Positions 1 through 50,700 of a DNA stretch of 50,700 nt are shown here, piece by piece. How positions within the stretch are numbered: position 1 is the stretch's first letter; each line of letters begins with the position of its first letter. The notes beneath the pieces were generated by a model, which searched no databases, was not told the origin of the DNA, and was given only the letters and a program-made list of their open reading frames with translations. The position numbers were made by a program, and so were the translations under genes. Source of the DNA: Gammaproteobacteria bacterium (GTDB lineage Bacteria; Pseudomonadota; Gammaproteobacteria; Steroidobacterales; Woeseiaceae); the NCBI GenBank assembly GCA_029863125.1, contig JAOTWB010000017.1, positions 1-50,700 on the forward strand. The letters are read 5' to 3'.

Positions 1-258
1 CACTCGGTCATGTGGGCGTCGCGCCCGCCGGTCGTGTACTGGAACTCGGTGACGATGCGCTGCCTGCAGGCCGTGCGCAAACTGCAGGGCAGCGGCGTCG
101 GCGTGTTTTTCACGATCGACGCAGGTCCGCAGGTGAAAGCGATTTGCATGCCCGAACACGAACAGGGGGTTCGCGCGGCGCTGTCTGCAACCGAGGGTGT
201 CAAGGACATCATGGTGACGGGTCTCGGCAATGCCGCGCGACTCGTGGATGTTTCGTGA
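1..258 (+). CDS. mvaD: diphosphomevalonate decarboxylase, C-terminal part
   Basis: This is the last 85 residues of a mevalonate diphosphate decarboxylase, which converts mevalonate-5-diphosphate, ATP-dependently, to isopentenyl diphosphate in the cytosol. The start lies outside the window. The fragment shows the family's C-terminal signature: a PPVVYWN segment followed by FFTIDAGPQVKAICMPE (compare the usual FTIDAGPNV), then the final GLGNAARLVD. Its TGA stop overlaps the GTG start of the next kinase gene, so the two are probably translationally coupled. The assignment is strengthened by the next three genes, which supply the preceding and following steps of the same pathway. Confidence 0.9.
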   Translation, partial: HSVMWASRPPVVYWNSVTMRCLQAVRKLQGSGVGVFFTIDAGPQVKAICMPEHEQGVRAALSATEGVKDIMVTGLGNAARLVDVS

Positions 259-1226
259 GCGGCATGCTTGCCAGTGCACCGGGAAAGCTCGTGTTGTGCG
301 GCGAGTACGCCGTGCTGGACGGTGCGCCCGCTGTCTGCATGGCCGTCGATCGTCGGGCGACGGTCAGGGTAACGGACGCCGACGGCAGGTGGCACCGGGT
401 TTCGGCGCCCGGTTACGCGTCCACGGAAGGGCGGTTTCGCGCTGACGGCAAATGCATCGACTGGCTTCAGGGCAAGGATCACTACCGGGTCGTGGACGCG
501 GTGTGGCGTTCGATCGGGCCGGTGGATGAAGGTCCCCTGTCGATCGCGCTGGATACAACAGCGTTTTTAGACGGGGCGTCCGGGAAAAAAATCGGCATTG
601 GCTCAAGTGCAGCACTGACGGTCGCGCTGGCGGCCGCATTAACGCACTCCGGCGACGTGCTCGAAAGCGCTTTGTACGCCCACCGGTTATTGCAGCGGGG
701 TGCCGGCAGCGGCGTCGATGTCGCGTGCAGCGTGAGCGGAGGACTTGTCGAATATCGCATGCAGGGGGCGGCGGTGTTGTCGCTGGGCTGGCCCGCCGGG
801 CTGGCGTACCGGGTGATCTGGACCGGCGTGCCCGCCAGTACACGCATGAAGCTCGACAAACTCGAAAAGAGCGGCCGGCGGACATCGAGGTGCGCGCTGT
901 TCGACGCGGCCGAAGACATGGCCAATGCGTGGCGGTCGGCAGCAACCGTGATGGGTCAGTTCCCGGCTTATATAGAGGTGCTGCGCAACTTCAGTGTTGA
1001 CCATGATCTCGGCATATTCGATGCTGGCCACGATCGGCTCGTAACGGAGGCTGCCGCTGCGGGACTGGTTTACAAGCCCTGCGGCGCCGGCGGCGGCGAC
1101 GTCGGTATTCTGCTGGGCGACAGTGACGAGCAGTTGGACGATTTCATGACGGGACGGCAAGCATCCGGCCGCCGGGTGCTCGGCTGCGAACTGGAACCCG
1201 ACGGCGTTTTGCTGGAGCGATGTTGA
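255..1226 (+). CDS. mvaK2: phosphomevalonate kinase (GHMP family)
   Basis: GHMP-superfamily kinase of about 323 residues. It begins with ASAPGKLVLCGEYAVLDG, the amino-terminal GHMP motif. It has the ATP-binding loop KIGIGSSAALTVALAAAL, a GVDVACSVSGG segment and a glycine-rich carboxy-terminal motif GAGGGDVGILLGD. It is called phosphomevalonate kinase rather than mevalonate kinase because the KxGxGSSAA form and GEYAVLDG resemble the ERG8 group, and because a mevalonate kinase domain is present in the next gene. The reading frame stays open upstream, but it is only plausible as protein from GTG 255 (overlapping the mvaD stop) or ATG 264. It overlaps the next gene by 7 nt. Confidence 0.85.
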   Translation: MSGMLASAPGKLVLCGEYAVLDGAPAVCMAVDRRATVRVTDADGRWHRVSAPGYASTEGRFRADGKCIDWLQGKDHYRVVDAVWRSIGPVDEGPLSIALDTTAFLDGASGKKIGIGSSAALTVALAAALTHSGDVLESALYAHRLLQRGAGSGVDVACSVSGGLVEYRMQGAAVLSLGWPAGLAYRVIWTGVPASTRMKLDKLEKSGRRTSRCALFDAAEDMANAWRSAATVMGQFPAYIEVLRNFSVDHDLGIFDAGHDRLVTEAAAAGLVYKPCGAGGGDVGILLGDSDEQLDDFMTGRQASGRRVLGCELEPDGVLLERC

Positions 1227-3433
1227 ACGATTCCCGCATAGCAGGTCTCTACAAACTGAATGTTACGGAGCGTATCGAAGCGCTCCGGCGGCAGGGCTGG
1301 CTGTCGCGCGCTGACGCCGAGCGATTGCGCGACGGTCGACAGGTGCTGTCGAGCGTTGCTGCCGACAAGATCATCGAAAATGTAGTCGGTGTTTTTGGCT
1401 TGCCGTTTGCCATTGCGCCAAATTTCCAGGTCAACGGTCGCGACTACATGGTGCCGCTGGTCGTCGAAGAGCCCTCGATTGTCGCGGCACTCAGTGGCGC
1501 GGCGAGGCTCGCCCGCAGCAGCGGAGGTTTTCAAGCCAGCTGCGAAGAGTCGCTGCTGGCGGGACAGGTGTACGTCACAGGCGTGGCAAATCCTGATGCC
1601 GCGTTGCAGATCCTGCAGTCTGAAAAGGCGGCGCTGCTGGATGCGGCCAACGATGTCCATCCCCGATTGAGTGCGAGGGGTGGCGGCGTTCGCGACCTCG
1701 ACGTTTGCTTGCTCCAATTACCCGACGGCACGCCGTTGATTCGGGTGCATCTGCTTGTCGACACCGTTGATGCCATGGGTGCGAACCTGGTCAACACGAT
1801 TTGTGAGGCAGTTGCACCGACGATTGCAGGACTGTGCCGGGGTGACGTGTCGCTGCGGATCTTGTCAAACCTGGCGGATCGATCCGTCGTGACGGCACGC
1901 GTTCGCTGCCGTTCGAGCGATCTCGCCGGCAGTGGTTTTGATGGTGAAATGGTTCGGGATGCCATTGTGATGGCAAACAACATTGCGCTGGCCGACCCGC
2001 ACCGCGCCGCAACGCACAACAAAGGCATAATGAATGGCGTCGACGCGCTTGCTATTGCAACCGGCAATGACTGGCGGGCGATCGAGGCGGGCGCGCATTC
2101 GTTTGCCGCAATAACCGGACAATACCTGCCGCTGACGCGATGGACTGCCTGTGAGGGTGGCGACCTGCTGGGTGAGATATCGATACCGCTCAAGATCGGT
2201 ACCGCTGGCGGCACGCTGGACGCCAATCCGGCAGCAGCGCTGGGTCTCGCAATAACAGGCGCAGAATCATCCGGGGAGCTTGCGCTGCTGATGGGGGCGG
2301 TCGGCCTGGCGCAAAACTTTGCCGCCCTGCGGGCTCTGGCAAGCAGCGGGATACAGGAGGGGCACATGAAACTGCACGCCCGCAGCGTGGCCGCCGCTGT
2401 CGGCACGCCGGATGCGTATTTCGACGAAGTGGTAGCCCGTCTGGTCGATAGTGGCGAAATCAAGCGCTGGAAAGCGGAGGAAATTCTGCAGCAAGTAGTC
2501 ACGCCGAAGGTCCCTGAGACAGCACCGAACGCAACCGCAGCCGGCAAGGTAATACTGTTCGGCGAGCATGCTGCTGTGTACGGTCGCCACGCCCTGGCCC
2601 TGCCCATCCCGGACGCGGTCAGCGTGGTCGTTGCATCTGCCGGGACCGTGACGTCTCTCGACATTCCAAGCTGGGGAATCGTCGGGGAACTGAACTTCGA
2701 CGATCCACAGGGAATAGGTGCTGCCATTGCCCTCATCCTGGATCAACTCGATATCCGCGGAGCCAGTTTCTCGATAACCGTGGATTCGAAGTTGCCGAGG
2801 GCCATGGGACTCGGCTCGTCCGCGGCGATCGCGGTTGCCGTGACCCGTGGTATTTGTGATGTCATGCAGCTGGCGGTCGATAACGAACGCATCAATGCGA
2901 TTGCCTTCGAGTGCGAAAAACTCGCGCACGGGACGCCCTCCGGCGTCGACAATACGATCTCGACCTACGCCGAGCCCATGGTGTTTTGCAACGATGGAAC
3001 CCTGCGAATCGAGACACTGAAGCTGGCGGAAATCCCGCCGATTGTCATCGCCTGCAGCAGCACAGTGGGGCTGACAAGTGAACAGGTTGCGGGCGTCAGG
3101 GCGCGCTACGAGCGGGCAACGCAGCGCTACAGCGCGCTGTTCGATGAGATTGACCGTATCAGCCGGGCAGGGGCAAAACTGCTGCAGGCGCGGAACTATG
3201 AGGAGCTGGGCCTGGCGATGAATGTCTGTCACGGGCTGTTGAACGCAATAGAGGTATCGACGCCCGAGCTTGAGCGTATGGTTACGCTCGCGCGGCAAGC
3301 GGGCGCGGCCGGAGCGAAGCTGACCGGTGGCGGTGGCGGTGGTTCGATCGTTGCGCTTTGTCCTGAGGCGATGGACAGCGTGCAAAGCGCTTTCCGGCAG
3401 GCCGGTTACAGAACACTGATACTGAAGCAATGA
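1220..3433 (+). CDS. mvaA-mvaK1: HMG-CoA reductase (class II) / mevalonate kinase fusion protein
   Basis: One uninterrupted 737-residue protein carries two consecutive MVA enzymes. Residues about 1-425 are class II HMG-CoA reductase. They contain ENVVGVFGLPFAIAPNFQVN and VVEEPSIVAA, with predicted catalytic Glu83, Lys268 (THNKGIMNG), Asp284 (ATGNDWRA) and His382 (EGHMKLHARS), matching Glu83/Lys267/Asp283/His381 as I recall them for the Pseudomonas mevalonii enzyme. Residues about 440-737 are a mevalonate kinase: AGKVILFGEHAAVYGRHALA, PRAMGLGSSAAIAVAV (about 526-541), HGTPSGVDNTIS (570-581) and a final KLTGGGGGGS loop. A short linker near 426-439 joins them. All key residues of both halves are present, so both are probably active, taking HMG-CoA to mevalonate-5-phosphate. 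Overlaps with both neighbours indicate one operon. Confidence 0.95.
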   Translation: MLNDSRIAGLYKLNVTERIEALRRQGWLSRADAERLRDGRQVLSSVAADKIIENVVGVFGLPFAIAPNFQVNGRDYMVPLVVEEPSIVAALSGAARLARSSGGFQASCEESLLAGQVYVTGVANPDAALQILQSEKAALLDAANDVHPRLSARGGGVRDLDVCLLQLPDGTPLIRVHLLVDTVDAMGANLVNTICEAVAPTIAGLCRGDVSLRILSNLADRSVVTARVRCRSSDLAGSGFDGEMVRDAIVMANNIALADPHRAATHNKGIMNGVDALAIATGNDWRAIEAGAHSFAAITGQYLPLTRWTACEGGDLLGEISIPLKIGTAGGTLDANPAAALGLAITGAESSGELALLMGAVGLAQNFAALRALASSGIQEGHMKLHARSVAAAVGTPDAYFDEVVARLVDSGEIKRWKAEEILQQVVTPKVPETAPNATAAGKVILFGEHAAVYGRHALALPIPDAVSVVVASAGTVTSLDIPSWGIVGELNFDDPQGIGAAIALILDQLDIRGASFSITVDSKLPRAMGLGSSAAIAVAVTRGICDVMQLAVDNERINAIAFECEKLAHGTPSGVDNTISTYAEPMVFCNDGTLRIETLKLAEIPPIVIACSSTVGLTSEQVAGVRARYERATQRYSALFDEIDRISRAGAKLLQARNYEELGLAMNVCHGLLNAIEVSTPELERMVTLARQAGAAGAKLTGGGGGGSIVALCPEAMDSVQSAFRQAGYRTLILKQ

Positions 3434-4014
3434 ATGACAATCACAGGATCGTATCCTCCGAAAGCGAGGAGCTGATACTCGTCGATAGCGACGACAACGA
3501 AATCGGCTACCTGTCCAAAGCGGGCTGCCACGATGGAGGCGGCGTTTTGCATCGTGCGTTTTCGCTGTTCCTCTTTAACGATGCCGGCGAGCTGCTGCTG
3601 CAACGGCGTAGCGACAGCAAGCGCCTGTGGCCCGGCTACTGGTCGAATAGCTGCTGCAGCCATCCGCGCCGCGGCGAGTCCATGGAAACCGCGACGAAGC
3701 GACGGCTAAGCGATGAGCTGAATATCGAGACGGACCTGGACCACGTGTACTCCTTTTGCTATACGGCGAAATTTGATGCCGCCGGCTCCGAGAACGAGCT
3801 TTGCCATGTCTATCTCGGGCGCATAACGGGTGACGTGCAGCCAAACGACAGCGAAATCGCGGGCATCCGCTTTATTTCCGGTGATGCGCTGGGCGAGGAA
3901 CTATCTCGTTGCCCGGAGCAGTTCACGCCGTGGTTTAAACAGGAGTGGCAGGAACTCGTCGGGAACCATCGCGACCAGCTGGCGCATTACTGTACGCCGG
4001 TCGGAACAGAATAA
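3430..4014 (+). CDS. idi: isopentenyl-diphosphate delta-isomerase, type I
   Basis: Nudix-fold type I IPP isomerase of 194 residues (the E. coli enzyme has about 182), interconverting IPP and DMAPP. Visible features are the metal ligands His34 and His41 in the HDGGGVLHRAF segment, the catalytic Cys76 in NSCCSHPRRGE (E. coli NSVCGHP), a Nudix-like stretch ETATKRRLSDELNI, and the acidic ENELCHVY motif near residues 121-128 that supplies the second catalytic acid. The start codon overlaps the fusion gene's stop (ATGA), making it the last gene of the mvaD-mvaK2-mvaA/K1-idi chain. I see no clear terminator before the convergent HMG-CoA synthase gene. Confidence 0.93.
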   Translation: MNDNHRIVSSESEELILVDSDDNEIGYLSKAGCHDGGGVLHRAFSLFLFNDAGELLLQRRSDSKRLWPGYWSNSCCSHPRRGESMETATKRRLSDELNIETDLDHVYSFCYTAKFDAAGSENELCHVYLGRITGDVQPNDSEIAGIRFISGDALGEELSRCPEQFTPWFKQEWQELVGNHRDQLAHYCTPVGTE

Positions 4015-4131
4015 CGCTAGCCCAACGTTGCAGGACGAGGCGCAAGTGACGCGAGAAAACGGAGTTTCCGGGCGGGTAAATGAGCATTTCGAGTGAGCTT
4101 GCAACGACGTATTGCAGCGTTTGGCTCGTGC

Positions 4132-5610
4132 TCAGGCGATGAACTTGTAGTACTCGATCCCAAGATCGGAAAAGTGGCGCTCGTCGGTGCCGCCGACGCG
4201 CTCAATAACGAACTCATTGCTGGGCACATAATCGAGGCCGGTTACCCGGCGCCCGTCATGCAGCGCCTCGTACTGCTCGCGATTGAGGTCGACGGCGAAC
4301 TGCATGGCGTCACTGAATCCGATCTTCGCCGTCGCTTCGCGCCAGCCGTCCGCCATGAAGAAAGGAATAACCTCCGCCGCATCGCCACTGCCGTAGCCGA
4401 GCGTAAGGACCTCTTCCCCTGCATCAAGCGAGTTTTCATCCAATGCCTGCTCGAAGCCTGCCGCCATCCAGGCCGGCAAAGCCGCCGTGTAGAGGTTGCC
4501 GAGGTCGAGCATCGTGTCGCTGCCCAGCGCCATCTTGTCGAGAATTTCCTTGCGGAAATGCCGTGACGCGCGGAAAGCACCCAGTGCCGCCATGGTCAGT
4601 GGGTAGGCTTCGTATTGCAGCGCTTCAGGCGTTGCGAGCGCTGCGACCGCGGGCTTGCTGAGCATCTCCGTTTGCACGGCCTCGATATCAACGCCCGCTT
4701 CGTAGCAATAAGACGCCAGCTCTGCGCGGTCTTCCGCGCTCCCCCGGCTAAGCGCAAACAGGTAGGAGACGGCCCAGCCGGTTTCGGGCATGCGCCGATA
4801 CGGGCGATGCATGAAAATCGCTCGCAGTGAACGCAGGTAGGCGCTGGGATTCAGCCTGCGCTTTACGTACATGTCGTTGAGCGCATGCAGCGTCTCGTCG
4901 ACATAGCAGGTCGTCGAGTACTTGCCGTTGAACACCGGGAAGTCCTGCACCTGGTGCGACTCCGAGCGATCCTGGCCGCAGAAGCGCAGCATCGGCTTGC
5001 GGAAGTCCATGATGCGGTAGTCTGACGCCGACCCCGAACCGACGAGGTCGACGACTGCGAGCTTTGGTTCTTCCTCGAGCAGCATCGCAACGGCGCCTGC
5101 ACCCTGCGTCGGCTCGCCCGAGCTGCCGCGTGCGTACTCGGCGATATCGGCGCACACGACAATGGCCTGGCTGCCCGCACCGTCCAGGGCCAGGTGACGG
5201 ATGGCGCCTTTCATGCCGTAAACGCCGCCAAGACAGGCATGCTTGAATTCCGGGACTTCGCAGCTGCGTGATATCGGCGGCTTGCCGCGTTCGACCAGAG
5301 CAGCGTCGACCATACCTTTGACGACAATAGCGCCAGCGGAATTATCGGTGCTGGATTCGGTACCGAGGCCCAGGAATTTTACCCGGGCCGGGTCTACGCC
5401 ATACTGGTCGATCAGCCGCAGTACGGCATTCGCCGCCATCGTATAGACGCTGTGATCGGGCCCGCGAACGCGAAAACTGCGCCCCACGACCTCACGAATT
5501 TTTGGCCACTGGTTGCCCGTCCAGTCGCACCAGTCCTCCAGCCACACCCGGTACGGCGGGACATAGGCCGCGAGGCCGCTAATACCGATGGATTTGTTGC
5601 GTGTAGGCAT
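4132..5610 (-). CDS. mvaS: hydroxymethylglutaryl-CoA synthase
   Basis: Condenses acetyl-CoA with acetoacetyl-CoA to HMG-CoA, supplying the reductase half of the fusion encoded convergently. Recognised by the start GISGLAAYVPPYRV, the GTESSTDNSAG segment with the general-base Glu, the nucleophilic Cys in EFKHACLGGVYGMKG, the family signature GEPTQGAGAVAML, the His of FMHRPYRRMPETG, LGNLYTAALPAW and LGYGSGDAAEV. At 492 residues it is clearly longer than the roughly 390-residue enzymes of Gram-positive cocci. The extra length lies mainly in the C-terminal half. ATG 5610 was chosen because family homology begins right after it; ATG 5661 and TTG 5670 are in-frame alternatives. Confidence 0.9.
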   Translation of the reverse strand: MPTRNKSIGISGLAAYVPPYRVWLEDWCDWTGNQWPKIREVVGRSFRVRGPDHSVYTMAANAVLRLIDQYGVDPARVKFLGLGTESSTDNSAGAIVVKGMVDAALVERGKPPISRSCEVPEFKHACLGGVYGMKGAIRHLALDGAGSQAIVVCADIAEYARGSSGEPTQGAGAVAMLLEEEPKLAVVDLVGSGSASDYRIMDFRKPMLRFCGQDRSESHQVQDFPVFNGKYSTTCYVDETLHALNDMYVKRRLNPSAYLRSLRAIFMHRPYRRMPETGWAVSYLFALSRGSAEDRAELASYCYEAGVDIEAVQTEMLSKPAVAALATPEALQYEAYPLTMAALGAFRASRHFRKEILDKMALGSDTMLDLGNLYTAALPAWMAAGFEQALDENSLDAGEEVLTLGYGSGDAAEVIPFFMADGWREATAKIGFSDAMQFAVDLNREQYEALHDGRRVTGLDYVPSNEFVIERVGGTDERHFSDLGIEYYKFIA

Positions 5611-5674
5611 GTTTCTTGGCTGAAGTTGACGTAGCCCGGCGATTTTAGTGTTCCCGGCCATATCACTCAACCAT

Positions 5675-6172
5675 TTATTCCACCGTGATCGTAATTACTT
5701 CGGAAACTACAGGCGGATCGTGGGGAATATGCAGGTGGTCGGCAAGAAGCAGCTGCAGCGTATGCTGGCCCGGGTCGAGCGTTATTTCGGTCCGGGTGCT
5801 GCCATCGCCGAAGTGCACGTGCTTGGCGTCAGCCGGCACCGGCGCCCCCAGGTCGGGCAGATCCGTATCGATCAACAAATGGTGGTGGCCCGAATCCGGC
5901 TGATTGTCGCCCGCTTTCGCGACGGTCATCACGTCGATCCCGAACTCGATGTCAATCGGGTTGGAGACCGTGTCTCCGTCAGCCGGCGTTATGAAAAATA
6001 CACGGGCACCCTCCGGGGAGGCCGTGCGCGCCCGGACCACGGGCGGCATTGCCGCTTCATTCGAAGTCTCGGATTGAGCCGGTTTGTCTGCCACCGGCGC
6101 TGGCTTCTCGCCACATCCGCACAGGCAGAGCGCCAGGGCCAGCGTGCCGATAGCGAGGTCTGGTCGAATCAT
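5675..6172 (-). CDS. DUF4399-type lipoprotein
   Basis: A 165-residue predicted lipoprotein. A hydrophobic signal (LAIGTLALALCLCGCGEK) ends in a lipobox-like LCGC, with an unusual Cys at the -2 position, followed by a Pro/Ala/Glu-rich linker. The rest matches the DUF4399 pattern: VFFITPADGDTVSNPIDIEFG, then GHHHLLIDT, KHVHFGDGSTRTEI and LDPGQHTLQLLLADHLHIPH. The many conserved His residues suggest metal or ligand binding in the periplasm, but the function is not known. It lies upstream of mvaS on the same strand (64-nt gap) and could be cotranscribed with it. Confidence 0.75.
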   Translation of the reverse strand: MIRPDLAIGTLALALCLCGCGEKPAPVADKPAQSETSNEAAMPPVVRARTASPEGARVFFITPADGDTVSNPIDIEFGIDVMTVAKAGDNQPDSGHHHLLIDTDLPDLGAPVPADAKHVHFGDGSTRTEITLDPGQHTLQLLLADHLHIPHDPPVVSEVITITVE

Positions 6173-6199
6173 TTGCGTGCTCCCTTTGGTCTCATTGTC

Positions 6200-7597
6200 T
6201 CAAACGGCAAACAGCGCGAACAAGAATGCGCCGAGCAGCGTCAGGCTTGCGCCTATCGAGTAGCAGAACACCAGCGTAACGTACTTCATGAAAGTCAGAA
6301 TTCTCCCCTGACGATAAACTTCGCGCATCGCCATGTACAGGTATACAGGTATGTAAAGTGACGCCGCAACCAGCACCAGGTTGGCGACAGCCCCCGGAAC
6401 GCCTGACAGCGCCGCGATTCGGGCGAACAGTATTTGCAGGATCAGTATCAGGAAGAAAAAAGCATGGTAGTGAATGACGAACAGCAGGTGCTCGACGAAG
6501 TACCGTCGCGACAGCGGGTAAAGTGTTTTCAGAACCAGTGCCATGAGCGGCAGTAGCACGATCAGCGCAACCGGAATGTTGTCCAGCATCAGGCCGATGA
6601 GCGTCTTTCCCTGGTCTGCGCCGATGCGCTCGCAAACCCGCTTGAGGCGTTCGGGCGTCAGCCGTTTTTGCAGCCATCCGGGCAGGTCGGCAACGTCATC
6701 GTCGTCGACGAGGCATTCCCCTGTCTCCTCGTCGATCTTGATATTGAAGCCTGCATTGATATTGACCCTGCGATCTTCGCCGGAGACCGGATCCTGCGTG
6801 TCTGCGCCTTCCGCACGATTTTGAGGGCTCTCGGCGCCGACAATGATGCCCTCCTGTGCAAGTTCGTCGAGGATTTCCTGTTTCGCGGCCGCAGCCTCTG
6901 CGGCTGTCTCGGCGATTTCTTCGGGTGTCTGCTCGGGCTCGGGTTCGAACAACAGGCTCAGGTCATCGCGGGGATCAAAAAACGCGACGACAAAGAAGAT
7001 GACGCTGAGCACGAGGTAGGTGCGAAACGGCGGCATGTAGCGCGTACGTCGACCCTCGAGGTAGTCGCGAGTCAGGCGACCGGGACGTGACATGAGCGGT
7101 ATCAGGGTCCGCCACAGGCGCGAATCGAATTCCAGGAGGTCGCCAAAGGCTTCGCTTATGAGCTGCCAGAGGCTGATCAGGCGGCTGCTGGCCCGCTGCC
7201 CGCAGTTTCCGCAGTACTGGCCCCGGAGACGTGTCCCGCAATTGAGACAATCAGGGCCGTCGGTCGTTGCCGGCAGGCCCGGGGCATCATCTTCGCGCAG
7301 CGTGCGGCCTGAGACTTTGACCGCCGCACCGAATTGCTGCGCGACTGCGGCTTCGGTATCGACGAAAAAGCCATCCAGCAATTCGTTGAGAGCGCCGTCG
7401 TCGTTACACAGGAACTGGCAGATCCTGGTCGTAGTGTCTTCCGATTTTCTGCCGGGACCGAAGACACGCACGTCGGCGATGCCTTCCTTCTGCAGGGACC
7501 GTTCGGCCAGTTCGTCAAGCCAGCGCCCAAACTCCTCGGCCCGTTCCTGCTCAACCGAGAACGTCAGTTCATACAGCGGCCCGGCTTGCGCGGTCAT
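6200..7597 (-). CDS. DUF4286-DUF3667 zinc-ribbon membrane protein
   Basis: A 465-residue protein with two parts. Residues 1-105 resemble DUF4286, a small ferredoxin-like-fold domain (YELTFSVEQERAEEFGRWLDE). After a linker comes a zinc ribbon CLNCGTRLRGQYCGNCGQ, the hallmark of DUF3667, then SLWQLISEAFGDLLEFDSRL and PGRLTRDYLEGRRTRYMPPF. A first membrane segment (YLVLSVIFFVVAFF) leads into an acidic, soluble loop of about 130 residues, and four or so further membrane helices form the C-terminus. DUF3667 proteins are uncharacterised. The gene begins 9 nt after the fadE stop codon, so it probably forms an operon with fadE. Confidence 0.75.
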   Translation of the reverse strand: MTAQAGPLYELTFSVEQERAEEFGRWLDELAERSLQKEGIADVRVFGPGRKSEDTTTRICQFLCNDDGALNELLDGFFVDTEAAVAQQFGAAVKVSGRTLREDDAPGLPATTDGPDCLNCGTRLRGQYCGNCGQRASSRLISLWQLISEAFGDLLEFDSRLWRTLIPLMSRPGRLTRDYLEGRRTRYMPPFRTYLVLSVIFFVVAFFDPRDDLSLLFEPEPEQTPEEIAETAAEAAAAKQEILDELAQEGIIVGAESPQNRAEGADTQDPVSGEDRRVNINAGFNIKIDEETGECLVDDDDVADLPGWLQKRLTPERLKRVCERIGADQGKTLIGLMLDNIPVALIVLLPLMALVLKTLYPLSRRYFVEHLLFVIHYHAFFFLILILQILFARIAALSGVPGAVANLVLVAASLYIPVYLYMAMREVYRQGRILTFMKYVTLVFCYSIGASLTLLGAFLFALFAV

Positions 7598-7606
7598 GGG
7601 CCAGGG

Positions 7607-10177
7607 TCAGGATTGCTTGGTTTTTTTCTTGCTCGAAGCCTTCCTGCTGGCAGCTCGTTTTTTGGTGCCCGGTTTCTGGCCGGCGGGTTTTTTCTTCGCC
7701 GTCGTTTTTGGCGGAGCTGATACAGAACTCTCAACAGGTGCCCGGGCCAGTTCGTCGCTCGTGAAATCGTCCACGCCCAGCAGCGCCTCGACCTTGCCGT
7801 GGTACTCGCGCAGCGCGCGCGCCTCGGCTTTGCTGATGACCTGGGCCTTTTCTGCTTCATCGATTTGCAGGCCGAGATAGTCAGAGTGGATGAGACCTTC
7901 CTTGCGGGCCTGGCGCAGTCGCCGTTCGAGTGGCAGGTGCTGCTTTGTCAACTCCAGGGCTTCCTGCAGCAATCCCAGTGGATTGCCCGGTTCGAGCGTC
8001 GTGTAAGCGAGTTCGCTGAGACGTTCCCGCGACTCGCCGGGCGTTGTGACAAGTTCGACTACCCGGGCTGCGATTTCATCAGACGGGGCTGAATAAGTGC
8101 GGCCTCGCGGGAAAATAAACATGCGCAGCAGCATGGCGACCGGACGATTCGGGAGGTTGCGCAGGAACGCGTGCAGTGATTCCTGCGCCTGGTACATCAG
8201 CGTGCGCACCGACCACTCTACCAGCGGCAGGTCAGACGCTCGACGCCCCTGGTTCTCGAAGTGCTTGAGTACGGTGGATGCCAGGTACATCGAACTCAAG
8301 ACATCGCCGAGGCGCGCGGACAGGAGCTCGCGCTTTTTCAGTCCACCACCGAGCGTCAGCATCGCGAAATCCGAGGCGAGCGCAAAATTAGCGCTGTAAC
8401 GGTTAATGTTCTGGTAATAGCGGCGCGTGGGTGTATTCAGCGGCACACGGCTGAACTTGGCGTGAGTCAGCGCGAGGAAAAACGAACGCGCCAGGTTGCT
8501 GATCGCGTATCCGATGTGACCAAACAACGCATCGTCGAACTCGATCAGGCCACGATCATGATCTTCGTCGCCGGCCGCGTGCAGTTCTCTCAGGACAAAC
8601 GGGTGGCAGCGAATCGCTCCCTGACCATAAATGATGAGACTTCGCGTGAGGATATTCGCGCCTTCCACCGTGATCGCAATCGGCGTTGCCATGAAACCAC
8701 GACCGAGATAGTTATTCGGTCCCATCATGACGCCTTTGCCGCCGTGCACGTCCATTGCATCGTTGGCTACCTTGCGGCCCATCTCGGTGCAGTGGTACTT
8801 GAGAACAGCCGAAGGAACCGCTGGTTTCTCGCCCTGGTCGATCGCGCCGGCGGTTACCGCCACCGCGGCGTTCATAATATAGGTGTGTCCGGCGATCCGC
8901 GTCAGGGCCTCGCCAACACCCTCGAAGTTCGCGATCGATGTGTTGAACTGCTTGCGAATGACCGCGTAGGCCCCTGACGCATAACTCGCCGCCTGTCCCC
9001 CGCCCGATGCCGTCGACGGCAGCGTAATTGCGCGCCCGACCGAGAGCAGCTGTACCAGCATCTTCCATCCATTGCCGGCCTGTTCCTGGCCCCCGATGAT
9101 GGCGTCGAGTGGAACGAAGACGTCTTTACCCGAAGTGGGACCATTCTGAAACGCAATCGAGAGCGGATTATGACGGCGGCCGATTTCCACTCCCGGTGTG
9201 TCCGCCGGGACCAGGGCAGCGGTTATGCCGTATTCATCCTTGTCGCCGATCAGGTGGTCCGGATCATACAGCTTGAACGCCAGACCCAGAACCGTAGCGA
9301 CCGGCGCCAGCGTGATGTAACGCTTGTCCCAGTTGAGTCGGATACCGACAATGGTCTTGCCTTTCCACGTGCCCTTGCAGACGACGCCGCTGTCGATAAG
9401 GGCGGCCGCGTCCGAACCGGCCTGCGGCGAAGTCAGCGCGAAACAGGGAATCTCGGTACCTGCAGCGAGGCCCGGCAGATAGCGGTCTTTCTGTTCTTCG
9501 GTGCCGTAGTGCAGCAGTAGTTCCGCCGGCCCCAGCGAATTGGGAACACCGACCGTCGATGACGCAGTCGGGCTGCAGCTGGCGAGTTTCGTTATGACCG
9601 CGGCGTTTGCGTAGGCGGAGAACTCGAGGCCACCGTACTGTTTGGGAATAATCATCGCGAAAAACTTGTTCTCGATAATGTAGTCCCACACATGTTTGGG
9701 CATATCGGCCAGTTCGTGGCAGATCTCCCAGTCATCCAGCATCCCGCAAAGCTCCTCACAGGGACCGTCCAGGAATGCCTGTTCCTCGTCCGACAATTTC
9801 GGTGCTGGAAACGACATGAGTTTGTCCCAGTCCGGCATTCCCGAGAACAACTCGCCGTCCCACCAGACGCTGCCTGCCTCGAGCGCTTCGCGTTCGGTAT
9901 CCGACATTGACGGCAGCATCTTGCGGTAAACCTCGAGGAGCGGCCTGGTAATTTTCTCGCGTCTTACTTCGACGAAATTCGGAATGACCATCAGTCCGAA
10001 CAAGAGGGTCAGGAAGAGCTTCCAGAGCACGAAACCGTCGCCGAAGATCCAATAGGCGAGCAGAGCAACGCCTGCGGCAATTGTCGACGTGCGCAGGTCG
10101 ATGCGCCGGTACGCGAGAAATATTCCACCGCCTACGAACAGCAGCAGCCAGGACAAACTTACAATCAGACCGGACAA
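7607..10177 (-). CDS. fadE: acyl-CoA dehydrogenase FadE
   Basis: First step of fatty-acid beta-oxidation: FAD-dependent oxidation of acyl-CoA to enoyl-CoA. The 856 residues follow the E. coli FadE plan. There is a hydrophobic N-terminus of about 70 residues, then WWDGELFSGMPDWDKL, EEQAFLDGPCEELC, FFAMIIPKQYGGLEFSAYA, GVPNSLGPAELLLHYGT, IPCFALTSPQAGSDAA and IAITVEGANILTRS. The start is TTG 10177, preceded by GAGGT about 8 nt upstream. The oddity is the tail: about the last 40 residues are almost all Lys, Ala, Pro, Ser and Arg, resembling a histone H1-like tail, which E. coli FadE lacks. Confidence 0.93.
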   Translation of the reverse strand: MSGLIVSLSWLLLFVGGGIFLAYRRIDLRTSTIAAGVALLAYWIFGDGFVLWKLFLTLLFGLMVIPNFVEVRREKITRPLLEVYRKMLPSMSDTEREALEAGSVWWDGELFSGMPDWDKLMSFPAPKLSDEEQAFLDGPCEELCGMLDDWEICHELADMPKHVWDYIIENKFFAMIIPKQYGGLEFSAYANAAVITKLASCSPTASSTVGVPNSLGPAELLLHYGTEEQKDRYLPGLAAGTEIPCFALTSPQAGSDAAALIDSGVVCKGTWKGKTIVGIRLNWDKRYITLAPVATVLGLAFKLYDPDHLIGDKDEYGITAALVPADTPGVEIGRRHNPLSIAFQNGPTSGKDVFVPLDAIIGGQEQAGNGWKMLVQLLSVGRAITLPSTASGGGQAASYASGAYAVIRKQFNTSIANFEGVGEALTRIAGHTYIMNAAVAVTAGAIDQGEKPAVPSAVLKYHCTEMGRKVANDAMDVHGGKGVMMGPNNYLGRGFMATPIAITVEGANILTRSLIIYGQGAIRCHPFVLRELHAAGDEDHDRGLIEFDDALFGHIGYAISNLARSFFLALTHAKFSRVPLNTPTRRYYQNINRYSANFALASDFAMLTLGGGLKKRELLSARLGDVLSSMYLASTVLKHFENQGRRASDLPLVEWSVRTLMYQAQESLHAFLRNLPNRPVAMLLRMFIFPRGRTYSAPSDEIAARVVELVTTPGESRERLSELAYTTLEPGNPLGLLQEALELTKQHLPLERRLRQARKEGLIHSDYLGLQIDEAEKAQVISKAEARALREYHGKVEALLGVDDFTSDELARAPVESSVSAPPKTTAKKKPAGQKPGTKKRAASRKASSKKKTKQS

Positions 10178-10242
10178 TTCAAATACCTCAAAAATTAGAG
10201 AAAACCTGACGTTACGGCCGCTCAGCCGCAGCCATCAACACT

Positions 10243-11220
10243 TTATAGCAGTTCCTCGATCGCAGCACGTTCCTCGCGCAGCTCCTGATTGGTTCGGTCC
10301 ATGCGCTCGCGACTGAAGTCGTCAATCGACAGGCCCTGGACGATTTCGTACTGACCGTCACGGCAACGAACCGGGTATGAATAGACGACGCCGGGTTCGA
10401 TGCCGTAGCTGCCGTCGGCCGGAATCGCCATGCTGACCCAGTCGCCGTCTGCCGTGCCCAGCGCCCAGTTGTGCATATGGTCGATTGCAGCCGAAGCGGC
10501 AGAGGCAGCCGATGATGCGCCGCGCGCCTGAATAATGGCCGCGCCGCGCTGCTGTACGATCGGAATGAACTCTTCGACAAGCCAGGTGGCATCGACCAGA
10601 TCCCTGGCTGCGCGGTCGCCAACGCTGGCGTGACTGATGTCGGGGTACTGCGTCGCCGAATGATTGCCCCAAATTGTCAGGCAGCGAATGTCATTGACGT
10701 GGCTGTTGGTCTTGGCCGCCAGCTGCGCTTTCGCGCGGTTGTGGTCCAGGCGGGTCATCGCCGTGAAGTTGCGCGGGTCTATGTCGGGCGCGTTGCTGCT
10801 CGCGATGAGCGCATTCGTATTGGCCGGGTTGCCGACGACCAGCACCCTGATATCCGAATTTGCGTGTTCGTTCATCGCCTTTCCCTGGACAGAAAAAATG
10901 GCGGCGTTGGCCTGCAGCAGATCCTTGCGTTCCATACCAGGGCCGCGCGGCCGCGCGCCGACCAGCAGTGCGTAGTCGCTGTCTTTGAACGCCGCGTTTG
11001 GATCGTCGCTCGCGACGATACTGGCCAGCGTCGGGAAGGCGCAATCATCGAGCTCCATGACGACACCCTTTAACGCCGCAAGCGCCGGCGGGATTTCCAG
11101 CAGCTGCAAAATGACGGGCTGGTCATTGCCGAGCATCTGGCCTGATGCGATGCGAAAGGCGAGCTGATAGCCAATCTGGCCAGCAGCGCCGGTAATGGTG
11201 ACGCGCACGGGTGCTTTCAT
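10243..11220 (-). CDS. mdh: malate dehydrogenase
   Basis: NAD-dependent malate/oxaloacetate interconversion in the TCA cycle. The 325-residue protein has the Rossmann loop [10 protein letters not shown] (residues 11-20), an acidic residue after the second strand (Glu42 in QLLEIP) indicating NAD preference, substrate arginines in [15 protein letters not shown] (89-102), VVGNPANTN at 128-136, the catalytic Asp159 in TRLDHNRA and His187 in [10 protein letters not shown]. It belongs to the LDH-like cytosolic-type MDH subgroup of about 325 residues, not the 312-residue enterobacterial type. It lies 65 nt upstream of fadE on the same strand, linking beta-oxidation with the TCA cycle. Confidence 0.95.
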
Positions 11221-11300
11221 TAATTGGAATCCTGGATTGTTATGCGGCGATTTGCGGCCGCGATTTTAGCATCGGCGGGGCCAGCAAACACTGGTGTTGA

Positions 11301-12077
11301 TTACTTATCGGCGTTCGAGTCAACAAAATCCGGGAAAATCCGCCGAAATTCCTCGTATTCCGTGTCCGCGAGCTCTTCCTGCCCGCCGTCGCGCAGTTGC
11401 TGGATACAGGCGAACCAGGATCTGGCGGACTCGCGCAGCTTTGCCGGACAAGCGAGCTGCGATTCCGACGCCTTTTCGTCTGAAGCGACAACTGCCAGGG
11501 ACGCGGCCGCCGAGATTCGCTTGTCTGCGGCTGGCTCATTCGCGTCCTGTTGATCGAAGAATTGCTCGTGCCGGTCTTGCTCGACCGAGATCTTTCTGGC
11601 CGCGATATCTACGGTGGGGGCAGCGCCGGCATCCGCCTGTGGCGCGCCCGGCAGCTGGTCCGGGCCCGCCTGCGCGCGCGCGCGATTTTCTGCCTCACGC
11701 AAAACGCTCATGTCCTTGGGTGCAATGGTATCCATCGAAACAGGATCCGCGCGCTCCGCGGCAGGAGTGCGCGGTTCGGCAACGCCACCAGTCGTTTCCC
11801 GGGGCGCTTGCCCAGGCGCGGCGATATCGACCAACTCCGGCTCGACCTCCGGCAGCCGGGTCAGCTCCAGGACGATCGCGAGGCTCAAAGCAATGGTGGC
11901 GGCCCAGGCTGTCGGCCTCATCCATGCGCGGGCGCGTGAGTATGGTGTACGGCCCTGGCGCGCTGCCATTCGCAGCACCTTCTTGTTGAGATGATCCGGC
12001 GCCCGTTCCTGTGCCAGTGTCCTGTAGGATTCGGCGACTCGCGCGTCTTCTGCGCGATCTTCCCGCTCGTTACTCAT
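11301..12077 (-). CDS. membrane-anchored anti-sigma-like protein
   Basis: A 258-residue protein whose ATG overlaps the stop of the ECF sigma gene (ATGA), the usual position of a cognate anti-sigma factor. The first about 50 residues are charged and probably cytoplasmic (YRTLAQERAPDHLNKKVLRMA). One membrane helix follows (AWAATIALSLAIVLEL, about 54-70), then a long Pro/Ala/Glu-rich region of about 190 residues, presumably periplasmic. Near the C-terminus CPAKLRESARSWFACIQQLRDGG forms a compact segment with two Cys. I do not see the Cys/His signature of zinc-binding ZAS anti-sigmas. The role is inferred from context. Confidence 0.65.
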   Translation of the reverse strand: MSNEREDRAEDARVAESYRTLAQERAPDHLNKKVLRMAARQGRTPYSRARAWMRPTAWAATIALSLAIVLELTRLPEVEPELVDIAAPGQAPRETTGGVAEPRTPAAERADPVSMDTIAPKDMSVLREAENRARAQAGPDQLPGAPQADAGAAPTVDIAARKISVEQDRHEQFFDQQDANEPAADKRISAAASLAVVASDEKASESQLACPAKLRESARSWFACIQQLRDGGQEELADTEYEEFRRIFPDFVDSNADK

Positions 12078-12631
12078 GGTCGCTCCGGGTGGTCATCGAG
12101 GGCCGCACGCAGCTTGGTTACTGCGTATCGTAGTCGACTCTTCGCTGTTTCGCGGTTGCTCCCGGTAACCGCGGCAATCTGGTCGAGGTTCAGGCCGGCC
12201 TCCTCATGAAGTAAGAAGGTATCTCTTTGCTCGTCGGGTAATTCGAGAAGCGCTTTGGACAAGCGCTCTTTCGCGAGGCTGCGCTCGGTCAGCGTCTCGG
12301 GCTGTTCGCCGGGGTGGGAATGCGATTCCGCGTCCAGCTCGGCACTGTTCGTATGGCGTTTGTTGCGGCGCACGTGGTCGATAAAGCAGTTGTGCGCGAC
12401 GCGGTAAAGGAACGTCGTGAACTTGGCGGTCGGTCGATAGGATGCGCGGGATTTTACGATTTTCCCCCAAACCTCCTGGAATATGTCTTCAGCCGTATCC
12501 CGATGGCGGCACAAGCGCAGCAGATACCGGTACAGAGGATCGTTGTGTCGCCGATACAGGGTCTCGAACGCCGCGATGTCGCCGTCCTTGTAGCGCAGCA
12601 TCAGCGCACTATCGTCGGGAGTGTGTCCCAT
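12074..12631 (-). CDS. RNA polymerase ECF sigma factor
   Basis: Sigma-70 family group 4 (ECF) factor of 185 residues that would direct RNA polymerase to a small regulon. Region 2 is visible as FETLYRRHNDPLYRYLLRLCRHRDTAEDIFQEVW and FTTFLYRVAHNCFIDHVRRNKR. Region 4 is LPDEQRDTFLLHEEAGLNLDQIA with the helix-turn-helix GSNRETAKSRLRYAVTKLR. The start at ATG 12631 gives the usual ECF length; the frame remains open to 12709, but the added residues are not sigma-like. It is translationally coupled to the anti-sigma-like gene. It is divergent from the GntR/ABC operon across about 240 nt. Confidence 0.88.
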   Translation of the reverse strand: MGHTPDDSALMLRYKDGDIAAFETLYRRHNDPLYRYLLRLCRHRDTAEDIFQEVWGKIVKSRASYRPTAKFTTFLYRVAHNCFIDHVRRNKRHTNSAELDAESHSHPGEQPETLTERSLAKERLSKALLELPDEQRDTFLLHEEAGLNLDQIAAVTGSNRETAKSRLRYAVTKLRAALDDHPERP

Positions 12632-12782
12632 GGCGCGAGCATAGGGGAGCGTCGCGTCGCTGCAAAGAGCTGGCCTTGATCTCACCACGGTTTCTGCGCT
12701 TGCAGCCATACGGACCTCGTTTCACTGACTTTATAAACGCAGGCGAGCGCGGGCCCGGGTTATGAAAATAGCGTCAAAAAGC

Positions 12783-12822
12783 TTGCAATCCCCAATTTTA
12801 GTGTTATAGTCAACTATAACAC
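12783..12822 (+). promoter_or_regulatory. promoter with palindromic operator for the GntR/ABC operon
   Basis: Positions 12801-12822 contain a perfect 10-bp inverted repeat, GTGTTATAGT and ACTATAACAC, around a 2-bp centre. A sigma-70-like promoter overlaps it: -35 TTGCAA (12783-12788), 16-bp spacer, and -10 TATAGT (12805-12810) inside the left half-site. A GT...AC palindrome over the -10 box is what one expects for a YtrA-type GntR repressor acting on its own operon, and such a gene is the second in the operon. The regulator-operator pairing is inferred. Confidence 0.7.
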
Positions 12823-12872
12823 CAGTCCACTAAGCGCGCTTACAGGGCCGGGAAGATCCCGGGAGATGCAGA

Positions 12873-13040
12873 ATGTTCAAGTCAATACAGCCTATTAACG
12901 AAATCCTCAGCCTCACCCTGCTGCTGCTGATGGTCATGGCGCTGGTCGCAGGCCAGGCCGACGCAACGATACAGGACGAGGTTCGGGCCGTAGCCGAGGC
13001 CGAATTCAATTCTGGTTATTTGCCGGGAAGTGACGATTAA
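12873..13040 (+). CDS. 55-aa single-pass membrane or secreted peptide
   Basis: Short gene of 55 codons at the head of the GntR/ABC operon. ATG 12873 follows GGAG at about 7 nt spacing, and its TAA overlaps the ATG of the GntR gene (TAATG), so it is translationally coupled. The peptide has a short polar start (MFKSIQPINEI), a hydrophobic run LSLTLLLLMVMALVAG (about residues 12-27), an AQADA-like possible signal-peptidase site (residues about 27-31), and an acidic tail rich in Glu, Asp and Ala. I recognise no family. It may be a secreted peptide handled by the ABC transporter, or a membrane accessory. Function unknown. Confidence 0.6.
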   Translation: MFKSIQPINEILSLTLLLLMVMALVAGQADATIQDEVRAVAEAEFNSGYLPGSDD

Positions 13041-13423
13041 TGAACCCGAAATGGGATGAAGATCAACCGATCTATCGTCAGCTGCGCGATCGCGTCGTGG
13101 CCATGATACTCGAGGGCGTTCTCGCCGACGGTGACGCCTTGCCATCGGTGCGAAACGTGGCGGCGGAGTATCGGTTGAACCCGCTGACGGTTCTCAAGGG
13201 TTACCAGGAGCTTGTGGATGAGGGCCTGGTCGAAAAAAAGCGTGGCCTCGGAATGTTCGTGAATGAAGGTGCCCGCACGAAGCTCCTTAAGGCCGAACGT
13301 CAGCGCTTTCTGGACAAGGAGTGGCCGAGAGTACTGGCGACCATCGATCGACTTGGGCTTAATGAGTCCGATTTACTGCAATCCAGGGAATCCAAGAATG
13401 TTGCAGGAGGAGAGAATGACTAG
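13040..13423 (+). CDS. GntR-family (YtrA-type) transcriptional regulator
   Basis: A 127-residue regulator with an N-terminal winged helix of the GntR type: PIYRQLRDRVVAMILEGVLADGDALPSVRNVAAEYRLNPLTV is shown here only by its ends, PIYRQLRDRV (about residues 10-19) and LPSVRNVAAEYRLNP (about 35-49). KGYQELVDEGLVEKKRGLGMFV follows. The effector part is only about 50 residues, too small for FadR or UTRA domains, which is the mark of the YtrA subfamily that controls adjacent ABC transporters. It sits between the 55-aa peptide and the ABC genes and overlaps the ATPase gene by 8 nt. It probably represses the operon through the palindrome upstream. Confidence 0.88.
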   Translation: MNPKWDEDQPIYRQLRDRVVAMILEGVLADGDALPSVRNVAAEYRLNPLTVLKGYQELVDEGLVEKKRGLGMFVNEGARTKLLKAERQRFLDKEWPRVLATIDRLGLNESDLLQSRESKNVAGGEND

Positions 13424-14273
13424 CGTGGTCGACGCCCGCGGCGTCTCGAAGCACTTTGGAGCCGTCCGAGCCGTTGATGATGTCAGCTTCCAGATAGAAC
13501 AGGGCAAGATTCTCGGTCTGATCGGCCCGAACGGCGCAGGCAAGACGACGCTGTTGAAAGCAGTGCTGGGACTGACGGACTGCAAGGGCGAGCTCTCGGT
13601 ACTGGGGCTGGATCCATTCAGGCAGCGCAAGGAACTCTTGAAGAACATCTGTTTTATCGCCGACGTGGCCGTGTTGCCGCGCTGGATAAAAGTAACGCAG
13701 CTGCTCGAGTTCGTTGAATCGGTGCATCCGAACTTTTCCCGCAAACGCGCCGAGGGATTTCTGAGTCAGACCAAGGTGCGGTCGGACGCCAAGGTTCGCG
13801 AACTTTCGAAAGGCATGGTGGTGCAATTGCATCTATCCATCATCATGGCGATAGATGCGAAGCTGCTGGTTCTCGATGAACCGACGCTCGGACTCGATAT
13901 CATTTTCCGCAAAGAATTCTACAGCAACCTGCTGAACGATTATTTCGACGAGAAGCGAACGATTCTGATCACGACACACCAGGTAGAGGAAATCGAAAAT
14001 CTGTTGACGGATATCATGTTCATCAACGATGGAAAGATCTTGCTCGACTCGCCGATGGAAAGTTTGGCCGAGTCCTATGTCGAGCTGAGGACGTCCGGCG
14101 AGGACGCGGTCAAAGCGCGGGGGCTTGGCCCCATCGCGGAACACGAGATGTTTGGCAAGGCCGTACTGCTGTTCGAGGGCGTTAGCCGGGAGAATCTCGA
14201 GGGCCTGGGCGAACTGCGCACGCCTTCGGTGGCGGACCTGTTCGTTGCCAAGGTGAAAGGAGCGCGTAAATGA
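13416..14273 (+). CDS. ABC transporter ATP-binding protein
   Basis: A 285-residue ABC ATPase. Walker A is GPNGAGKTT (residues 38-46), Walker B LLVLDEPTLGLD (150-161) and the switch His is in TTHQVEE (about 187-192). The signature loop reads LSKGMVVQLHL instead of LSGGQ, a variation common in YtrB/EcsA-like ATPases. The ATG at 13416 is set by a strong AGGAGG at 13405-13410; the frame continues upstream but only as antisense-like sequence within the gntR coding region. It pairs with the ABC-2-type permease that follows with a 4-nt overlap. The substrate is not evident. Confidence 0.9.
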   Translation: MTSVVDARGVSKHFGAVRAVDDVSFQIEQGKILGLIGPNGAGKTTLLKAVLGLTDCKGELSVLGLDPFRQRKELLKNICFIADVAVLPRWIKVTQLLEFVESVHPNFSRKRAEGFLSQTKVRSDAKVRELSKGMVVQLHLSIIMAIDAKLLVLDEPTLGLDIIFRKEFYSNLLNDYFDEKRTILITTHQVEEIENLLTDIMFINDGKILLDSPMESLAESYVELRTSGEDAVKARGLGPIAEHEMFGKAVLLFEGVSRENLEGLGELRTPSVADLFVAKVKGARK

Positions 14274-15187
14274 TCGGAAATCAGCTGGCTTTGATCAAAC
14301 GCGAACTATGGGAACACCGTTCCATCTATGTGACGCCGCTGGCGGTAGCGAGCATTGTGACGCTAAGTGTCCTGGCGATGCTGGTATTTGCGTCGGGCTT
14401 TGCCAAAGAGCTCGATCTGGCGATCTTCGGCGCCTCTAACATCGCCGGCGAGGGTGAACGTAGAGCGGCGCTAACCGCCTTCTTTGTCGGGACCTCATGG
14501 CTGTTTCTCGTCGCGCTCGCAATTTTGACGGTATTCTATTGTCTCGATTGCCTGTACGGAGAGCGCAAGGACAAGAGCATATTGTTCTGGCGCTCCCTGC
14601 CCATCACGGATGCCGAGACCGTGATCTCGAAGCTCATTACGGCAATCGTGATCATTCCAATCGTGGCGGTCATCGGCATCGTCGCGACTCATATCGTCAA
14701 CCTGATTATTACGAGCCTCTGGGTATCCATGAAGGGCGGCGATGCGGGACTGCTGATCTGGGGCTCCGTACCCATCTTCGACAACTGGATGGCCGCGTTC
14801 ATCGTCGTTCTGGCTTCCGGTATCTGGATGTCACCGTTTATCGCCTGGTTTCTGTTCGTGTCAGCATGGACAAAGCGTGCGCCGCTGCTGATGGCGTTCA
14901 TGCCGCTGATCCTGATTCCGCTACTCGAATGGATTTTTCTCCGGACACGTTTCTTTGCAACAGCGGTGCTGGATCGAGGTGATGCGATTCCGCTGTTTCG
15001 CACGCTGGACTTCGAGTCCTTCTTCGAAGAAGAGCGCTGGCGGCATGGAATCGACAGCATCAGCTTGTTGGGCCATCTGGACGTAGTGCAATTCCTGACC
15101 AGCCCATCGATGTGGGGTGGCTTGCTCGTCTGCGCCCTGTTCGTAACGGCCGCGATATACGTTCGTCGCTATCGCGACGAAAGCTAG
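14270..15187 (+). CDS. ABC-2-type permease
   Basis: A 305-residue integral membrane protein, the partner of the preceding ATPase (ATGA overlap). It begins NQLALIKRELWEHRSIYVTP, a typical ABC-2 amphipathic start. Hydrophobic segments lie near residues 20-40, 68-90 (WLFLVALAILTVFYCLDCLYG), 115-140, 170-195, 200-220 and 278-300. The ERKDKSILFWRSLPITDAETVISK stretch after the second helix is typical of ABC-2 permeases related to YtrC/D or bacitracin-type exporters; here only ERKDKSILFWRSLP is quoted as the key part. No substrate can be inferred. It is convergent with pspF, and I see no clear terminator in the 21-nt gap. Confidence 0.85.
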   Translation: MIGNQLALIKRELWEHRSIYVTPLAVASIVTLSVLAMLVFASGFAKELDLAIFGASNIAGEGERRAALTAFFVGTSWLFLVALAILTVFYCLDCLYGERKDKSILFWRSLPITDAETVISKLITAIVIIPIVAVIGIVATHIVNLIITSLWVSMKGGDAGLLIWGSVPIFDNWMAAFIVVLASGIWMSPFIAWFLFVSAWTKRAPLLMAFMPLILIPLLEWIFLRTRFFATAVLDRGDAIPLFRTLDFESFFEEERWRHGIDSISLLGHLDVVQFLTSPSMWGGLLVCALFVTAAIYVRRYRDES

Positions 15188-15208
15188 CGACGGATTCCTG
15201 GCTCCGTA

Positions 15209-16219
15209 TCAGGGCTTGCAGCGGATATTGAATTTTCGCAGCTTGCCGCGAAACTGATGGTAGCTAAGACCCAGCAGGTCGGCAGCCAGGCTTTGGTTGA
15301 AGCGCGATTTCTCGAGAGCAGCCTGCAGCAGCTCTGTTTCGGTATCCACAAGGTGCTGATGTAAATCTGTCGGCAGCAGCGGGCGCTTCTGCTTGGCAGG
15401 AGGGGCTGGCGTTGCCGCGCTGGTGCCCGCCATTTTGAAGGGTGAATCGAAGGGATCGAGTGCAATCCTGGTGATCGGTTGCTCCGGGTCCTTGGCACGA
15501 TAGACCGTTCTTTCGATCGTGTTTTTGAGTTCCCGAACATTGCCCGGCCATCGATTGCGCAGCAAAGCTGACGATGCCCGCGGACTGAAGCCGGCGAAGT
15601 AACTCCACTTCAGCTCACTCGCCATGTGAATTGCGAATGCGCTCGCCAGCGGCAGAATATCTTCAACTCTCTCGCGCAACGGTGGCACGGTGATCACGTC
15701 GAATGCAAGGCGATCGAGCAGGTCTTTACGAAATCGTCCTTCCGCTGCCAGCGACTGCAGGTCGGCATTCGTCGAACCAACAATGCGCACGTCGACCTGC
15801 AGCGTTTCACTGCCGCCCACGCGCTGCACTTCGCCGTACTCGATCGTCCGCAGGATCTTCTCCTGCGTGCGCAGCGGAATTGTCGCCAGCTCATCAAGGA
15901 TCAGTGTGCCGCCGTTGGCGCGTTCGAAGTGCCCGATATGGGTCTTTGCCGCGCCTGTAAACGCGCCGGCTTCGTGACCGAAGAGTTCCGATTCCAGGAT
16001 GGTTTCAGTCAGGGCTGCGCAGTTCACCTTGACGACCCGCTGTTCCCACCGGTCCGACAAGAAATGCAGGCGCGAGGCAATGAGTTCCTTGCCTGTGCCA
16101 CGCTCGCCGACGACCAGCACCGGTTTCGAGAGCGTTGCCGCCCGCGACACGTGTTCGAGCATTTCCAGGAACGCAGGCGCTTCACCGATGATCTGCTGGG
16201 TTTCCGCGCCGGATGACAT
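15209..16219 (-). CDS. pspF: sigma-54-dependent activator PspF
   Basis: AAA+ bacterial enhancer-binding protein of 336 residues without an N-terminal receiver domain, as in PspF. It shows Walker A GERGTGKE (38-45), the sigma-54-contacting loop GAFTGA (85-90), Walker B GGTLILDE (103-110), and a C-terminal Fis-type helix-turn-helix (NQSLAADLLGLSYHQFRGKL). It is divergent from pspA, whose promoter has a clear sigma-54 -24/-12 element. In the known Psp system PspF activity is inhibited by PspA binding until the inner membrane is stressed. Conservation of order and promoter supports the same circuit here. Confidence 0.93.
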   Translation of the reverse strand: MSSGAETQQIIGEAPAFLEMLEHVSRAATLSKPVLVVGERGTGKELIASRLHFLSDRWEQRVVKVNCAALTETILESELFGHEAGAFTGAAKTHIGHFERANGGTLILDELATIPLRTQEKILRTIEYGEVQRVGGSETLQVDVRIVGSTNADLQSLAAEGRFRKDLLDRLAFDVITVPPLRERVEDILPLASAFAIHMASELKWSYFAGFSPRASSALLRNRWPGNVRELKNTIERTVYRAKDPEQPITRIALDPFDSPFKMAGTSAATPAPPAKQKRPLLPTDLHQHLVDTETELLQAALEKSRFNQSLAADLLGLSYHQFRGKLRKFNIRCKP

Positions 16220-16255
16220 TGGTCAATTAAGCCAGAAAATAGTTTAAAAAGCGAA

Positions 16256-16278
16256 GATTTGGCTAAATTCGCCAAATC
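16256..16278 (+). promoter_or_regulatory. palindromic upstream activating site, candidate PspF site
   Basis: A perfect 8-bp inverted repeat GATTTGGC / GCCAAATC with a 7-nt spacer lies about 75-95 nt upstream of the sigma-54 promoter, in the pspF-pspA divergent region. Its position fits an enhancer site for PspF. A related, imperfect TTGGTC...GCC motif lies just to its left (about 16220-16234). Assignment is by position and symmetry only. Confidence 0.55.
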
Positions 16279-16350
16279 CTGCGCCGCAAATAATCTCGGC
16301 AAATTTCCATTTCAGCCGATAAATCATACCGTTATGCCAAACGGCGGTAG

Positions 16351-16368
16351 TTGGCACGAATGCTGCAG
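16351..16368 (+). promoter_or_regulatory. sigma-54 promoter of the psp operon
   Basis: TTGGCACGAATGCTGCAG matches the sigma-54 consensus TGGCACG-N4-TTGCW with one mismatch. The invariant GG (16353-16354) and GC (16365-16366) are correctly spaced. Transcription would start near 16378, leaving a leader of about 30 nt with AGAGGA as Shine-Dalgarno before pspA. Confidence 0.88.
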
Positions 16369-16407
16369 TTCTTTTAAGCAGGATTCACCTGAAAAGAGGA
16401 AATACTC

Positions 16408-17094
16408 ATGGGCATATTCACGAGATTCAGCGACATCGTGAACTCCAATATCAACGCCATTCTCGACAAAGCCGAGGATCCGGAGAAGATCGTCCGGCTG
16501 ATGATTCAGGAGATGGAAGACACCCTGGTTGAAGTCAGGTCTGCGGCTGCGCGCTCGATCGCGGACAAGAAAGACCTGAACCGAAAAATAGAGGCGTTCG
16601 ATCGTGAACGAGCTGACTGGGATGACCGGGCGGAGCTTGCGATGCGCAAGGGGCGCGAGGACCTGGCCGAGGCGGCGCTCGTGGAGAAATCGAGGGTTTC
16701 AAGCGCAGTTGACGTACTGAAAGAGGACTACCTCGCTGTGGACGAGGGCCTGGCGAAACTCAACGAGGACATCGCCCGCCTGGAGAGTAAGCTCGAAGAC
16801 GCAAAGACCCGGCAGAAAGCCCTGCTGGCGCGGCACAAGACGGCAAGCAGCCGCCTGGCGGCCCGCAAGAAGATATACGACTACAAGATCGATGACGCCA
16901 TGGTTCGATTCGAGGCGTATACGCGACGCATTGATGATGTTGAGGGTCGGGTCGAGGCCTATGATCTTGGCTTGCCAAAGGACCTCAACCACGAATTTGC
17001 CGGTCTTGAGGCGGAAGAGCTGGTGAAGAAGGAACTCGACGCCTTGAAAGCCCGGGTTGCTTCGGAAAAAACCAGTCGCAGAGAGGCCGAGTAA
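16408..17094 (+). CDS. pspA: phage shock protein A (PspA/IM30 family)
   Basis: A 228-residue coiled-coil protein of the ESCRT-III-like PspA/Vipp1 family. It begins GIFTRFSDIVNSNINAILDK with the amphipathic membrane-binding helix, then EDPEKIVRLMIQEMEDTLVEVRS, here given by its key part DPEKIVRLMIQEMEDTL. Long Arg/Lys/Glu heptad-rich helices run to about residue 190, and LEAEELVKKELDALKARVA closes the protein. It stabilises stressed inner membrane and, in the characterised system, inhibits PspF. It is the first gene of the sigma-54 operon, and its divergence from pspF is the standard arrangement. Confidence 0.95.
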   Translation: MGIFTRFSDIVNSNINAILDKAEDPEKIVRLMIQEMEDTLVEVRSAAARSIADKKDLNRKIEAFDRERADWDDRAELAMRKGREDLAEAALVEKSRVSSAVDVLKEDYLAVDEGLAKLNEDIARLESKLEDAKTRQKALLARHKTASSRLAARKKIYDYKIDDAMVRFEAYTRRIDDVEGRVEAYDLGLPKDLNHEFAGLEAEELVKKELDALKARVASEKTSRREAE

Positions 17095-17120
17095 CAGAGT
17101 CCTTTTGAGAGGAATATAGA

Positions 17121-17414
17121 ATGAGTCGAGGAACCTGGGATAGGGATTTTGAGGCACTGCGCGGTTTCTACCGGGACCGTGAAAATGGCTGGGTGTTTGG
17201 CGTCTGCGCCGGCATCGCCGATCGCTTCAATTTCCGAGTAGCCACGGTACGGGTTATCGCGGTTATCAGTTTGCTGCTGTTCTTCTGGCTTACCGCCGCC
17301 GTTTACCTTGGAGCAACCTTGCTGATCAGGGAGAAACCGCTGGTATATTCGGGCCAGAGAAATGAATATGATTTCTGGCGAACCTACCGCAGCGATCACT
17401 GGAGACGCCCATGA
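17121..17414 (+). CDS. PspC-domain membrane protein (first copy)
   Basis: A 97-residue protein with the PspC signature: YRDRENGWVFGVCAGIADRFN followed by VATVRVIAVISLLLFFWLTAAVYLGATLLI as one or two membrane segments; key parts are GWVFGVCAGIADRF and RVIAVISLLLFFW. It ends with a short, aromatic, charged cytoplasmic tail. A good GAGAGGAA Shine-Dalgarno precedes the ATG. It overlaps the next PspC gene by 4 nt, so the operon holds two consecutive PspC paralogues. It occupies the place where pspB stands in enterobacteria. Confidence 0.85.
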   Translation: MSRGTWDRDFEALRGFYRDRENGWVFGVCAGIADRFNFRVATVRVIAVISLLLFFWLTAAVYLGATLLIREKPLVYSGQRNEYDFWRTYRSDHWRRP

Positions 17415-17863
17415 CTACATACAGCGAAATGTCGGAACGTCGTCTGTATCGGGATGCCGATCGGGCAGTCTTGGGCGGCGTATGCGCCGGGTTGGCCGGG
17501 TACTTCGGGCTCAACCTGAAAGTCACGCGCTTCCTGGCATTCATTGCGTTCCTGATGGCGATGCCTTTCGCCGTCGTGGCATACCTGGCAGCGGTCTGCC
17601 TGCTTCCTGCCGTGTCCCAGCGCGATCGTGGTGGCGTCATCGAGACGCGCTGTTGTTGGGGAATTCGCCGGAGCAGGCGGGCGAGGCGGTCGCACAAAAT
17701 ACGAAAATCGGATATAGCCATGGAACAAAACGCGGCACCGGCAGCGCCGTCGGTAAAGGATATTCGTGAGCGGTACCGGTCCCTGGACAAGCGTCTTGCA
17801 GAACTGGAGAAACAGGTAACTTCTCCACGTTTTCAGCTCGAACAGGAATTTCGAAAACTTTGA
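17411..17863 (+). CDS. pspC: PspC-domain protein with C-terminal coiled coil (second copy)
   Basis: A 150-residue protein. Residues about 10-70 form the PspC domain (RRLYRDADRAVLGGVCAGLAG, then FLAFIAFLMAMPFAVVAYLA and CLLPAV). A very basic stretch follows (WGIRRSRRARRSHKIRK), then a helical region VKDIRERYRSLDKRLAELEKQV likely to form a coiled coil. E. coli PspC likewise has a membrane segment and a leucine-zipper-like C-terminus that binds PspA. This copy is therefore the better functional counterpart, and the preceding short one looks like a duplicate. Confidence 0.85.
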   Translation: MTTYSEMSERRLYRDADRAVLGGVCAGLAGYFGLNLKVTRFLAFIAFLMAMPFAVVAYLAAVCLLPAVSQRDRGGVIETRCCWGIRRSRRARRSHKIRKSDIAMEQNAAPAAPSVKDIRERYRSLDKRLAELEKQVTSPRFQLEQEFRKL

Positions 17864-17891
17864 AACTCAGACACGACAAAGGGGCCCGTAA

Positions 17892-18116
17892 ATGAACACC
17901 TTGTTTTATGTCGTTTGCATCGTTGCAATCGTATTTACGGCGGACACCATTCAAAAGTATATGAAAATGAAAAACGATGAAAAAAGAGCACAGGACCCTG
18001 AACTCGAGGAAACGCTTGCTCAAATCGAACGACTGGAGGAGCGAATCCAGGTTCTGGAGCGCATCATTACCGAGAACAAATACGACCTGAGCCGGGAAAT
18101 CAGCAATTTGAAATAA
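17892..18116 (+). CDS. PspB-like small membrane protein
   Basis: A 74-residue protein with an N-terminal membrane helix (LFYVVCIVAIVFTADTIQ) followed by a Glu/Arg/Leu-rich heptad region (LEETLAQIERLEERIQVLER). Its topology and size match PspB, which is about 74 residues in E. coli with a membrane segment and coiled coil and works with PspC to relieve PspA inhibition of PspF. Sequence identity is too weak to be certain. It is the last gene before a terminator and lies after the pspC genes rather than before them. Confidence 0.6.
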   Translation: MNTLFYVVCIVAIVFTADTIQKYMKMKNDEKRAQDPELEETLAQIERLEERIQVLERIITENKYDLSREISNLK

Positions 18117-18147
18117 TTTTGTCGCGGCGGCCGCTACCGAAATGCAA

Positions 18148-18171
18148 AACGCCCGTCAAATGACGGGCGTT
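18148..18171 (-). terminator. intrinsic terminator between the psp operon and the convergent gene
   Basis: Perfect 10-bp stem AACGCCCGTC / GACGGGCGTT with an AAAT loop. On the minus strand the stem runs directly into TTTTGC, so it best serves the minus-strand gene ending at 18199. It may also help stop psp transcripts. Confidence 0.8.
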
Positions 18172-18198
18172 GTAGGTTATGTCCATTGTGTGCCGCGA

Positions 18199-18558
18199 TT
18201 ACTTGCTGCGTTCTTTGTAGGCGCGGACCTGAATATTGAACTCTTCGGCAACGATGTTCATTTCCTCGACCGCCGCGTTGTACTTCTTGTTTAACATGTC
18301 GATGCGCTGTTGTTTGGCCTCTTCATTCGGTTCATCCGGCCCCGCAACCGTTTCTTGTTCAGTCGCCTCGATGCAAGAAAGATAGTCGTCCATTGCGGTC
18401 ATATAGGCCTTGACACCACGCTGGCCGGCGATCATCTCTTCCTTGGTCGCGGTTGCGCCGTCCGGCACCTCTGCGCGGGTCGGGTAGTCGCAGGCCAGGG
18501 CCAGCGGCGCCACAAGAATCGACAGTACAGAAAATAAAGTTTTCGTAATCTTGTTCAT
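18199..18558 (-). CDS. small secreted protein, unknown family
   Basis: Predicted exported protein of 119 residues. The signal peptide MNKITKTLFSVLSILVAPLALA is followed by CDYPTRAEVPDGATATKEEM. A second Cys occurs in DDYLSCIEA, so one disulphide is possible. The rest is acidic and helical (IDMLNKKYNAAVEEMNIVAEEF). ATG 18558 was chosen because the signal peptide begins there; the frame extends to 18750 without plausible protein sequence. I do not recognise the family. It is followed by the terminator at 18148-18171. Confidence 0.65.
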   Translation of the reverse strand: MNKITKTLFSVLSILVAPLALACDYPTRAEVPDGATATKEEMIAGQRGVKAYMTAMDDYLSCIEATEQETVAGPDEPNEEAKQQRIDMLNKKYNAAVEEMNIVAEEFNIQVRAYKERSK

Positions 18559-18742
18559 GGAATCTTCTTGATTGCGCCCGTGGTTCCGCCGCAGCGGCCG
18601 GACAGCTCGGTTTCGATGCTCAATTAGATCATGTTGCCGGTTCGGAGTGAAGCTGGCCAAAAGAAATTTAGAAAACAACAAGTTACACGACCCGTCGCGG
18701 CATTCTCTCATTCGCCGGCTGAACATAATAATGAACGAACGA

Positions 18743-21193
18743 TCAGGCAAACAGCGCCCGGTACGAATCGGTGCCGTCTGCCTGCGCCATCAACAGTTCA
18801 ATGTAGTTGTCCGCGCTCATCGGGTCACCGAAGAGGAGGCCCTGGACAAAAGTGCAGCCGAGTTTTTGCAGGAAGACCAGCTGTGCCTCCTCCTCCACGC
18901 CTTCTGCGACCACATCCAAATTGAGATTGCGCCCCATCTGGATGATCGTATCGACAATAGTCGCGTCGTCCGGATTCGTCACGATATTGCGCACGAAGGA
19001 CCTGTCGATTTTCAACGTACTGATCGGGAATTGTTGTAATGCGCTCAACGACGAATAACCGGTGCCGAAATCGTCGATAGCGAGATTGAGACCAAGTCCG
19101 TAGAGTTGGTCGAGCAGCTTGATTGTTCGTGCCGGATTTTCCATCAGCGTCGTTTCCGTGATTTCCAGCTCGAGTGACGTTGGAGAAATTTCATGGCTGC
19201 GCAATATAGCGCCGATCCGACGGATGAAGCTCGGCTGTCGCAGCTGCTTCAGCGACAAATTAACCGAAACGCGACCCGGCGACGACACCGTTTTTTGCCA
19301 CGTGCGGAAATCTTCGCAGACTTTGTCCAGCACCCATTCACCAATGTCGATAATAAGGCTCGATTCTTCGGCGATGGGTATGAAATCCGAGGGAAGCACG
19401 AGGCCACGCTCCGGCAGCTCCCAGCGAACCAGAGCTTCAGCCCCAAAAACTTCCCCGGTTTCGAGGTTATACTTGGGTTGATAGTGCACCAGCAGTTCGT
19501 TGCGCTCGAAAGATCGCTTCAGTTTGCTCTTCGTCATGAGTCTTTCGACCGAAGCTGCGTTCATCTCTGGCTTGTAAAACGAGAACACGTTGCCGCCGCT
19601 TTTTTTAGCGTGATACAACGAGGCGTCGGCGTTGCGGATCAGGTCGATGACATTGGGCGCGTCTTTGGGGTAATAAGCGATGCCCATACTCGCGGTCATG
19701 AACACCTCATGCCCCTGTACGAAGAATGGGTCTGCCAGACGATTCAGGAGAGTTTGGGCGAGTTCACGGGTTGCTTTTCTGCCCGTGGCGCCGGGCCCCA
19801 GTCCGTCGACCATTACCGCGAACTCGTCACCGGCCAGCCTGCCGATAATAGTGTCCTCGGGAAGCGCCGCGGCAAGTCGTTCTGCAACAGTCTCAAGCGC
19901 CATATCGCCGGCGAGATGCCCAAATGTGTCGTTGATTTCCTTGAAGTAGTCGACGTCAATATAGAAAAGACAAAGAGGATGGCCGGCTCTGCGCGCCCGT
20001 GCGATGCCGCGCTGCAGCAGATGCTGAAACTGCATGCGGTTCGGAATCTTGGTCAACGCATCGATACGGGCAAGGTAGCGAATTCGCTTCTCGGCGCGCC
20101 TGCGCTCCGTGATGTTTTGCGCAGCGAAGATGCGGTTCAGTGTCGTATCGTCATCTTCTTTGACGACCGAGCAGGTATATGAAACGGGGATCGACTCGCC
20201 GAACTTCGACTGGAACACCGCGTCTTTCGGCAAGCCGGAGGACGAATCGTCGGCGAGCGAACGGCCCTTGCTGCCGTCAACGACGGAGTCAATCGACACG
20301 CCGAGCAGCTCGACCTCATCATAGCCCAGGAGATGCGTTGTCGCCGCGTTGATGCGCTGGATCTTGCCGTCCGCATCGGTGACGATAATGGCCTCGTTCA
20401 TTCCGGAGAGAATGTTGTCGAGGTAATCCCTGGAAACGGTTGTCTTTTGCAGTCGATCTCGCATGTCGTTGAAGACAGCCGCAAGCTCGCCAAGATCGTC
20501 GCCGTGATATTCCGGCAATGGGTCACCAAAATCGGCGTCGCGAAATTTTTCCGCCTGGCGTTTAAGTAGCGCAATCCGCCGCGAGTTATTGCGAATGATC
20601 AGCCAGACCACGCCGCCGCAGAAGAGCAATACGGCCAGCGTGACGCCCGCGATCCAGTAATAGCTCGCCTGACGGCTTTGCATCTCGCTCGCAGACAGTC
20701 GGTCCGCGAATGTAGCGTATTCAGCGTTGAGTTCCTGAAGATCGAACGACGCGCTCAGGTAGCCGATGACATCATCATTCCGGAGGACAGGGTGGGTGAT
20801 GACGAGATGCTCGGGCAGCCAGGTCGTCGTGGCCAGGTCGTCGACCGCCGGGATACTTCCGCTCTCCCAGGCCTGCCCCGTGCTGTTCGAATAGCGAATC
20901 CCTGACGGGCCGTCGCTCGTTTCGAGCGCCAGTTTCAACGCCAACGCTAATGCGCTGGCATCATCTTCGGCACCGTCAACAGGCAGGGTGTCAGCTACGG
21001 CGGTGATTCTCGATCGTGCGCCAAGCTCGAAATTGTCCTGCATGAACGCATAATGCTGCTCGGAGCCGGTCCTTACGATCTGATTCGCGAGCCATCGGTA
21101 CTGGACATAGAACATGGACAACATGACGACGGCAGCGATGGCGCCAAGCACCACCGCGAACAGCCATACTCGCGGAAATCTACTGCCGACCAT
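18743..21193 (-). CDS. membrane PAS-GGDEF-EAL cyclic-di-GMP protein
   Basis: An 816-residue signalling protein. Membrane helices flank a periplasmic sensor of about 150 residues (helices near 10-30 and 180-205). A HAMP-like segment (YHGDDLGELAAVFNDMRDRL), a PAS domain (DNILSGMNEAIIVTDADGKI) and the GGDEF and EAL domains follow. The cyclase motif reads AGDEF (RLAGDEFAVMV) and no RxxD inhibitory site is visible at the usual place. The EAL half looks complete: EALVRW, NLSLKQL, LEITETTLM, DDFGTGYSSL, KIDRSFV and AEGVEE. It is therefore probably a c-di-GMP phosphodiesterase, perhaps with residual or regulatory cyclase function. Confidence 0.93.
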   Translation of the reverse strand: MVGSRFPRVWLFAVVLGAIAAVVMLSMFYVQYRWLANQIVRTGSEQHYAFMQDNFELGARSRITAVADTLPVDGAEDDASALALALKLALETSDGPSGIRYSNSTGQAWESGSIPAVDDLATTTWLPEHLVITHPVLRNDDVIGYLSASFDLQELNAEYATFADRLSASEMQSRQASYYWIAGVTLAVLLFCGGVVWLIIRNNSRRIALLKRQAEKFRDADFGDPLPEYHGDDLGELAAVFNDMRDRLQKTTVSRDYLDNILSGMNEAIIVTDADGKIQRINAATTHLLGYDEVELLGVSIDSVVDGSKGRSLADDSSSGLPKDAVFQSKFGESIPVSYTCSVVKEDDDTTLNRIFAAQNITERRRAEKRIRYLARIDALTKIPNRMQFQHLLQRGIARARRAGHPLCLFYIDVDYFKEINDTFGHLAGDMALETVAERLAAALPEDTIIGRLAGDEFAVMVDGLGPGATGRKATRELAQTLLNRLADPFFVQGHEVFMTASMGIAYYPKDAPNVIDLIRNADASLYHAKKSGGNVFSFYKPEMNAASVERLMTKSKLKRSFERNELLVHYQPKYNLETGEVFGAEALVRWELPERGLVLPSDFIPIAEESSLIIDIGEWVLDKVCEDFRTWQKTVSSPGRVSVNLSLKQLRQPSFIRRIGAILRSHEISPTSLELEITETTLMENPARTIKLLDQLYGLGLNLAIDDFGTGYSSLSALQQFPISTLKIDRSFVRNIVTNPDDATIVDTIIQMGRNLNLDVVAEGVEEEAQLVFLQKLGCTFVQGLLFGDPMSADNYIELLMAQADGTDSYRALFA

Positions 21194-21334
21194 ATTGTCT
21201 TTATTATTCGGCTACTAATAGCGCAAAGTGTAGCATCCGGCGGGAAATACCAGAAAATTTCCATTCTGGAATAAATTGCCCACAAGGTGCCCCGATCTCC
21301 CGGGCACGCGGCTGAGCGGCTCGACTGGCTTCGG

Positions 21335-21736
21335 CTACACGTCCGGCTTGCGTTTTTCGACGAATTCGATGGGATCGGCCTTGCCTTTCGTCTTCATGAC
21401 CCCTTCCACAACGGCGCCCTCTGCGACGGCGATGGCATCCCCGCTGACGGTGCCGATTATCTTTGCCGAAGCACCAATCTCCACCTTGCCAGCGGCGATC
21501 ACGTCCCCTTCGACGTGGCCGGCAACAATGACGGTATCCGCCTTGATCGTGCCGCGCCAATGGCCGTTGCGCGCCAATGTGACGGTGCCGTCAATGTCGG
21601 AGTCACCTTCGATTTCACCGTTGATCAGAAAATCGCCGTGCCCAACGATCAAACCCGTGATTTTACAGCCCTCATTGATGAGCGTTGCTGCACCCGTGGA
21701 GCGGTCGCGAAGGCGCCGCCGCAATGCTTCATTCAT
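21335..21736 (-). CDS. bactofilin (polymer-forming cytoskeletal protein)
   Basis: A 133-residue protein of the bactofilin family, which forms nucleotide-free beta-helical filaments linked to envelope synthesis and cell shape. A short basic N-terminal tail is followed by repeated beta-helix rungs: ATLINEGCKITGLIVGHGDF, INGEIEGDSDIDGTVTLARN, ADTVIVAGHVEGDVIAAGKV, and GTVSGDAIAVAEGAVVEGVM. The regular G-x-(I/V)-x-G spacing is clear. A short charged C-terminus follows. It lies on the same strand as the GGDEF/EAL gene and the DUF2845 gene, but the gaps (141 and 64 nt) leave operon membership open. Confidence 0.85.
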   Translation of the reverse strand: MNEALRRRLRDRSTGAATLINEGCKITGLIVGHGDFLINGEIEGDSDIDGTVTLARNGHWRGTIKADTVIVAGHVEGDVIAAGKVEIGASAKIIGTVSGDAIAVAEGAVVEGVMKTKGKADPIEFVEKRKPDV

Positions 21737-21800
21737 ACCTGTCGATCTCCGCGCAAGTCAGTCTGTCAAGGCCGATAGTACCGGCACATGCAGCGTATTG

Positions 21801-22196
21801 TTAATGATATCCGTAGCCAATTGCTTCTATGGAGACGAGGATGCCGCCCTCAAAGACGAGGCGTCGCATGAATTTGCGTGGGCCAAGATTATAGACGTAC
21901 TCGGTCACGACGACTTCCTGCACGAGATGGCCGAATCCCGGAAAGTACCCGTTTGAAAAGCCGGATGATGAGCTTCGCCGACTCGACCAGTCGATTCCAC
22001 GTACCGCAAAACCAAGATGCCGAATAGTGGTTGGTTCGCCGCAGGCCTTGCGCACCTGCAGTTCGTGCATGTTTTCAATGACGATTTTGTTACCGCATCG
22101 GAACGCATAGGCAGGGGAAGCAAGCACCAGGACGAGCAGGAGGAGAATGGCCGCCAATTCGAATCGATACGGTTTGATCGTCCGGTTTGTATCCAC
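21801..22196 (-). CDS. DUF2845 secreted protein
   Basis: A 131-residue exported protein. After a polar start (MDTNRTIKPYRF) comes a hydrophobic signal ELAAILLLLVLVLASPAYA, then FRCGNKIVIENMHELQVRKACGEP. Its paired cysteines and CGEP motif match DUF2845. The later WSSRRSSSSGFSNG insert and the EYVYNLGPRKFMRRLVFEGG segment complete the fold. DUF2845 proteins are periplasmic and of unknown function. The gene is divergent from gshA. Confidence 0.75.
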   Translation of the reverse strand: MDTNRTIKPYRFELAAILLLLVLVLASPAYAFRCGNKIVIENMHELQVRKACGEPTTIRHLGFAVRGIDWSSRRSSSSGFSNGYFPGFGHLVQEVVVTEYVYNLGPRKFMRRLVFEGGILVSIEAIGYGYH

Positions 22197-22384
22197 TGTC
22201 TGAGTCCGGGTGTGTTTATCGAAATGTGACGGCAGGATAGCAAATACGCAGGGACCAGGGTGTACTTGCTGCGGCGAAACGACGAATCGAGGAAGCGCCC
22301 GGGCGGATGCCGGGCGCCGATGCCACGGTTATGGTAAAACTGCATGCGGGCTTCGCACTGCGAGCAACTCCAAAAGGACGAGAC

Positions 22385-23953
22385 TTGAAGCAGCGGTTTG
22401 AAAAGCGTCTCGTAGCGATCACCACTGCGCACGAAGATGTATTGTCCGGTGGCCTGAAAGGCATCGAGAAAGAATCGTTACGTGTCGATTTTGATGGCTT
22501 GCTATCGATGAAAGGGCACCCCGCCGGTCTCGGATCGGCGCTGACGAACCGCTACATCACTACGGATTTTTCGGAGGCGCTGCTGGAGTTCGTCACCCCG
22601 GCTTTTGCGACGACGTGGGAGGCGTTGCAGTGTGTATGTGATATTCATCAATTTACGTATTCACAGCTCGATGAAGAAATGCTCTGGTCGGCGAGCATGC
22701 CCTGCCTCATTCCTGGCAATGAGGATATTCCGCTGGCCAGATATGGCACATCGAACGTAGGTCGCATGAAGACGATTTATCGTCGTGGCCTCGGTTATCG
22801 CTACGGCCGGCAAATGCAGCTCATTGCTGGCGTGCATTTCAATTATTCCTTGAAGGGAGAATTCTGGCCTTTATATCGGCAGGTTCTTGGCGTAAATCAG
22901 GATGCCGATCAGTTTCGATCGGACCAGTACCTCGGGCTCATACGCAACTTTCGTCGCATGGGCTGGATCATTCTTTACCTGTTTGGCGCTTCGCCCGCAT
23001 TCTGCAAGTCTTTTACGGGCGCCGAGGCGGGAAGCATGAAGTCACTTAACGCCGATACTTTCTTCGAGCCGCATGCCACGTCCCTGCGCATGAGTGACCT
23101 CGGTTACAGCAACCAGAATCAGTCGAAAATCAATATTTCCCTGAACAGCCTCGATGAGTATGTCAGGGATCTCAAAGCAGCCATTTGCACGCCGGAGCCG
23201 GCTTATGAAGCGATCGGCGTCAAGGTCGGCGGCCGGTATCGGCAATTGAACGCCAACCTGTTACAGATCGAAAACGAATTCTATTCACCGGTCCGTCCAA
23301 AGCGGGTGACAAGATCCGGCGAACATCCAACTGCGGCACTTCGTCGAGACGGCATTGAGTATGTCGAAATTCGGTCCCTGGACATCAACCCGTTCGATCC
23401 CGCCGGCATCAACCAAAACACGATGCGCTTCATTGAGGCCTTTCTGATCTACTGCCTGATCGAGGATAGCCCCAAGCTCGACGCTGATTCTCTGGCCGAG
23501 ATCAGCCGAAATCATGCGGGCACGGCAAAGCAGGGACGCGATCCGGATTTTCGTCTCATGAGAAATGGAAAGCCCGTGACGGTGAAAGCCTGGGGCCGTG
23601 AAATATTGTCGAACGTCGTCGCTGTCGCGGAGACGATCGATCGTCACGATGCTGATACCAGCTACGTGGACTCGGTGCGGCTGATGAAAAACATCGTCGA
23701 CAACCCAGACAAATCGCCGTCGGCGCGTCTACTTCTGGATCTCGAGGAGACGGGAAGCAGTTTCTTCGAATACGCGCTCGCGTTGGCGAAGAGCCACAGT
23801 GATTATTTTGCATTGATCACTCCGTTGGAAGACGCACGCAGAACAGCTTTCGAGACGGAGGCCGCGGAGTCACTGACGCGCCAGCAGGCAATCGAGGCAG
23901 CTGACGATATTAGTCTCGACGACTATTTGCAGCGATATTTTTCGTACTGCTAG
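22385..23953 (+). CDS. gshA: glutamate-cysteine ligase
   Basis: First step of glutathione synthesis: ATP-dependent joining of Glu and Cys. The protein aligns along its length with gammaproteobacterial GshA: GLKGIEKESLRVDFDG, GHPAGLGSALTNRYITTDFSEALLEFVTP (key part ITTDFSEALLEF), GVHFNYSL, YGTSNVGRMKTIYRRGL and YVEIRSLDINPF. TTG 22385 is chosen because AAGGA lies about 7 nt upstream and the length, 522 residues, equals the E. coli enzyme (518). Upstream in-frame ATGs at 22307 and 22331 would add residues without homology. The stop abuts that of the convergent aminotransferase. Confidence 0.92.
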   Translation: MKQRFEKRLVAITTAHEDVLSGGLKGIEKESLRVDFDGLLSMKGHPAGLGSALTNRYITTDFSEALLEFVTPAFATTWEALQCVCDIHQFTYSQLDEEMLWSASMPCLIPGNEDIPLARYGTSNVGRMKTIYRRGLGYRYGRQMQLIAGVHFNYSLKGEFWPLYRQVLGVNQDADQFRSDQYLGLIRNFRRMGWIILYLFGASPAFCKSFTGAEAGSMKSLNADTFFEPHATSLRMSDLGYSNQNQSKINISLNSLDEYVRDLKAAICTPEPAYEAIGVKVGGRYRQLNANLLQIENEFYSPVRPKRVTRSGEHPTAALRRDGIEYVEIRSLDINPFDPAGINQNTMRFIEAFLIYCLIEDSPKLDADSLAEISRNHAGTAKQGRDPDFRLMRNGKPVTVKAWGREILSNVVAVAETIDRHDADTSYVDSVRLMKNIVDNPDKSPSARLLLDLEETGSSFFEYALALAKSHSDYFALITPLEDARRTAFETEAAESLTRQQAIEAADDISLDDYLQRYFSYC

Positions 23954-24853
23954 TCAGAATGGCAGAGGCGTACCATTTTCGTGCGCGAAAGCTCGATGTA
24001 GTCGCCGCAATCGAATCGTCACCGGGCCGGGATTGCCGTCACCGATCATCCGACCATCGGCTTCCAGCACGGGCGTTATTTCGCCCATCGTGCCGCTGGT
24101 GAACACTTCATCTGCCGTGTAAACCTCGGTCAATGACAGGTTGCGTTCCCTCGCCGGAATATTCTCATCCTGACAAATGTCCAGGATCATCTTGCGCGTC
24201 AGCCCCGGCAGGCAGCTGTCCGCCAGTGGTGTCAGAACGAAATCGTCTTTGACCAGAAACAGGTTCGTATCATTCGTTTCGGACACGAATCCGTTTATGT
24301 CCAGCATGATCGCGCTGTCTGCGCCGGCAACATTTGCCTCGATAGCCGCAAGGATATTGTTGAGCAGATTGTTGTGATGAATCTTGGAGTCCAGGCACTG
24401 CGGCGTATTGCGACGAGTCGATGCGGTAATCACGCGAATGCCGTCGTCCGGATACACCGGCGGCTTCCATTCTGCGAGCACGATCAAAGTACAGCCTGAT
24501 TGATTGAATCTCGGGTTCATGCCGGATGTCACTTTTTCGCCACGCGTCAGGGTCAGACGAATATGCGTGTTATCCCGCATGCCGTTCGCTTTGAGGGTTT
24601 CGAAGATCGCAGTCCGCACCTGTTCGGATGACGGAATGGCGGCAAACGCGAGCGCTTTTGCCGAGTCTTGCAGTCGTTCCAGGTGGCCGTTCAGCTCGGC
24701 AATGCGGCCGTCATAGACTCGCAGGCCTTCCCAAACGGCATCCCCACCCTGGACCACGCTGTCGAACACTGAAACGCTTGCCTCGGCACGCGGCAGGAGT
24801 CGTCCATTGATGTTGACAAGAATGTCGCTATTGCGAGGGTCGGACAAATTCAC
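23954..24853 (-). CDS. class IV aminotransferase (IlvE/D-amino-acid type)
   Basis: Fold-type IV PLP aminotransferase of 299 residues. Features are VNINGRLLPRAEASVSVFDS, GGDAVWEGLRVYDGRI, the PLP lysine in CLDSKIHHNNLLNNI, GADSAIMLDINGFVSETNDTNLF and EVFTSGTMGEITPVLEADGR. These fit branched-chain or D-amino-acid aminotransferase-like enzymes; the substrate cannot be fixed from sequence. The start is GTG 24853, directly after the TAA of the sulfotransferase-like gene, so both are surely cotranscribed. In plants I recall proteins joining these two domains in one chain, which suggests a joint function. Confidence 0.88.
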   Translation of the reverse strand: MNLSDPRNSDILVNINGRLLPRAEASVSVFDSVVQGGDAVWEGLRVYDGRIAELNGHLERLQDSAKALAFAAIPSSEQVRTAIFETLKANGMRDNTHIRLTLTRGEKVTSGMNPRFNQSGCTLIVLAEWKPPVYPDDGIRVITASTRRNTPQCLDSKIHHNNLLNNILAAIEANVAGADSAIMLDINGFVSETNDTNLFLVKDDFVLTPLADSCLPGLTRKMILDICQDENIPARERNLSLTEVYTADEVFTSGTMGEITPVLEADGRMIGDGNPGPVTIRLRRLHRAFAHENGTPLPF

Positions 24854-25594
24854 TTACGTTTCTCCCGGTGCGCTGCTGATGAGCGCGTTCTCGTACAGTC
24901 TGTCATACCAGGGCTGGCAGTCGGCTAGCAGCTTCAGAAGTTCTTCCGGAAACCCGGTCTTCGACCTGTAGGGTGCAAACCCCGTGCTCTCGTGGACGGC
25001 ATGGTACCAATGCGGCGCCCAGATGCCGTCTTCGGCCAGCGGGCCGGCCTTCCAGTGCAGCATTCGAGGATCGAAATCGAGGCCGAGATGCTCGCACAGC
25101 TTCTCCAGGATTCCGGCCGGGTCCAGCAGCAGTTCGCGTGAATCGAGAATCGCCGGCGTCTGTCCTGCGGCCCGCAGGTCCGCGTAAAGTTCCCACTGCC
25201 TCCTCAGTCCGGTGTCGGCCAGCGTTGCATGGGGCAGTTGAACCGTTAGCGATGGCAGCATGTCGCGCGGGCTCCTGATCAGGAAGATATTGCTGGTTTC
25301 CTCGAGAAAGCCCAGGTCAAGCCCGACGAGGTGATGCGCCATGTGCTTCTGGAAAATTCGAACTGAAGGATCATTCCGCTGTTGTAACAGGAGTTCACGC
25401 ATGACGGCGGCGCCGTCACAGTTCATCCCCGCGATGATGGCGTCTCGTCCCGGATGATCGGCACCGCTGACACGGAGATAGTGGCCGTACAGCGGCTCAT
25501 CGACGACGCGAATATCGTCGCGTTGCGCGAAGCTGTACATCAATGCCGTGGATACATTGCGCGGACCCGACCACAGGCAAATCGGCGTCGTCAT
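24854..25594 (-). CDS. sulfotransferase-like P-loop protein
   Basis: A 246-residue protein beginning PICLWSGPRNVSTALMYSFA, which has the form of the PAPS 5'-phosphosulfate loop of sulfotransferases, with IFLIRSPRDMLPSL as the likely 3'-phosphate-binding segment (Arg-Ser-Pro-Arg-Asp). The rest (LDSRELLLDPAGILEKLCEHLGLDFD) is typical of bacterial sulfotransferase-like proteins. ATG 25594 is preceded by CAGGAG at about 10 nt. The frame extends to 25705 but lacks homology there. It is cotranscribed with the class IV aminotransferase. The acceptor is unknown. Confidence 0.82.
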   Translation of the reverse strand: MTTPICLWSGPRNVSTALMYSFAQRDDIRVVDEPLYGHYLRVSGADHPGRDAIIAGMNCDGAAVMRELLLQQRNDPSVRIFQKHMAHHLVGLDLGFLEETSNIFLIRSPRDMLPSLTVQLPHATLADTGLRRQWELYADLRAAGQTPAILDSRELLLDPAGILEKLCEHLGLDFDPRMLHWKAGPLAEDGIWAPHWYHAVHESTGFAPYRSKTGFPEELLKLLADCQPWYDRLYENALISSAPGET

Positions 25595-25833
25595 TGTCGT
25601 TGGCTCCTGACGCTGCTGGCGCCTGCCGCAAGATTGTACCGGCGCGGAGCGAGGAGTGAAAAGCGAAGAGCGGGGCTCTGGACCCCGAATTGCCTCCACA
25701 AGCACCCGATGATGTGCGCCTTGTCACAAAAAAAGCCCAATTCGGTGTGACCGCCGCGTCAATTTAACTAAACTTGGCGCCTGCCCCTGAATTGACTGGC
25801 TCATATTTGCCCAATGGATCTGTCTTGCTGAGA

Positions 25834-26394
25834 ATGTTCATCCTTGGAATCCTGCTCGGAGTGGCTGGTGCCGCGGCTGCGCTGTATGCCTATCCCGCAG
25901 TCGATCAGCAACGCGAGTCGTCGATTGTCCTTGTCGCGGCCAACGGCAGAAATACCGAGTCCTTCCACGTCACCATGCCGGTGGATCGCATCATGGTCGG
26001 GGCAGCGGGTCAGAAACAGACGGTGCCACCGGGGCTGGAATGGCCCCCGGATCGGGTGATCAGGGATATTCGGGTCGAAGCGTTCAAGATTCGGAACGCG
26101 CGGGATACGGTTGTCGGTATTGCGTCGCGAACGGTGGCCGAGGACGATTCCGGCGAAATCATAGACTGGGTCCTGCACCTGCCGGCGCGTGGTTCGATGT
26201 TCGTGAACATGCGGCCGGAAGCACTGAATGGCGGTTATCGCCGGGGCGAGCTTCGAGCGGGATCGCGGGAGTTTGCGCCGCTCAGCGGCTTCATGACGGA
26301 GCGCTGGATACCGGATACATCGGGCGATGCCGACGCGCCCGCAGGCCGCATTGAGCTGGTGACAAACTACGTTCGACGGCAGGAAACGCCCTGA
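25834..26394 (+). CDS. membrane-anchored protein, unknown family (first of a pair)
   Basis: A 186-residue protein with an N-terminal anchor (FILGILLGVAGAAAALYAYP) and a predicted periplasmic remainder. A SSIVLVAANGRNTESFHVTM strand region and the motif WVLHLPARGSMFVNM are recognisable. The latter is echoed in the next gene as WYIYLPGRGSLFIEQ, so the two appear paralogous. The frame is open from 25774; ATG 25834 places the hydrophobic segment at the N-terminus, and TTG 25825 is possible. The stop overlaps the next ATG (TGATG). Family and function not recognised. Confidence 0.65.
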   Translation: MFILGILLGVAGAAAALYAYPAVDQQRESSIVLVAANGRNTESFHVTMPVDRIMVGAAGQKQTVPPGLEWPPDRVIRDIRVEAFKIRNARDTVVGIASRTVAEDDSGEIIDWVLHLPARGSMFVNMRPEALNGGYRRGELRAGSREFAPLSGFMTERWIPDTSGDADAPAGRIELVTNYVRRQETP

Positions 26395-27104
26395 TGAAAT
26401 ACCTCATCGCACTGTTTCTCGGCCTGTCTGTCGGCGCGGCAATTCTTGTCATCGCGCTTATCTACAACCCGTTCAATGCCACCGCCGGCCTGTCGCCGCT
26501 GTCGGTAAGCAATTCCGAGCTTATTACGCTGAGCTTCTCCGGCGTTCCTTCAGAGGCGATTATGTTTACGAATGACGGCGAGTCGCGCCTGAAGCCGTTT
26601 CCGGAAAAGGTGCAGCAGCTGTGGGAGGCTCCTGTTCGGCTCAGCAGCATGATGGTGACGGCGATGCGCGACGCGCGCGGCGGGACGGCTGGAATCGGCA
26701 TCAAGTTTTCCTCGTTGTCCGAGAGCACTCGATTGCTTCAGGGTGAGGCCATGGTCGATAGTGCCTGGTACATCTACCTGCCGGGCCGTGGCAGCCTGTT
26801 CATAGAACAGACCGAAAACCACTGGCAATTTGTACGCGACGTGATGGTCCCGGCCTATCGCAGCTCGGCGAACAGCTGGAAGGGCACCTGGATTGGCGAT
26901 CTGACGGCCGGACCCGGCGCACTGCGTACCGCCGCCGCAACTGGCGGTGCCGGGTCGCTGCAGGGCCTGAAAATGGAAGCCGTAGAGTCCCTGTTGGCGC
27001 AGGCGTATTCGCTCGAGAGCGGTCCGGTCGCGGCGGAAGGGCGTTTGCTCATCGAGCTGCCGCGGAACCTGCAAGAATTCGAGGGCGGATCGTCCGGCGA
27101 GTAG
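26394..27104 (+). CDS. membrane-anchored protein, unknown family (second of a pair)
   Basis: A 236-residue protein with an N-terminal membrane segment (YLIALFLGLSVGAAILVIAL), translationally coupled to the preceding gene. Shared features are the position of the anchor, a following beta-rich region (ELITLSFSGVPSEAIMF) and WYIYLPGRGSLFIEQTENHW. Its C-terminal about 60 residues (LKMEAVESLLAQAYSLESGP and LLIELPRN) are absent from the partner. No catalytic motif is visible. Likely a two-subunit envelope component; no function assigned. Confidence 0.65.
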   Translation: MKYLIALFLGLSVGAAILVIALIYNPFNATAGLSPLSVSNSELITLSFSGVPSEAIMFTNDGESRLKPFPEKVQQLWEAPVRLSSMMVTAMRDARGGTAGIGIKFSSLSESTRLLQGEAMVDSAWYIYLPGRGSLFIEQTENHWQFVRDVMVPAYRSSANSWKGTWIGDLTAGPGALRTAAATGGAGSLQGLKMEAVESLLAQAYSLESGPVAAEGRLLIELPRNLQEFEGGSSGE

Positions 27105-27118
27105 GGCGCGCCGATCTG

Positions 27119-28351
27119 CTACGCCCCGGCGGCGATATCCTTCAGTGAAGTCGTGGCGTCAGCGAGTCTGTCGCTCGACAAGATGGTGCGGGCGGCGATC
27201 AGCGCCTTCGCATGCACATAGTCCTTGGGTGCGTTAACCGCATCGACGGCAATGAGACGACTGTCCTTGAGGTAAAGGCAGGCAAACGATCTCTCTGCCG
27301 GATTGCCGCGTATCACGACGTCTTCATAACCCTCCGACAAGCCCGCAATCTGCAGTTTGAGGTCGTACTGGTCCGACCAGAACCAGGGCACCTCGGAGTA
27401 ATGTGTTTCGATTCCGCAAAGGTTATAGGCTGCCGTTTTCGCCTGTTCGATCGCATTGTGGACCGACTCGAGGCGCAGCTGCCGACCGTAGATATCGCTT
27501 GGATGCGAAGTGCAGTCGCCGACCGCGTAGATGTCCCCGTCGCTGGTCAGACACTGGTCATCGACAACGATGCCATCACTGACCTCGAGGCCGGCCTGCT
27601 CTGCGAGTTCCGTGTTGGGCACGATGCCGATAGCGACGATGACGAAATCCGCTCGAAGTTCCTCACCGGCCGATGTCTCGACGAGCTTGACGCGCTTTTT
27701 GCCGCGCAAGGCCGCGACGCCCGAAGAGAGCTTTAGTTTCACTCCCTTGCTCGTGTGTTCGATCTGATAGAAATCGGATATCTCCGGAGAAACGACGCGG
27801 CTCATGACGCGATCAGCCGCTTCGATAACGGTTACATCCAGGCCCAGGCCGCGCGCCACCGCGGCGACTTCCAGCCCTATATAGCCCGCGCCGATTATGA
27901 CCAGGTGCCGTCCGACATCCATCTCCCGACGAATCTGCTCGACATCCTCTATGCTGCGCAAGTAGTAAACACCGTTGAGGTCGGCGCCCTCGACACGCAG
28001 TTCTTTTGCCCGCGATCCCAGCGCCAGAACGAGTTTTTCATAAGGAACGTCGTCCCCATCTTCGATACCCAGCGTTCTCGTATCACGATTGATCGACGTG
28101 ACTGTTGTTTGCAGCCTTAGGTCAATATTCGGCGCATCGTAAAAACTTTCGGCTTTCAGGTGAAGACGCTCGGCGGACAATTCGCCGGCAAGAAATTTCT
28201 TCGATAGCGGAGGTCTCTGATATGGCAGGTATGGCTCATCCCCGATGAGCACGATTTGACCTTCAAAATTCTGCTGCCGCAACGTGGCGACAACCTGTCC
28301 AGCGGCGTGGCCGGCTCCCGCAATTACAATTTTTTTCGACACCTTTGACAT
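27119..28351 (-). CDS. FAD-dependent NAD(P)H ferredoxin reductase-like oxidoreductase
   Basis: A 410-residue flavoprotein of the rhodocoxin/putidaredoxin-reductase type. FAD binding is by IVIAGAGHAAGQVVATLRQQ, with PYQRPPLSKKFLAGE next. The NAD(P) site is LVIIGAGYIGLEVAAVARGL. The second FAD motif is DGDIYAVGDCTSHP, and the C-terminal reductase domain has VPWFWSDQYDLKLQIAG. Such enzymes pass electrons from NAD(P)H to a 2Fe-2S ferredoxin for P450s or ring-hydroxylating oxygenases. No such partner is adjacent, so the acceptor is unknown. It lies 12 nt downstream of the SLC13 gene and may share its transcript. Confidence 0.9.
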   Translation of the reverse strand: MSKVSKKIVIAGAGHAAGQVVATLRQQNFEGQIVLIGDEPYLPYQRPPLSKKFLAGELSAERLHLKAESFYDAPNIDLRLQTTVTSINRDTRTLGIEDGDDVPYEKLVLALGSRAKELRVEGADLNGVYYLRSIEDVEQIRREMDVGRHLVIIGAGYIGLEVAAVARGLGLDVTVIEAADRVMSRVVSPEISDFYQIEHTSKGVKLKLSSGVAALRGKKRVKLVETSAGEELRADFVIVAIGIVPNTELAEQAGLEVSDGIVVDDQCLTSDGDIYAVGDCTSHPSDIYGRQLRLESVHNAIEQAKTAAYNLCGIETHYSEVPWFWSDQYDLKLQIAGLSEGYEDVVIRGNPAERSFACLYLKDSRLIAVDAVNAPKDYVHAKALIAARTILSSDRLADATTSLKDIAAGA

Positions 28352-28363
28352 ACTCCGATTTGC

Positions 28364-30724
28364 TTACACCGGCACCAGCGGCCAGAGAACAGGCAGCAGC
28401 ACCATTACCGTGATGAACACGACAATGGTCAGCGGAACGCCGACCTTCAGATAATCGATAAACCGGTATCCGCCGGGACCCATAACCAGGATGTTGGCCG
28501 GGTGTGAAATCGGGCTCGTGAAGCTCGCCGATGCGGCCATTGCGACCGCCATCATCGCAGTCTGCGGTGCCAGGCCCATGTCCCCCATCGCGGACAGCAC
28601 GATTGGGGACATCAGGACGACCAGTGCCGCGGTCGGGATGATCATGGTCGCCATCGCCGTCAGGACATAGAGGCCCATGATCACGGGCCAGGGACCCGCG
28701 TCACCGAGCAGCGCCATGACCTGGCCGGCCAGGTATGTGGCGGCGCCCGTATCTTGCATTGCGGTGCCGAGCGGCAGCATACCGGCGATCAGAAATATCG
28801 CGCGCCAGTCGATCGACCGATATGCCTGCTCCATATTCAGGCAACCGGTCAGCACCATGATCGTCCCGCCGATGACGGCCGAAATCGAGATGGGCGCATA
28901 ACCTAGCATCACGGTGACGACCACACCGAGCATGATTGCCGCCGCAAGCGGCGCGCGGCGGGTATCCGGTGGTTCCTGCCCCAGCGGCGTCAGGATCAGG
29001 AAATCGGAATCCGATGACAGCAGCTGCAGTCGATCTCGCGGTCCGAGCAGCAGCAGGGCATCCCCTATCTGCAGGCGCTCGTCGGCAAGATCGGTGCCAA
29101 CGGTTTCGCCTTCCCGCCAGATGCCGGCAAGTTCGATGCCGTAGCGCTCGCGGAAGTTGAGTTCGCCTACCGACCTGCCGGCGAGCGAGCTGCGCGGATC
29201 GAGCGTCGCGTCCATCAGCGTAAGGCGGTCCGACTCGAACGCCGATACGTTTGCGGGAACCTTGGTATCGATTTCCAGCTCCTGCAGGCCGCGCAGTACG
29301 TCGAGGTCACTGTGTTGCCCTTCTATCAGGAGCAGGTCGCCGCCCAGCAGCACCTCGTCGCCACGCGGCATGACCTTGAGTTCTCCGTCGCGGAATACGG
29401 CAAGCACGCGAAAATCGAAGACGTCTGCGAGGCGACTCTTCGCCAGCGTTTCTTCGGCCAGGCCGCTGTGCTTGGGCAGTCGTACAACGAACATGCGTTC
29501 GTCGGCGTGGTATTTCTCGGCCAGCCGATCCGGCGTGAATATTTCGACCTCGCTGAAGTCCGGAAATTTTCCGAGCTGTTCGATCGCTTCGACCTCGCCC
29601 TGGACGAGCACTTTATCGTTGGCCTTTAACGGAACATAGGCGAGATTGGTCAGGCGATAGCCATCGCGGCGCAGGATGCCGACGACCAGAACATCGAAGC
29701 GGGAACGAAAAGCCGCGTGCCGGATCAACTCCGAGACCACGGGCGATCCGTCGGCGATGGTCACGGATGCGTACGCCACTTTCGAGGCAACCATCGATTT
29801 AAGGACCGGCGCTTCGCGTTCGATCACAAGGTCACTCCAGCGCCTGAGCTCGCGGAACTGGTCGAGGCGGCCCTGCACCAGGATTCCGTCACCGCCGCGA
29901 ATGACGGTCTGCCGGCCGGGCAAGGTCTCGCTGCGCCCGCTTCGGTGCAGCGATAATATGATCAGACCTGTCGACGCACCGATGCGGCTGTCCGCGAGCG
30001 ACTTGCCGACCAGAATCGAGTCTTTCGGCACGCGTAGCATGAACGTGCGTTCCTGCAGCTTGTAGCGAGATCGCAAACTACGCTGGCTGACGTGCCGGCC
30101 GCGTGCGCCACGAACCCTGGGCAACAGGAATCTCCCGCCCAGTGCGACAAACAGCACGCCGATGACCATGACGGCGCCGCCCAAAGGTGTGAAATCGAAA
30201 AGTGCGAAAGGGGCGAGGCCGTTCTGCACCATCGATTCGCTGATCAACAGGTTGGGGGGTGTGCCGATGAGCGTCATGAGGCCACCCAGGAGCGTCGAGT
30301 ATGCGAGAGGCATCAGCAGTCGTGACGCCGGGATGCGGGTTCGCCGCGCAACCCCGACCACCACGGGCAGCATGAGTGCGGCGACGCCAATGTTGTTCAT
30401 GAATGCGGAAAGCACGGCGCCGGTAATCATGATCACGATAATCATGGCGAATTCGCGCCGGCCGCCAATTCGCATTACCTGACGGCCGATAATGTCGGCA
30501 ATACCGGTTCGCGTCAGGCCCTCGCTTAGAATGAACATCGCCCAGACCGTGATAACCGCGCTATTGCTGAATCCCGCAAATGCTTCGGAGGAGTCGACGA
30601 GGCCCGTGACCGCCAGCGCGCCGAGGACCAGCAGCGCGACCAGGTCCATGCGAATGACTTCGCTAATGAATAGCACCAGCGAAACAGCCAGGATTCCAAG
30701 GACCAGTGCGATTTCGAAGGTCAT
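28364..30724 (-). CDS. SLC13/DASS-family permease with repeated RCK_C (TrkA_C) modules
   Basis: A 786-residue transporter. Membrane helices occur at about 1-195 and 590-786, with the SLC13 motifs LMTLIGTPPNLLISESM and SHPANILVMGPGGYRF. Between them lies a long soluble region with four RCK_C-like repeats. Three begin ERTFMLRVPKDSILVGKSLADS, ERMFVVRLPKHSGLAEETLA and LTLMDATLDPRSSLAGRSVG. A more divergent one is VAYASVTIADGSPVVSELIR. The repeats end in the typical pattern of a strand such as GGDGILVQG. Homologues carry sulfate, dicarboxylates or other anions; RCK_C domains bind regulatory ligands. ATG 30724 begins the first helix, and the frame's extension to 30850 is not protein-like. Confidence 0.88.
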   Translation of the reverse strand: MTFEIALVLGILAVSLVLFISEVIRMDLVALLVLGALAVTGLVDSSEAFAGFSNSAVITVWAMFILSEGLTRTGIADIIGRQVMRIGGRREFAMIIVIMITGAVLSAFMNNIGVAALMLPVVVGVARRTRIPASRLLMPLAYSTLLGGLMTLIGTPPNLLISESMVQNGLAPFALFDFTPLGGAVMVIGVLFVALGGRFLLPRVRGARGRHVSQRSLRSRYKLQERTFMLRVPKDSILVGKSLADSRIGASTGLIILSLHRSGRSETLPGRQTVIRGGDGILVQGRLDQFRELRRWSDLVIEREAPVLKSMVASKVAYASVTIADGSPVVSELIRHAAFRSRFDVLVVGILRRDGYRLTNLAYVPLKANDKVLVQGEVEAIEQLGKFPDFSEVEIFTPDRLAEKYHADERMFVVRLPKHSGLAEETLAKSRLADVFDFRVLAVFRDGELKVMPRGDEVLLGGDLLLIEGQHSDLDVLRGLQELEIDTKVPANVSAFESDRLTLMDATLDPRSSLAGRSVGELNFRERYGIELAGIWREGETVGTDLADERLQIGDALLLLGPRDRLQLLSSDSDFLILTPLGQEPPDTRRAPLAAAIMLGVVVTVMLGYAPISISAVIGGTIMVLTGCLNMEQAYRSIDWRAIFLIAGMLPLGTAMQDTGAATYLAGQVMALLGDAGPWPVIMGLYVLTAMATMIIPTAALVVLMSPIVLSAMGDMGLAPQTAMMAVAMAASASFTSPISHPANILVMGPGGYRFIDYLKVGVPLTIVVFITVMVLLPVLWPLVPV

Positions 30725-30870
30725 TAAGTCAGTCGTCGGGTGTGCGGCGTAAGGTTTGTTTGAATGCAACACATTTATACACGACCTGACGCACAAAAGC
30801 GTAGCGTGGATTTTTGTGTCAAACATGCGTTGCCATGTATCCGGCAACAATGTTGTGCAAGTATTGACCT

Positions 30871-31752
30871 ATGCCGAGTAACAACATTTATGTGCCGAAA
30901 GTGCGACGTGCCGAGCGAGAGTTCGATATTCGCGGTGCAAACTACTGCGTTTACGAATGGGGAGAGCCGAATGCGCCGCTGCTCATGTACCTGCACGGCT
31001 GGGCCGATACCGGGTCGACGTTTCAGTTCGTGGTCGATGCCCTCCGCGAGCGGTGGCGCGTCGTAGCGCCGGACTGGCGCGGATTTGGCCGTTCGTCCTG
31101 CAAGTGCACGAGCTACTGGTTTCCGGACTATCTTGCCGACCTTGACGCGCTGCTGGGAATTTACTCGCCTGACGATCCCGTCCGGCTCGTTGGCCACAGC
31201 ATGGGCGGTAACGTGGGCTCGCTCTATTCCGGGACGATGCCCGAGCGAGTGTGCTCGTTCGTCAATATCGAGGGCTTCGGTCTGCCGGACTCGGATCCGG
31301 CTGATGCACCCGGGCGGTATCGTGCCTGGATAAAGGCCGGGAACGCGGCTCGGCGTTTCTCCGACTATGCGAATCTCGAGGCGCTGGCGTATCGCATCGG
31401 AAAGCGGCATCCGGCAATGTCGGACGCCGAAGCCCTTTTCGTGGCCGGCGAGTGGGCAAGCCGGGGCGCCGATGGCGTTGCCCGGCTGCGCGCGGATCCG
31501 CGTCACAAGCTGCCGAGCCCGATCCTCTATCGCCGCGCCGAGGCGCTTGCCTGTGCCCAGGCCGTGAAGGCCGACGTGCTGTTCGTGACAGGCTCGAGCA
31601 GTGAGTTTGCTCAGAGGCACGGCCACGTGCCTGAGCGCCTGTTTCCGGACAGCAAGAGCGTGACGATAGACGGCGCAGGCCACATGCCGCATTTCGAGGC
31701 GCCGCGCGCCCTGGCCGGTGTGATCGAGGAATTTCTGCTGCCGTCCTTGTAA
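30871..31752 (+). CDS. alpha/beta hydrolase
   Basis: A 293-residue cytosolic alpha/beta hydrolase. It has the oxyanion-side motif YLHGWADTGSTFQF, VVAPDWRGFGRSS, the nucleophile elbow RLVGHSMGGNVGSLYSG (Ser in GHSMGG), a likely acid after VLFVTGSSSEF, and the catalytic His in IDGAGHMPHFEAP. The substrate is not predictable; similar proteins are esterases, haloalkane dehalogenase-like enzymes or lactonases. It is divergent from the SLC13 gene across about 150 nt. It ends just before a LexA box that fronts the helicase gene. Confidence 0.88.
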   Translation: MPSNNIYVPKVRRAEREFDIRGANYCVYEWGEPNAPLLMYLHGWADTGSTFQFVVDALRERWRVVAPDWRGFGRSSCKCTSYWFPDYLADLDALLGIYSPDDPVRLVGHSMGGNVGSLYSGTMPERVCSFVNIEGFGLPDSDPADAPGRYRAWIKAGNAARRFSDYANLEALAYRIGKRHPAMSDAEALFVAGEWASRGADGVARLRADPRHKLPSPILYRRAEALACAQAVKADVLFVTGSSSEFAQRHGHVPERLFPDSKSVTIDGAGHMPHFEAPRALAGVIEEFLLPSL

Positions 31753-31762
31753 ATACATCCAG

Positions 31763-31780
31763 TACTGTATAAAAATACAG
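31763..31780 (+). promoter_or_regulatory. LexA (SOS) box upstream of helicase gene
   Basis: TACTGTATAAAAATACAG contains CTGT-N8-ACAG, the gammaproteobacterial LexA operator, with the preferred TA before it and an AT-only centre. A TATAAA -10-like element (31768-31773) lies inside the box, so LexA would block the promoter. The start codon of the helicase follows at 31798, preceded by GGGGAGG. Confidence 0.85.
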
Positions 31781-31797
31781 ACTTTTGGGGAGGTTTG

Positions 31798-33897
31798 GTG
31801 CAGCAGGCCCTGCAGGAATTTGACCACCTCGGCATCCTCAACCCGGCGCAGCGGCTCGCGGCGGAATACGGTGATGCCGAAGCGGGGCACGGCCTGCGTG
31901 CCGGCCCCCTGCTCGTAATCGCCGGGGCGGGCACGGGTAAGACCATGACGCTCGCACATCGCGTGGCCCACCTTCTGATATCGGGTGTTAGCCCGGAACG
32001 GGTCCTGCTGCTCACCTTTACGCGGCGCGCCGCCGATGAGATGACGCGGCGAGTCGAATCGATCGTCCGCGCATCGGCCCCGGGGAGCGAGGCGGCGCCC
32101 CTGCCGTCCGGGGGGTTGCCCTGGTCGGGAACATTCCACTCCGTCGCGAATCGCCTGCTGCGCCGCTATGCCCACAACCTGGGGCTAGACCCCGGATTCT
32201 CGGTGCTGGACAGGGGCGACGCCGCTGACATCATGGACGTCGTTCGTCACGAACAAAAACTAACGCGTACTGCGCGACGATTTCCAAAAAAAGACACGTG
32301 CCTTGCCATTTACTCGCGCTGCGTGAACACGCAGAAAAGCTTGAGCGAAACGCTGGACGAAACGTATCCCTGGTGCAGCGACTGGGTCGACGAACTCAAG
32401 GAACTCTTCAGATGTTACGTGCTGCGCAAGCAGCAGAACCAGGCGCTTGACTATGACGACCTGCTGCTCTACTGGAGTCATCTCGTCGCCGACGGGGAAT
32501 TTGCGGAGGAAATCGGGTCCTGGTTCGACCATGTGCTCGTTGACGAGTACCAGGACACGAACCTCGTTCAGGCGCAGATTCTGAATGCGCTCAAGCCTGG
32601 TGGCGATGGAGTGACGGTGGTCGGCGACGATGCGCAGTCGATTTATTCTTTTCGCGCCGCGGAAGTCGAGAACATTTTGGGTTTTCCTGACCAGTACATG
32701 CCGACCGCGAAAGTCATTACGCTGGAACAGAACTATCGGTCGACGCAACCCATTCTCGACAGCGCGAACTGCCTGATCGCGGAAAGCGAGCGGCAGTATC
32801 GCAAAAACCTCTTTTCCGATCGCGCGGACGGCGTCAGGCCTCGATACGTTACGGTCGAGGACGGTGACGCCGAGGCCGAGTACGTCGTCATGGAGATCCT
32901 GAAGAACCGCGAACTGGGTATGGCGCTCAAACAGCAGGCCGTGCTGTTTCGCGGATCGCACCACAGCGATCGACTGGAACTCGAGCTGGTACGTCGCAAC
33001 ATTCCTTACGTGAAATATGGAGGTTTGAAGTTCCTGGAGGCGGCGCATGTCAAAGACCTGCTGTCGGTCCTCAAATGGGCGGAGAATCCGAAGAACGAGG
33101 TCGCCGCATTTCGAGTATTGAAACTGCTGCCGGGCATGGGCCCTTCGAACGCGACCCGTTGTTTCGAGCACCTTGCGGCTGCGGATCATTTGTTTGCTTC
33201 ATTGCAGGAGTTTCGTCCGCCGGCGGCCGCGGCGAAGGATTGGGGCGGCTTCTGCAGAATGCTGCAAGCGCTGTCGGGCGCGGCGATCGATGATCGAGGC
33301 TGGCAGGCGCAGATTGGCCAGGTACGGCGTTGGTACCAACCGCATCTCGAGCGCCTTTATGACGGCCTCGACACGCGGGAAGCCGATCTGGAGCAGCTCG
33401 AGCAGATATCCGGCCGTTACCCGACTCGGGAGCGATTTTTGACCGAACTGACCCTGAATCCGCCGAGCGCGGCGGGCGACCTTGCCGGCGATCCCCTGCT
33501 GGATGAGGACTACCTGATCCTGTCGACCGTGCATTCGGCAAAAGGCCAGGAGTGGGAATCGGTTTTCGTATTGAACGTGGCGGACGGAAATTTTCCGTCT
33601 GAATTCGCCGCGGGAAAGCCCGAGATGATCGAGGAAGAGAGGCGGCTTCTTTACGTGGCCATGACGAGAGCGAAACAGTCGCTGTCGCTCGTCGCACCGC
33701 TCCGCTATCACGTAACGCAGCAGCGGCGCGATGGAGACAGGCATGTCTACGGCGCGCGCAGTCGCTTTATGTCGGAGCAGCTGCTGGCGACGATGGATAA
33801 GGAATTTCAGGGAAGACCGGAATCGCAGGCCGGTCGACTCGGTTCGCGGACAGACAGGCGCATCGACGTAAATACGCGTATGCGAGAGATGTGGTAA
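31798..33897 (+). CDS. UvrD/Rep-like superfamily 1 DNA helicase
   Basis: ATP-dependent 3'-5' DNA helicase of 699 residues. Motifs: Q-motif region LNPAQRLAA, Walker A GAGTGKT (43-49), Ia LTFTRRAADEMTRR, GTFHSVANRLLRRYA, Walker B DHVLVDEYQDTN, motif III VVGDDAQSIYSFRAA, motif IV EQNYRSTQPIL, motif V STVHSAKGQEWE and motif VI VAMTRAKQS. It acts in repair or replication restart. GTG 31798 is preferred over TTG 31795 because GGGGAGG needs a spacer. The LexA box immediately upstream indicates SOS induction, as known for uvrD in E. coli. Confidence 0.93.
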   Translation: MQQALQEFDHLGILNPAQRLAAEYGDAEAGHGLRAGPLLVIAGAGTGKTMTLAHRVAHLLISGVSPERVLLLTFTRRAADEMTRRVESIVRASAPGSEAAPLPSGGLPWSGTFHSVANRLLRRYAHNLGLDPGFSVLDRGDAADIMDVVRHEQKLTRTARRFPKKDTCLAIYSRCVNTQKSLSETLDETYPWCSDWVDELKELFRCYVLRKQQNQALDYDDLLLYWSHLVADGEFAEEIGSWFDHVLVDEYQDTNLVQAQILNALKPGGDGVTVVGDDAQSIYSFRAAEVENILGFPDQYMPTAKVITLEQNYRSTQPILDSANCLIAESERQYRKNLFSDRADGVRPRYVTVEDGDAEAEYVVMEILKNRELGMALKQQAVLFRGSHHSDRLELELVRRNIPYVKYGGLKFLEAAHVKDLLSVLKWAENPKNEVAAFRVLKLLPGMGPSNATRCFEHLAAADHLFASLQEFRPPAAAAKDWGGFCRMLQALSGAAIDDRGWQAQIGQVRRWYQPHLERLYDGLDTREADLEQLEQISGRYPTRERFLTELTLNPPSAAGDLAGDPLLDEDYLILSTVHSAKGQEWESVFVLNVADGNFPSEFAAGKPEMIEEERRLLYVAMTRAKQSLSLVAPLRYHVTQQRRDGDRHVYGARSRFMSEQLLATMDKEFQGRPESQAGRLGSRTDRRIDVNTRMREMW

Positions 33898-33924
33898 AAA
33901 AAAGCGGTGGCAACAGCCACCGCT
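33896..33924 (-). terminator. intrinsic terminator for the minus-strand gene at 33957
   Basis: Perfect 9-bp stem AGCGGTGGC / GCCACCGCT with an AACA loop (33903-33924). On the minus strand it is followed by eight T residues (33903 down to 33896), a textbook rho-independent terminator. It lies between convergent genes and touches the helicase stop codon. Confidence 0.9.
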
Positions 33925-33956
33925 ACACGTAACGAAACAAACGGCTTAAGGGGTTT

Positions 33957-34562
33957 CTAGTTTGTTACGTCAATTTCCTTCTTGATGATGCGGACTTCGT
34001 GCCTGCCGTGCACTTCTGCGTCGCTGTCAGCATCGAATTCACTGCCGTCGATGAACTGTACGTCGCCAGCCAGACCCGATGATTTCAGGGCATCCTGAAT
34101 CCGCTCACGAGTCGTCGCATCGATTTCGCGGCCTGAAATGATCGTGACGCCGTCGGCATTGTCCGTTTTGATTATTTTGACTTTCTTGATGTCCCTGGAT
34201 TCTTTGACATTCGAGTCATTGTGGTCAACGTGCATTTCGATTTCATGTTCGCCATGCGTGCCGTCAACCATGGGCATATCGTCGACATTGATCGTCCTGC
34301 CGTTAACGTCGAATTCGAAGCCGTCGACGGTGCGGCGAATAACAACCGCGTTCCCGGACCTGTCCGTCAGCGCCTGGCTCTCTCCAACCGCCAGGCTGTG
34401 TAGATCGAAGCCCGCCTCCCGACTATCGAAAACAAAGGTCTGATCACTCGAGCCATCGTCATCGACAGCAATCTCGATGCGGGTCCTGTGATCTTCGCCG
34501 GCTACTGCCGCGGTGCCGATAAGGCAGGCCCAGAAGAAAACTACAATTGCCCTGAAATTCAT
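33957..34562 (-). CDS. secreted acidic protein, unknown family
   Basis: A 201-residue predicted exported protein. The signal peptide MNFRAIVVFFWACLIGTAAVAG is quoted by its core FRAIVVFFWACLIGTAAVA. The mature part is acidic and His-rich, with many Asp pairs (VDDDGSSDQTFVFDS, MPMVDGTHGEHEIEMHVDHN), and it ends in VRIIKKEIDVT. Asp/His abundance could indicate metal binding, but I recognise no family. ATG 34562 begins the signal peptide; a reading frame to 34640 is not convincing. It is terminated by the hairpin at 33896-33924. Confidence 0.7.
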   Translation of the reverse strand: MNFRAIVVFFWACLIGTAAVAGEDHRTRIEIAVDDDGSSDQTFVFDSREAGFDLHSLAVGESQALTDRSGNAVVIRRTVDGFEFDVNGRTINVDDMPMVDGTHGEHEIEMHVDHNDSNVKESRDIKKVKIIKTDNADGVTIISGREIDATTRERIQDALKSSGLAGDVQFIDGSEFDADSDAEVHGRHEVRIIKKEIDVTN

Positions 34563-34664
34563 TGATTTGCCCCAAACATCCTTCCGCCTATTTCTGCGAC
34601 TTATGGCTATTTGATGCACCGCCGCCGGAAATGGTTGCAAAGCTCTGAAAGCGAGCGGCCGGGA

Positions 34665-36182
34665 TCACGACAGGAACATGGCGTATGCGGGATTGTCGCT
34701 TTCCTCCCAGTGCGGGTAGCCCAGCTCGGCCAGGTGAGCCTCCAGTTCCTCGGTTTCCTCCTGCGGAACGTCGATACCGGCGAGGATCCGGCCATAGTCG
34801 GAGCCGTGATTGCGGTAATGAAACAGGCTGATATTCCACTCTGTGCCGATGGCGTTCAGAAAATCGAGCAATGCGCCGGGCCGTTCCGGGAACTCGAATC
34901 GGAACATGCGCTCGTTGCTGACTGCCGGCGAGCGCCCGCCGACCATGTGCCGCACATGCAGTTTTGCCATTTCATTGTCGCTGAGGTCTTCGACCGGAAA
35001 GCCGGCACTGCGAAGTTGCTCGATTAGCTCGACCCGCTCCTTCTTGCCATGGCTGAGCTGGACGCCGACGAAAATGTGCGCTGCGTGCTGATCGGCGTAC
35101 CGATAGTTAAATTCCGTGATGCCGCGTCGCCCCAGTGCTTCGCAAAAACGACGGAAGCTGCCCGGTTTCTCCGGAATTTCTGCGGCGAGCAACATCTCGG
35201 TCTGTTCACCAACGGCCGCGCGCTCGGCAATATGGCGGAGGCGGTCGAAGTTGACGTTGGCACCGCAACTGATCGTAACAAGCGTTTGTCCGGAGACGCC
35301 ATGCTCGGCGACATATTTCTTGACGCCAGCAATTGCCAGGCCGCCGGCGGGCTCGACGATCGAGCGCGTGTCTTCGAAGATGTCGCGAATGGCCGCACAG
35401 ATCTGATCGGTGTCCACGATGACGATTTCATCGACGAAAAGCCGGCAAAGGCGAAACGTCTCATCCCCAACACGTCGCACCGCCACGCCGTCGGCAAAAA
35501 TGCCGACATGATCGAGCGTCACGGGCTTGCCTGCCGCCAATGATGCTTTCATCGCTGCCGAATCATCGGGTTCCACGCCGACGATGCGAATGCCCGGCCG
35601 CAGCTGTTTGACATAGGTGGCGATGCCTGCGATCAGGCCGCCGCCGCCAATGGGTACGAAAATGGCGTCGATGTCCTCCTCGGCCTGTTCCAGGATCTCG
35701 GCTCCGATCGTCCCCTGGCCAGCGATGACCTCGGGGTCATCGAATGGGTGGATGAAGATCAGCCCCTCGCTGGCCGACAGCGCGCGGGCATGCGCGTAGG
35801 CATCGTCGTACGTGTCGCCGTGCAGGATAACGTCCCCGTCGAGGGCGCGTACCGCGTCGATCTTGATCTTCGGTGTCGTAACCGGCATCACGATGCAGGC
35901 TCGGACGCCGAGCCGTTTCGCTGCCAGCGCGACGCCCTGGGCATGATTTCCGGCCGAGCTGCAGATAACGCCGCGCGCCAGCTCGTCGGGCCCGAGCCCG
36001 GCTATCTTGTTGTAAGCACCGCGTAGTTTGAACGAAAACACCGGCTGCAGGTCCTCGCGTTTCATCAGGATGCGGTTGCCGAGACGCGCCGACAGACTGA
36101 CGGCAGGCTCGAGTGGCGACCTGATCGCAACGTCGTAAACTCTCGATTGGCGAATTAGATCCAGATAGTCGGTCGGGTTCAT
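34665..36182 (-). CDS. ilvA: threonine ammonia-lyase, biosynthetic
   Basis: PLP-dependent deamination of threonine to 2-oxobutanoate, the committed step of isoleucine synthesis. The 505-residue protein has the PLP lysine at Lys52 in FSFKLRGAYNKIAG, the SSAGNHAQGVALAAK loop, and the phosphate-binding loop PIGGGGLIAGIA. Two C-terminal ACT-like regulatory domains follow, beginning near MLLAAEIPEKPGSFRRFCEA and FRFEFPERPGALLDFLNAIG. The length matches E. coli IlvA (514), so isoleucine feedback inhibition is expected. It stands alone, with no other ilv genes nearby. Confidence 0.95.
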   Translation of the reverse strand: MNPTDYLDLIRQSRVYDVAIRSPLEPAVSLSARLGNRILMKREDLQPVFSFKLRGAYNKIAGLGPDELARGVICSSAGNHAQGVALAAKRLGVRACIVMPVTTPKIKIDAVRALDGDVILHGDTYDDAYAHARALSASEGLIFIHPFDDPEVIAGQGTIGAEILEQAEEDIDAIFVPIGGGGLIAGIATYVKQLRPGIRIVGVEPDDSAAMKASLAAGKPVTLDHVGIFADGVAVRRVGDETFRLCRLFVDEIVIVDTDQICAAIRDIFEDTRSIVEPAGGLAIAGVKKYVAEHGVSGQTLVTISCGANVNFDRLRHIAERAAVGEQTEMLLAAEIPEKPGSFRRFCEALGRRGITEFNYRYADQHAAHIFVGVQLSHGKKERVELIEQLRSAGFPVEDLSDNEMAKLHVRHMVGGRSPAVSNERMFRFEFPERPGALLDFLNAIGTEWNISLFHYRNHGSDYGRILAGIDVPQEETEELEAHLAELGYPHWEESDNPAYAMFLS

Positions 36183-36376
36183 TTGATCGCGATGTGGTGC
36201 CTGATCCTGCGGTTATCGCATACCGGGCGACCGTCCGCAAAGAGCCCTTCGCAAAGACGGTTATCCCTGAAGCCGCTTCCGGCGAATTGTTGCCATGGTA
36301 ATCAATCCCCGACCCTTTCATAATGCAGGCCAGCCGACGTGCTGTCGGCCCACGTGAGTCCAGAAAGGATCCCGGC

Positions 36377-37717
36377 TTGAGCAAGTTGCTTATATCGAAT
36401 GCGCGCCTCGTCAACGAGGGCGAGGTTCGCGAGGCGGACGTACTGATCGAAGGCGAGAGAATCGCCAGGATCGATGCCAGCATAGCGGTGCCCGACGGTG
36501 CCGAGGTCGTCGACGCGGCCGGCAAATATCTGTTGCCCGGCATGATCGACGACCAGGTGCACTTTCGCGAACCCGGGATGACGCACAAGGGCGATCTCGC
36601 GACGGAGTCGGCCGCGGCCGTGGCGGGCGGCATTACCAGCTTCATGGATATGCCCAACGTCAAGCCACAGACTACGACCAGGAAAGCGCTCAAGGAAAAA
36701 TATCGTATCGCTAATGATCGTTGCACGGCGAATTACGGCTTTTACTTCGGGGCGACCAACGGCAATCTCGAAGAGCTCAAAGCGCTGGACGTGGGCGAAG
36801 CCTGCGGGATCAAGGCGTTCATGGGCGCATCAACCGGAGACATGCTCGTCGATGACCCGGAGGTGCTCGAAAAAATGTTCGAGCATGCGCCGATCATGGT
36901 GGTCACTCACTGTGAACACTCGCCGACGATCTGGGAGAACGAATCCAAAGCGCGCGCCAGGTTCGGAGACGACGTGCCGTTTTCCGAACATCCGAAAATA
37001 CGCTCTGCGGAGGCCTGCCTGGCTTCGTCGAGTCTTGCCGTGGACCTTGCAAGACGACACGATGCCCTGTTGCATATCTTGCACCTGACGACCGCGATCG
37101 AGATGGAGCTGTTTTCCAAAGCGCACCGTTCCGATAAACGGATTACGGCCGAAGTATGCGTGCATCACCTTTGGTTCGATGATTCTCGCTACGAGCAGCT
37201 GGGGTCGAAAATCAAATGCAATCCGGCAATCAAGCGCGCAGAAGACAGACTCGCGTTGATCACCGCCCTCAATGAAGGGCGAATCGACATCATTGCAACG
37301 GATCATGCGCCCCATACCGCCAGCGAAAAAGACGCTCCTTACTTCGAGGCGCCGGCTGGTTTGCCGCTCGTGCAACATGCATTGCTGGTTCTCTTCGATC
37401 TTGTCGCCGACGGGCAGATCAGCATCGAAGTGCTGGTCGACCGCACGAGCCATGCGCCCGCTGACCTGTTCGGCGTCACCGACCGTGGCTACGCGCGAGA
37501 AGGCTGGTTTGCGGATTTCGTGATCGTCGATCCCGCGGCGCCGTACAGGGTCAGCAAGGCCAATTTGCTCAGCAAATGCCAATGGTCGCCGTTCGAGGGC
37601 CACGAGTTTTCCGCGTCGATCGATACGACGATCGTCAACGGCCAGATCGTCTATCGGGACGGAGGTCTTAGCGGGAACATCGCTGGCAGGCGCATGGAAT
37701 TTACGCGGTCGAGATAG
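36377..37717 (+). CDS. pyrC: dihydroorotase, Bacteroidetes-like type
   Basis: Amidohydrolase of 446 residues converting carbamoyl-aspartate to dihydroorotate in pyrimidine synthesis. Instead of the usual metal-binding DxHxH it reads MIDDQVHFREPGMTHKGD, with Gln replacing the first His. Other motifs are GGITSFMDMPNVKP, KAFMGASTGDMLVDDPE, THCEHSPTIW, HILHLTTAIE, EVCVHHLWFDD, CNPAIK and IIATDHAPH. DDQVHFREPG together with VCVHHLWF is what I recall of Bacteroidetes dihydroorotases such as that of Porphyromonas gingivalis. TTG 36377 is chosen because AAAGGA lies 8 nt upstream and homology begins there. Confidence 0.88.
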   Translation: MSKLLISNARLVNEGEVREADVLIEGERIARIDASIAVPDGAEVVDAAGKYLLPGMIDDQVHFREPGMTHKGDLATESAAAVAGGITSFMDMPNVKPQTTTRKALKEKYRIANDRCTANYGFYFGATNGNLEELKALDVGEACGIKAFMGASTGDMLVDDPEVLEKMFEHAPIMVVTHCEHSPTIWENESKARARFGDDVPFSEHPKIRSAEACLASSSLAVDLARRHDALLHILHLTTAIEMELFSKAHRSDKRITAEVCVHHLWFDDSRYEQLGSKIKCNPAIKRAEDRLALITALNEGRIDIIATDHAPHTASEKDAPYFEAPAGLPLVQHALLVLFDLVADGQISIEVLVDRTSHAPADLFGVTDRGYAREGWFADFVIVDPAAPYRVSKANLLSKCQWSPFEGHEFSASIDTTIVNGQIVYRDGGLSGNIAGRRMEFTRSR

Positions 37718-37724
37718 GACGGGC

Positions 37725-37760
37725 GTAAACTGTTTACTTTCCCCCTGATCCCGTTATGCT
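37725..37760 (+). promoter_or_regulatory. candidate promoter and palindrome before the 2-oxoacid oxidoreductase operon
   Basis: A perfect palindrome GTAAAC-T-GTTTAC (37725-37737) overlaps a possible -35 element TTTACT (37733-37738). With a 16-bp spacer the -10 is TATGCT (37755-37760). The operon's first start codon is at 37826. The placement suggests a regulator site controlling the three downstream genes, but no regulator gene is nearby. Confidence 0.5.
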
Positions 37761-37825
37761 AGCGCCCCTTGAGCGGACTCCAGTAAAGCACCGGTAGAGA
37801 GGGCCCACGCCGGTTTGTAATTTGC

Positions 37826-39643
37826 ATGAAGCCAACAGATACCACTAATCCCGACTACTTTCACAAGGTTGTCGACTGCCAGTGGGGCTGTCCCGCCCAC
37901 ACCGACGTTCCAGCGTACATCCGCATGGTTGCCCAGGGGCAGTTCACGGATGCTTACATGGAAAACCGCAAGTCAAACGTGTTTCCTGGAATCCTCGGGC
38001 GCGTCTGCGATCGCCCCTGTGAACCCGCCTGTCGTCGCGTTCGCGTCGAGGACAAGCCCGTGGCAATCTGCCGGCTCAAGCGAGTGGCGGCGGATCATCG
38101 CGATAACATCGAGGATCGCTTGCCGAAGCCGCCATCGAAGAACAACGGTAAACGCGTGGCGCTGCTTGGCGCGGGCTGCGCTTCACTGACGGTTGCAAAC
38201 GATCTGCGTCCGCTCGGCTACGACGTGACGATTTTCGAGGCGCACGATACTACGGGCGGACTCATGCGGACCAACATTCCGCAGTTTCGCCTGCCTCCGA
38301 AAGTCCTCGACGAGGAAATCGGCTACATCCTCGATATGGGTGTCGACCTTAAGCTCAATCACCGGATCGAAAGTCTCAGGGCCCTCCTGGATGAGGATTA
38401 CGACGCGGTTTTTGTCGGCACCGGGGCACCCCGCGGCAAGAATCTCGAGATTCCGGGCCGCTATGACTCGGATCGCATTTATATTGGTATCGATTGGCTG
38501 GAATCAGTCGCTTTCGATCATGTCCGCTCGATTGGCGAGCGCGTATTGATCATCGGTGTCGGCAACACGGCAATGGATTGCTGTCGAACCTCGCTGCGCC
38601 TCGGCGCGACGGACGTCAAGGTCATGGCACGCAAACCGCGTGGTTTCTTCAAAGCGTCCGCGTGGGAACTGGAAGATGCCGAGGAAGAGAACGTCGAAAT
38701 TCTCGTTAATCATTCGCCGAAAGAATTCGTCGTCGAGGATGGCAAGCTCGTTGGCATGAAGTTCGATTTGATGGAGTACAAGGTCGGCGAGAACGGCCGT
38801 ATCGATCGTGGCAAGGTCACAGGCGAAAAATTCATTCCATGCGACGATGTCGTGCTGGCGATAGGGCAGGATAACGCGTTCCCTTGGATTGAGCGCGATC
38901 TTGGAATCGAATTCGACCAGTGGGAGTGCCCGGTCGTCGATGAAAATACGATGATGTGCGGACGCGAAGGTGTGTTCTTTGGCGGCGACTCGGCGTTCGG
39001 TCCAAAAAACATTATCTGGGCAGTAGAACATGGCCACCAGGCGGCAATTTCGATTCACAAGTATTGTCAGGGTGAAGATATCGAGGACCGCCTGCCTATG
39101 GGTCTCAACCTCGAGAGCCAGAAGATGGGCATGCACGAATGGAGTTATTCAAACGATTACAATCCGGCTTCACGGCGCCTGATGCCACATGTCGATCTCA
39201 AACAGCGCTTCAAGAAGCTCGATATCGAAGTCGAACTCGGATTTACGGCCGAACAGACGATTGAAGAAGTCGAGCGATGCCTGAACTGTGACATTCAAAC
39301 CGTCTTTACCGCGAGTCTCTGCATCGAATGTGATGCCTGCGTCGATGTCTGTCCGGTGGATTGCCTGACAATTACCGCGAACGGCGATGAGGCCGAGCTG
39401 CGCAAGAGATTATCCGCGCCGGCCGAAAACACCGAGCAGGCTCTGTACGTTTCGGCGGAGCTGCCGCATACGGCCAGGGTCATGGTCAAGGATGAAGACC
39501 TCTGCGTGCACTGCAGTCTCTGCGCCGAGCGCTGTCCGACGGGCGCCTGGGACATGCAGAAATCGACCATCCTCGTGCCCTACGCGCTGGATGAGGCCCG
39601 GGTTGACCAGCCGAAGACTGCTTCCGGCGGCTCCGGCGCCTGA
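37826..39643 (+). CDS. GltD-like flavoprotein with ferredoxin-type 4Fe-4S domain
   Basis: A 605-residue oxidoreductase. The N-terminus has the Cys pattern of glutamate synthase small-subunit-like proteins (CQWGCPAHTDV and VCDRPCEPACRR). An FAD site (VALLGAGCASLTVANDL) and an NAD(P) site (VLIIGVGNTAMDCCRTSLRL) follow, then DDVVLAIGQDN and a GVFFGGDSAFGP FAD motif. The C-terminus holds two 4Fe-4S motifs, CIECDACVDVCPVDC and CVHCSLCAERCP. It directly precedes genes for a 2-oxoacid oxidoreductase, so it probably carries its electrons to or from NAD(P). It is 10 nt from the next gene. Confidence 0.9.
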   Translation: MKPTDTTNPDYFHKVVDCQWGCPAHTDVPAYIRMVAQGQFTDAYMENRKSNVFPGILGRVCDRPCEPACRRVRVEDKPVAICRLKRVAADHRDNIEDRLPKPPSKNNGKRVALLGAGCASLTVANDLRPLGYDVTIFEAHDTTGGLMRTNIPQFRLPPKVLDEEIGYILDMGVDLKLNHRIESLRALLDEDYDAVFVGTGAPRGKNLEIPGRYDSDRIYIGIDWLESVAFDHVRSIGERVLIIGVGNTAMDCCRTSLRLGATDVKVMARKPRGFFKASAWELEDAEEENVEILVNHSPKEFVVEDGKLVGMKFDLMEYKVGENGRIDRGKVTGEKFIPCDDVVLAIGQDNAFPWIERDLGIEFDQWECPVVDENTMMCGREGVFFGGDSAFGPKNIIWAVEHGHQAAISIHKYCQGEDIEDRLPMGLNLESQKMGMHEWSYSNDYNPASRRLMPHVDLKQRFKKLDIEVELGFTAEQTIEEVERCLNCDIQTVFTASLCIECDACVDVCPVDCLTITANGDEAELRKRLSAPAENTEQALYVSAELPHTARVMVKDEDLCVHCSLCAERCPTGAWDMQKSTILVPYALDEARVDQPKTASGGSGA

Positions 39644-39653
39644 AGGTATCCCA

Positions 39654-41456
39654 GTGGTGACTGCCAATGACGTTGTTATCAAGATCGCTACGGTAAACGG
39701 CACCGGGTCTGCGAGCGCCAACGGCCTGCTGCGCAAGGCCATCTTCCGGATGGGCGTGCCGGTCGTCGGCAAGAACTACTTTCCGTCGAATATTCAGGGC
39801 CTGCCAACCTGGTACGAGATTCGTGTAACGGGCGACGGCTATCACGCGCGCTCGAACCGTGTCGACATAATGATTGCGATGAACGCGCAAACCTACGCGA
39901 GAGATATGGCGGAGGTTGCGCCGGGCGGCTGGTTGGTCTACGACTCGACCTGGCCGCGCAAGAGCCTTTTGAATCGCGAAGATATAACGATCATCGGCAT
40001 TCCTTTTTCGAGAATGTGCAACCAGCATTTTGACGGGGCCAGGGCTCGTATCCTGATGAAGAACATCGCTTATGTCGGTGCCATCGCTGCGCTGCTCGAT
40101 ATCGATGTCGAAATCATCACGACCCTGCTCGAAGAGACATTTGCCGCGAAGAAAAAGCTGATTGATTCCAACATGGAAGCGATAAAGCTGGGCTACGACT
40201 ACGCGATGGAACATTTCCCCTGTCCGCTGCCGATGCGTGTCGAGAAAATGAACGCGACGGAGGGACAAATTATTATCGATGGAAACACGGCCGCGGGACT
40301 CGGCTGCCTGTATGCCGGGGCAACCGTTGGCGCGTGGTATCCGATCACTCCGTCGACCTCATTGATGGACGCGTTTCGTGATTTTTGCTCGCACTATCGC
40401 GTCGACCCGGAGACCGGTAAACGCACCTATTGCATTATCCAGGCCGAAGACGAGCTGGCTGCGATCGGTATGGTGCTGGGGGCTAGCTGGATGGGCGCAC
40501 GCTCGTTTACGCCAACGAGCGGCCCGGGCATCTCGCTCATGAGTGAATTCATCGGATTCGCCTATTACGCAGAGATCCCGGCGGTGATATTTGACGTGCA
40601 GCGGGTGGGCCCGTCGACGGGGATGCCGACGCGGACGCAGCAGTGCGACATCATCTGCTGCGCTTATGCGTCACACGGCGACACCAAGCACGTGCTGCTG
40701 TTTCCTGCCGATCCCGCCGAGTGTTTCTACATGTCGGTAGCGGCGTTCGACCTCGCGGAACGTCTGCAGACACCGATCATGGTGTTGTCAGATCTTGATA
40801 TCGGCATGAATGACTGGATGGTGCCTGAGCTCGAGTGGGATGAAGATTACGTGGCGGATCGCGGCAAGGTACTTGGTGCCGAGGAACTTGAAGAGATGGA
40901 GAAATTTCACCGCTATCTCGACGTTGATGGCGACGGTATTCCATATCGCACGCTCCCGGGCGTGCATCCGAAGGGTGCTTATTTCACGCGCGGATCCGGC
41001 CACACGAAGTATGGTGCCTACACCGAGAACTCTGCCGACTACCAGGAGGTGGTAGATCGGCTGCTGCACAAGTGGGAGACGGCGCGCAGCCTCGTTCCAG
41101 AGGCCGAAATCCGGTTCTCGAAATTCAATAAAGCAGCGATTCTGACGTTTGGCAGCGGCGACGGCGCATGCAAGGAAGCGCTTGACCGCCTCGAGGCCGG
41201 GAATATCGGATTGAACTACTGTCGCGTCAAGGCATTTCCCTTTTCTGAAGAAATACGCGACTTTATCGATAAGCACGACGTTGTTTATATTGTCGAACAA
41301 AACCGCGACGCACAGTTTCGGACCCTGTTGATCAACGATATCGATGCAGACCAGGACAAAATGGTTTCCCTGCTGCATTACGACGGTATGCCGATCAATG
41401 CCGAGTTCGTCGTCGCGAGGGTACTCGAAGAAATCGCCAAAGGGCGCGCTGCCTGA
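39654..41456 (+). CDS. korA: 2-oxoacid:acceptor oxidoreductase, fused gamma-alpha subunit (KorA-like)
   Basis: A 600-residue subunit of a 2-oxoacid oxidoreductase. Residues about 1-190 form the gamma domain (VNGTGSASANGLLRKAIFRM, PRKSLLNREDITIIGIPFS). The alpha part has DGNTAAGLGCLYAGATVGAW, YPITPSTSLMDAF, EDELAAIGMVLGASWMGARS, TSGPGISLMSEFIGFA and RVGPSTGMPTRTQQ, then a C-terminal domain (YIVEQNRDAQFRTLL). This gamma-alpha arrangement with separate beta is typical of 2-oxoglutarate ferredoxin oxidoreductases; other 2-oxoacids cannot be excluded. GTG 39654 (or 39657) follows AAGG. The open frame from 39387 runs inside the previous gene and is not real protein. Confidence 0.9.
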   Translation: MVTANDVVIKIATVNGTGSASANGLLRKAIFRMGVPVVGKNYFPSNIQGLPTWYEIRVTGDGYHARSNRVDIMIAMNAQTYARDMAEVAPGGWLVYDSTWPRKSLLNREDITIIGIPFSRMCNQHFDGARARILMKNIAYVGAIAALLDIDVEIITTLLEETFAAKKKLIDSNMEAIKLGYDYAMEHFPCPLPMRVEKMNATEGQIIIDGNTAAGLGCLYAGATVGAWYPITPSTSLMDAFRDFCSHYRVDPETGKRTYCIIQAEDELAAIGMVLGASWMGARSFTPTSGPGISLMSEFIGFAYYAEIPAVIFDVQRVGPSTGMPTRTQQCDIICCAYASHGDTKHVLLFPADPAECFYMSVAAFDLAERLQTPIMVLSDLDIGMNDWMVPELEWDEDYVADRGKVLGAEELEEMEKFHRYLDVDGDGIPYRTLPGVHPKGAYFTRGSGHTKYGAYTENSADYQEVVDRLLHKWETARSLVPEAEIRFSKFNKAAILTFGSGDGACKEALDRLEAGNIGLNYCRVKAFPFSEEIRDFIDKHDVVYIVEQNRDAQFRTLLINDIDADQDKMVSLLHYDGMPINAEFVVARVLEEIAKGRAA

Positions 41457-41472
41457 GTTGGAAAAAAAGACG

Positions 41473-42528
41473 ATGAGCTACATAGCAAAACCGAAAATCT
41501 CCCATCCCGGATTGCGGAAGAACGCCCTGGGGCTCACATCGCGAGATTACGAGGGAGTCGTATCGACCTTGTGCGCGGGATGCGGTCATGACTCAGTTAC
41601 CGCCGCTATCATTCAGGCTGTTTTTGAGCTTGATATCGAACCGCACATGTTGGCAAAGATGAGTGGCATCGGCTGCTCGTCAAAAACCCCGGCTTATTTC
41701 GTGAGCCAGGCGCATGGGTTTAATTCTGTGCACGGCCGCATGCCGTCCGTGACCACGGGAGCCAACGCGGCGAATCGAGATCTGATGTACATCGGCGTAT
41801 CGGGCGACGGTGATTCACTGTCAATCGGCGTCGGTCAGTTCGTCCACGCAATCCGGCGCAATCTGAACATGTGCTACATCATCGAGAACAACGGAGTTTA
41901 TGGATTAACCAAGGGCCAGTTTTCGGCATCCGCTGATATCGGCACCATGCCGAGAAAAGGCATGCCCAACCAGCAGGAGCCCATCGACCCGGTCAGTACA
42001 GCGCTGAGTCTCGGCGCAACCTACATTGCGCGCAGCTTCTCGGGCGACAAGGAACAGCTGGTGCCCCTGCTGAAGGGCGCACTCCTGCACAGTGGTTTTT
42101 CGCTGGTTGACGTCATCAGCCCCTGCGTCACATTCAATGATCACGAGGGCTCAACCAAGAGTTATGCTTACACACGGCAGCATTACAATCATGTCATTAA
42201 CGTTGACTACATCCATCCGTCAAAAGAAATCACGGCCTCGTATGCCGCGGGCGATGCGATGACAATCTACCTGCACGGCGGTGACACAATAATTTTGCGC
42301 AAGGTCGATGATACCTACGATCCGACCAGCCGGGCTTCTGCTTTCAAGTACCTTCGTGAACGATTCAACGCGGGCGAAATCACGACGGGCTTGCTGTATG
42401 TCAATGAGACTCGCGCCGAGATGCACGAGCTCATGGGCAACGTCGATACACCATTGTCGAAGCTGCCGCTCGACGAACTTAATCCCGGACAAGACGAACT
42501 GGCGAAGCTGCAGGCCGACTATCGCTAG
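41473..42528 (+). CDS. korB: 2-oxoacid:acceptor oxidoreductase, beta subunit (KorB-like)
   Basis: Thiamine-diphosphate-binding subunit of 351 residues that partners the preceding gamma-alpha chain. It has STLCAGCGHDSVTAAIIQ, KMSGIGCSSKTPAYF, the ThDP/Mg motif GVSGDGDSLSIGVGQFVHAI and ENNGVYGLTKGQ, and PCVTFNDHEGSTKSY. Together the enzyme oxidatively decarboxylates a 2-oxoacid (probably 2-oxoglutarate) to its CoA ester or runs in reverse. The start is ATG 41473; in-frame TTG 41458 is an alternative. The stop codon shares CTAG with the convergent DUF2330 gene. Confidence 0.92.
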   Translation: MSYIAKPKISHPGLRKNALGLTSRDYEGVVSTLCAGCGHDSVTAAIIQAVFELDIEPHMLAKMSGIGCSSKTPAYFVSQAHGFNSVHGRMPSVTTGANAANRDLMYIGVSGDGDSLSIGVGQFVHAIRRNLNMCYIIENNGVYGLTKGQFSASADIGTMPRKGMPNQQEPIDPVSTALSLGATYIARSFSGDKEQLVPLLKGALLHSGFSLVDVISPCVTFNDHEGSTKSYAYTRQHYNHVINVDYIHPSKEITASYAAGDAMTIYLHGGDTIILRKVDDTYDPTSRASAFKYLRERFNAGEITTGLLYVNETRAEMHELMGNVDTPLSKLPLDELNPGQDELAKLQADYR

Positions 42529-43865
42529 CCCCACAGCCGTTTCCACCACGGTTCTTTCCTTGGCAACGGCGACTGGCCGCCGGAAAACGGAATCTTCGCG
42601 CGGATGTCGTCGATGTCCCAACCCGTCAGACTGGCAAGCTGCTGCGCCTCGCGCTCCTGGCGATCGCGGACGCTGGCCTGGTATTGCGTTGCGTCACAAC
42701 TGGTCTCACCCTTCCAGGGATGACGGATGACGTATCGGCCCTGGTAGTTCTGGCGGTCGCCGGTTTCCTGAAATACGAGGTCTTCCGGAAAATGCTCGCG
42801 GTCATAGCGCACGTGCAGCCGCGTTACGAATACGTTCTGCGCGGGTGACGGCGCGATCCTGGTCGTACGGTTGTTGCTGTCGCCAACCCAGAATACGCCG
42901 AGTTGACGCAGCTCCTTCGCGCTGAGAGGGTCCGCGGCACAAGGGTCACACCAAGCCATGTCCCAGGCGTATTCAAGGAATACAGCGCGCTCCTTTTCTG
43001 CTCGCGTCTGCTTGTCGAACATTGCCCGGTAGAAGTCGGCGAATTCACCCTGGACAAACTCGGGAACTTCAATATTGGTCGGGACTTTCACCGTGCGATA
43101 GTTCGTCGTTTCGACGCGACCCGTTCGGGTCAGCGCGTAAACGTAAAGCTCCTGTTTACCCTTGGCATTGAGCGTCCCGAGCCGGATCGGAAGCATGAAC
43201 CGGTTGCTTTCATAAGCGACCTGCAGCGGACGCAGGTACTGGTATCCGAGCTTCGATTGCTCTTCCAAATTGACCCTCGCAACGAAGAAACGCATGTCCT
43301 GCTTCAGGTAGCTGTCGACGACGCCCCTGGCGCCACGGGGAATGCGGTAGCCATTGTCGTTCAGCCAGCGAATGAGCCCGTCACTTTGTGCGGCAGACAG
43401 TATCAGGATGTCGTATTCGCCAACGGTGTAGCTGGCCTCGATCGTGACACCCTGGGAACGGGCGGCGCGCTTCATTTCGGCACTGGATTTCGGAAAGGCC
43501 ACGCCGTTTTGTGACATTTCCATGCGATCGTATCGCAGGCAGGGGTCCGGGTCGTGATACTCGACGAGCCGTGGCGCCGTGTACGCATCGAGGTGCTGAA
43601 TGACAGCACGATCACCCACGTTGATCTGTTCGCGTTCGATCATTGTAGGAACGGGTACCACCACGGCGAAGTCGGCGACCTCGCCCTCGAAGTCATTCGC
43701 CATGGTGATGACGGTCCTGTTTTCATCCCGGACCAGCACAACCTGAGACGCGCGATTGAACAGGCTGGTATCGGCTCGTGCGACGTAGAAGCCGCAGAAC
43801 GCCTGGGCGGATGTCGTAATAACGATCGTCAGCAGGGCTGCGATCACAGATATCAGGGTCTTCAT
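42525..43865 (-). CDS. DUF2330 secreted protein
   Basis: A 446-residue exported protein. The signal peptide (TLISVIAALLTIVITTSAQA) precedes FCGFYVARADTSLFNRASQV, the typical DUF2330 opening. The pattern continues with ANDFEGEVADFAVVVPVPT, SYTVGEYDILILSAAQSDGL, WLNDNGYRIPRGA and YVYALTRTGRVET. ATG 43865 has AAAGGAG upstream. DUF2330 proteins are uncharacterised and often lie beside an RnfD-like membrane protein, as here: this gene follows the RnfD-like gene by one base. The C-terminus is tryptophan/proline-rich (KEPWWKRLWG). Confidence 0.85.
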   Translation of the reverse strand: MKTLISVIAALLTIVITTSAQAFCGFYVARADTSLFNRASQVVLVRDENRTVITMANDFEGEVADFAVVVPVPTMIEREQINVGDRAVIQHLDAYTAPRLVEYHDPDPCLRYDRMEMSQNGVAFPKSSAEMKRAARSQGVTIEASYTVGEYDILILSAAQSDGLIRWLNDNGYRIPRGARGVVDSYLKQDMRFFVARVNLEEQSKLGYQYLRPLQVAYESNRFMLPIRLGTLNAKGKQELYVYALTRTGRVETTNYRTVKVPTNIEVPEFVQGEFADFYRAMFDKQTRAEKERAVFLEYAWDMAWCDPCAADPLSAKELRQLGVFWVGDSNNRTTRIAPSPAQNVFVTRLHVRYDREHFPEDLVFQETGDRQNYQGRYVIRHPWKGETSCDATQYQASVRDRQEREAQQLASLTGWDIDDIRAKIPFSGGQSPLPRKEPWWKRLWG

Positions 43866-43866
43866 C

Positions 43867-44709
43867 TTAAACTCCTTTGGCTTCGTTCTTTGCGCACGCG
43901 GCGGGATTCGCCCATTGGTAGATTCTTCCGCGAGCGAGCATGTCAATGAGCGGTACCGTGGGTGCAGACATAATCAGCGCGAGAATCGGACCGTTCGGCT
44001 CGAAATAGATGAACTGGATAATGAACGCGACGCTGGCGACTAGAGCCGCAAACAACACGCGGCCGGCTGGCGAGTTTGGCGTCGTCTTCGGGTCCGAGAT
44101 CATGAAGAAGGCGAAGATCAACAGCGCGCCGTTCTGTAGCTGGTGCATCGGAATAGCGAGAGGATCCCCGAGCCATGCCGCTCTGCCGAACAACAGGCCG
44201 GCGTAAATTAGCAAGAACGCAATCGTCGTCTCTGCACGTCGGGCGCGCGTCAGAACCAAAAAGCCAAGGCAGGCAAGTGTGAATGCGCCGATGGCCGCGC
44301 TGCCCCATTGTCCCGACGAGACCCATGCCTGGTCGCTTGAGACCATGAGTGTAACCAGCCCCAGGTTGGCGGGATTAAAGAGATGTTTGCCGCGAAAGCG
44401 GAGGAGGAATTTACTGCCGATCGCAATAGCGGCGGCAGCTGCCGCGAGTGCGAACTCATCGCTACGCAGCAGCAGTGTGAGTGACAGCGACGTGATCAGG
44501 GGGCTCAGTGGATCGAAACGCGGCAGCTTCGCGTACAGGGTACCGAGGAACTGTACGCCGAGCGCGGTGATAACGATCGTGGCCGCGTTCTGCCAGCGAA
44601 TGCCAAAGTCCAGGGCGATGACGCCGAAACAGACTAGCGAGGTCAATACCGCGATCTGGTAGTAGCGGGGATCCTGGAAGCGATCCAGATGTCGACTTGA
44701 TGCCTTCAT
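43867..44709 (-). CDS. RnfD/NqrB-like membrane protein
   Basis: A 280-residue integral membrane protein of the RnfD/NqrB type. It begins HLDRFQDPRYYQIAVLTSLV and has about eight to ten hydrophobic helices. The segment GKHLFNPANLGLVTLMVSSD resembles the flavin-region KHLFNPAA of NqrB/RnfD, though the threonine of the covalent FMN motif is not clearly placed; FFMISDPKTTPNSPAGR is the second conserved region. No other rnf genes are here, so it is not part of a standard Rnf complex. It is coupled to the DUF2330 gene. ATG 44709 is favoured over the TTG at 44766. Confidence 0.8.
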   Translation of the reverse strand: MKASSRHLDRFQDPRYYQIAVLTSLVCFGVIALDFGIRWQNAATIVITALGVQFLGTLYAKLPRFDPLSPLITSLSLTLLLRSDEFALAAAAAAIAIGSKFLLRFRGKHLFNPANLGLVTLMVSSDQAWVSSGQWGSAAIGAFTLACLGFLVLTRARRAETTIAFLLIYAGLLFGRAAWLGDPLAIPMHQLQNGALLIFAFFMISDPKTTPNSPAGRVLFAALVASVAFIIQFIYFEPNGPILALIMSAPTVPLIDMLARGRIYQWANPAACAKNEAKGV

Positions 44710-44810
44710 GCCCGGTGTAAACGCCTGCAAAGCGGTTTCGGGTTTAAAACTCGCGCTAATCGGCAATAGCTGGTGAATCTGGCCCCGTATTCCCCGGTGC
44801 CTGCATGGTC

Positions 44811-44819
44811 TGCTATAAT
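44811..44819 (+). promoter_or_regulatory. extended -10 promoter candidate
   Basis: TGCTATAAT is a perfect extended -10 element (TGn plus TATAAT). No good -35 is present 17 nt upstream, which extended -10 promoters can tolerate. It would transcribe toward the DUF6249/ECF sigma operon starting at 44924. A second, weaker TATACT is at 44842-44847. Confidence 0.4.
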
Positions 44820-44923
44820 TATGTTAATAAAAACAGCCGGTTATACTATTGCATCCAAAATCACGACGGCGTGCATCTACTCGATGAAAGCAATTCTTGT
44901 AGCCGCAATCTGGAGTAATTGAA

Positions 44924-45289
44924 GTGACCGAAGAGACTATCCCTATTGTAATGTTCCTAGGACTGACCATCGTATTCGTAGCGTTGTTCTGGTTTCGCTA
45001 TCGCGCGCGTCGTGAAATGCAGGAGACCTTTCGTATTGCGCTCGATAAAGGTCACGAGCTCACGCCGGAAATCATTGATCGCCTGGGTCACCCCAAGGCG
45101 AGCAAAGACAAGGACCTCCGTCTCGGCGTCATCTGGATGGCAATTGCCGTCGGACTGGTGTTGTGTGGCCTTGCCGTTCCGGATTCCAGTGGTGACGCGT
45201 TGCGGGGCATCCTCGCAGGTGCAGCTTTCCCGTTTGCCCTGGGAATCGCATACATGATCCTGTATCGATTCACGGAACGCGGCCAGTAG
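44924..45289 (+). CDS. DUF6249-type small membrane protein
   Basis: A 121-residue membrane protein. The N-terminal helix IVMFLGLTIVFVALFWF precedes a basic segment YRARREMQETFRIALDKGHE, then LGHPKASKDKDLRLGVIWM and two further helices. Start GTG 44924 has GGAG about 8 nt upstream. The K-x-H-E and KDKDLRLG features match DUF6249 proteins, which are commonly encoded just before an ECF sigma factor and a small membrane protein, as here (14-nt gap). The function is unknown; a sensory or anti-sigma role is possible. Confidence 0.8.
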   Translation: MTEETIPIVMFLGLTIVFVALFWFRYRARREMQETFRIALDKGHELTPEIIDRLGHPKASKDKDLRLGVIWMAIAVGLVLCGLAVPDSSGDALRGILAGAAFPFALGIAYMILYRFTERGQ

Positions 45290-45303
45290 GCGGATAATCG
45301 ACG

Positions 45304-45855
45304 TTGAGAAACGGTGACGATCATCAGCTCGTTGTAAGAGCGGTTTCCGCACAGGACACTGCGGCATTCGGGGAGCTGGTGCGGCGTCACCAGTCGCAGG
45401 TGCGTAATTTCCTGCGCAAGTTGACCGGTGATATGGCCACCGCCGATGACCTGTCGCAGGATTGTTTCATGCACGCCTGGGACAAGCTACAGACGTTTTC
45501 GGGCCGGGGATCGTTCATCGGCTGGCTGCTTAAAATCGCGTACACGACGTTCCTGCAGTCGAAGCGAAAATCGAAACGCTATGCCCAGATACTCGAGCAG
45601 GTCGGACATAAGATGGAAACGGAAGGACAGAGCTTCAGCGCCCAATCGGAAGAAGTGACGGATCTGGATAAGTTGCTTGCCGTATTGGATGACGAAGAAC
45701 GCGCGATCATGATTATGTCTTATGCGGCCGGATTGTCCCATCGTGAAATCAGTGATGCGACCTCGATGCCGGTAGGGACCGTGAAATCGGTGATTTTTCG
45801 TGGTAAACAGAAGATCAGGACGAGTTTTGACATCAAAGATCATCAATATGGCTGA
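45304..45855 (+). CDS. RNA polymerase ECF sigma factor (second)
   Basis: A 183-residue ECF sigma factor. Region 2: AFGELVRRHQSQVRNFLRKL, ATADDLSQDCFMHAWDKLQT and IGWLLKIAYTTFLQSKRKSK. Region 4: LDDEERAIMIMSYAAGLSHR and the helix-turn-helix ISDATSMPVGTVKSVIFRGK. The start is TTG 45304; no ATG lies near. The stop overlaps the next gene by 8 nt. It is flanked by DUF6249 and a small membrane protein and is unrelated in close sequence to the ECF factor at 12074. Target promoters unknown. Confidence 0.85.
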   Translation: MRNGDDHQLVVRAVSAQDTAAFGELVRRHQSQVRNFLRKLTGDMATADDLSQDCFMHAWDKLQTFSGRGSFIGWLLKIAYTTFLQSKRKSKRYAQILEQVGHKMETEGQSFSAQSEEVTDLDKLLAVLDDEERAIMIMSYAAGLSHREISDATSMPVGTVKSVIFRGKQKIRTSFDIKDHQYG

Positions 45856-46186
45856 GAGAATCAAAGACGCAGAGGACCGCTTTCTTGAGTCGATTTTTGA
45901 TTCGGCGCCGATCGCCGACGATGGCTTCAGTACGGCGATCGTCAGGAAAATCCGTCGCAGGTTCTGGCTCAGGCGTTTGGCGCTGCCGATTGCTGCCGCG
46001 ATTGGTGGAGCGATCGCGATCAAGCCGCTGGCCGGACTCGTGACAGCCGCTGTGCGCCTGACGTCGCTGCTGCCGCAGGAGCTGCTTGCCGCGACGGCCG
46101 CACTGATCCCGCAGGCGCCGATGATCGTTCTCGGCGCAATGCTGCTGGCGGCTTTTCTGCTTGGCCTGCGAGCGCTTGACGACTAG
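45848..46186 (+). CDS. small membrane protein, likely anti-sigma partner
   Basis: A 112-residue protein overlapping the ECF sigma stop codon, so its translation is coupled. The N-terminal half is charged (ERIKDAEDRFLESIFDSAPI and IVRKIRRRFWLRR), and two hydrophobic segments follow (LALPIAAAIGGAIAIKPLAG and MIVLGAMLLAAFLLGL). This layout, a soluble cytoplasmic domain with membrane anchors after an ECF gene, fits an anti-sigma factor. No zinc motif is present. Function inferred from context. Confidence 0.65.
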   Translation: MAERIKDAEDRFLESIFDSAPIADDGFSTAIVRKIRRRFWLRRLALPIAAAIGGAIAIKPLAGLVTAAVRLTSLLPQELLAATAALIPQAPMIVLGAMLLAAFLLGLRALDD

Positions 46187-46229
46187 CAGCTGGTTTGTCA
46201 AAGCCGGGTCGCTCGGTTACATTCGGACG

Positions 46230-46436
46230 ATGACTCTTCGCGACAAAGTCGAAGCCTTGTTACCGAACTGGGAGCGTTGGTATCCAAGCCTTTTTGATGC
46301 TGCCAGTGATCTCGGCATCATCAGGCCTGACGTGTGCGACCCGAACTCCCTCCTGTTGACGCGCAGGCACGCGAAAGTCAGGCAGCGCGCCGAAGATGCG
46401 CACCGCGAAAAATGGGGCGGGAAGCCACAGGACTAA
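46230..46436 (+). CDS. conserved small hypothetical protein
   Basis: A 68-residue soluble protein: TLRDKVEALLPNWERWYPSL at the start, DLGIIRPDVCDPNSLLLTRR, then a basic C-terminus ending in REKWGGKPQD. The Trp/Tyr-rich start suggests a small globular helical fold. I do not recognise a family. It lies only 3 nt before the aminotransferase-like gene and is probably cotranscribed with it. Confidence 0.55.
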   Translation: MTLRDKVEALLPNWERWYPSLFDAASDLGIIRPDVCDPNSLLLTRRHAKVRQRAEDAHREKWGGKPQD

Positions 46437-46439
46437 CTC

Positions 46440-47711
46440 ATGCAATTCGACCTGGAATCGGTGAGGGCGCAGTTTCCGGCGCTCTCAGTCGCGGACAACG
46501 GTGTCCGGCGTATTTACTTCGACAATCCTGCGGGAACCCAGGTTCCATCCACGGTGGCCGACGCGATGTCGGACTGCCTGCTGGAAAAAAACGCGAACAT
46601 CGGCGGCTACTTCGCAACCTCGGTCGATGCAGGCCAGATAGTCGCGTCGGCTCGCGTTGCGATGGCCGATTTCCTGAATGCGCCGTCGCCGGACGAAATC
46701 ATTTTCGGTCAGAACATGACGACGATCACATTCCATATGTCGCGTTCGATCGGCCGGACCTTAAGTCCCGGCGACGAGATCATCCTGTCGCGCATGGACC
46801 ACGACGCCAACGTGTGGCCGTGGGTGTTGCTGGCTCAGGATCTGGGCCTGAATGTGAAGTGGCTGTCGTTCAATAAAGAAACCTTCGAATTCGATCCCGA
46901 TGCTGTTGATGCAATGTTGACCGACAGGACGCGCCTGCTGTGCGTTGGCGGAGCGAGCAACCTGACGGGCACGATTAACGACGTCGCCAATATCTGCGCT
47001 AAGGCACGCGACGCCGGTGCTGTCACTTACATCGATGCCGTGCAATCCGCGCCTCATGTGGTGACCGATGTTCAACGGATCGGCTGTGACTTCCTGGTCT
47101 GTTCGGCCTACAAGTTCTTTGGCCCGCATCAGGGAATCCTATGGGGTCGAAGCGAACTGCTGGAGCGTCTCGAGCCATACAAGGTACGACCGGCGCCGGA
47201 CGAAATACCGGATTGTTTCGAGACCGGGACCCAGAATCACGAGGGCGTTGCCGGGGTGGCCGCGACCGTCGACTATTTTAGGTGGATCGGCGACACGATG
47301 GCGCAGGATCATGCGTATCGCTGGCCGGAGTTTTCGGGACGGCGCCAGGCGCTGCGTGCCGCCATGGACTATCTTTTCGAATACGAAAGGTCGCTGGCCG
47401 AACGCCTGATAGACGGGCTCACGGGCATTGATGGAATAACTGTGCAAGGAATTACGGCGGCCGATGCAATGCTGCGCCGAGTCCCCACGGTCTCTTTTAC
47501 GCACGATAGCGTTGCATCCGACGCTATCGCCGAGGCTCTCGCGCGGCAAAACATCTTTGTCTGGAGCGGCCACAACTACGCGGTGGAAGTCGCGAAGACT
47601 CTGGGGATTTACGATTCGGGTGGCGCGGTGCGCGTGGGGCCGGTCCATTACAACAGCCATCGGGAGGTCGATGAACTGCTGGCTGCCCTTGCTGAGATCG
47701 TCTCTCGCTAG
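46440..47711 (+). CDS. class V aminotransferase, cysteine desulfurase-like (Cys missing)
   Basis: PLP enzyme of 423 residues of the SufS/NifS-related class V group. Motifs: RIYFDNPAGTQVP, the PLP site in MDHDANVWPWVLLAQDLGL, GGASNLTGTIND, TYIDAVQSAPHV, the PLP Lys in SAYKFFGPHQGILWGRSELL and FETGTQNHEGVAGVAA. At the place where SufS has its catalytic Cys (in RxGxHC), the corresponding loop reads IFVWSGHNYAVEVAK, with no Cys, so it may not be a desulfurase. It belongs to the poorly characterised desulfurase-like subfamily. Substrate unknown. Confidence 0.85.
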   Translation: MQFDLESVRAQFPALSVADNGVRRIYFDNPAGTQVPSTVADAMSDCLLEKNANIGGYFATSVDAGQIVASARVAMADFLNAPSPDEIIFGQNMTTITFHMSRSIGRTLSPGDEIILSRMDHDANVWPWVLLAQDLGLNVKWLSFNKETFEFDPDAVDAMLTDRTRLLCVGGASNLTGTINDVANICAKARDAGAVTYIDAVQSAPHVVTDVQRIGCDFLVCSAYKFFGPHQGILWGRSELLERLEPYKVRPAPDEIPDCFETGTQNHEGVAGVAATVDYFRWIGDTMAQDHAYRWPEFSGRRQALRAAMDYLFEYERSLAERLIDGLTGIDGITVQGITAADAMLRRVPTVSFTHDSVASDAIAEALARQNIFVWSGHNYAVEVAKTLGIYDSGGAVRVGPVHYNSHREVDELLAALAEIVSR

Positions 47712-47801
47712 ATCTTTTGGCCGGCGGCCCCCGCTTTCTGATCTATACTGTGCAGGCAAACGGCCAACGCCAAGAACCGGGAATTGCCGAGGAAACAATA
47801 A

Positions 47802-48575
47802 ATGAAAAACGCTCTTATCATGAATGTATTCGTAGTCTTGACGATTACGCTGGGATCTGCAGCGACATGGGCACAGGAGGAAAGCGAGGGGCCTGTGGTC
47901 TATCCCGTTGAAACATATACTTGCAAATACAACAAAGGGCAGGGGCCTGCAGAGCTCGATAAGGTCATCGCCGGCTGGAATGTCTATATGGACGAGCAGG
48001 GTGCCGGCAACTACTTTGCAATGACGCTAACGCCCCATTACTACGGCGGAGAAACATTTGACGTCGGTTGGCTCGGCGCGGCACCGACGGGCGAAGAACT
48101 TGGCGCCGGCGCGGATTCCTGGATCACCAATGGAGCCAAACAAGCCGCCGCATTCTCCAAGGTCCTGAGCTGCGACAGTCACAGCAACTATGCGACGATG
48201 CAGATCAAGGAATCGCCGAGCGGAGTTTCACCCGACAATATCGTACTGACTTTCGCCAATTGTTCGGCAGTGAGCGGCAAAACAATGGAAGACGTGTTTG
48301 CGGCAATTGACGCCTGGACCGAATACACGATCGAAAACGGCTACCGGAACGGGACGTGGGTGATGTTCCCGGCATACGGCGTTGACGATGTCGATTTCGA
48401 TTTCAAGCTCGTCAATGGTTACGACAGTCATACCGATATGGGCAAGGACTACGACCAATATGCGAATGACGGTGGCTACCAGAAACACGCCGAACTGCTG
48501 GGCGATGTCCTCTCGTGTGATGTCACCCGTGTCTATGACGGTGAAATCCGACGGCGCATCGCTACGGCCGAGTAG
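47802..48575 (+). CDS. secreted protein, unknown family
   Basis: A 257-residue exported protein. The signal MNVFVVLTITLGSAATWA is followed by QEESEGPVVYPVETYTCKYN. Internal features are PAELDKVIAGWNVYMDEQGA, NYFAMTLTPHYYGGETFDVG and NGTWVMFPAYGVDDVDFDFK, rich in Tyr and Trp. Four Cys at spaced positions (in TCKY, SCDSH, NCSAV and SCDVT) suggest two disulphides. Two similar halves may exist (each with GW/W and a final SCD motif). Family not recognised. It is preceded by AGGA at about 8 nt. Confidence 0.65.
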   Translation: MKNALIMNVFVVLTITLGSAATWAQEESEGPVVYPVETYTCKYNKGQGPAELDKVIAGWNVYMDEQGAGNYFAMTLTPHYYGGETFDVGWLGAAPTGEELGAGADSWITNGAKQAAAFSKVLSCDSHSNYATMQIKESPSGVSPDNIVLTFANCSAVSGKTMEDVFAAIDAWTEYTIENGYRNGTWVMFPAYGVDDVDFDFKLVNGYDSHTDMGKDYDQYANDGGYQKHAELLGDVLSCDVTRVYDGEIRRRIATAE

Positions 48576-48633
48576 ATTGGCTGCAGCCGGCTAACAGGCG
48601 CCGGTTGCCCTGTTCGTCTGACGGGCCCTGCAA

Positions 48634-48664
48634 AAACAAAGAAAGCCGCATCACTGCGGCTTTC
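48634..48664 (-). terminator. intrinsic terminator of the small minus-strand unit
   Basis: Perfect 10-bp stem GAAAGCCGCA / TGCGGCTTTC with a TCAC loop (48641-48664). On the minus strand it is followed by TTTGTTTTTG, so it ends a minus-strand transcript. That transcript contains the 26-aa gene at 48693-48773. It may also act on the + strand gene ending at 48575. Confidence 0.85.
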
Positions 48665-48682
48665 CGTGAGATCCTGTATCCG

Positions 48683-48788
48683 GAAAGGAGGCTTAGCGAC
48701 CTGTGCCGCAGGACATCATGATCATTGCCGGACCCACCGTTTCTCCAGATACCGTTATTATCCCACTCGACATGGATCACCTCCTTTC
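48683..48788 (-). repeat. 9-bp inverted repeat: Shine-Dalgarno and complementary 3' element
   Basis: On the minus transcript GAAAGGAGG (48788-48780, the Shine-Dalgarno) is exactly complementary to CCTCCTTTC (48691-48683) in the 3' UTR, with one further possible U-G pair. About 88 nt separate the arms. Pairing would hide the ribosome-binding site of the 26-aa gene until the RNA is processed. No pairing data exist; this is a sequence prediction. Confidence 0.6.
48693..48773 (-). CDS. 26-aa peptide with extremely strong Shine-Dalgarno
   Basis: A 26-codon gene in its own unit. ATG 48773 is preceded by AAGGAGGTGATCC, complementary over about 13 nt to the 16S rRNA 3' end, with 6 nt between the AGGAGG core and the start. 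An in-frame TGA sits two codons upstream, so the start is fixed. The peptide begins MSSGIITVSGETVG, continues PAMIMM and ends SCGTGR: neutral, Met-rich, with one Cys and no charged residues except one Glu and the final Arg. Not a classic hydrophobic type I toxin. It could be a toxin, a regulatory peptide or a RiPP precursor, or the transcript may act as an sRNA. No recognised family. Confidence 0.55.
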   Translation of the reverse strand: MSSGIITVSGETVGPAMIMMSCGTGR

Positions 48789-48806
48789 AGTTGTTAGCCC
48801 ACTGTC

Positions 48807-48835
48807 AGTATGTCCTGTAAACTGATAAAAACCAA
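48807..48835 (-). promoter_or_regulatory. candidate promoter of the 26-aa gene
   Basis: On the minus strand, -35 TTGGTT (48835-48830) and -10 CATACT (48812-48807) are separated by 17 bp. The start point would be near 48800, giving a transcript of about 165 nt to the terminator. Confidence 0.5.
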
Positions 48836-49006
48836 GGAAAAATTAGTTTGATAAACGCCTTCAAATTGGCGCATTGTGTGAGTTATTATTGACAGCCGAC
48901 CTCGAAGCAGTGAAAAAACGGCCACGCAATGCCGTGTATACTTTGAAGCTTGCCGGCGTTGCGGGAACCGCAGCCACATAACAATACCAACGAGTGAGAA
49001 TTAAAA

Positions 49007-49453
49007 ATGGCGATCGCAGATCTCAAGAATGTATTGAAAATCTTCAGCGGCTCCGAGGTCAGTGCGGACCGGGAGAGTGAACTATTCAAGGAAGTGTTGC
49101 TCATGACGCTTGCACGAGCGGCTAACGCCGACGTGAGCATTCAGCAATCCGAAGTCGACCTCATTCGCAGAATTCTCAAGTCTCATACCGGTGAAGATTT
49201 TAGCGCAGCGGATATTCGTGTTGCTGCGCGTGCTGAACTGTATGCGGAAGCCACGTTGGTCAAGTATTTGAACAGCGTGTACAAAAAGTTGACGGAGGCT
49301 CACCGCGTGAAAATCGTGCAGGCGCTGGCGGATGTGTTCCGTGCCGACGAGAGCATTAGTGTGCTCGAGCAGGACTTTTTCGATAACGTTGTAAAAGCGC
49401 TGCACGTCAAGTCTTGGCAGGTTGCCGGCCTGGCTGCAGGTGACGTTAGCTGA
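49007..49453 (+). CDS. TerB-like domain protein
   Basis: A 148-residue all-helical cytosolic protein resembling the TerB/DjlA-type metal-binding domain: ELFKEVLLMTLARAANADVS, IQQSEVDLIRRILKSHTGED, VKYLNSVYKKLTEAHRVKIV and LADVFRADESISVLEQDFFD. The paired AADxxIxxxE helical motifs are the mark of TerB. TerB proteins occur in tellurite-resistance and stress-linked loci; no other ter genes are nearby, so function is open. A strong terminator follows at 49481-49506. It stands alone between intergenic regions. Confidence 0.8.
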   Translation: MAIADLKNVLKIFSGSEVSADRESELFKEVLLMTLARAANADVSIQQSEVDLIRRILKSHTGEDFSAADIRVAARAELYAEATLVKYLNSVYKKLTEAHRVKIVQALADVFRADESISVLEQDFFDNVVKALHVKSWQVAGLAAGDVS

Positions 49454-49480
49454 TAAACCGGCTGATCAATTCTTGTCGGC

Positions 49481-49506
49481 AAAGGCGGGCAGGTGCCCGC
49501 CTTTTT
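49481..49506 (+). terminator. intrinsic terminator after the TerB gene
   Basis: Perfect 10-bp stem AAAGGCGGGC / GCCCGCCTTT with an AGGT loop, followed by a run CTTTTTC. It lies 28 nt after the TerB stop on the + strand. Confidence 0.92.
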
Positions 49507-49768
49507 CATTTCTCAAATGCGTCGCAACTGACTGCGGTACGCTAACGGCGGCGCCGGAACAAGCGATCAGCAGCTTCGAGCAATAATCGGGCAGCGTCGG
49601 TACCGACGCGATCTTCGTGAGAATTCTGAATCATGGATGAACGACAGGGCTGCTATTTGAACGCCAGCTGAACATCGTCGCACGGATGTCGGCGCATGCC
49701 TGCAAATTCAGCATCAATTCAGTGTCCCGGGCTTCTAATGGAGCTGTAAGGAAACAAAGGACACGGAT
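49507..49768 (+). other. intergenic stretch without gene
   Basis: Between the TerB terminator and the next start no ORF over 20 codons with a Shine-Dalgarno is visible, and no repeat or RNA-like structure stands out. The end carries AAAGGA before ATG 49769. A promoter for the following gene must lie here but I cannot place it. Confidence 0.5.
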
Positions 49769-50518
49769 ATGAACTACCTCAAGCGAACGATCAACATTGC
49801 TCTCGCACTGCCGCTGATCATGGGCGCGAGCCATGCGGTGATAGCCGCAGACGAAGGTGTACGCATCAGCACTACGTCCCAGGGTCTCGCCAGTCCGGCC
49901 GATACGACAGCCGAAAGAAAATCATCGCGTGACGAATACGGTGCGCTCGAAACGTCAGGGGACCGTAACACGACGGCGCGTACGGGCGGCCAGCAGAAGA
50001 CGTCCGGGAACGAGATGCGTACGCCGAATACGGACTTCTGGTTCTACACGGCCGATGTCGAGCTCTTCACTGACAGGGACCGCGACGGCTACTATGCCGG
50101 TATCGATCTGCTCTTCGACGCGGACACCTACTATGACGTCGCCGAGGTCTACGCCGTTATCTATCTGAGCTACGAATACGGTCCGTGGAATGAGTATGCC
50201 GAGACGGACAATTTCACGATATTCGGTGCTTCCAGCGGGGATGAATATATCGTCGAGACCGATCTTGTGGCGGGGTACCCAACCGGCCACTACGACATCC
50301 TGATCGAGCTGTACGACGCGTACGATAATGCCTTCGTAGCGGAAATCGGACCGGAAGATACGTCCGAGCTGTCCCTACTGCCGCTCGAGGACAGCACCCG
50401 GGATGCACCCGGCCCCGTTACGACGCAGGTCGTCGTTAGCTCTGGTGGCGGTGGATCGCTGGGCTGGTTCCTGTTGCTGGGACTAGCAGCGGCCGGCGCC
50501 GTGTCCCGCAAGGGCTAG
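49769..50518 (+). CDS. choice-of-anchor H-like secreted protein with GlyGly-CTERM
   Basis: A 249-residue surface-targeted protein. Signal INIALALPLIMGASHAVIAA; a disordered Ser/Thr/Gly/Asp-rich linker (about 30-80); a folded domain with DFWFYTADVELFTDRDRDGY, IDLLFDADTYYDVAEVYAVI and TGHYDILIELYDAYDN; then a C-terminal sorting signal VSSGGGGSLGWFLLLGLAAA ending in basic RKG. A glycine run followed by a helix and basic end is the GlyGly-CTERM signal processed by rhombosortase. The repeated Asp-rich DRDRDGYY strand may bind calcium. Its stop shares CTAG with the convergent RND gene. Confidence 0.8.
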   Translation: MNYLKRTINIALALPLIMGASHAVIAADEGVRISTTSQGLASPADTTAERKSSRDEYGALETSGDRNTTARTGGQQKTSGNEMRTPNTDFWFYTADVELFTDRDRDGYYAGIDLLFDADTYYDVAEVYAVIYLSYEYGPWNEYAETDNFTIFGASSGDEYIVETDLVAGYPTGHYDILIELYDAYDNAFVAEIGPEDTSELSLLPLEDSTRDAPGPVTTQVVVSSGGGGSLGWFLLLGLAAAGAVSRKG

Positions 50519-50700
50519 ACTGCAGCGGAGGTTTGACCAGGTTTTTGCGCACGGCGTGCCGTGCGCATGACTTTTCTGCCCCAGGCGGCAAGGCTGTCGA
50601 AGTACACGTACAGCGCCGGAACGACGAGCAGGGAAACGACCGTCGAGAACGCCAGTCCGCCGATGATTGCCCTGGCCATCGGAAAATACGGCGGGCCCGC
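50515..50700 (-). CDS. RND efflux transporter permease, C-terminal part
   Basis: The last 61 residues of an RND-family inner-membrane pump; the gene continues past the window end. The fragment begins AGPPYFPMARAIIGGLAFST, typical of the twelfth membrane helix region of the AcrB/HAE or CusA types, followed by VVSLLVVPALYVYFD, then a basic cytoplasmic tail. It is not long enough to tell multidrug from heavy-metal subtypes. The stop TAG is on 50515-50517 and shares CTAG with the convergent GlyGly-CTERM gene. Confidence 0.85.
   Translation of the reverse strand, partial: AGPPYFPMARAIIGGLAFSTVVSLLVVPALYVYFDSLAAWGRKVMRTARRAQKPGQTSAAV

Follow-up and report, generated by a model that had tools for sequence, protein, structure and literature searches.

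A recurrent and apparently undescribed single-chain fusion of class II HMG-CoA reductase and mevalonate kinase

This study identified a gene that joins a class II HMG-CoA reductase (HMGR) to a mevalonate kinase (MVK) in one chain, a real, recurrent and apparently undescribed fusion built from two known families. It was found in the window, which here means the whole stretch of 50,700 nucleotides analysed (contig JAOTWB010000017.1 of assembly GCA_029863125.1). The product is very probably a bifunctional biosynthetic enzyme, with predicted activities that would carry HMG-CoA through mevalonate to phosphomevalonate on one chain; it provides the only HMGR match and the only mevalonate kinase over cut-off in its own genome, the assembly of which is 74% complete.

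Results

The fusion gene and its domains

The features at this end of the window are listed below, with the basis of most assignments in brackets.

1 to 258, plus strand: mvaD (diphosphomevalonate decarboxylase gene), 3' end only; the contig begins inside the gene
264 to 1226, plus strand: phosphomevalonate kinase-like GHMP kinase, below the TIGR01220 cut-off; start at ATG 264 or GTG 255
1220 to 3433, plus strand: HMGR-MVK fusion gene, 737 amino acids (open reading frame, Pfam, NCBIfam)
1220 to 2500, plus strand: residues 1-427, the class II HMG-CoA reductase half, with catalytic E84, K268, D284 and H382 (NCBIfam, solved-structure alignment)
2351 to 2500, plus strand: residues 378-427, the reductase's C-terminal flap, predicted as three helices and bearing H382 (structure model)
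2501 to 2530, plus strand: linker, residues 428-437, pLDDT <50 at 429-433 (structure model)
2531 to 3430, plus strand: mevalonate kinase part, residues 438-737, with K443, S534, E566, D577 and glycine motif 703-708 (NCBIfam, alignments)
3430 to 4014, plus strand: type I isopentenyl-diphosphate isomerase (IDI) (NCBIfam)
4132 to 5670, minus strand: HMG-CoA synthase-like protein, facing the operon; below the TIGR01835 cut-off, above that of Pfam

The frame at 1220-3433 ran uninterrupted from ATG to stop (737 codons), with no stop or frameshift at the junction of the two halves. Both NCBIfam equivalogs scored over their cut-offs, TIGR00532 (HMG-CoA reductase) at residues 3-387 with 374.6 bits against 259.95, and TIGR00549 (mevalonate kinase) at residues 440-713 with 232.3 bits against 163.05. 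In Pfam, the 737-residue chain gave HMG-CoA_red, GHMP_kinases_N and GHMP_kinases_C above their cut-offs and no thiolase domain, so the protein is not of the MvaE type. The proposal of the initial annotation, that two mevalonate-pathway enzymes share one frame, was therefore borne out, and the domain search it called for found both of them; the break near position 2530 that it named as a possible refutation was absent, and the uninterrupted junction recurs in other assemblies. Against solved structures, the reductase half (the first 427 residues) aligned nearly end to end with class II reductases, and the kinase half aligned over its own length with mevalonate kinases, while none of the structure matches listed was a solved chain spanning both. 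On the strand opposite the gene, long minus-strand frames at 1534-2742 and 2270-3574 had no Pfam match at E 1e-5 and are probably shadow frames.

Active-site residues, cofactor motif and selection

Both catalytic sets had been described as intact, and the alignment upheld this: E84, K268, D284, H382, K443, S534, E566 and D577 were invariant in all 73 distinct fused frames, a set from which copies (of the window gene or of another locus) and frames truncated at the end of a contig or locus were excluded. Twelve added rows brought the alignment to 85, among them the duplicates L203 (the same gene as L002, from genome G032) and L212 (of L044) and a wrong-strand frame, L214, which was the sole row to depart at these eight positions. 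The four reductase residues were assigned by alignment to the Pseudomonas mevalonii enzyme, with D284 taken to be the catalytic Asp. In the kinase half, K443 and D577 are presumably the active-site Lys and Asp, S534 and E566 the Mg-binding Ser and Glu, and 703-708 the glycine motif, of which G703 and G705-708 were invariant in the 73 frames and G704 was not. For class II HMGR, Glu-83, Lys-267 and His-381 are named in PMC10070635. A proline preceding the GK motif was found in 17 of 39 separate kinases sampled, versus 0 of 73 fusions.

In the cofactor helix, His147 replaces the NADH-determining Asp146 of P. mevalonii, and this His was present in 72 of 73 fusions; R153 was found in 82 of 85 rows (including the two duplicates and L214). 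An NADPH-type motif for this helix, (H/Y)xSxxxR, is given in PMC13370337, and the fusion's H147-x-R149-xxx-R153 agrees with its first and last positions and differs in the middle one. In view of this helix, the 'degradative' name of the NCBIfam family is probably misleading here.

Estimates of dN/dS relative to locus L083 were ~0.14 for the reductase and ~0.12 for the kinase, and relative to L084 ~0.13 and ~0.12, pairs more distant than these approaching saturation. At the level of sequence, these values indicate that purifying selection acts on both halves.

Distribution and gene neighbourhood

A search of a genome collection matched at least 592 stretches, the best 80 of which were analysed; because the best-matching loci were chosen, this sample is tilted to fusions. 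Both halves lay in one frame in 42 of these 80 loci (two of them, L042 and L043, cut by contig ends) and in separate frames in 12, and 26 had no kinase in the locus. The search for the same architecture in other genomes, which had been suggested as a check, thus succeeded. Five phyla appeared in the titles of the fused loci, namely Pseudomonadota, Calditrichota, Acidobacteriota, Planctomycetota and Actinomycetota. Metagenome bins that occur singly, those of Planctomycetota and Nakamurella among them, could be mis-binned. Named strains were represented by one Dyella and three Cryobacterium records. The fusion recurs across several phyla and is no peculiarity of its own genome, a point absent from the initial annotation.

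In wider samples the fusion is rare. Within the class, 22 of 229 genomes gave any match and six held the junction in one frame, including the source genome and a contig-end fragment (G239). Within the phylum, 11 of 299 genomes matched and one was fused, namely the source genome itself. Matches were found in 58 plasmid records. None reached 80% query coverage, and in the ten rows listed it was the reductase part that matched.

Several open frames among the loci were longer than expected. Those at L041:5248-8283 and L014:5422-8211 begin long before the reductase does, which is probably overhang in GC-rich DNA. At L081:1765-4056 (764 codons) and L185:1-2412 (804 codons) a mevalonate kinase occupies the C-terminal end, and the first 460-500 codons matched no NCBIfam family at E 1e-10; the HMGR of L081 is likewise preceded by ~400 codons without a family assignment. 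The extra codons of L081 and L185 may not be real extensions but overhang of the open frame.

The fusion gene of the window shares an overlapping operon with mvaD and the phosphomevalonate kinase-like and IDI genes: the end of the phosphomevalonate kinase-like gene overlaps its start by 7 nt, and the start of the IDI gene overlaps its stop by 4 nt. Among the 42 fused loci, a phosphomevalonate kinase stood directly upstream in 34, and 34 had a decarboxylase no more than 2.5 kb upstream; 29 had an isomerase no more than 600 nt downstream, and 14 an HMG-CoA synthase anywhere in the locus. In these counts the neighbour rule missed L041, where the kinase does stand upstream, and only 160 bases of locus in L009 and 592 in L030 precede the fused frame. 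Farther along the window, a DUF3667 protein (6200-7597, minus strand) adjoins a bacterial-type acyl-CoA dehydrogenase (7607-10177).

Carriers and the MEP pathway

Sixty genomes of the order, the source genome included, were sampled. The fusion was carried strongly by 48, and a 49th (G058) had a weak kinase match only. The junction lay inside one open frame in 47 of the 48 carriers (confirmed separately for G001, G032 and G033), and in carrier G006 a contig end cuts the gene inside HMGR. The search for MEP enzymes covered two, IspH and DXR (type II DXR excepted); IspH was found in 10 genomes, DXR in 10, and either of them in 11. Within this sample the two sets were mutually exclusive, with IspH or DXR in 0 of 48 fusion carriers and the fusion in 0 of 11 genomes with IspH or DXR. 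Genome G026 (73% complete) matched neither the fusion nor IspH nor DXR. It holds two GHMP-kinase-type matches on one contig, and since the first of these begins 110 bases from the contig end, the fusion could lie just beyond it.

Many related carriers thus seem to be without the usual bacterial isoprenoid route, and because the two MEP enzymes searched are lacking, carriers of the order probably depend on the mevalonate route. The same absence, together with the single HMGR and the single over-cut-off kinase of the 74% complete source assembly, makes the fusion the probable route to phosphomevalonate in carriers.

Origin of the fusion

A single branch separated 54 fused rows from 61 others in the rebuilt HMGR tree (SH-aLRT 100) and from 39 others in the MVK tree (SH-aLRT 96). 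The nearest outside rows were Myxococcota, with support of 91 in the first HMGR tree and 95 in the MVK tree, although both trees were quick searches without bootstrap and several of the Myxococcota kinase rows are long branches. Eight of the 30 genus-level loci L083-L112 entered the trees.

In the first HMGR tree, the fused/separate label needed five changes because rows L157, L161, L202 and L154 had been marked separate. The loci of the first three contain an incomplete fused gene, whereas L154 comes from G006, where the contig end cuts it. The HMGR tree was rebuilt without these four and without the long rows L131 and L132. The MVK tree was built without L127, L150, L160 and L200; L145, the other kinase copy of L127, was omitted as well, leaving that genome unrepresented. 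Several independent fusions were not supported, as the fused rows formed one group in both half-trees.

Locus L037 (Myxococcaceae) offers a likely picture of the state before fusion. At 4750-4930, unfused HMGR and MVK genes lie next to each other and share a frame; only the HMGR stop and three further bases come before a GTG able to start the kinase. A single origin of the gene, by joining of neighbouring HMGR and MVK genes, with later spread between phyla is most likely; one fusion in an L037-like pair, followed by interphylum transfer, would be the simplest reading of these quick trees.

An independent fusion in Lokiarchaeota (L078) was also considered and was not supported, the HMGR and MVK frames being parted by a stop. 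In a check of 24 genomes, 19 matched (that of L078 included), with HMGR-sized open frames of 383-451 amino acids. At L078:7060-7240 the HMGR frame ends just past GHMKLHAR, and the kinase frame follows directly after the stop, with no ATG seen before the GK motif.

Predicted structure, flap and linker

Class II HMG-CoA reductase is a dimer with a shared active site; the structure prediction here was of the monomer. The model of the window protein had a mean pLDDT of 87.3 and a pTM of 0.62, with a low-confidence stretch at 429-433, and its halves matched reductase and kinase structures, respectively. The pLDDT and pTM values and the weak stretch together suggest that the folds of both halves are sound and that their mutual placement is unfixed. 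In the model, helices 378-393, 398-411 and 416-427 form the three-helix C-terminal flap. The junction lies between the end of the last helix at 427 and the start of a strand at 438, giving a linker of about 10 residues (428-437, nucleotides ~2501-2530) instead of the roughly 14 estimated previously.

The linkers of the fusions vary in both length and sequence: M383 and the kinase motif are 64 residues apart in the window protein and 30 to 129 apart across the fusions. Four distinct relatives (L002, L005, L204 and L205) have only 30-34 residues from the M383 position to the kinase motif, the residues having been lost after the retained catalytic GHMxLHAR motif. By alignment, these four lack 30-34 residues of the flap and linker that connect the catalytic-His helix to the kinase. 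In the model of L002 (pTM 0.58), the first flap helix, 374-389, is alone left, and pLDDT falls below 50 over 384-401. According to PMC10070635, class I reductases likewise keep only the first flap helix, and the flap of class II enzymes shuts over the active site and shifts configuration for product release. Since the kinase follows this closing and opening flap, it would sit on the moving part of the reductase.

Discussion

Natural fusions that include a class II HMG-CoA reductase are not without precedent. MvaE of Enterococcus faecalis is also a single-chain mevalonate-pathway fusion (PMC10070635, PMC13001223), but its reductase carries the upstream thiolase as an N-terminal partner, whereas the reductase of the window protein carries the downstream kinase as a C-terminal one, placed beyond the flap. 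IspDF of the MEP pathway is likewise a natural bifunctional isoprenoid-precursor enzyme (PMC13001223), although it belongs to another pathway and joins non-consecutive steps. Among the rows listed, the class II reductases of P. mevalonii, Streptococcus pneumoniae and Delftia acidovorans showed 43-47% identity to the reductase half (TMt up to 0.96) and share its catalytic residues, but they are stand-alone chains; the P. mevalonii enzyme, moreover, is of the NADH type, whereas the cofactor helix of the fusion has His147 and R153. The mevalonate kinases of Methanosarcina mazei and Leishmania major (28-33% identity to the kinase half, TMt up to 0.87, rows listed) are also stand-alone, unlike the fused kinase. 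The initial annotation knew of no characterised fusion of this kind; likewise, none was described among the open-access matches listed, and the portions of PMC13001223, PMC11052028, PMC3857490, PMC4921024 and PMC13370337 that were seen make no mention of one.

In the proposed scheme, the reductase half would convert HMG-CoA to mevalonate, NAD(P)H donating the two hydrides, and the kinase half, which is attached where the mobile flap ends, would phosphorylate mevalonate with ATP. Fusion would supply the two activities in 1:1 amounts and give a high local concentration of mevalonate, and the ATP-driven kinase would pull the reductase reaction, which is reversible in class II enzymes. Reversibility and flap motion have been described for other class II enzymes (PMC10070635); both activities, the NADPH preference and the kinetic pull of the fusion are what we infer.

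What the cell gains from the fusion can be read in several ways. The reading we lean towards, by a little, is that it provides co-expression and fixed stoichiometry only, the linker being a passive tether and the halves working as if apart. Linkers variable in length and sequence are consistent with this, as are the ordinary family folds that both halves keep in the models. However, overlapping operon genes already supply co-expression, and neither tree placed a separate-gene row inside the fused group, which suggests, within the sample, some benefit of staying fused.

Another reading is channelling, as the initial annotation supposed: the kinase would receive mevalonate from the reductase before it could mix with the bulk, and selection for this would have favoured the fusion. 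The two consecutive steps do share one chain, the kinase hangs on a flap that opens for product release (PMC10070635), and in four distinct relatives less sequence separates the kinase from the catalytic-His helix. Yet the claim was not borne out by the models, in which the linker is of low confidence and pTM is 0.62 for the window protein and 0.58 for L002, and a spacing of 30 to 129 residues argues against one rigid, conserved tunnel. With linkers varying so widely, tight channelling need not hold generally, and we regard channelling, together with selection for it, as rather unlikely. More speculative still, and in our estimate doubtful, is that the kinase serves as a functional piece of the reductase lid, moving at each opening of the flap and taking mevalonate as it is released; in the flap-deleted relatives, the kinase body would then replace the two lost helices, and the lid would be the next enzyme of the pathway.

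A degradative role, with the reductase running in reverse to catabolise mevalonate, is very improbable. It is suggested by the NCBIfam name of TIGR00532 and by the presence of the P. mevalonii enzyme among the close solved relatives, but the partners are biosynthetic, both fused and in the operon, the carriers of the order sample gave no IspH or DXR match, and His147 (72 of 73) in place of the NADH-type Asp, together with R153, comes near the NADPH motif reported in PMC13370337. An assembly or sequencing artefact joining two neighbouring genes, conceivable because a miscall could mimic a fusion where, as in L037, they share a frame with one stop between, is refuted by the recurrence of the fused frame in 42 of the best 80 loci (the named Dyella and Cryobacterium strains included) and in genomes of the order, and by the clustering of fused rows in both half-trees.

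As it is built around a step called rate-limiting in the mevalonate pathway (PMC13001223), the fusion may serve pathway engineering. The natural series of three-helix and one-helix flaps, with long and short linkers, suits study of the effects of tethering on a lid-gated enzyme. In its own order the fusion marks genomes with neither of the two MEP enzymes searched, and more widely it provides a handle on the movement of the mevalonate pathway between phyla.
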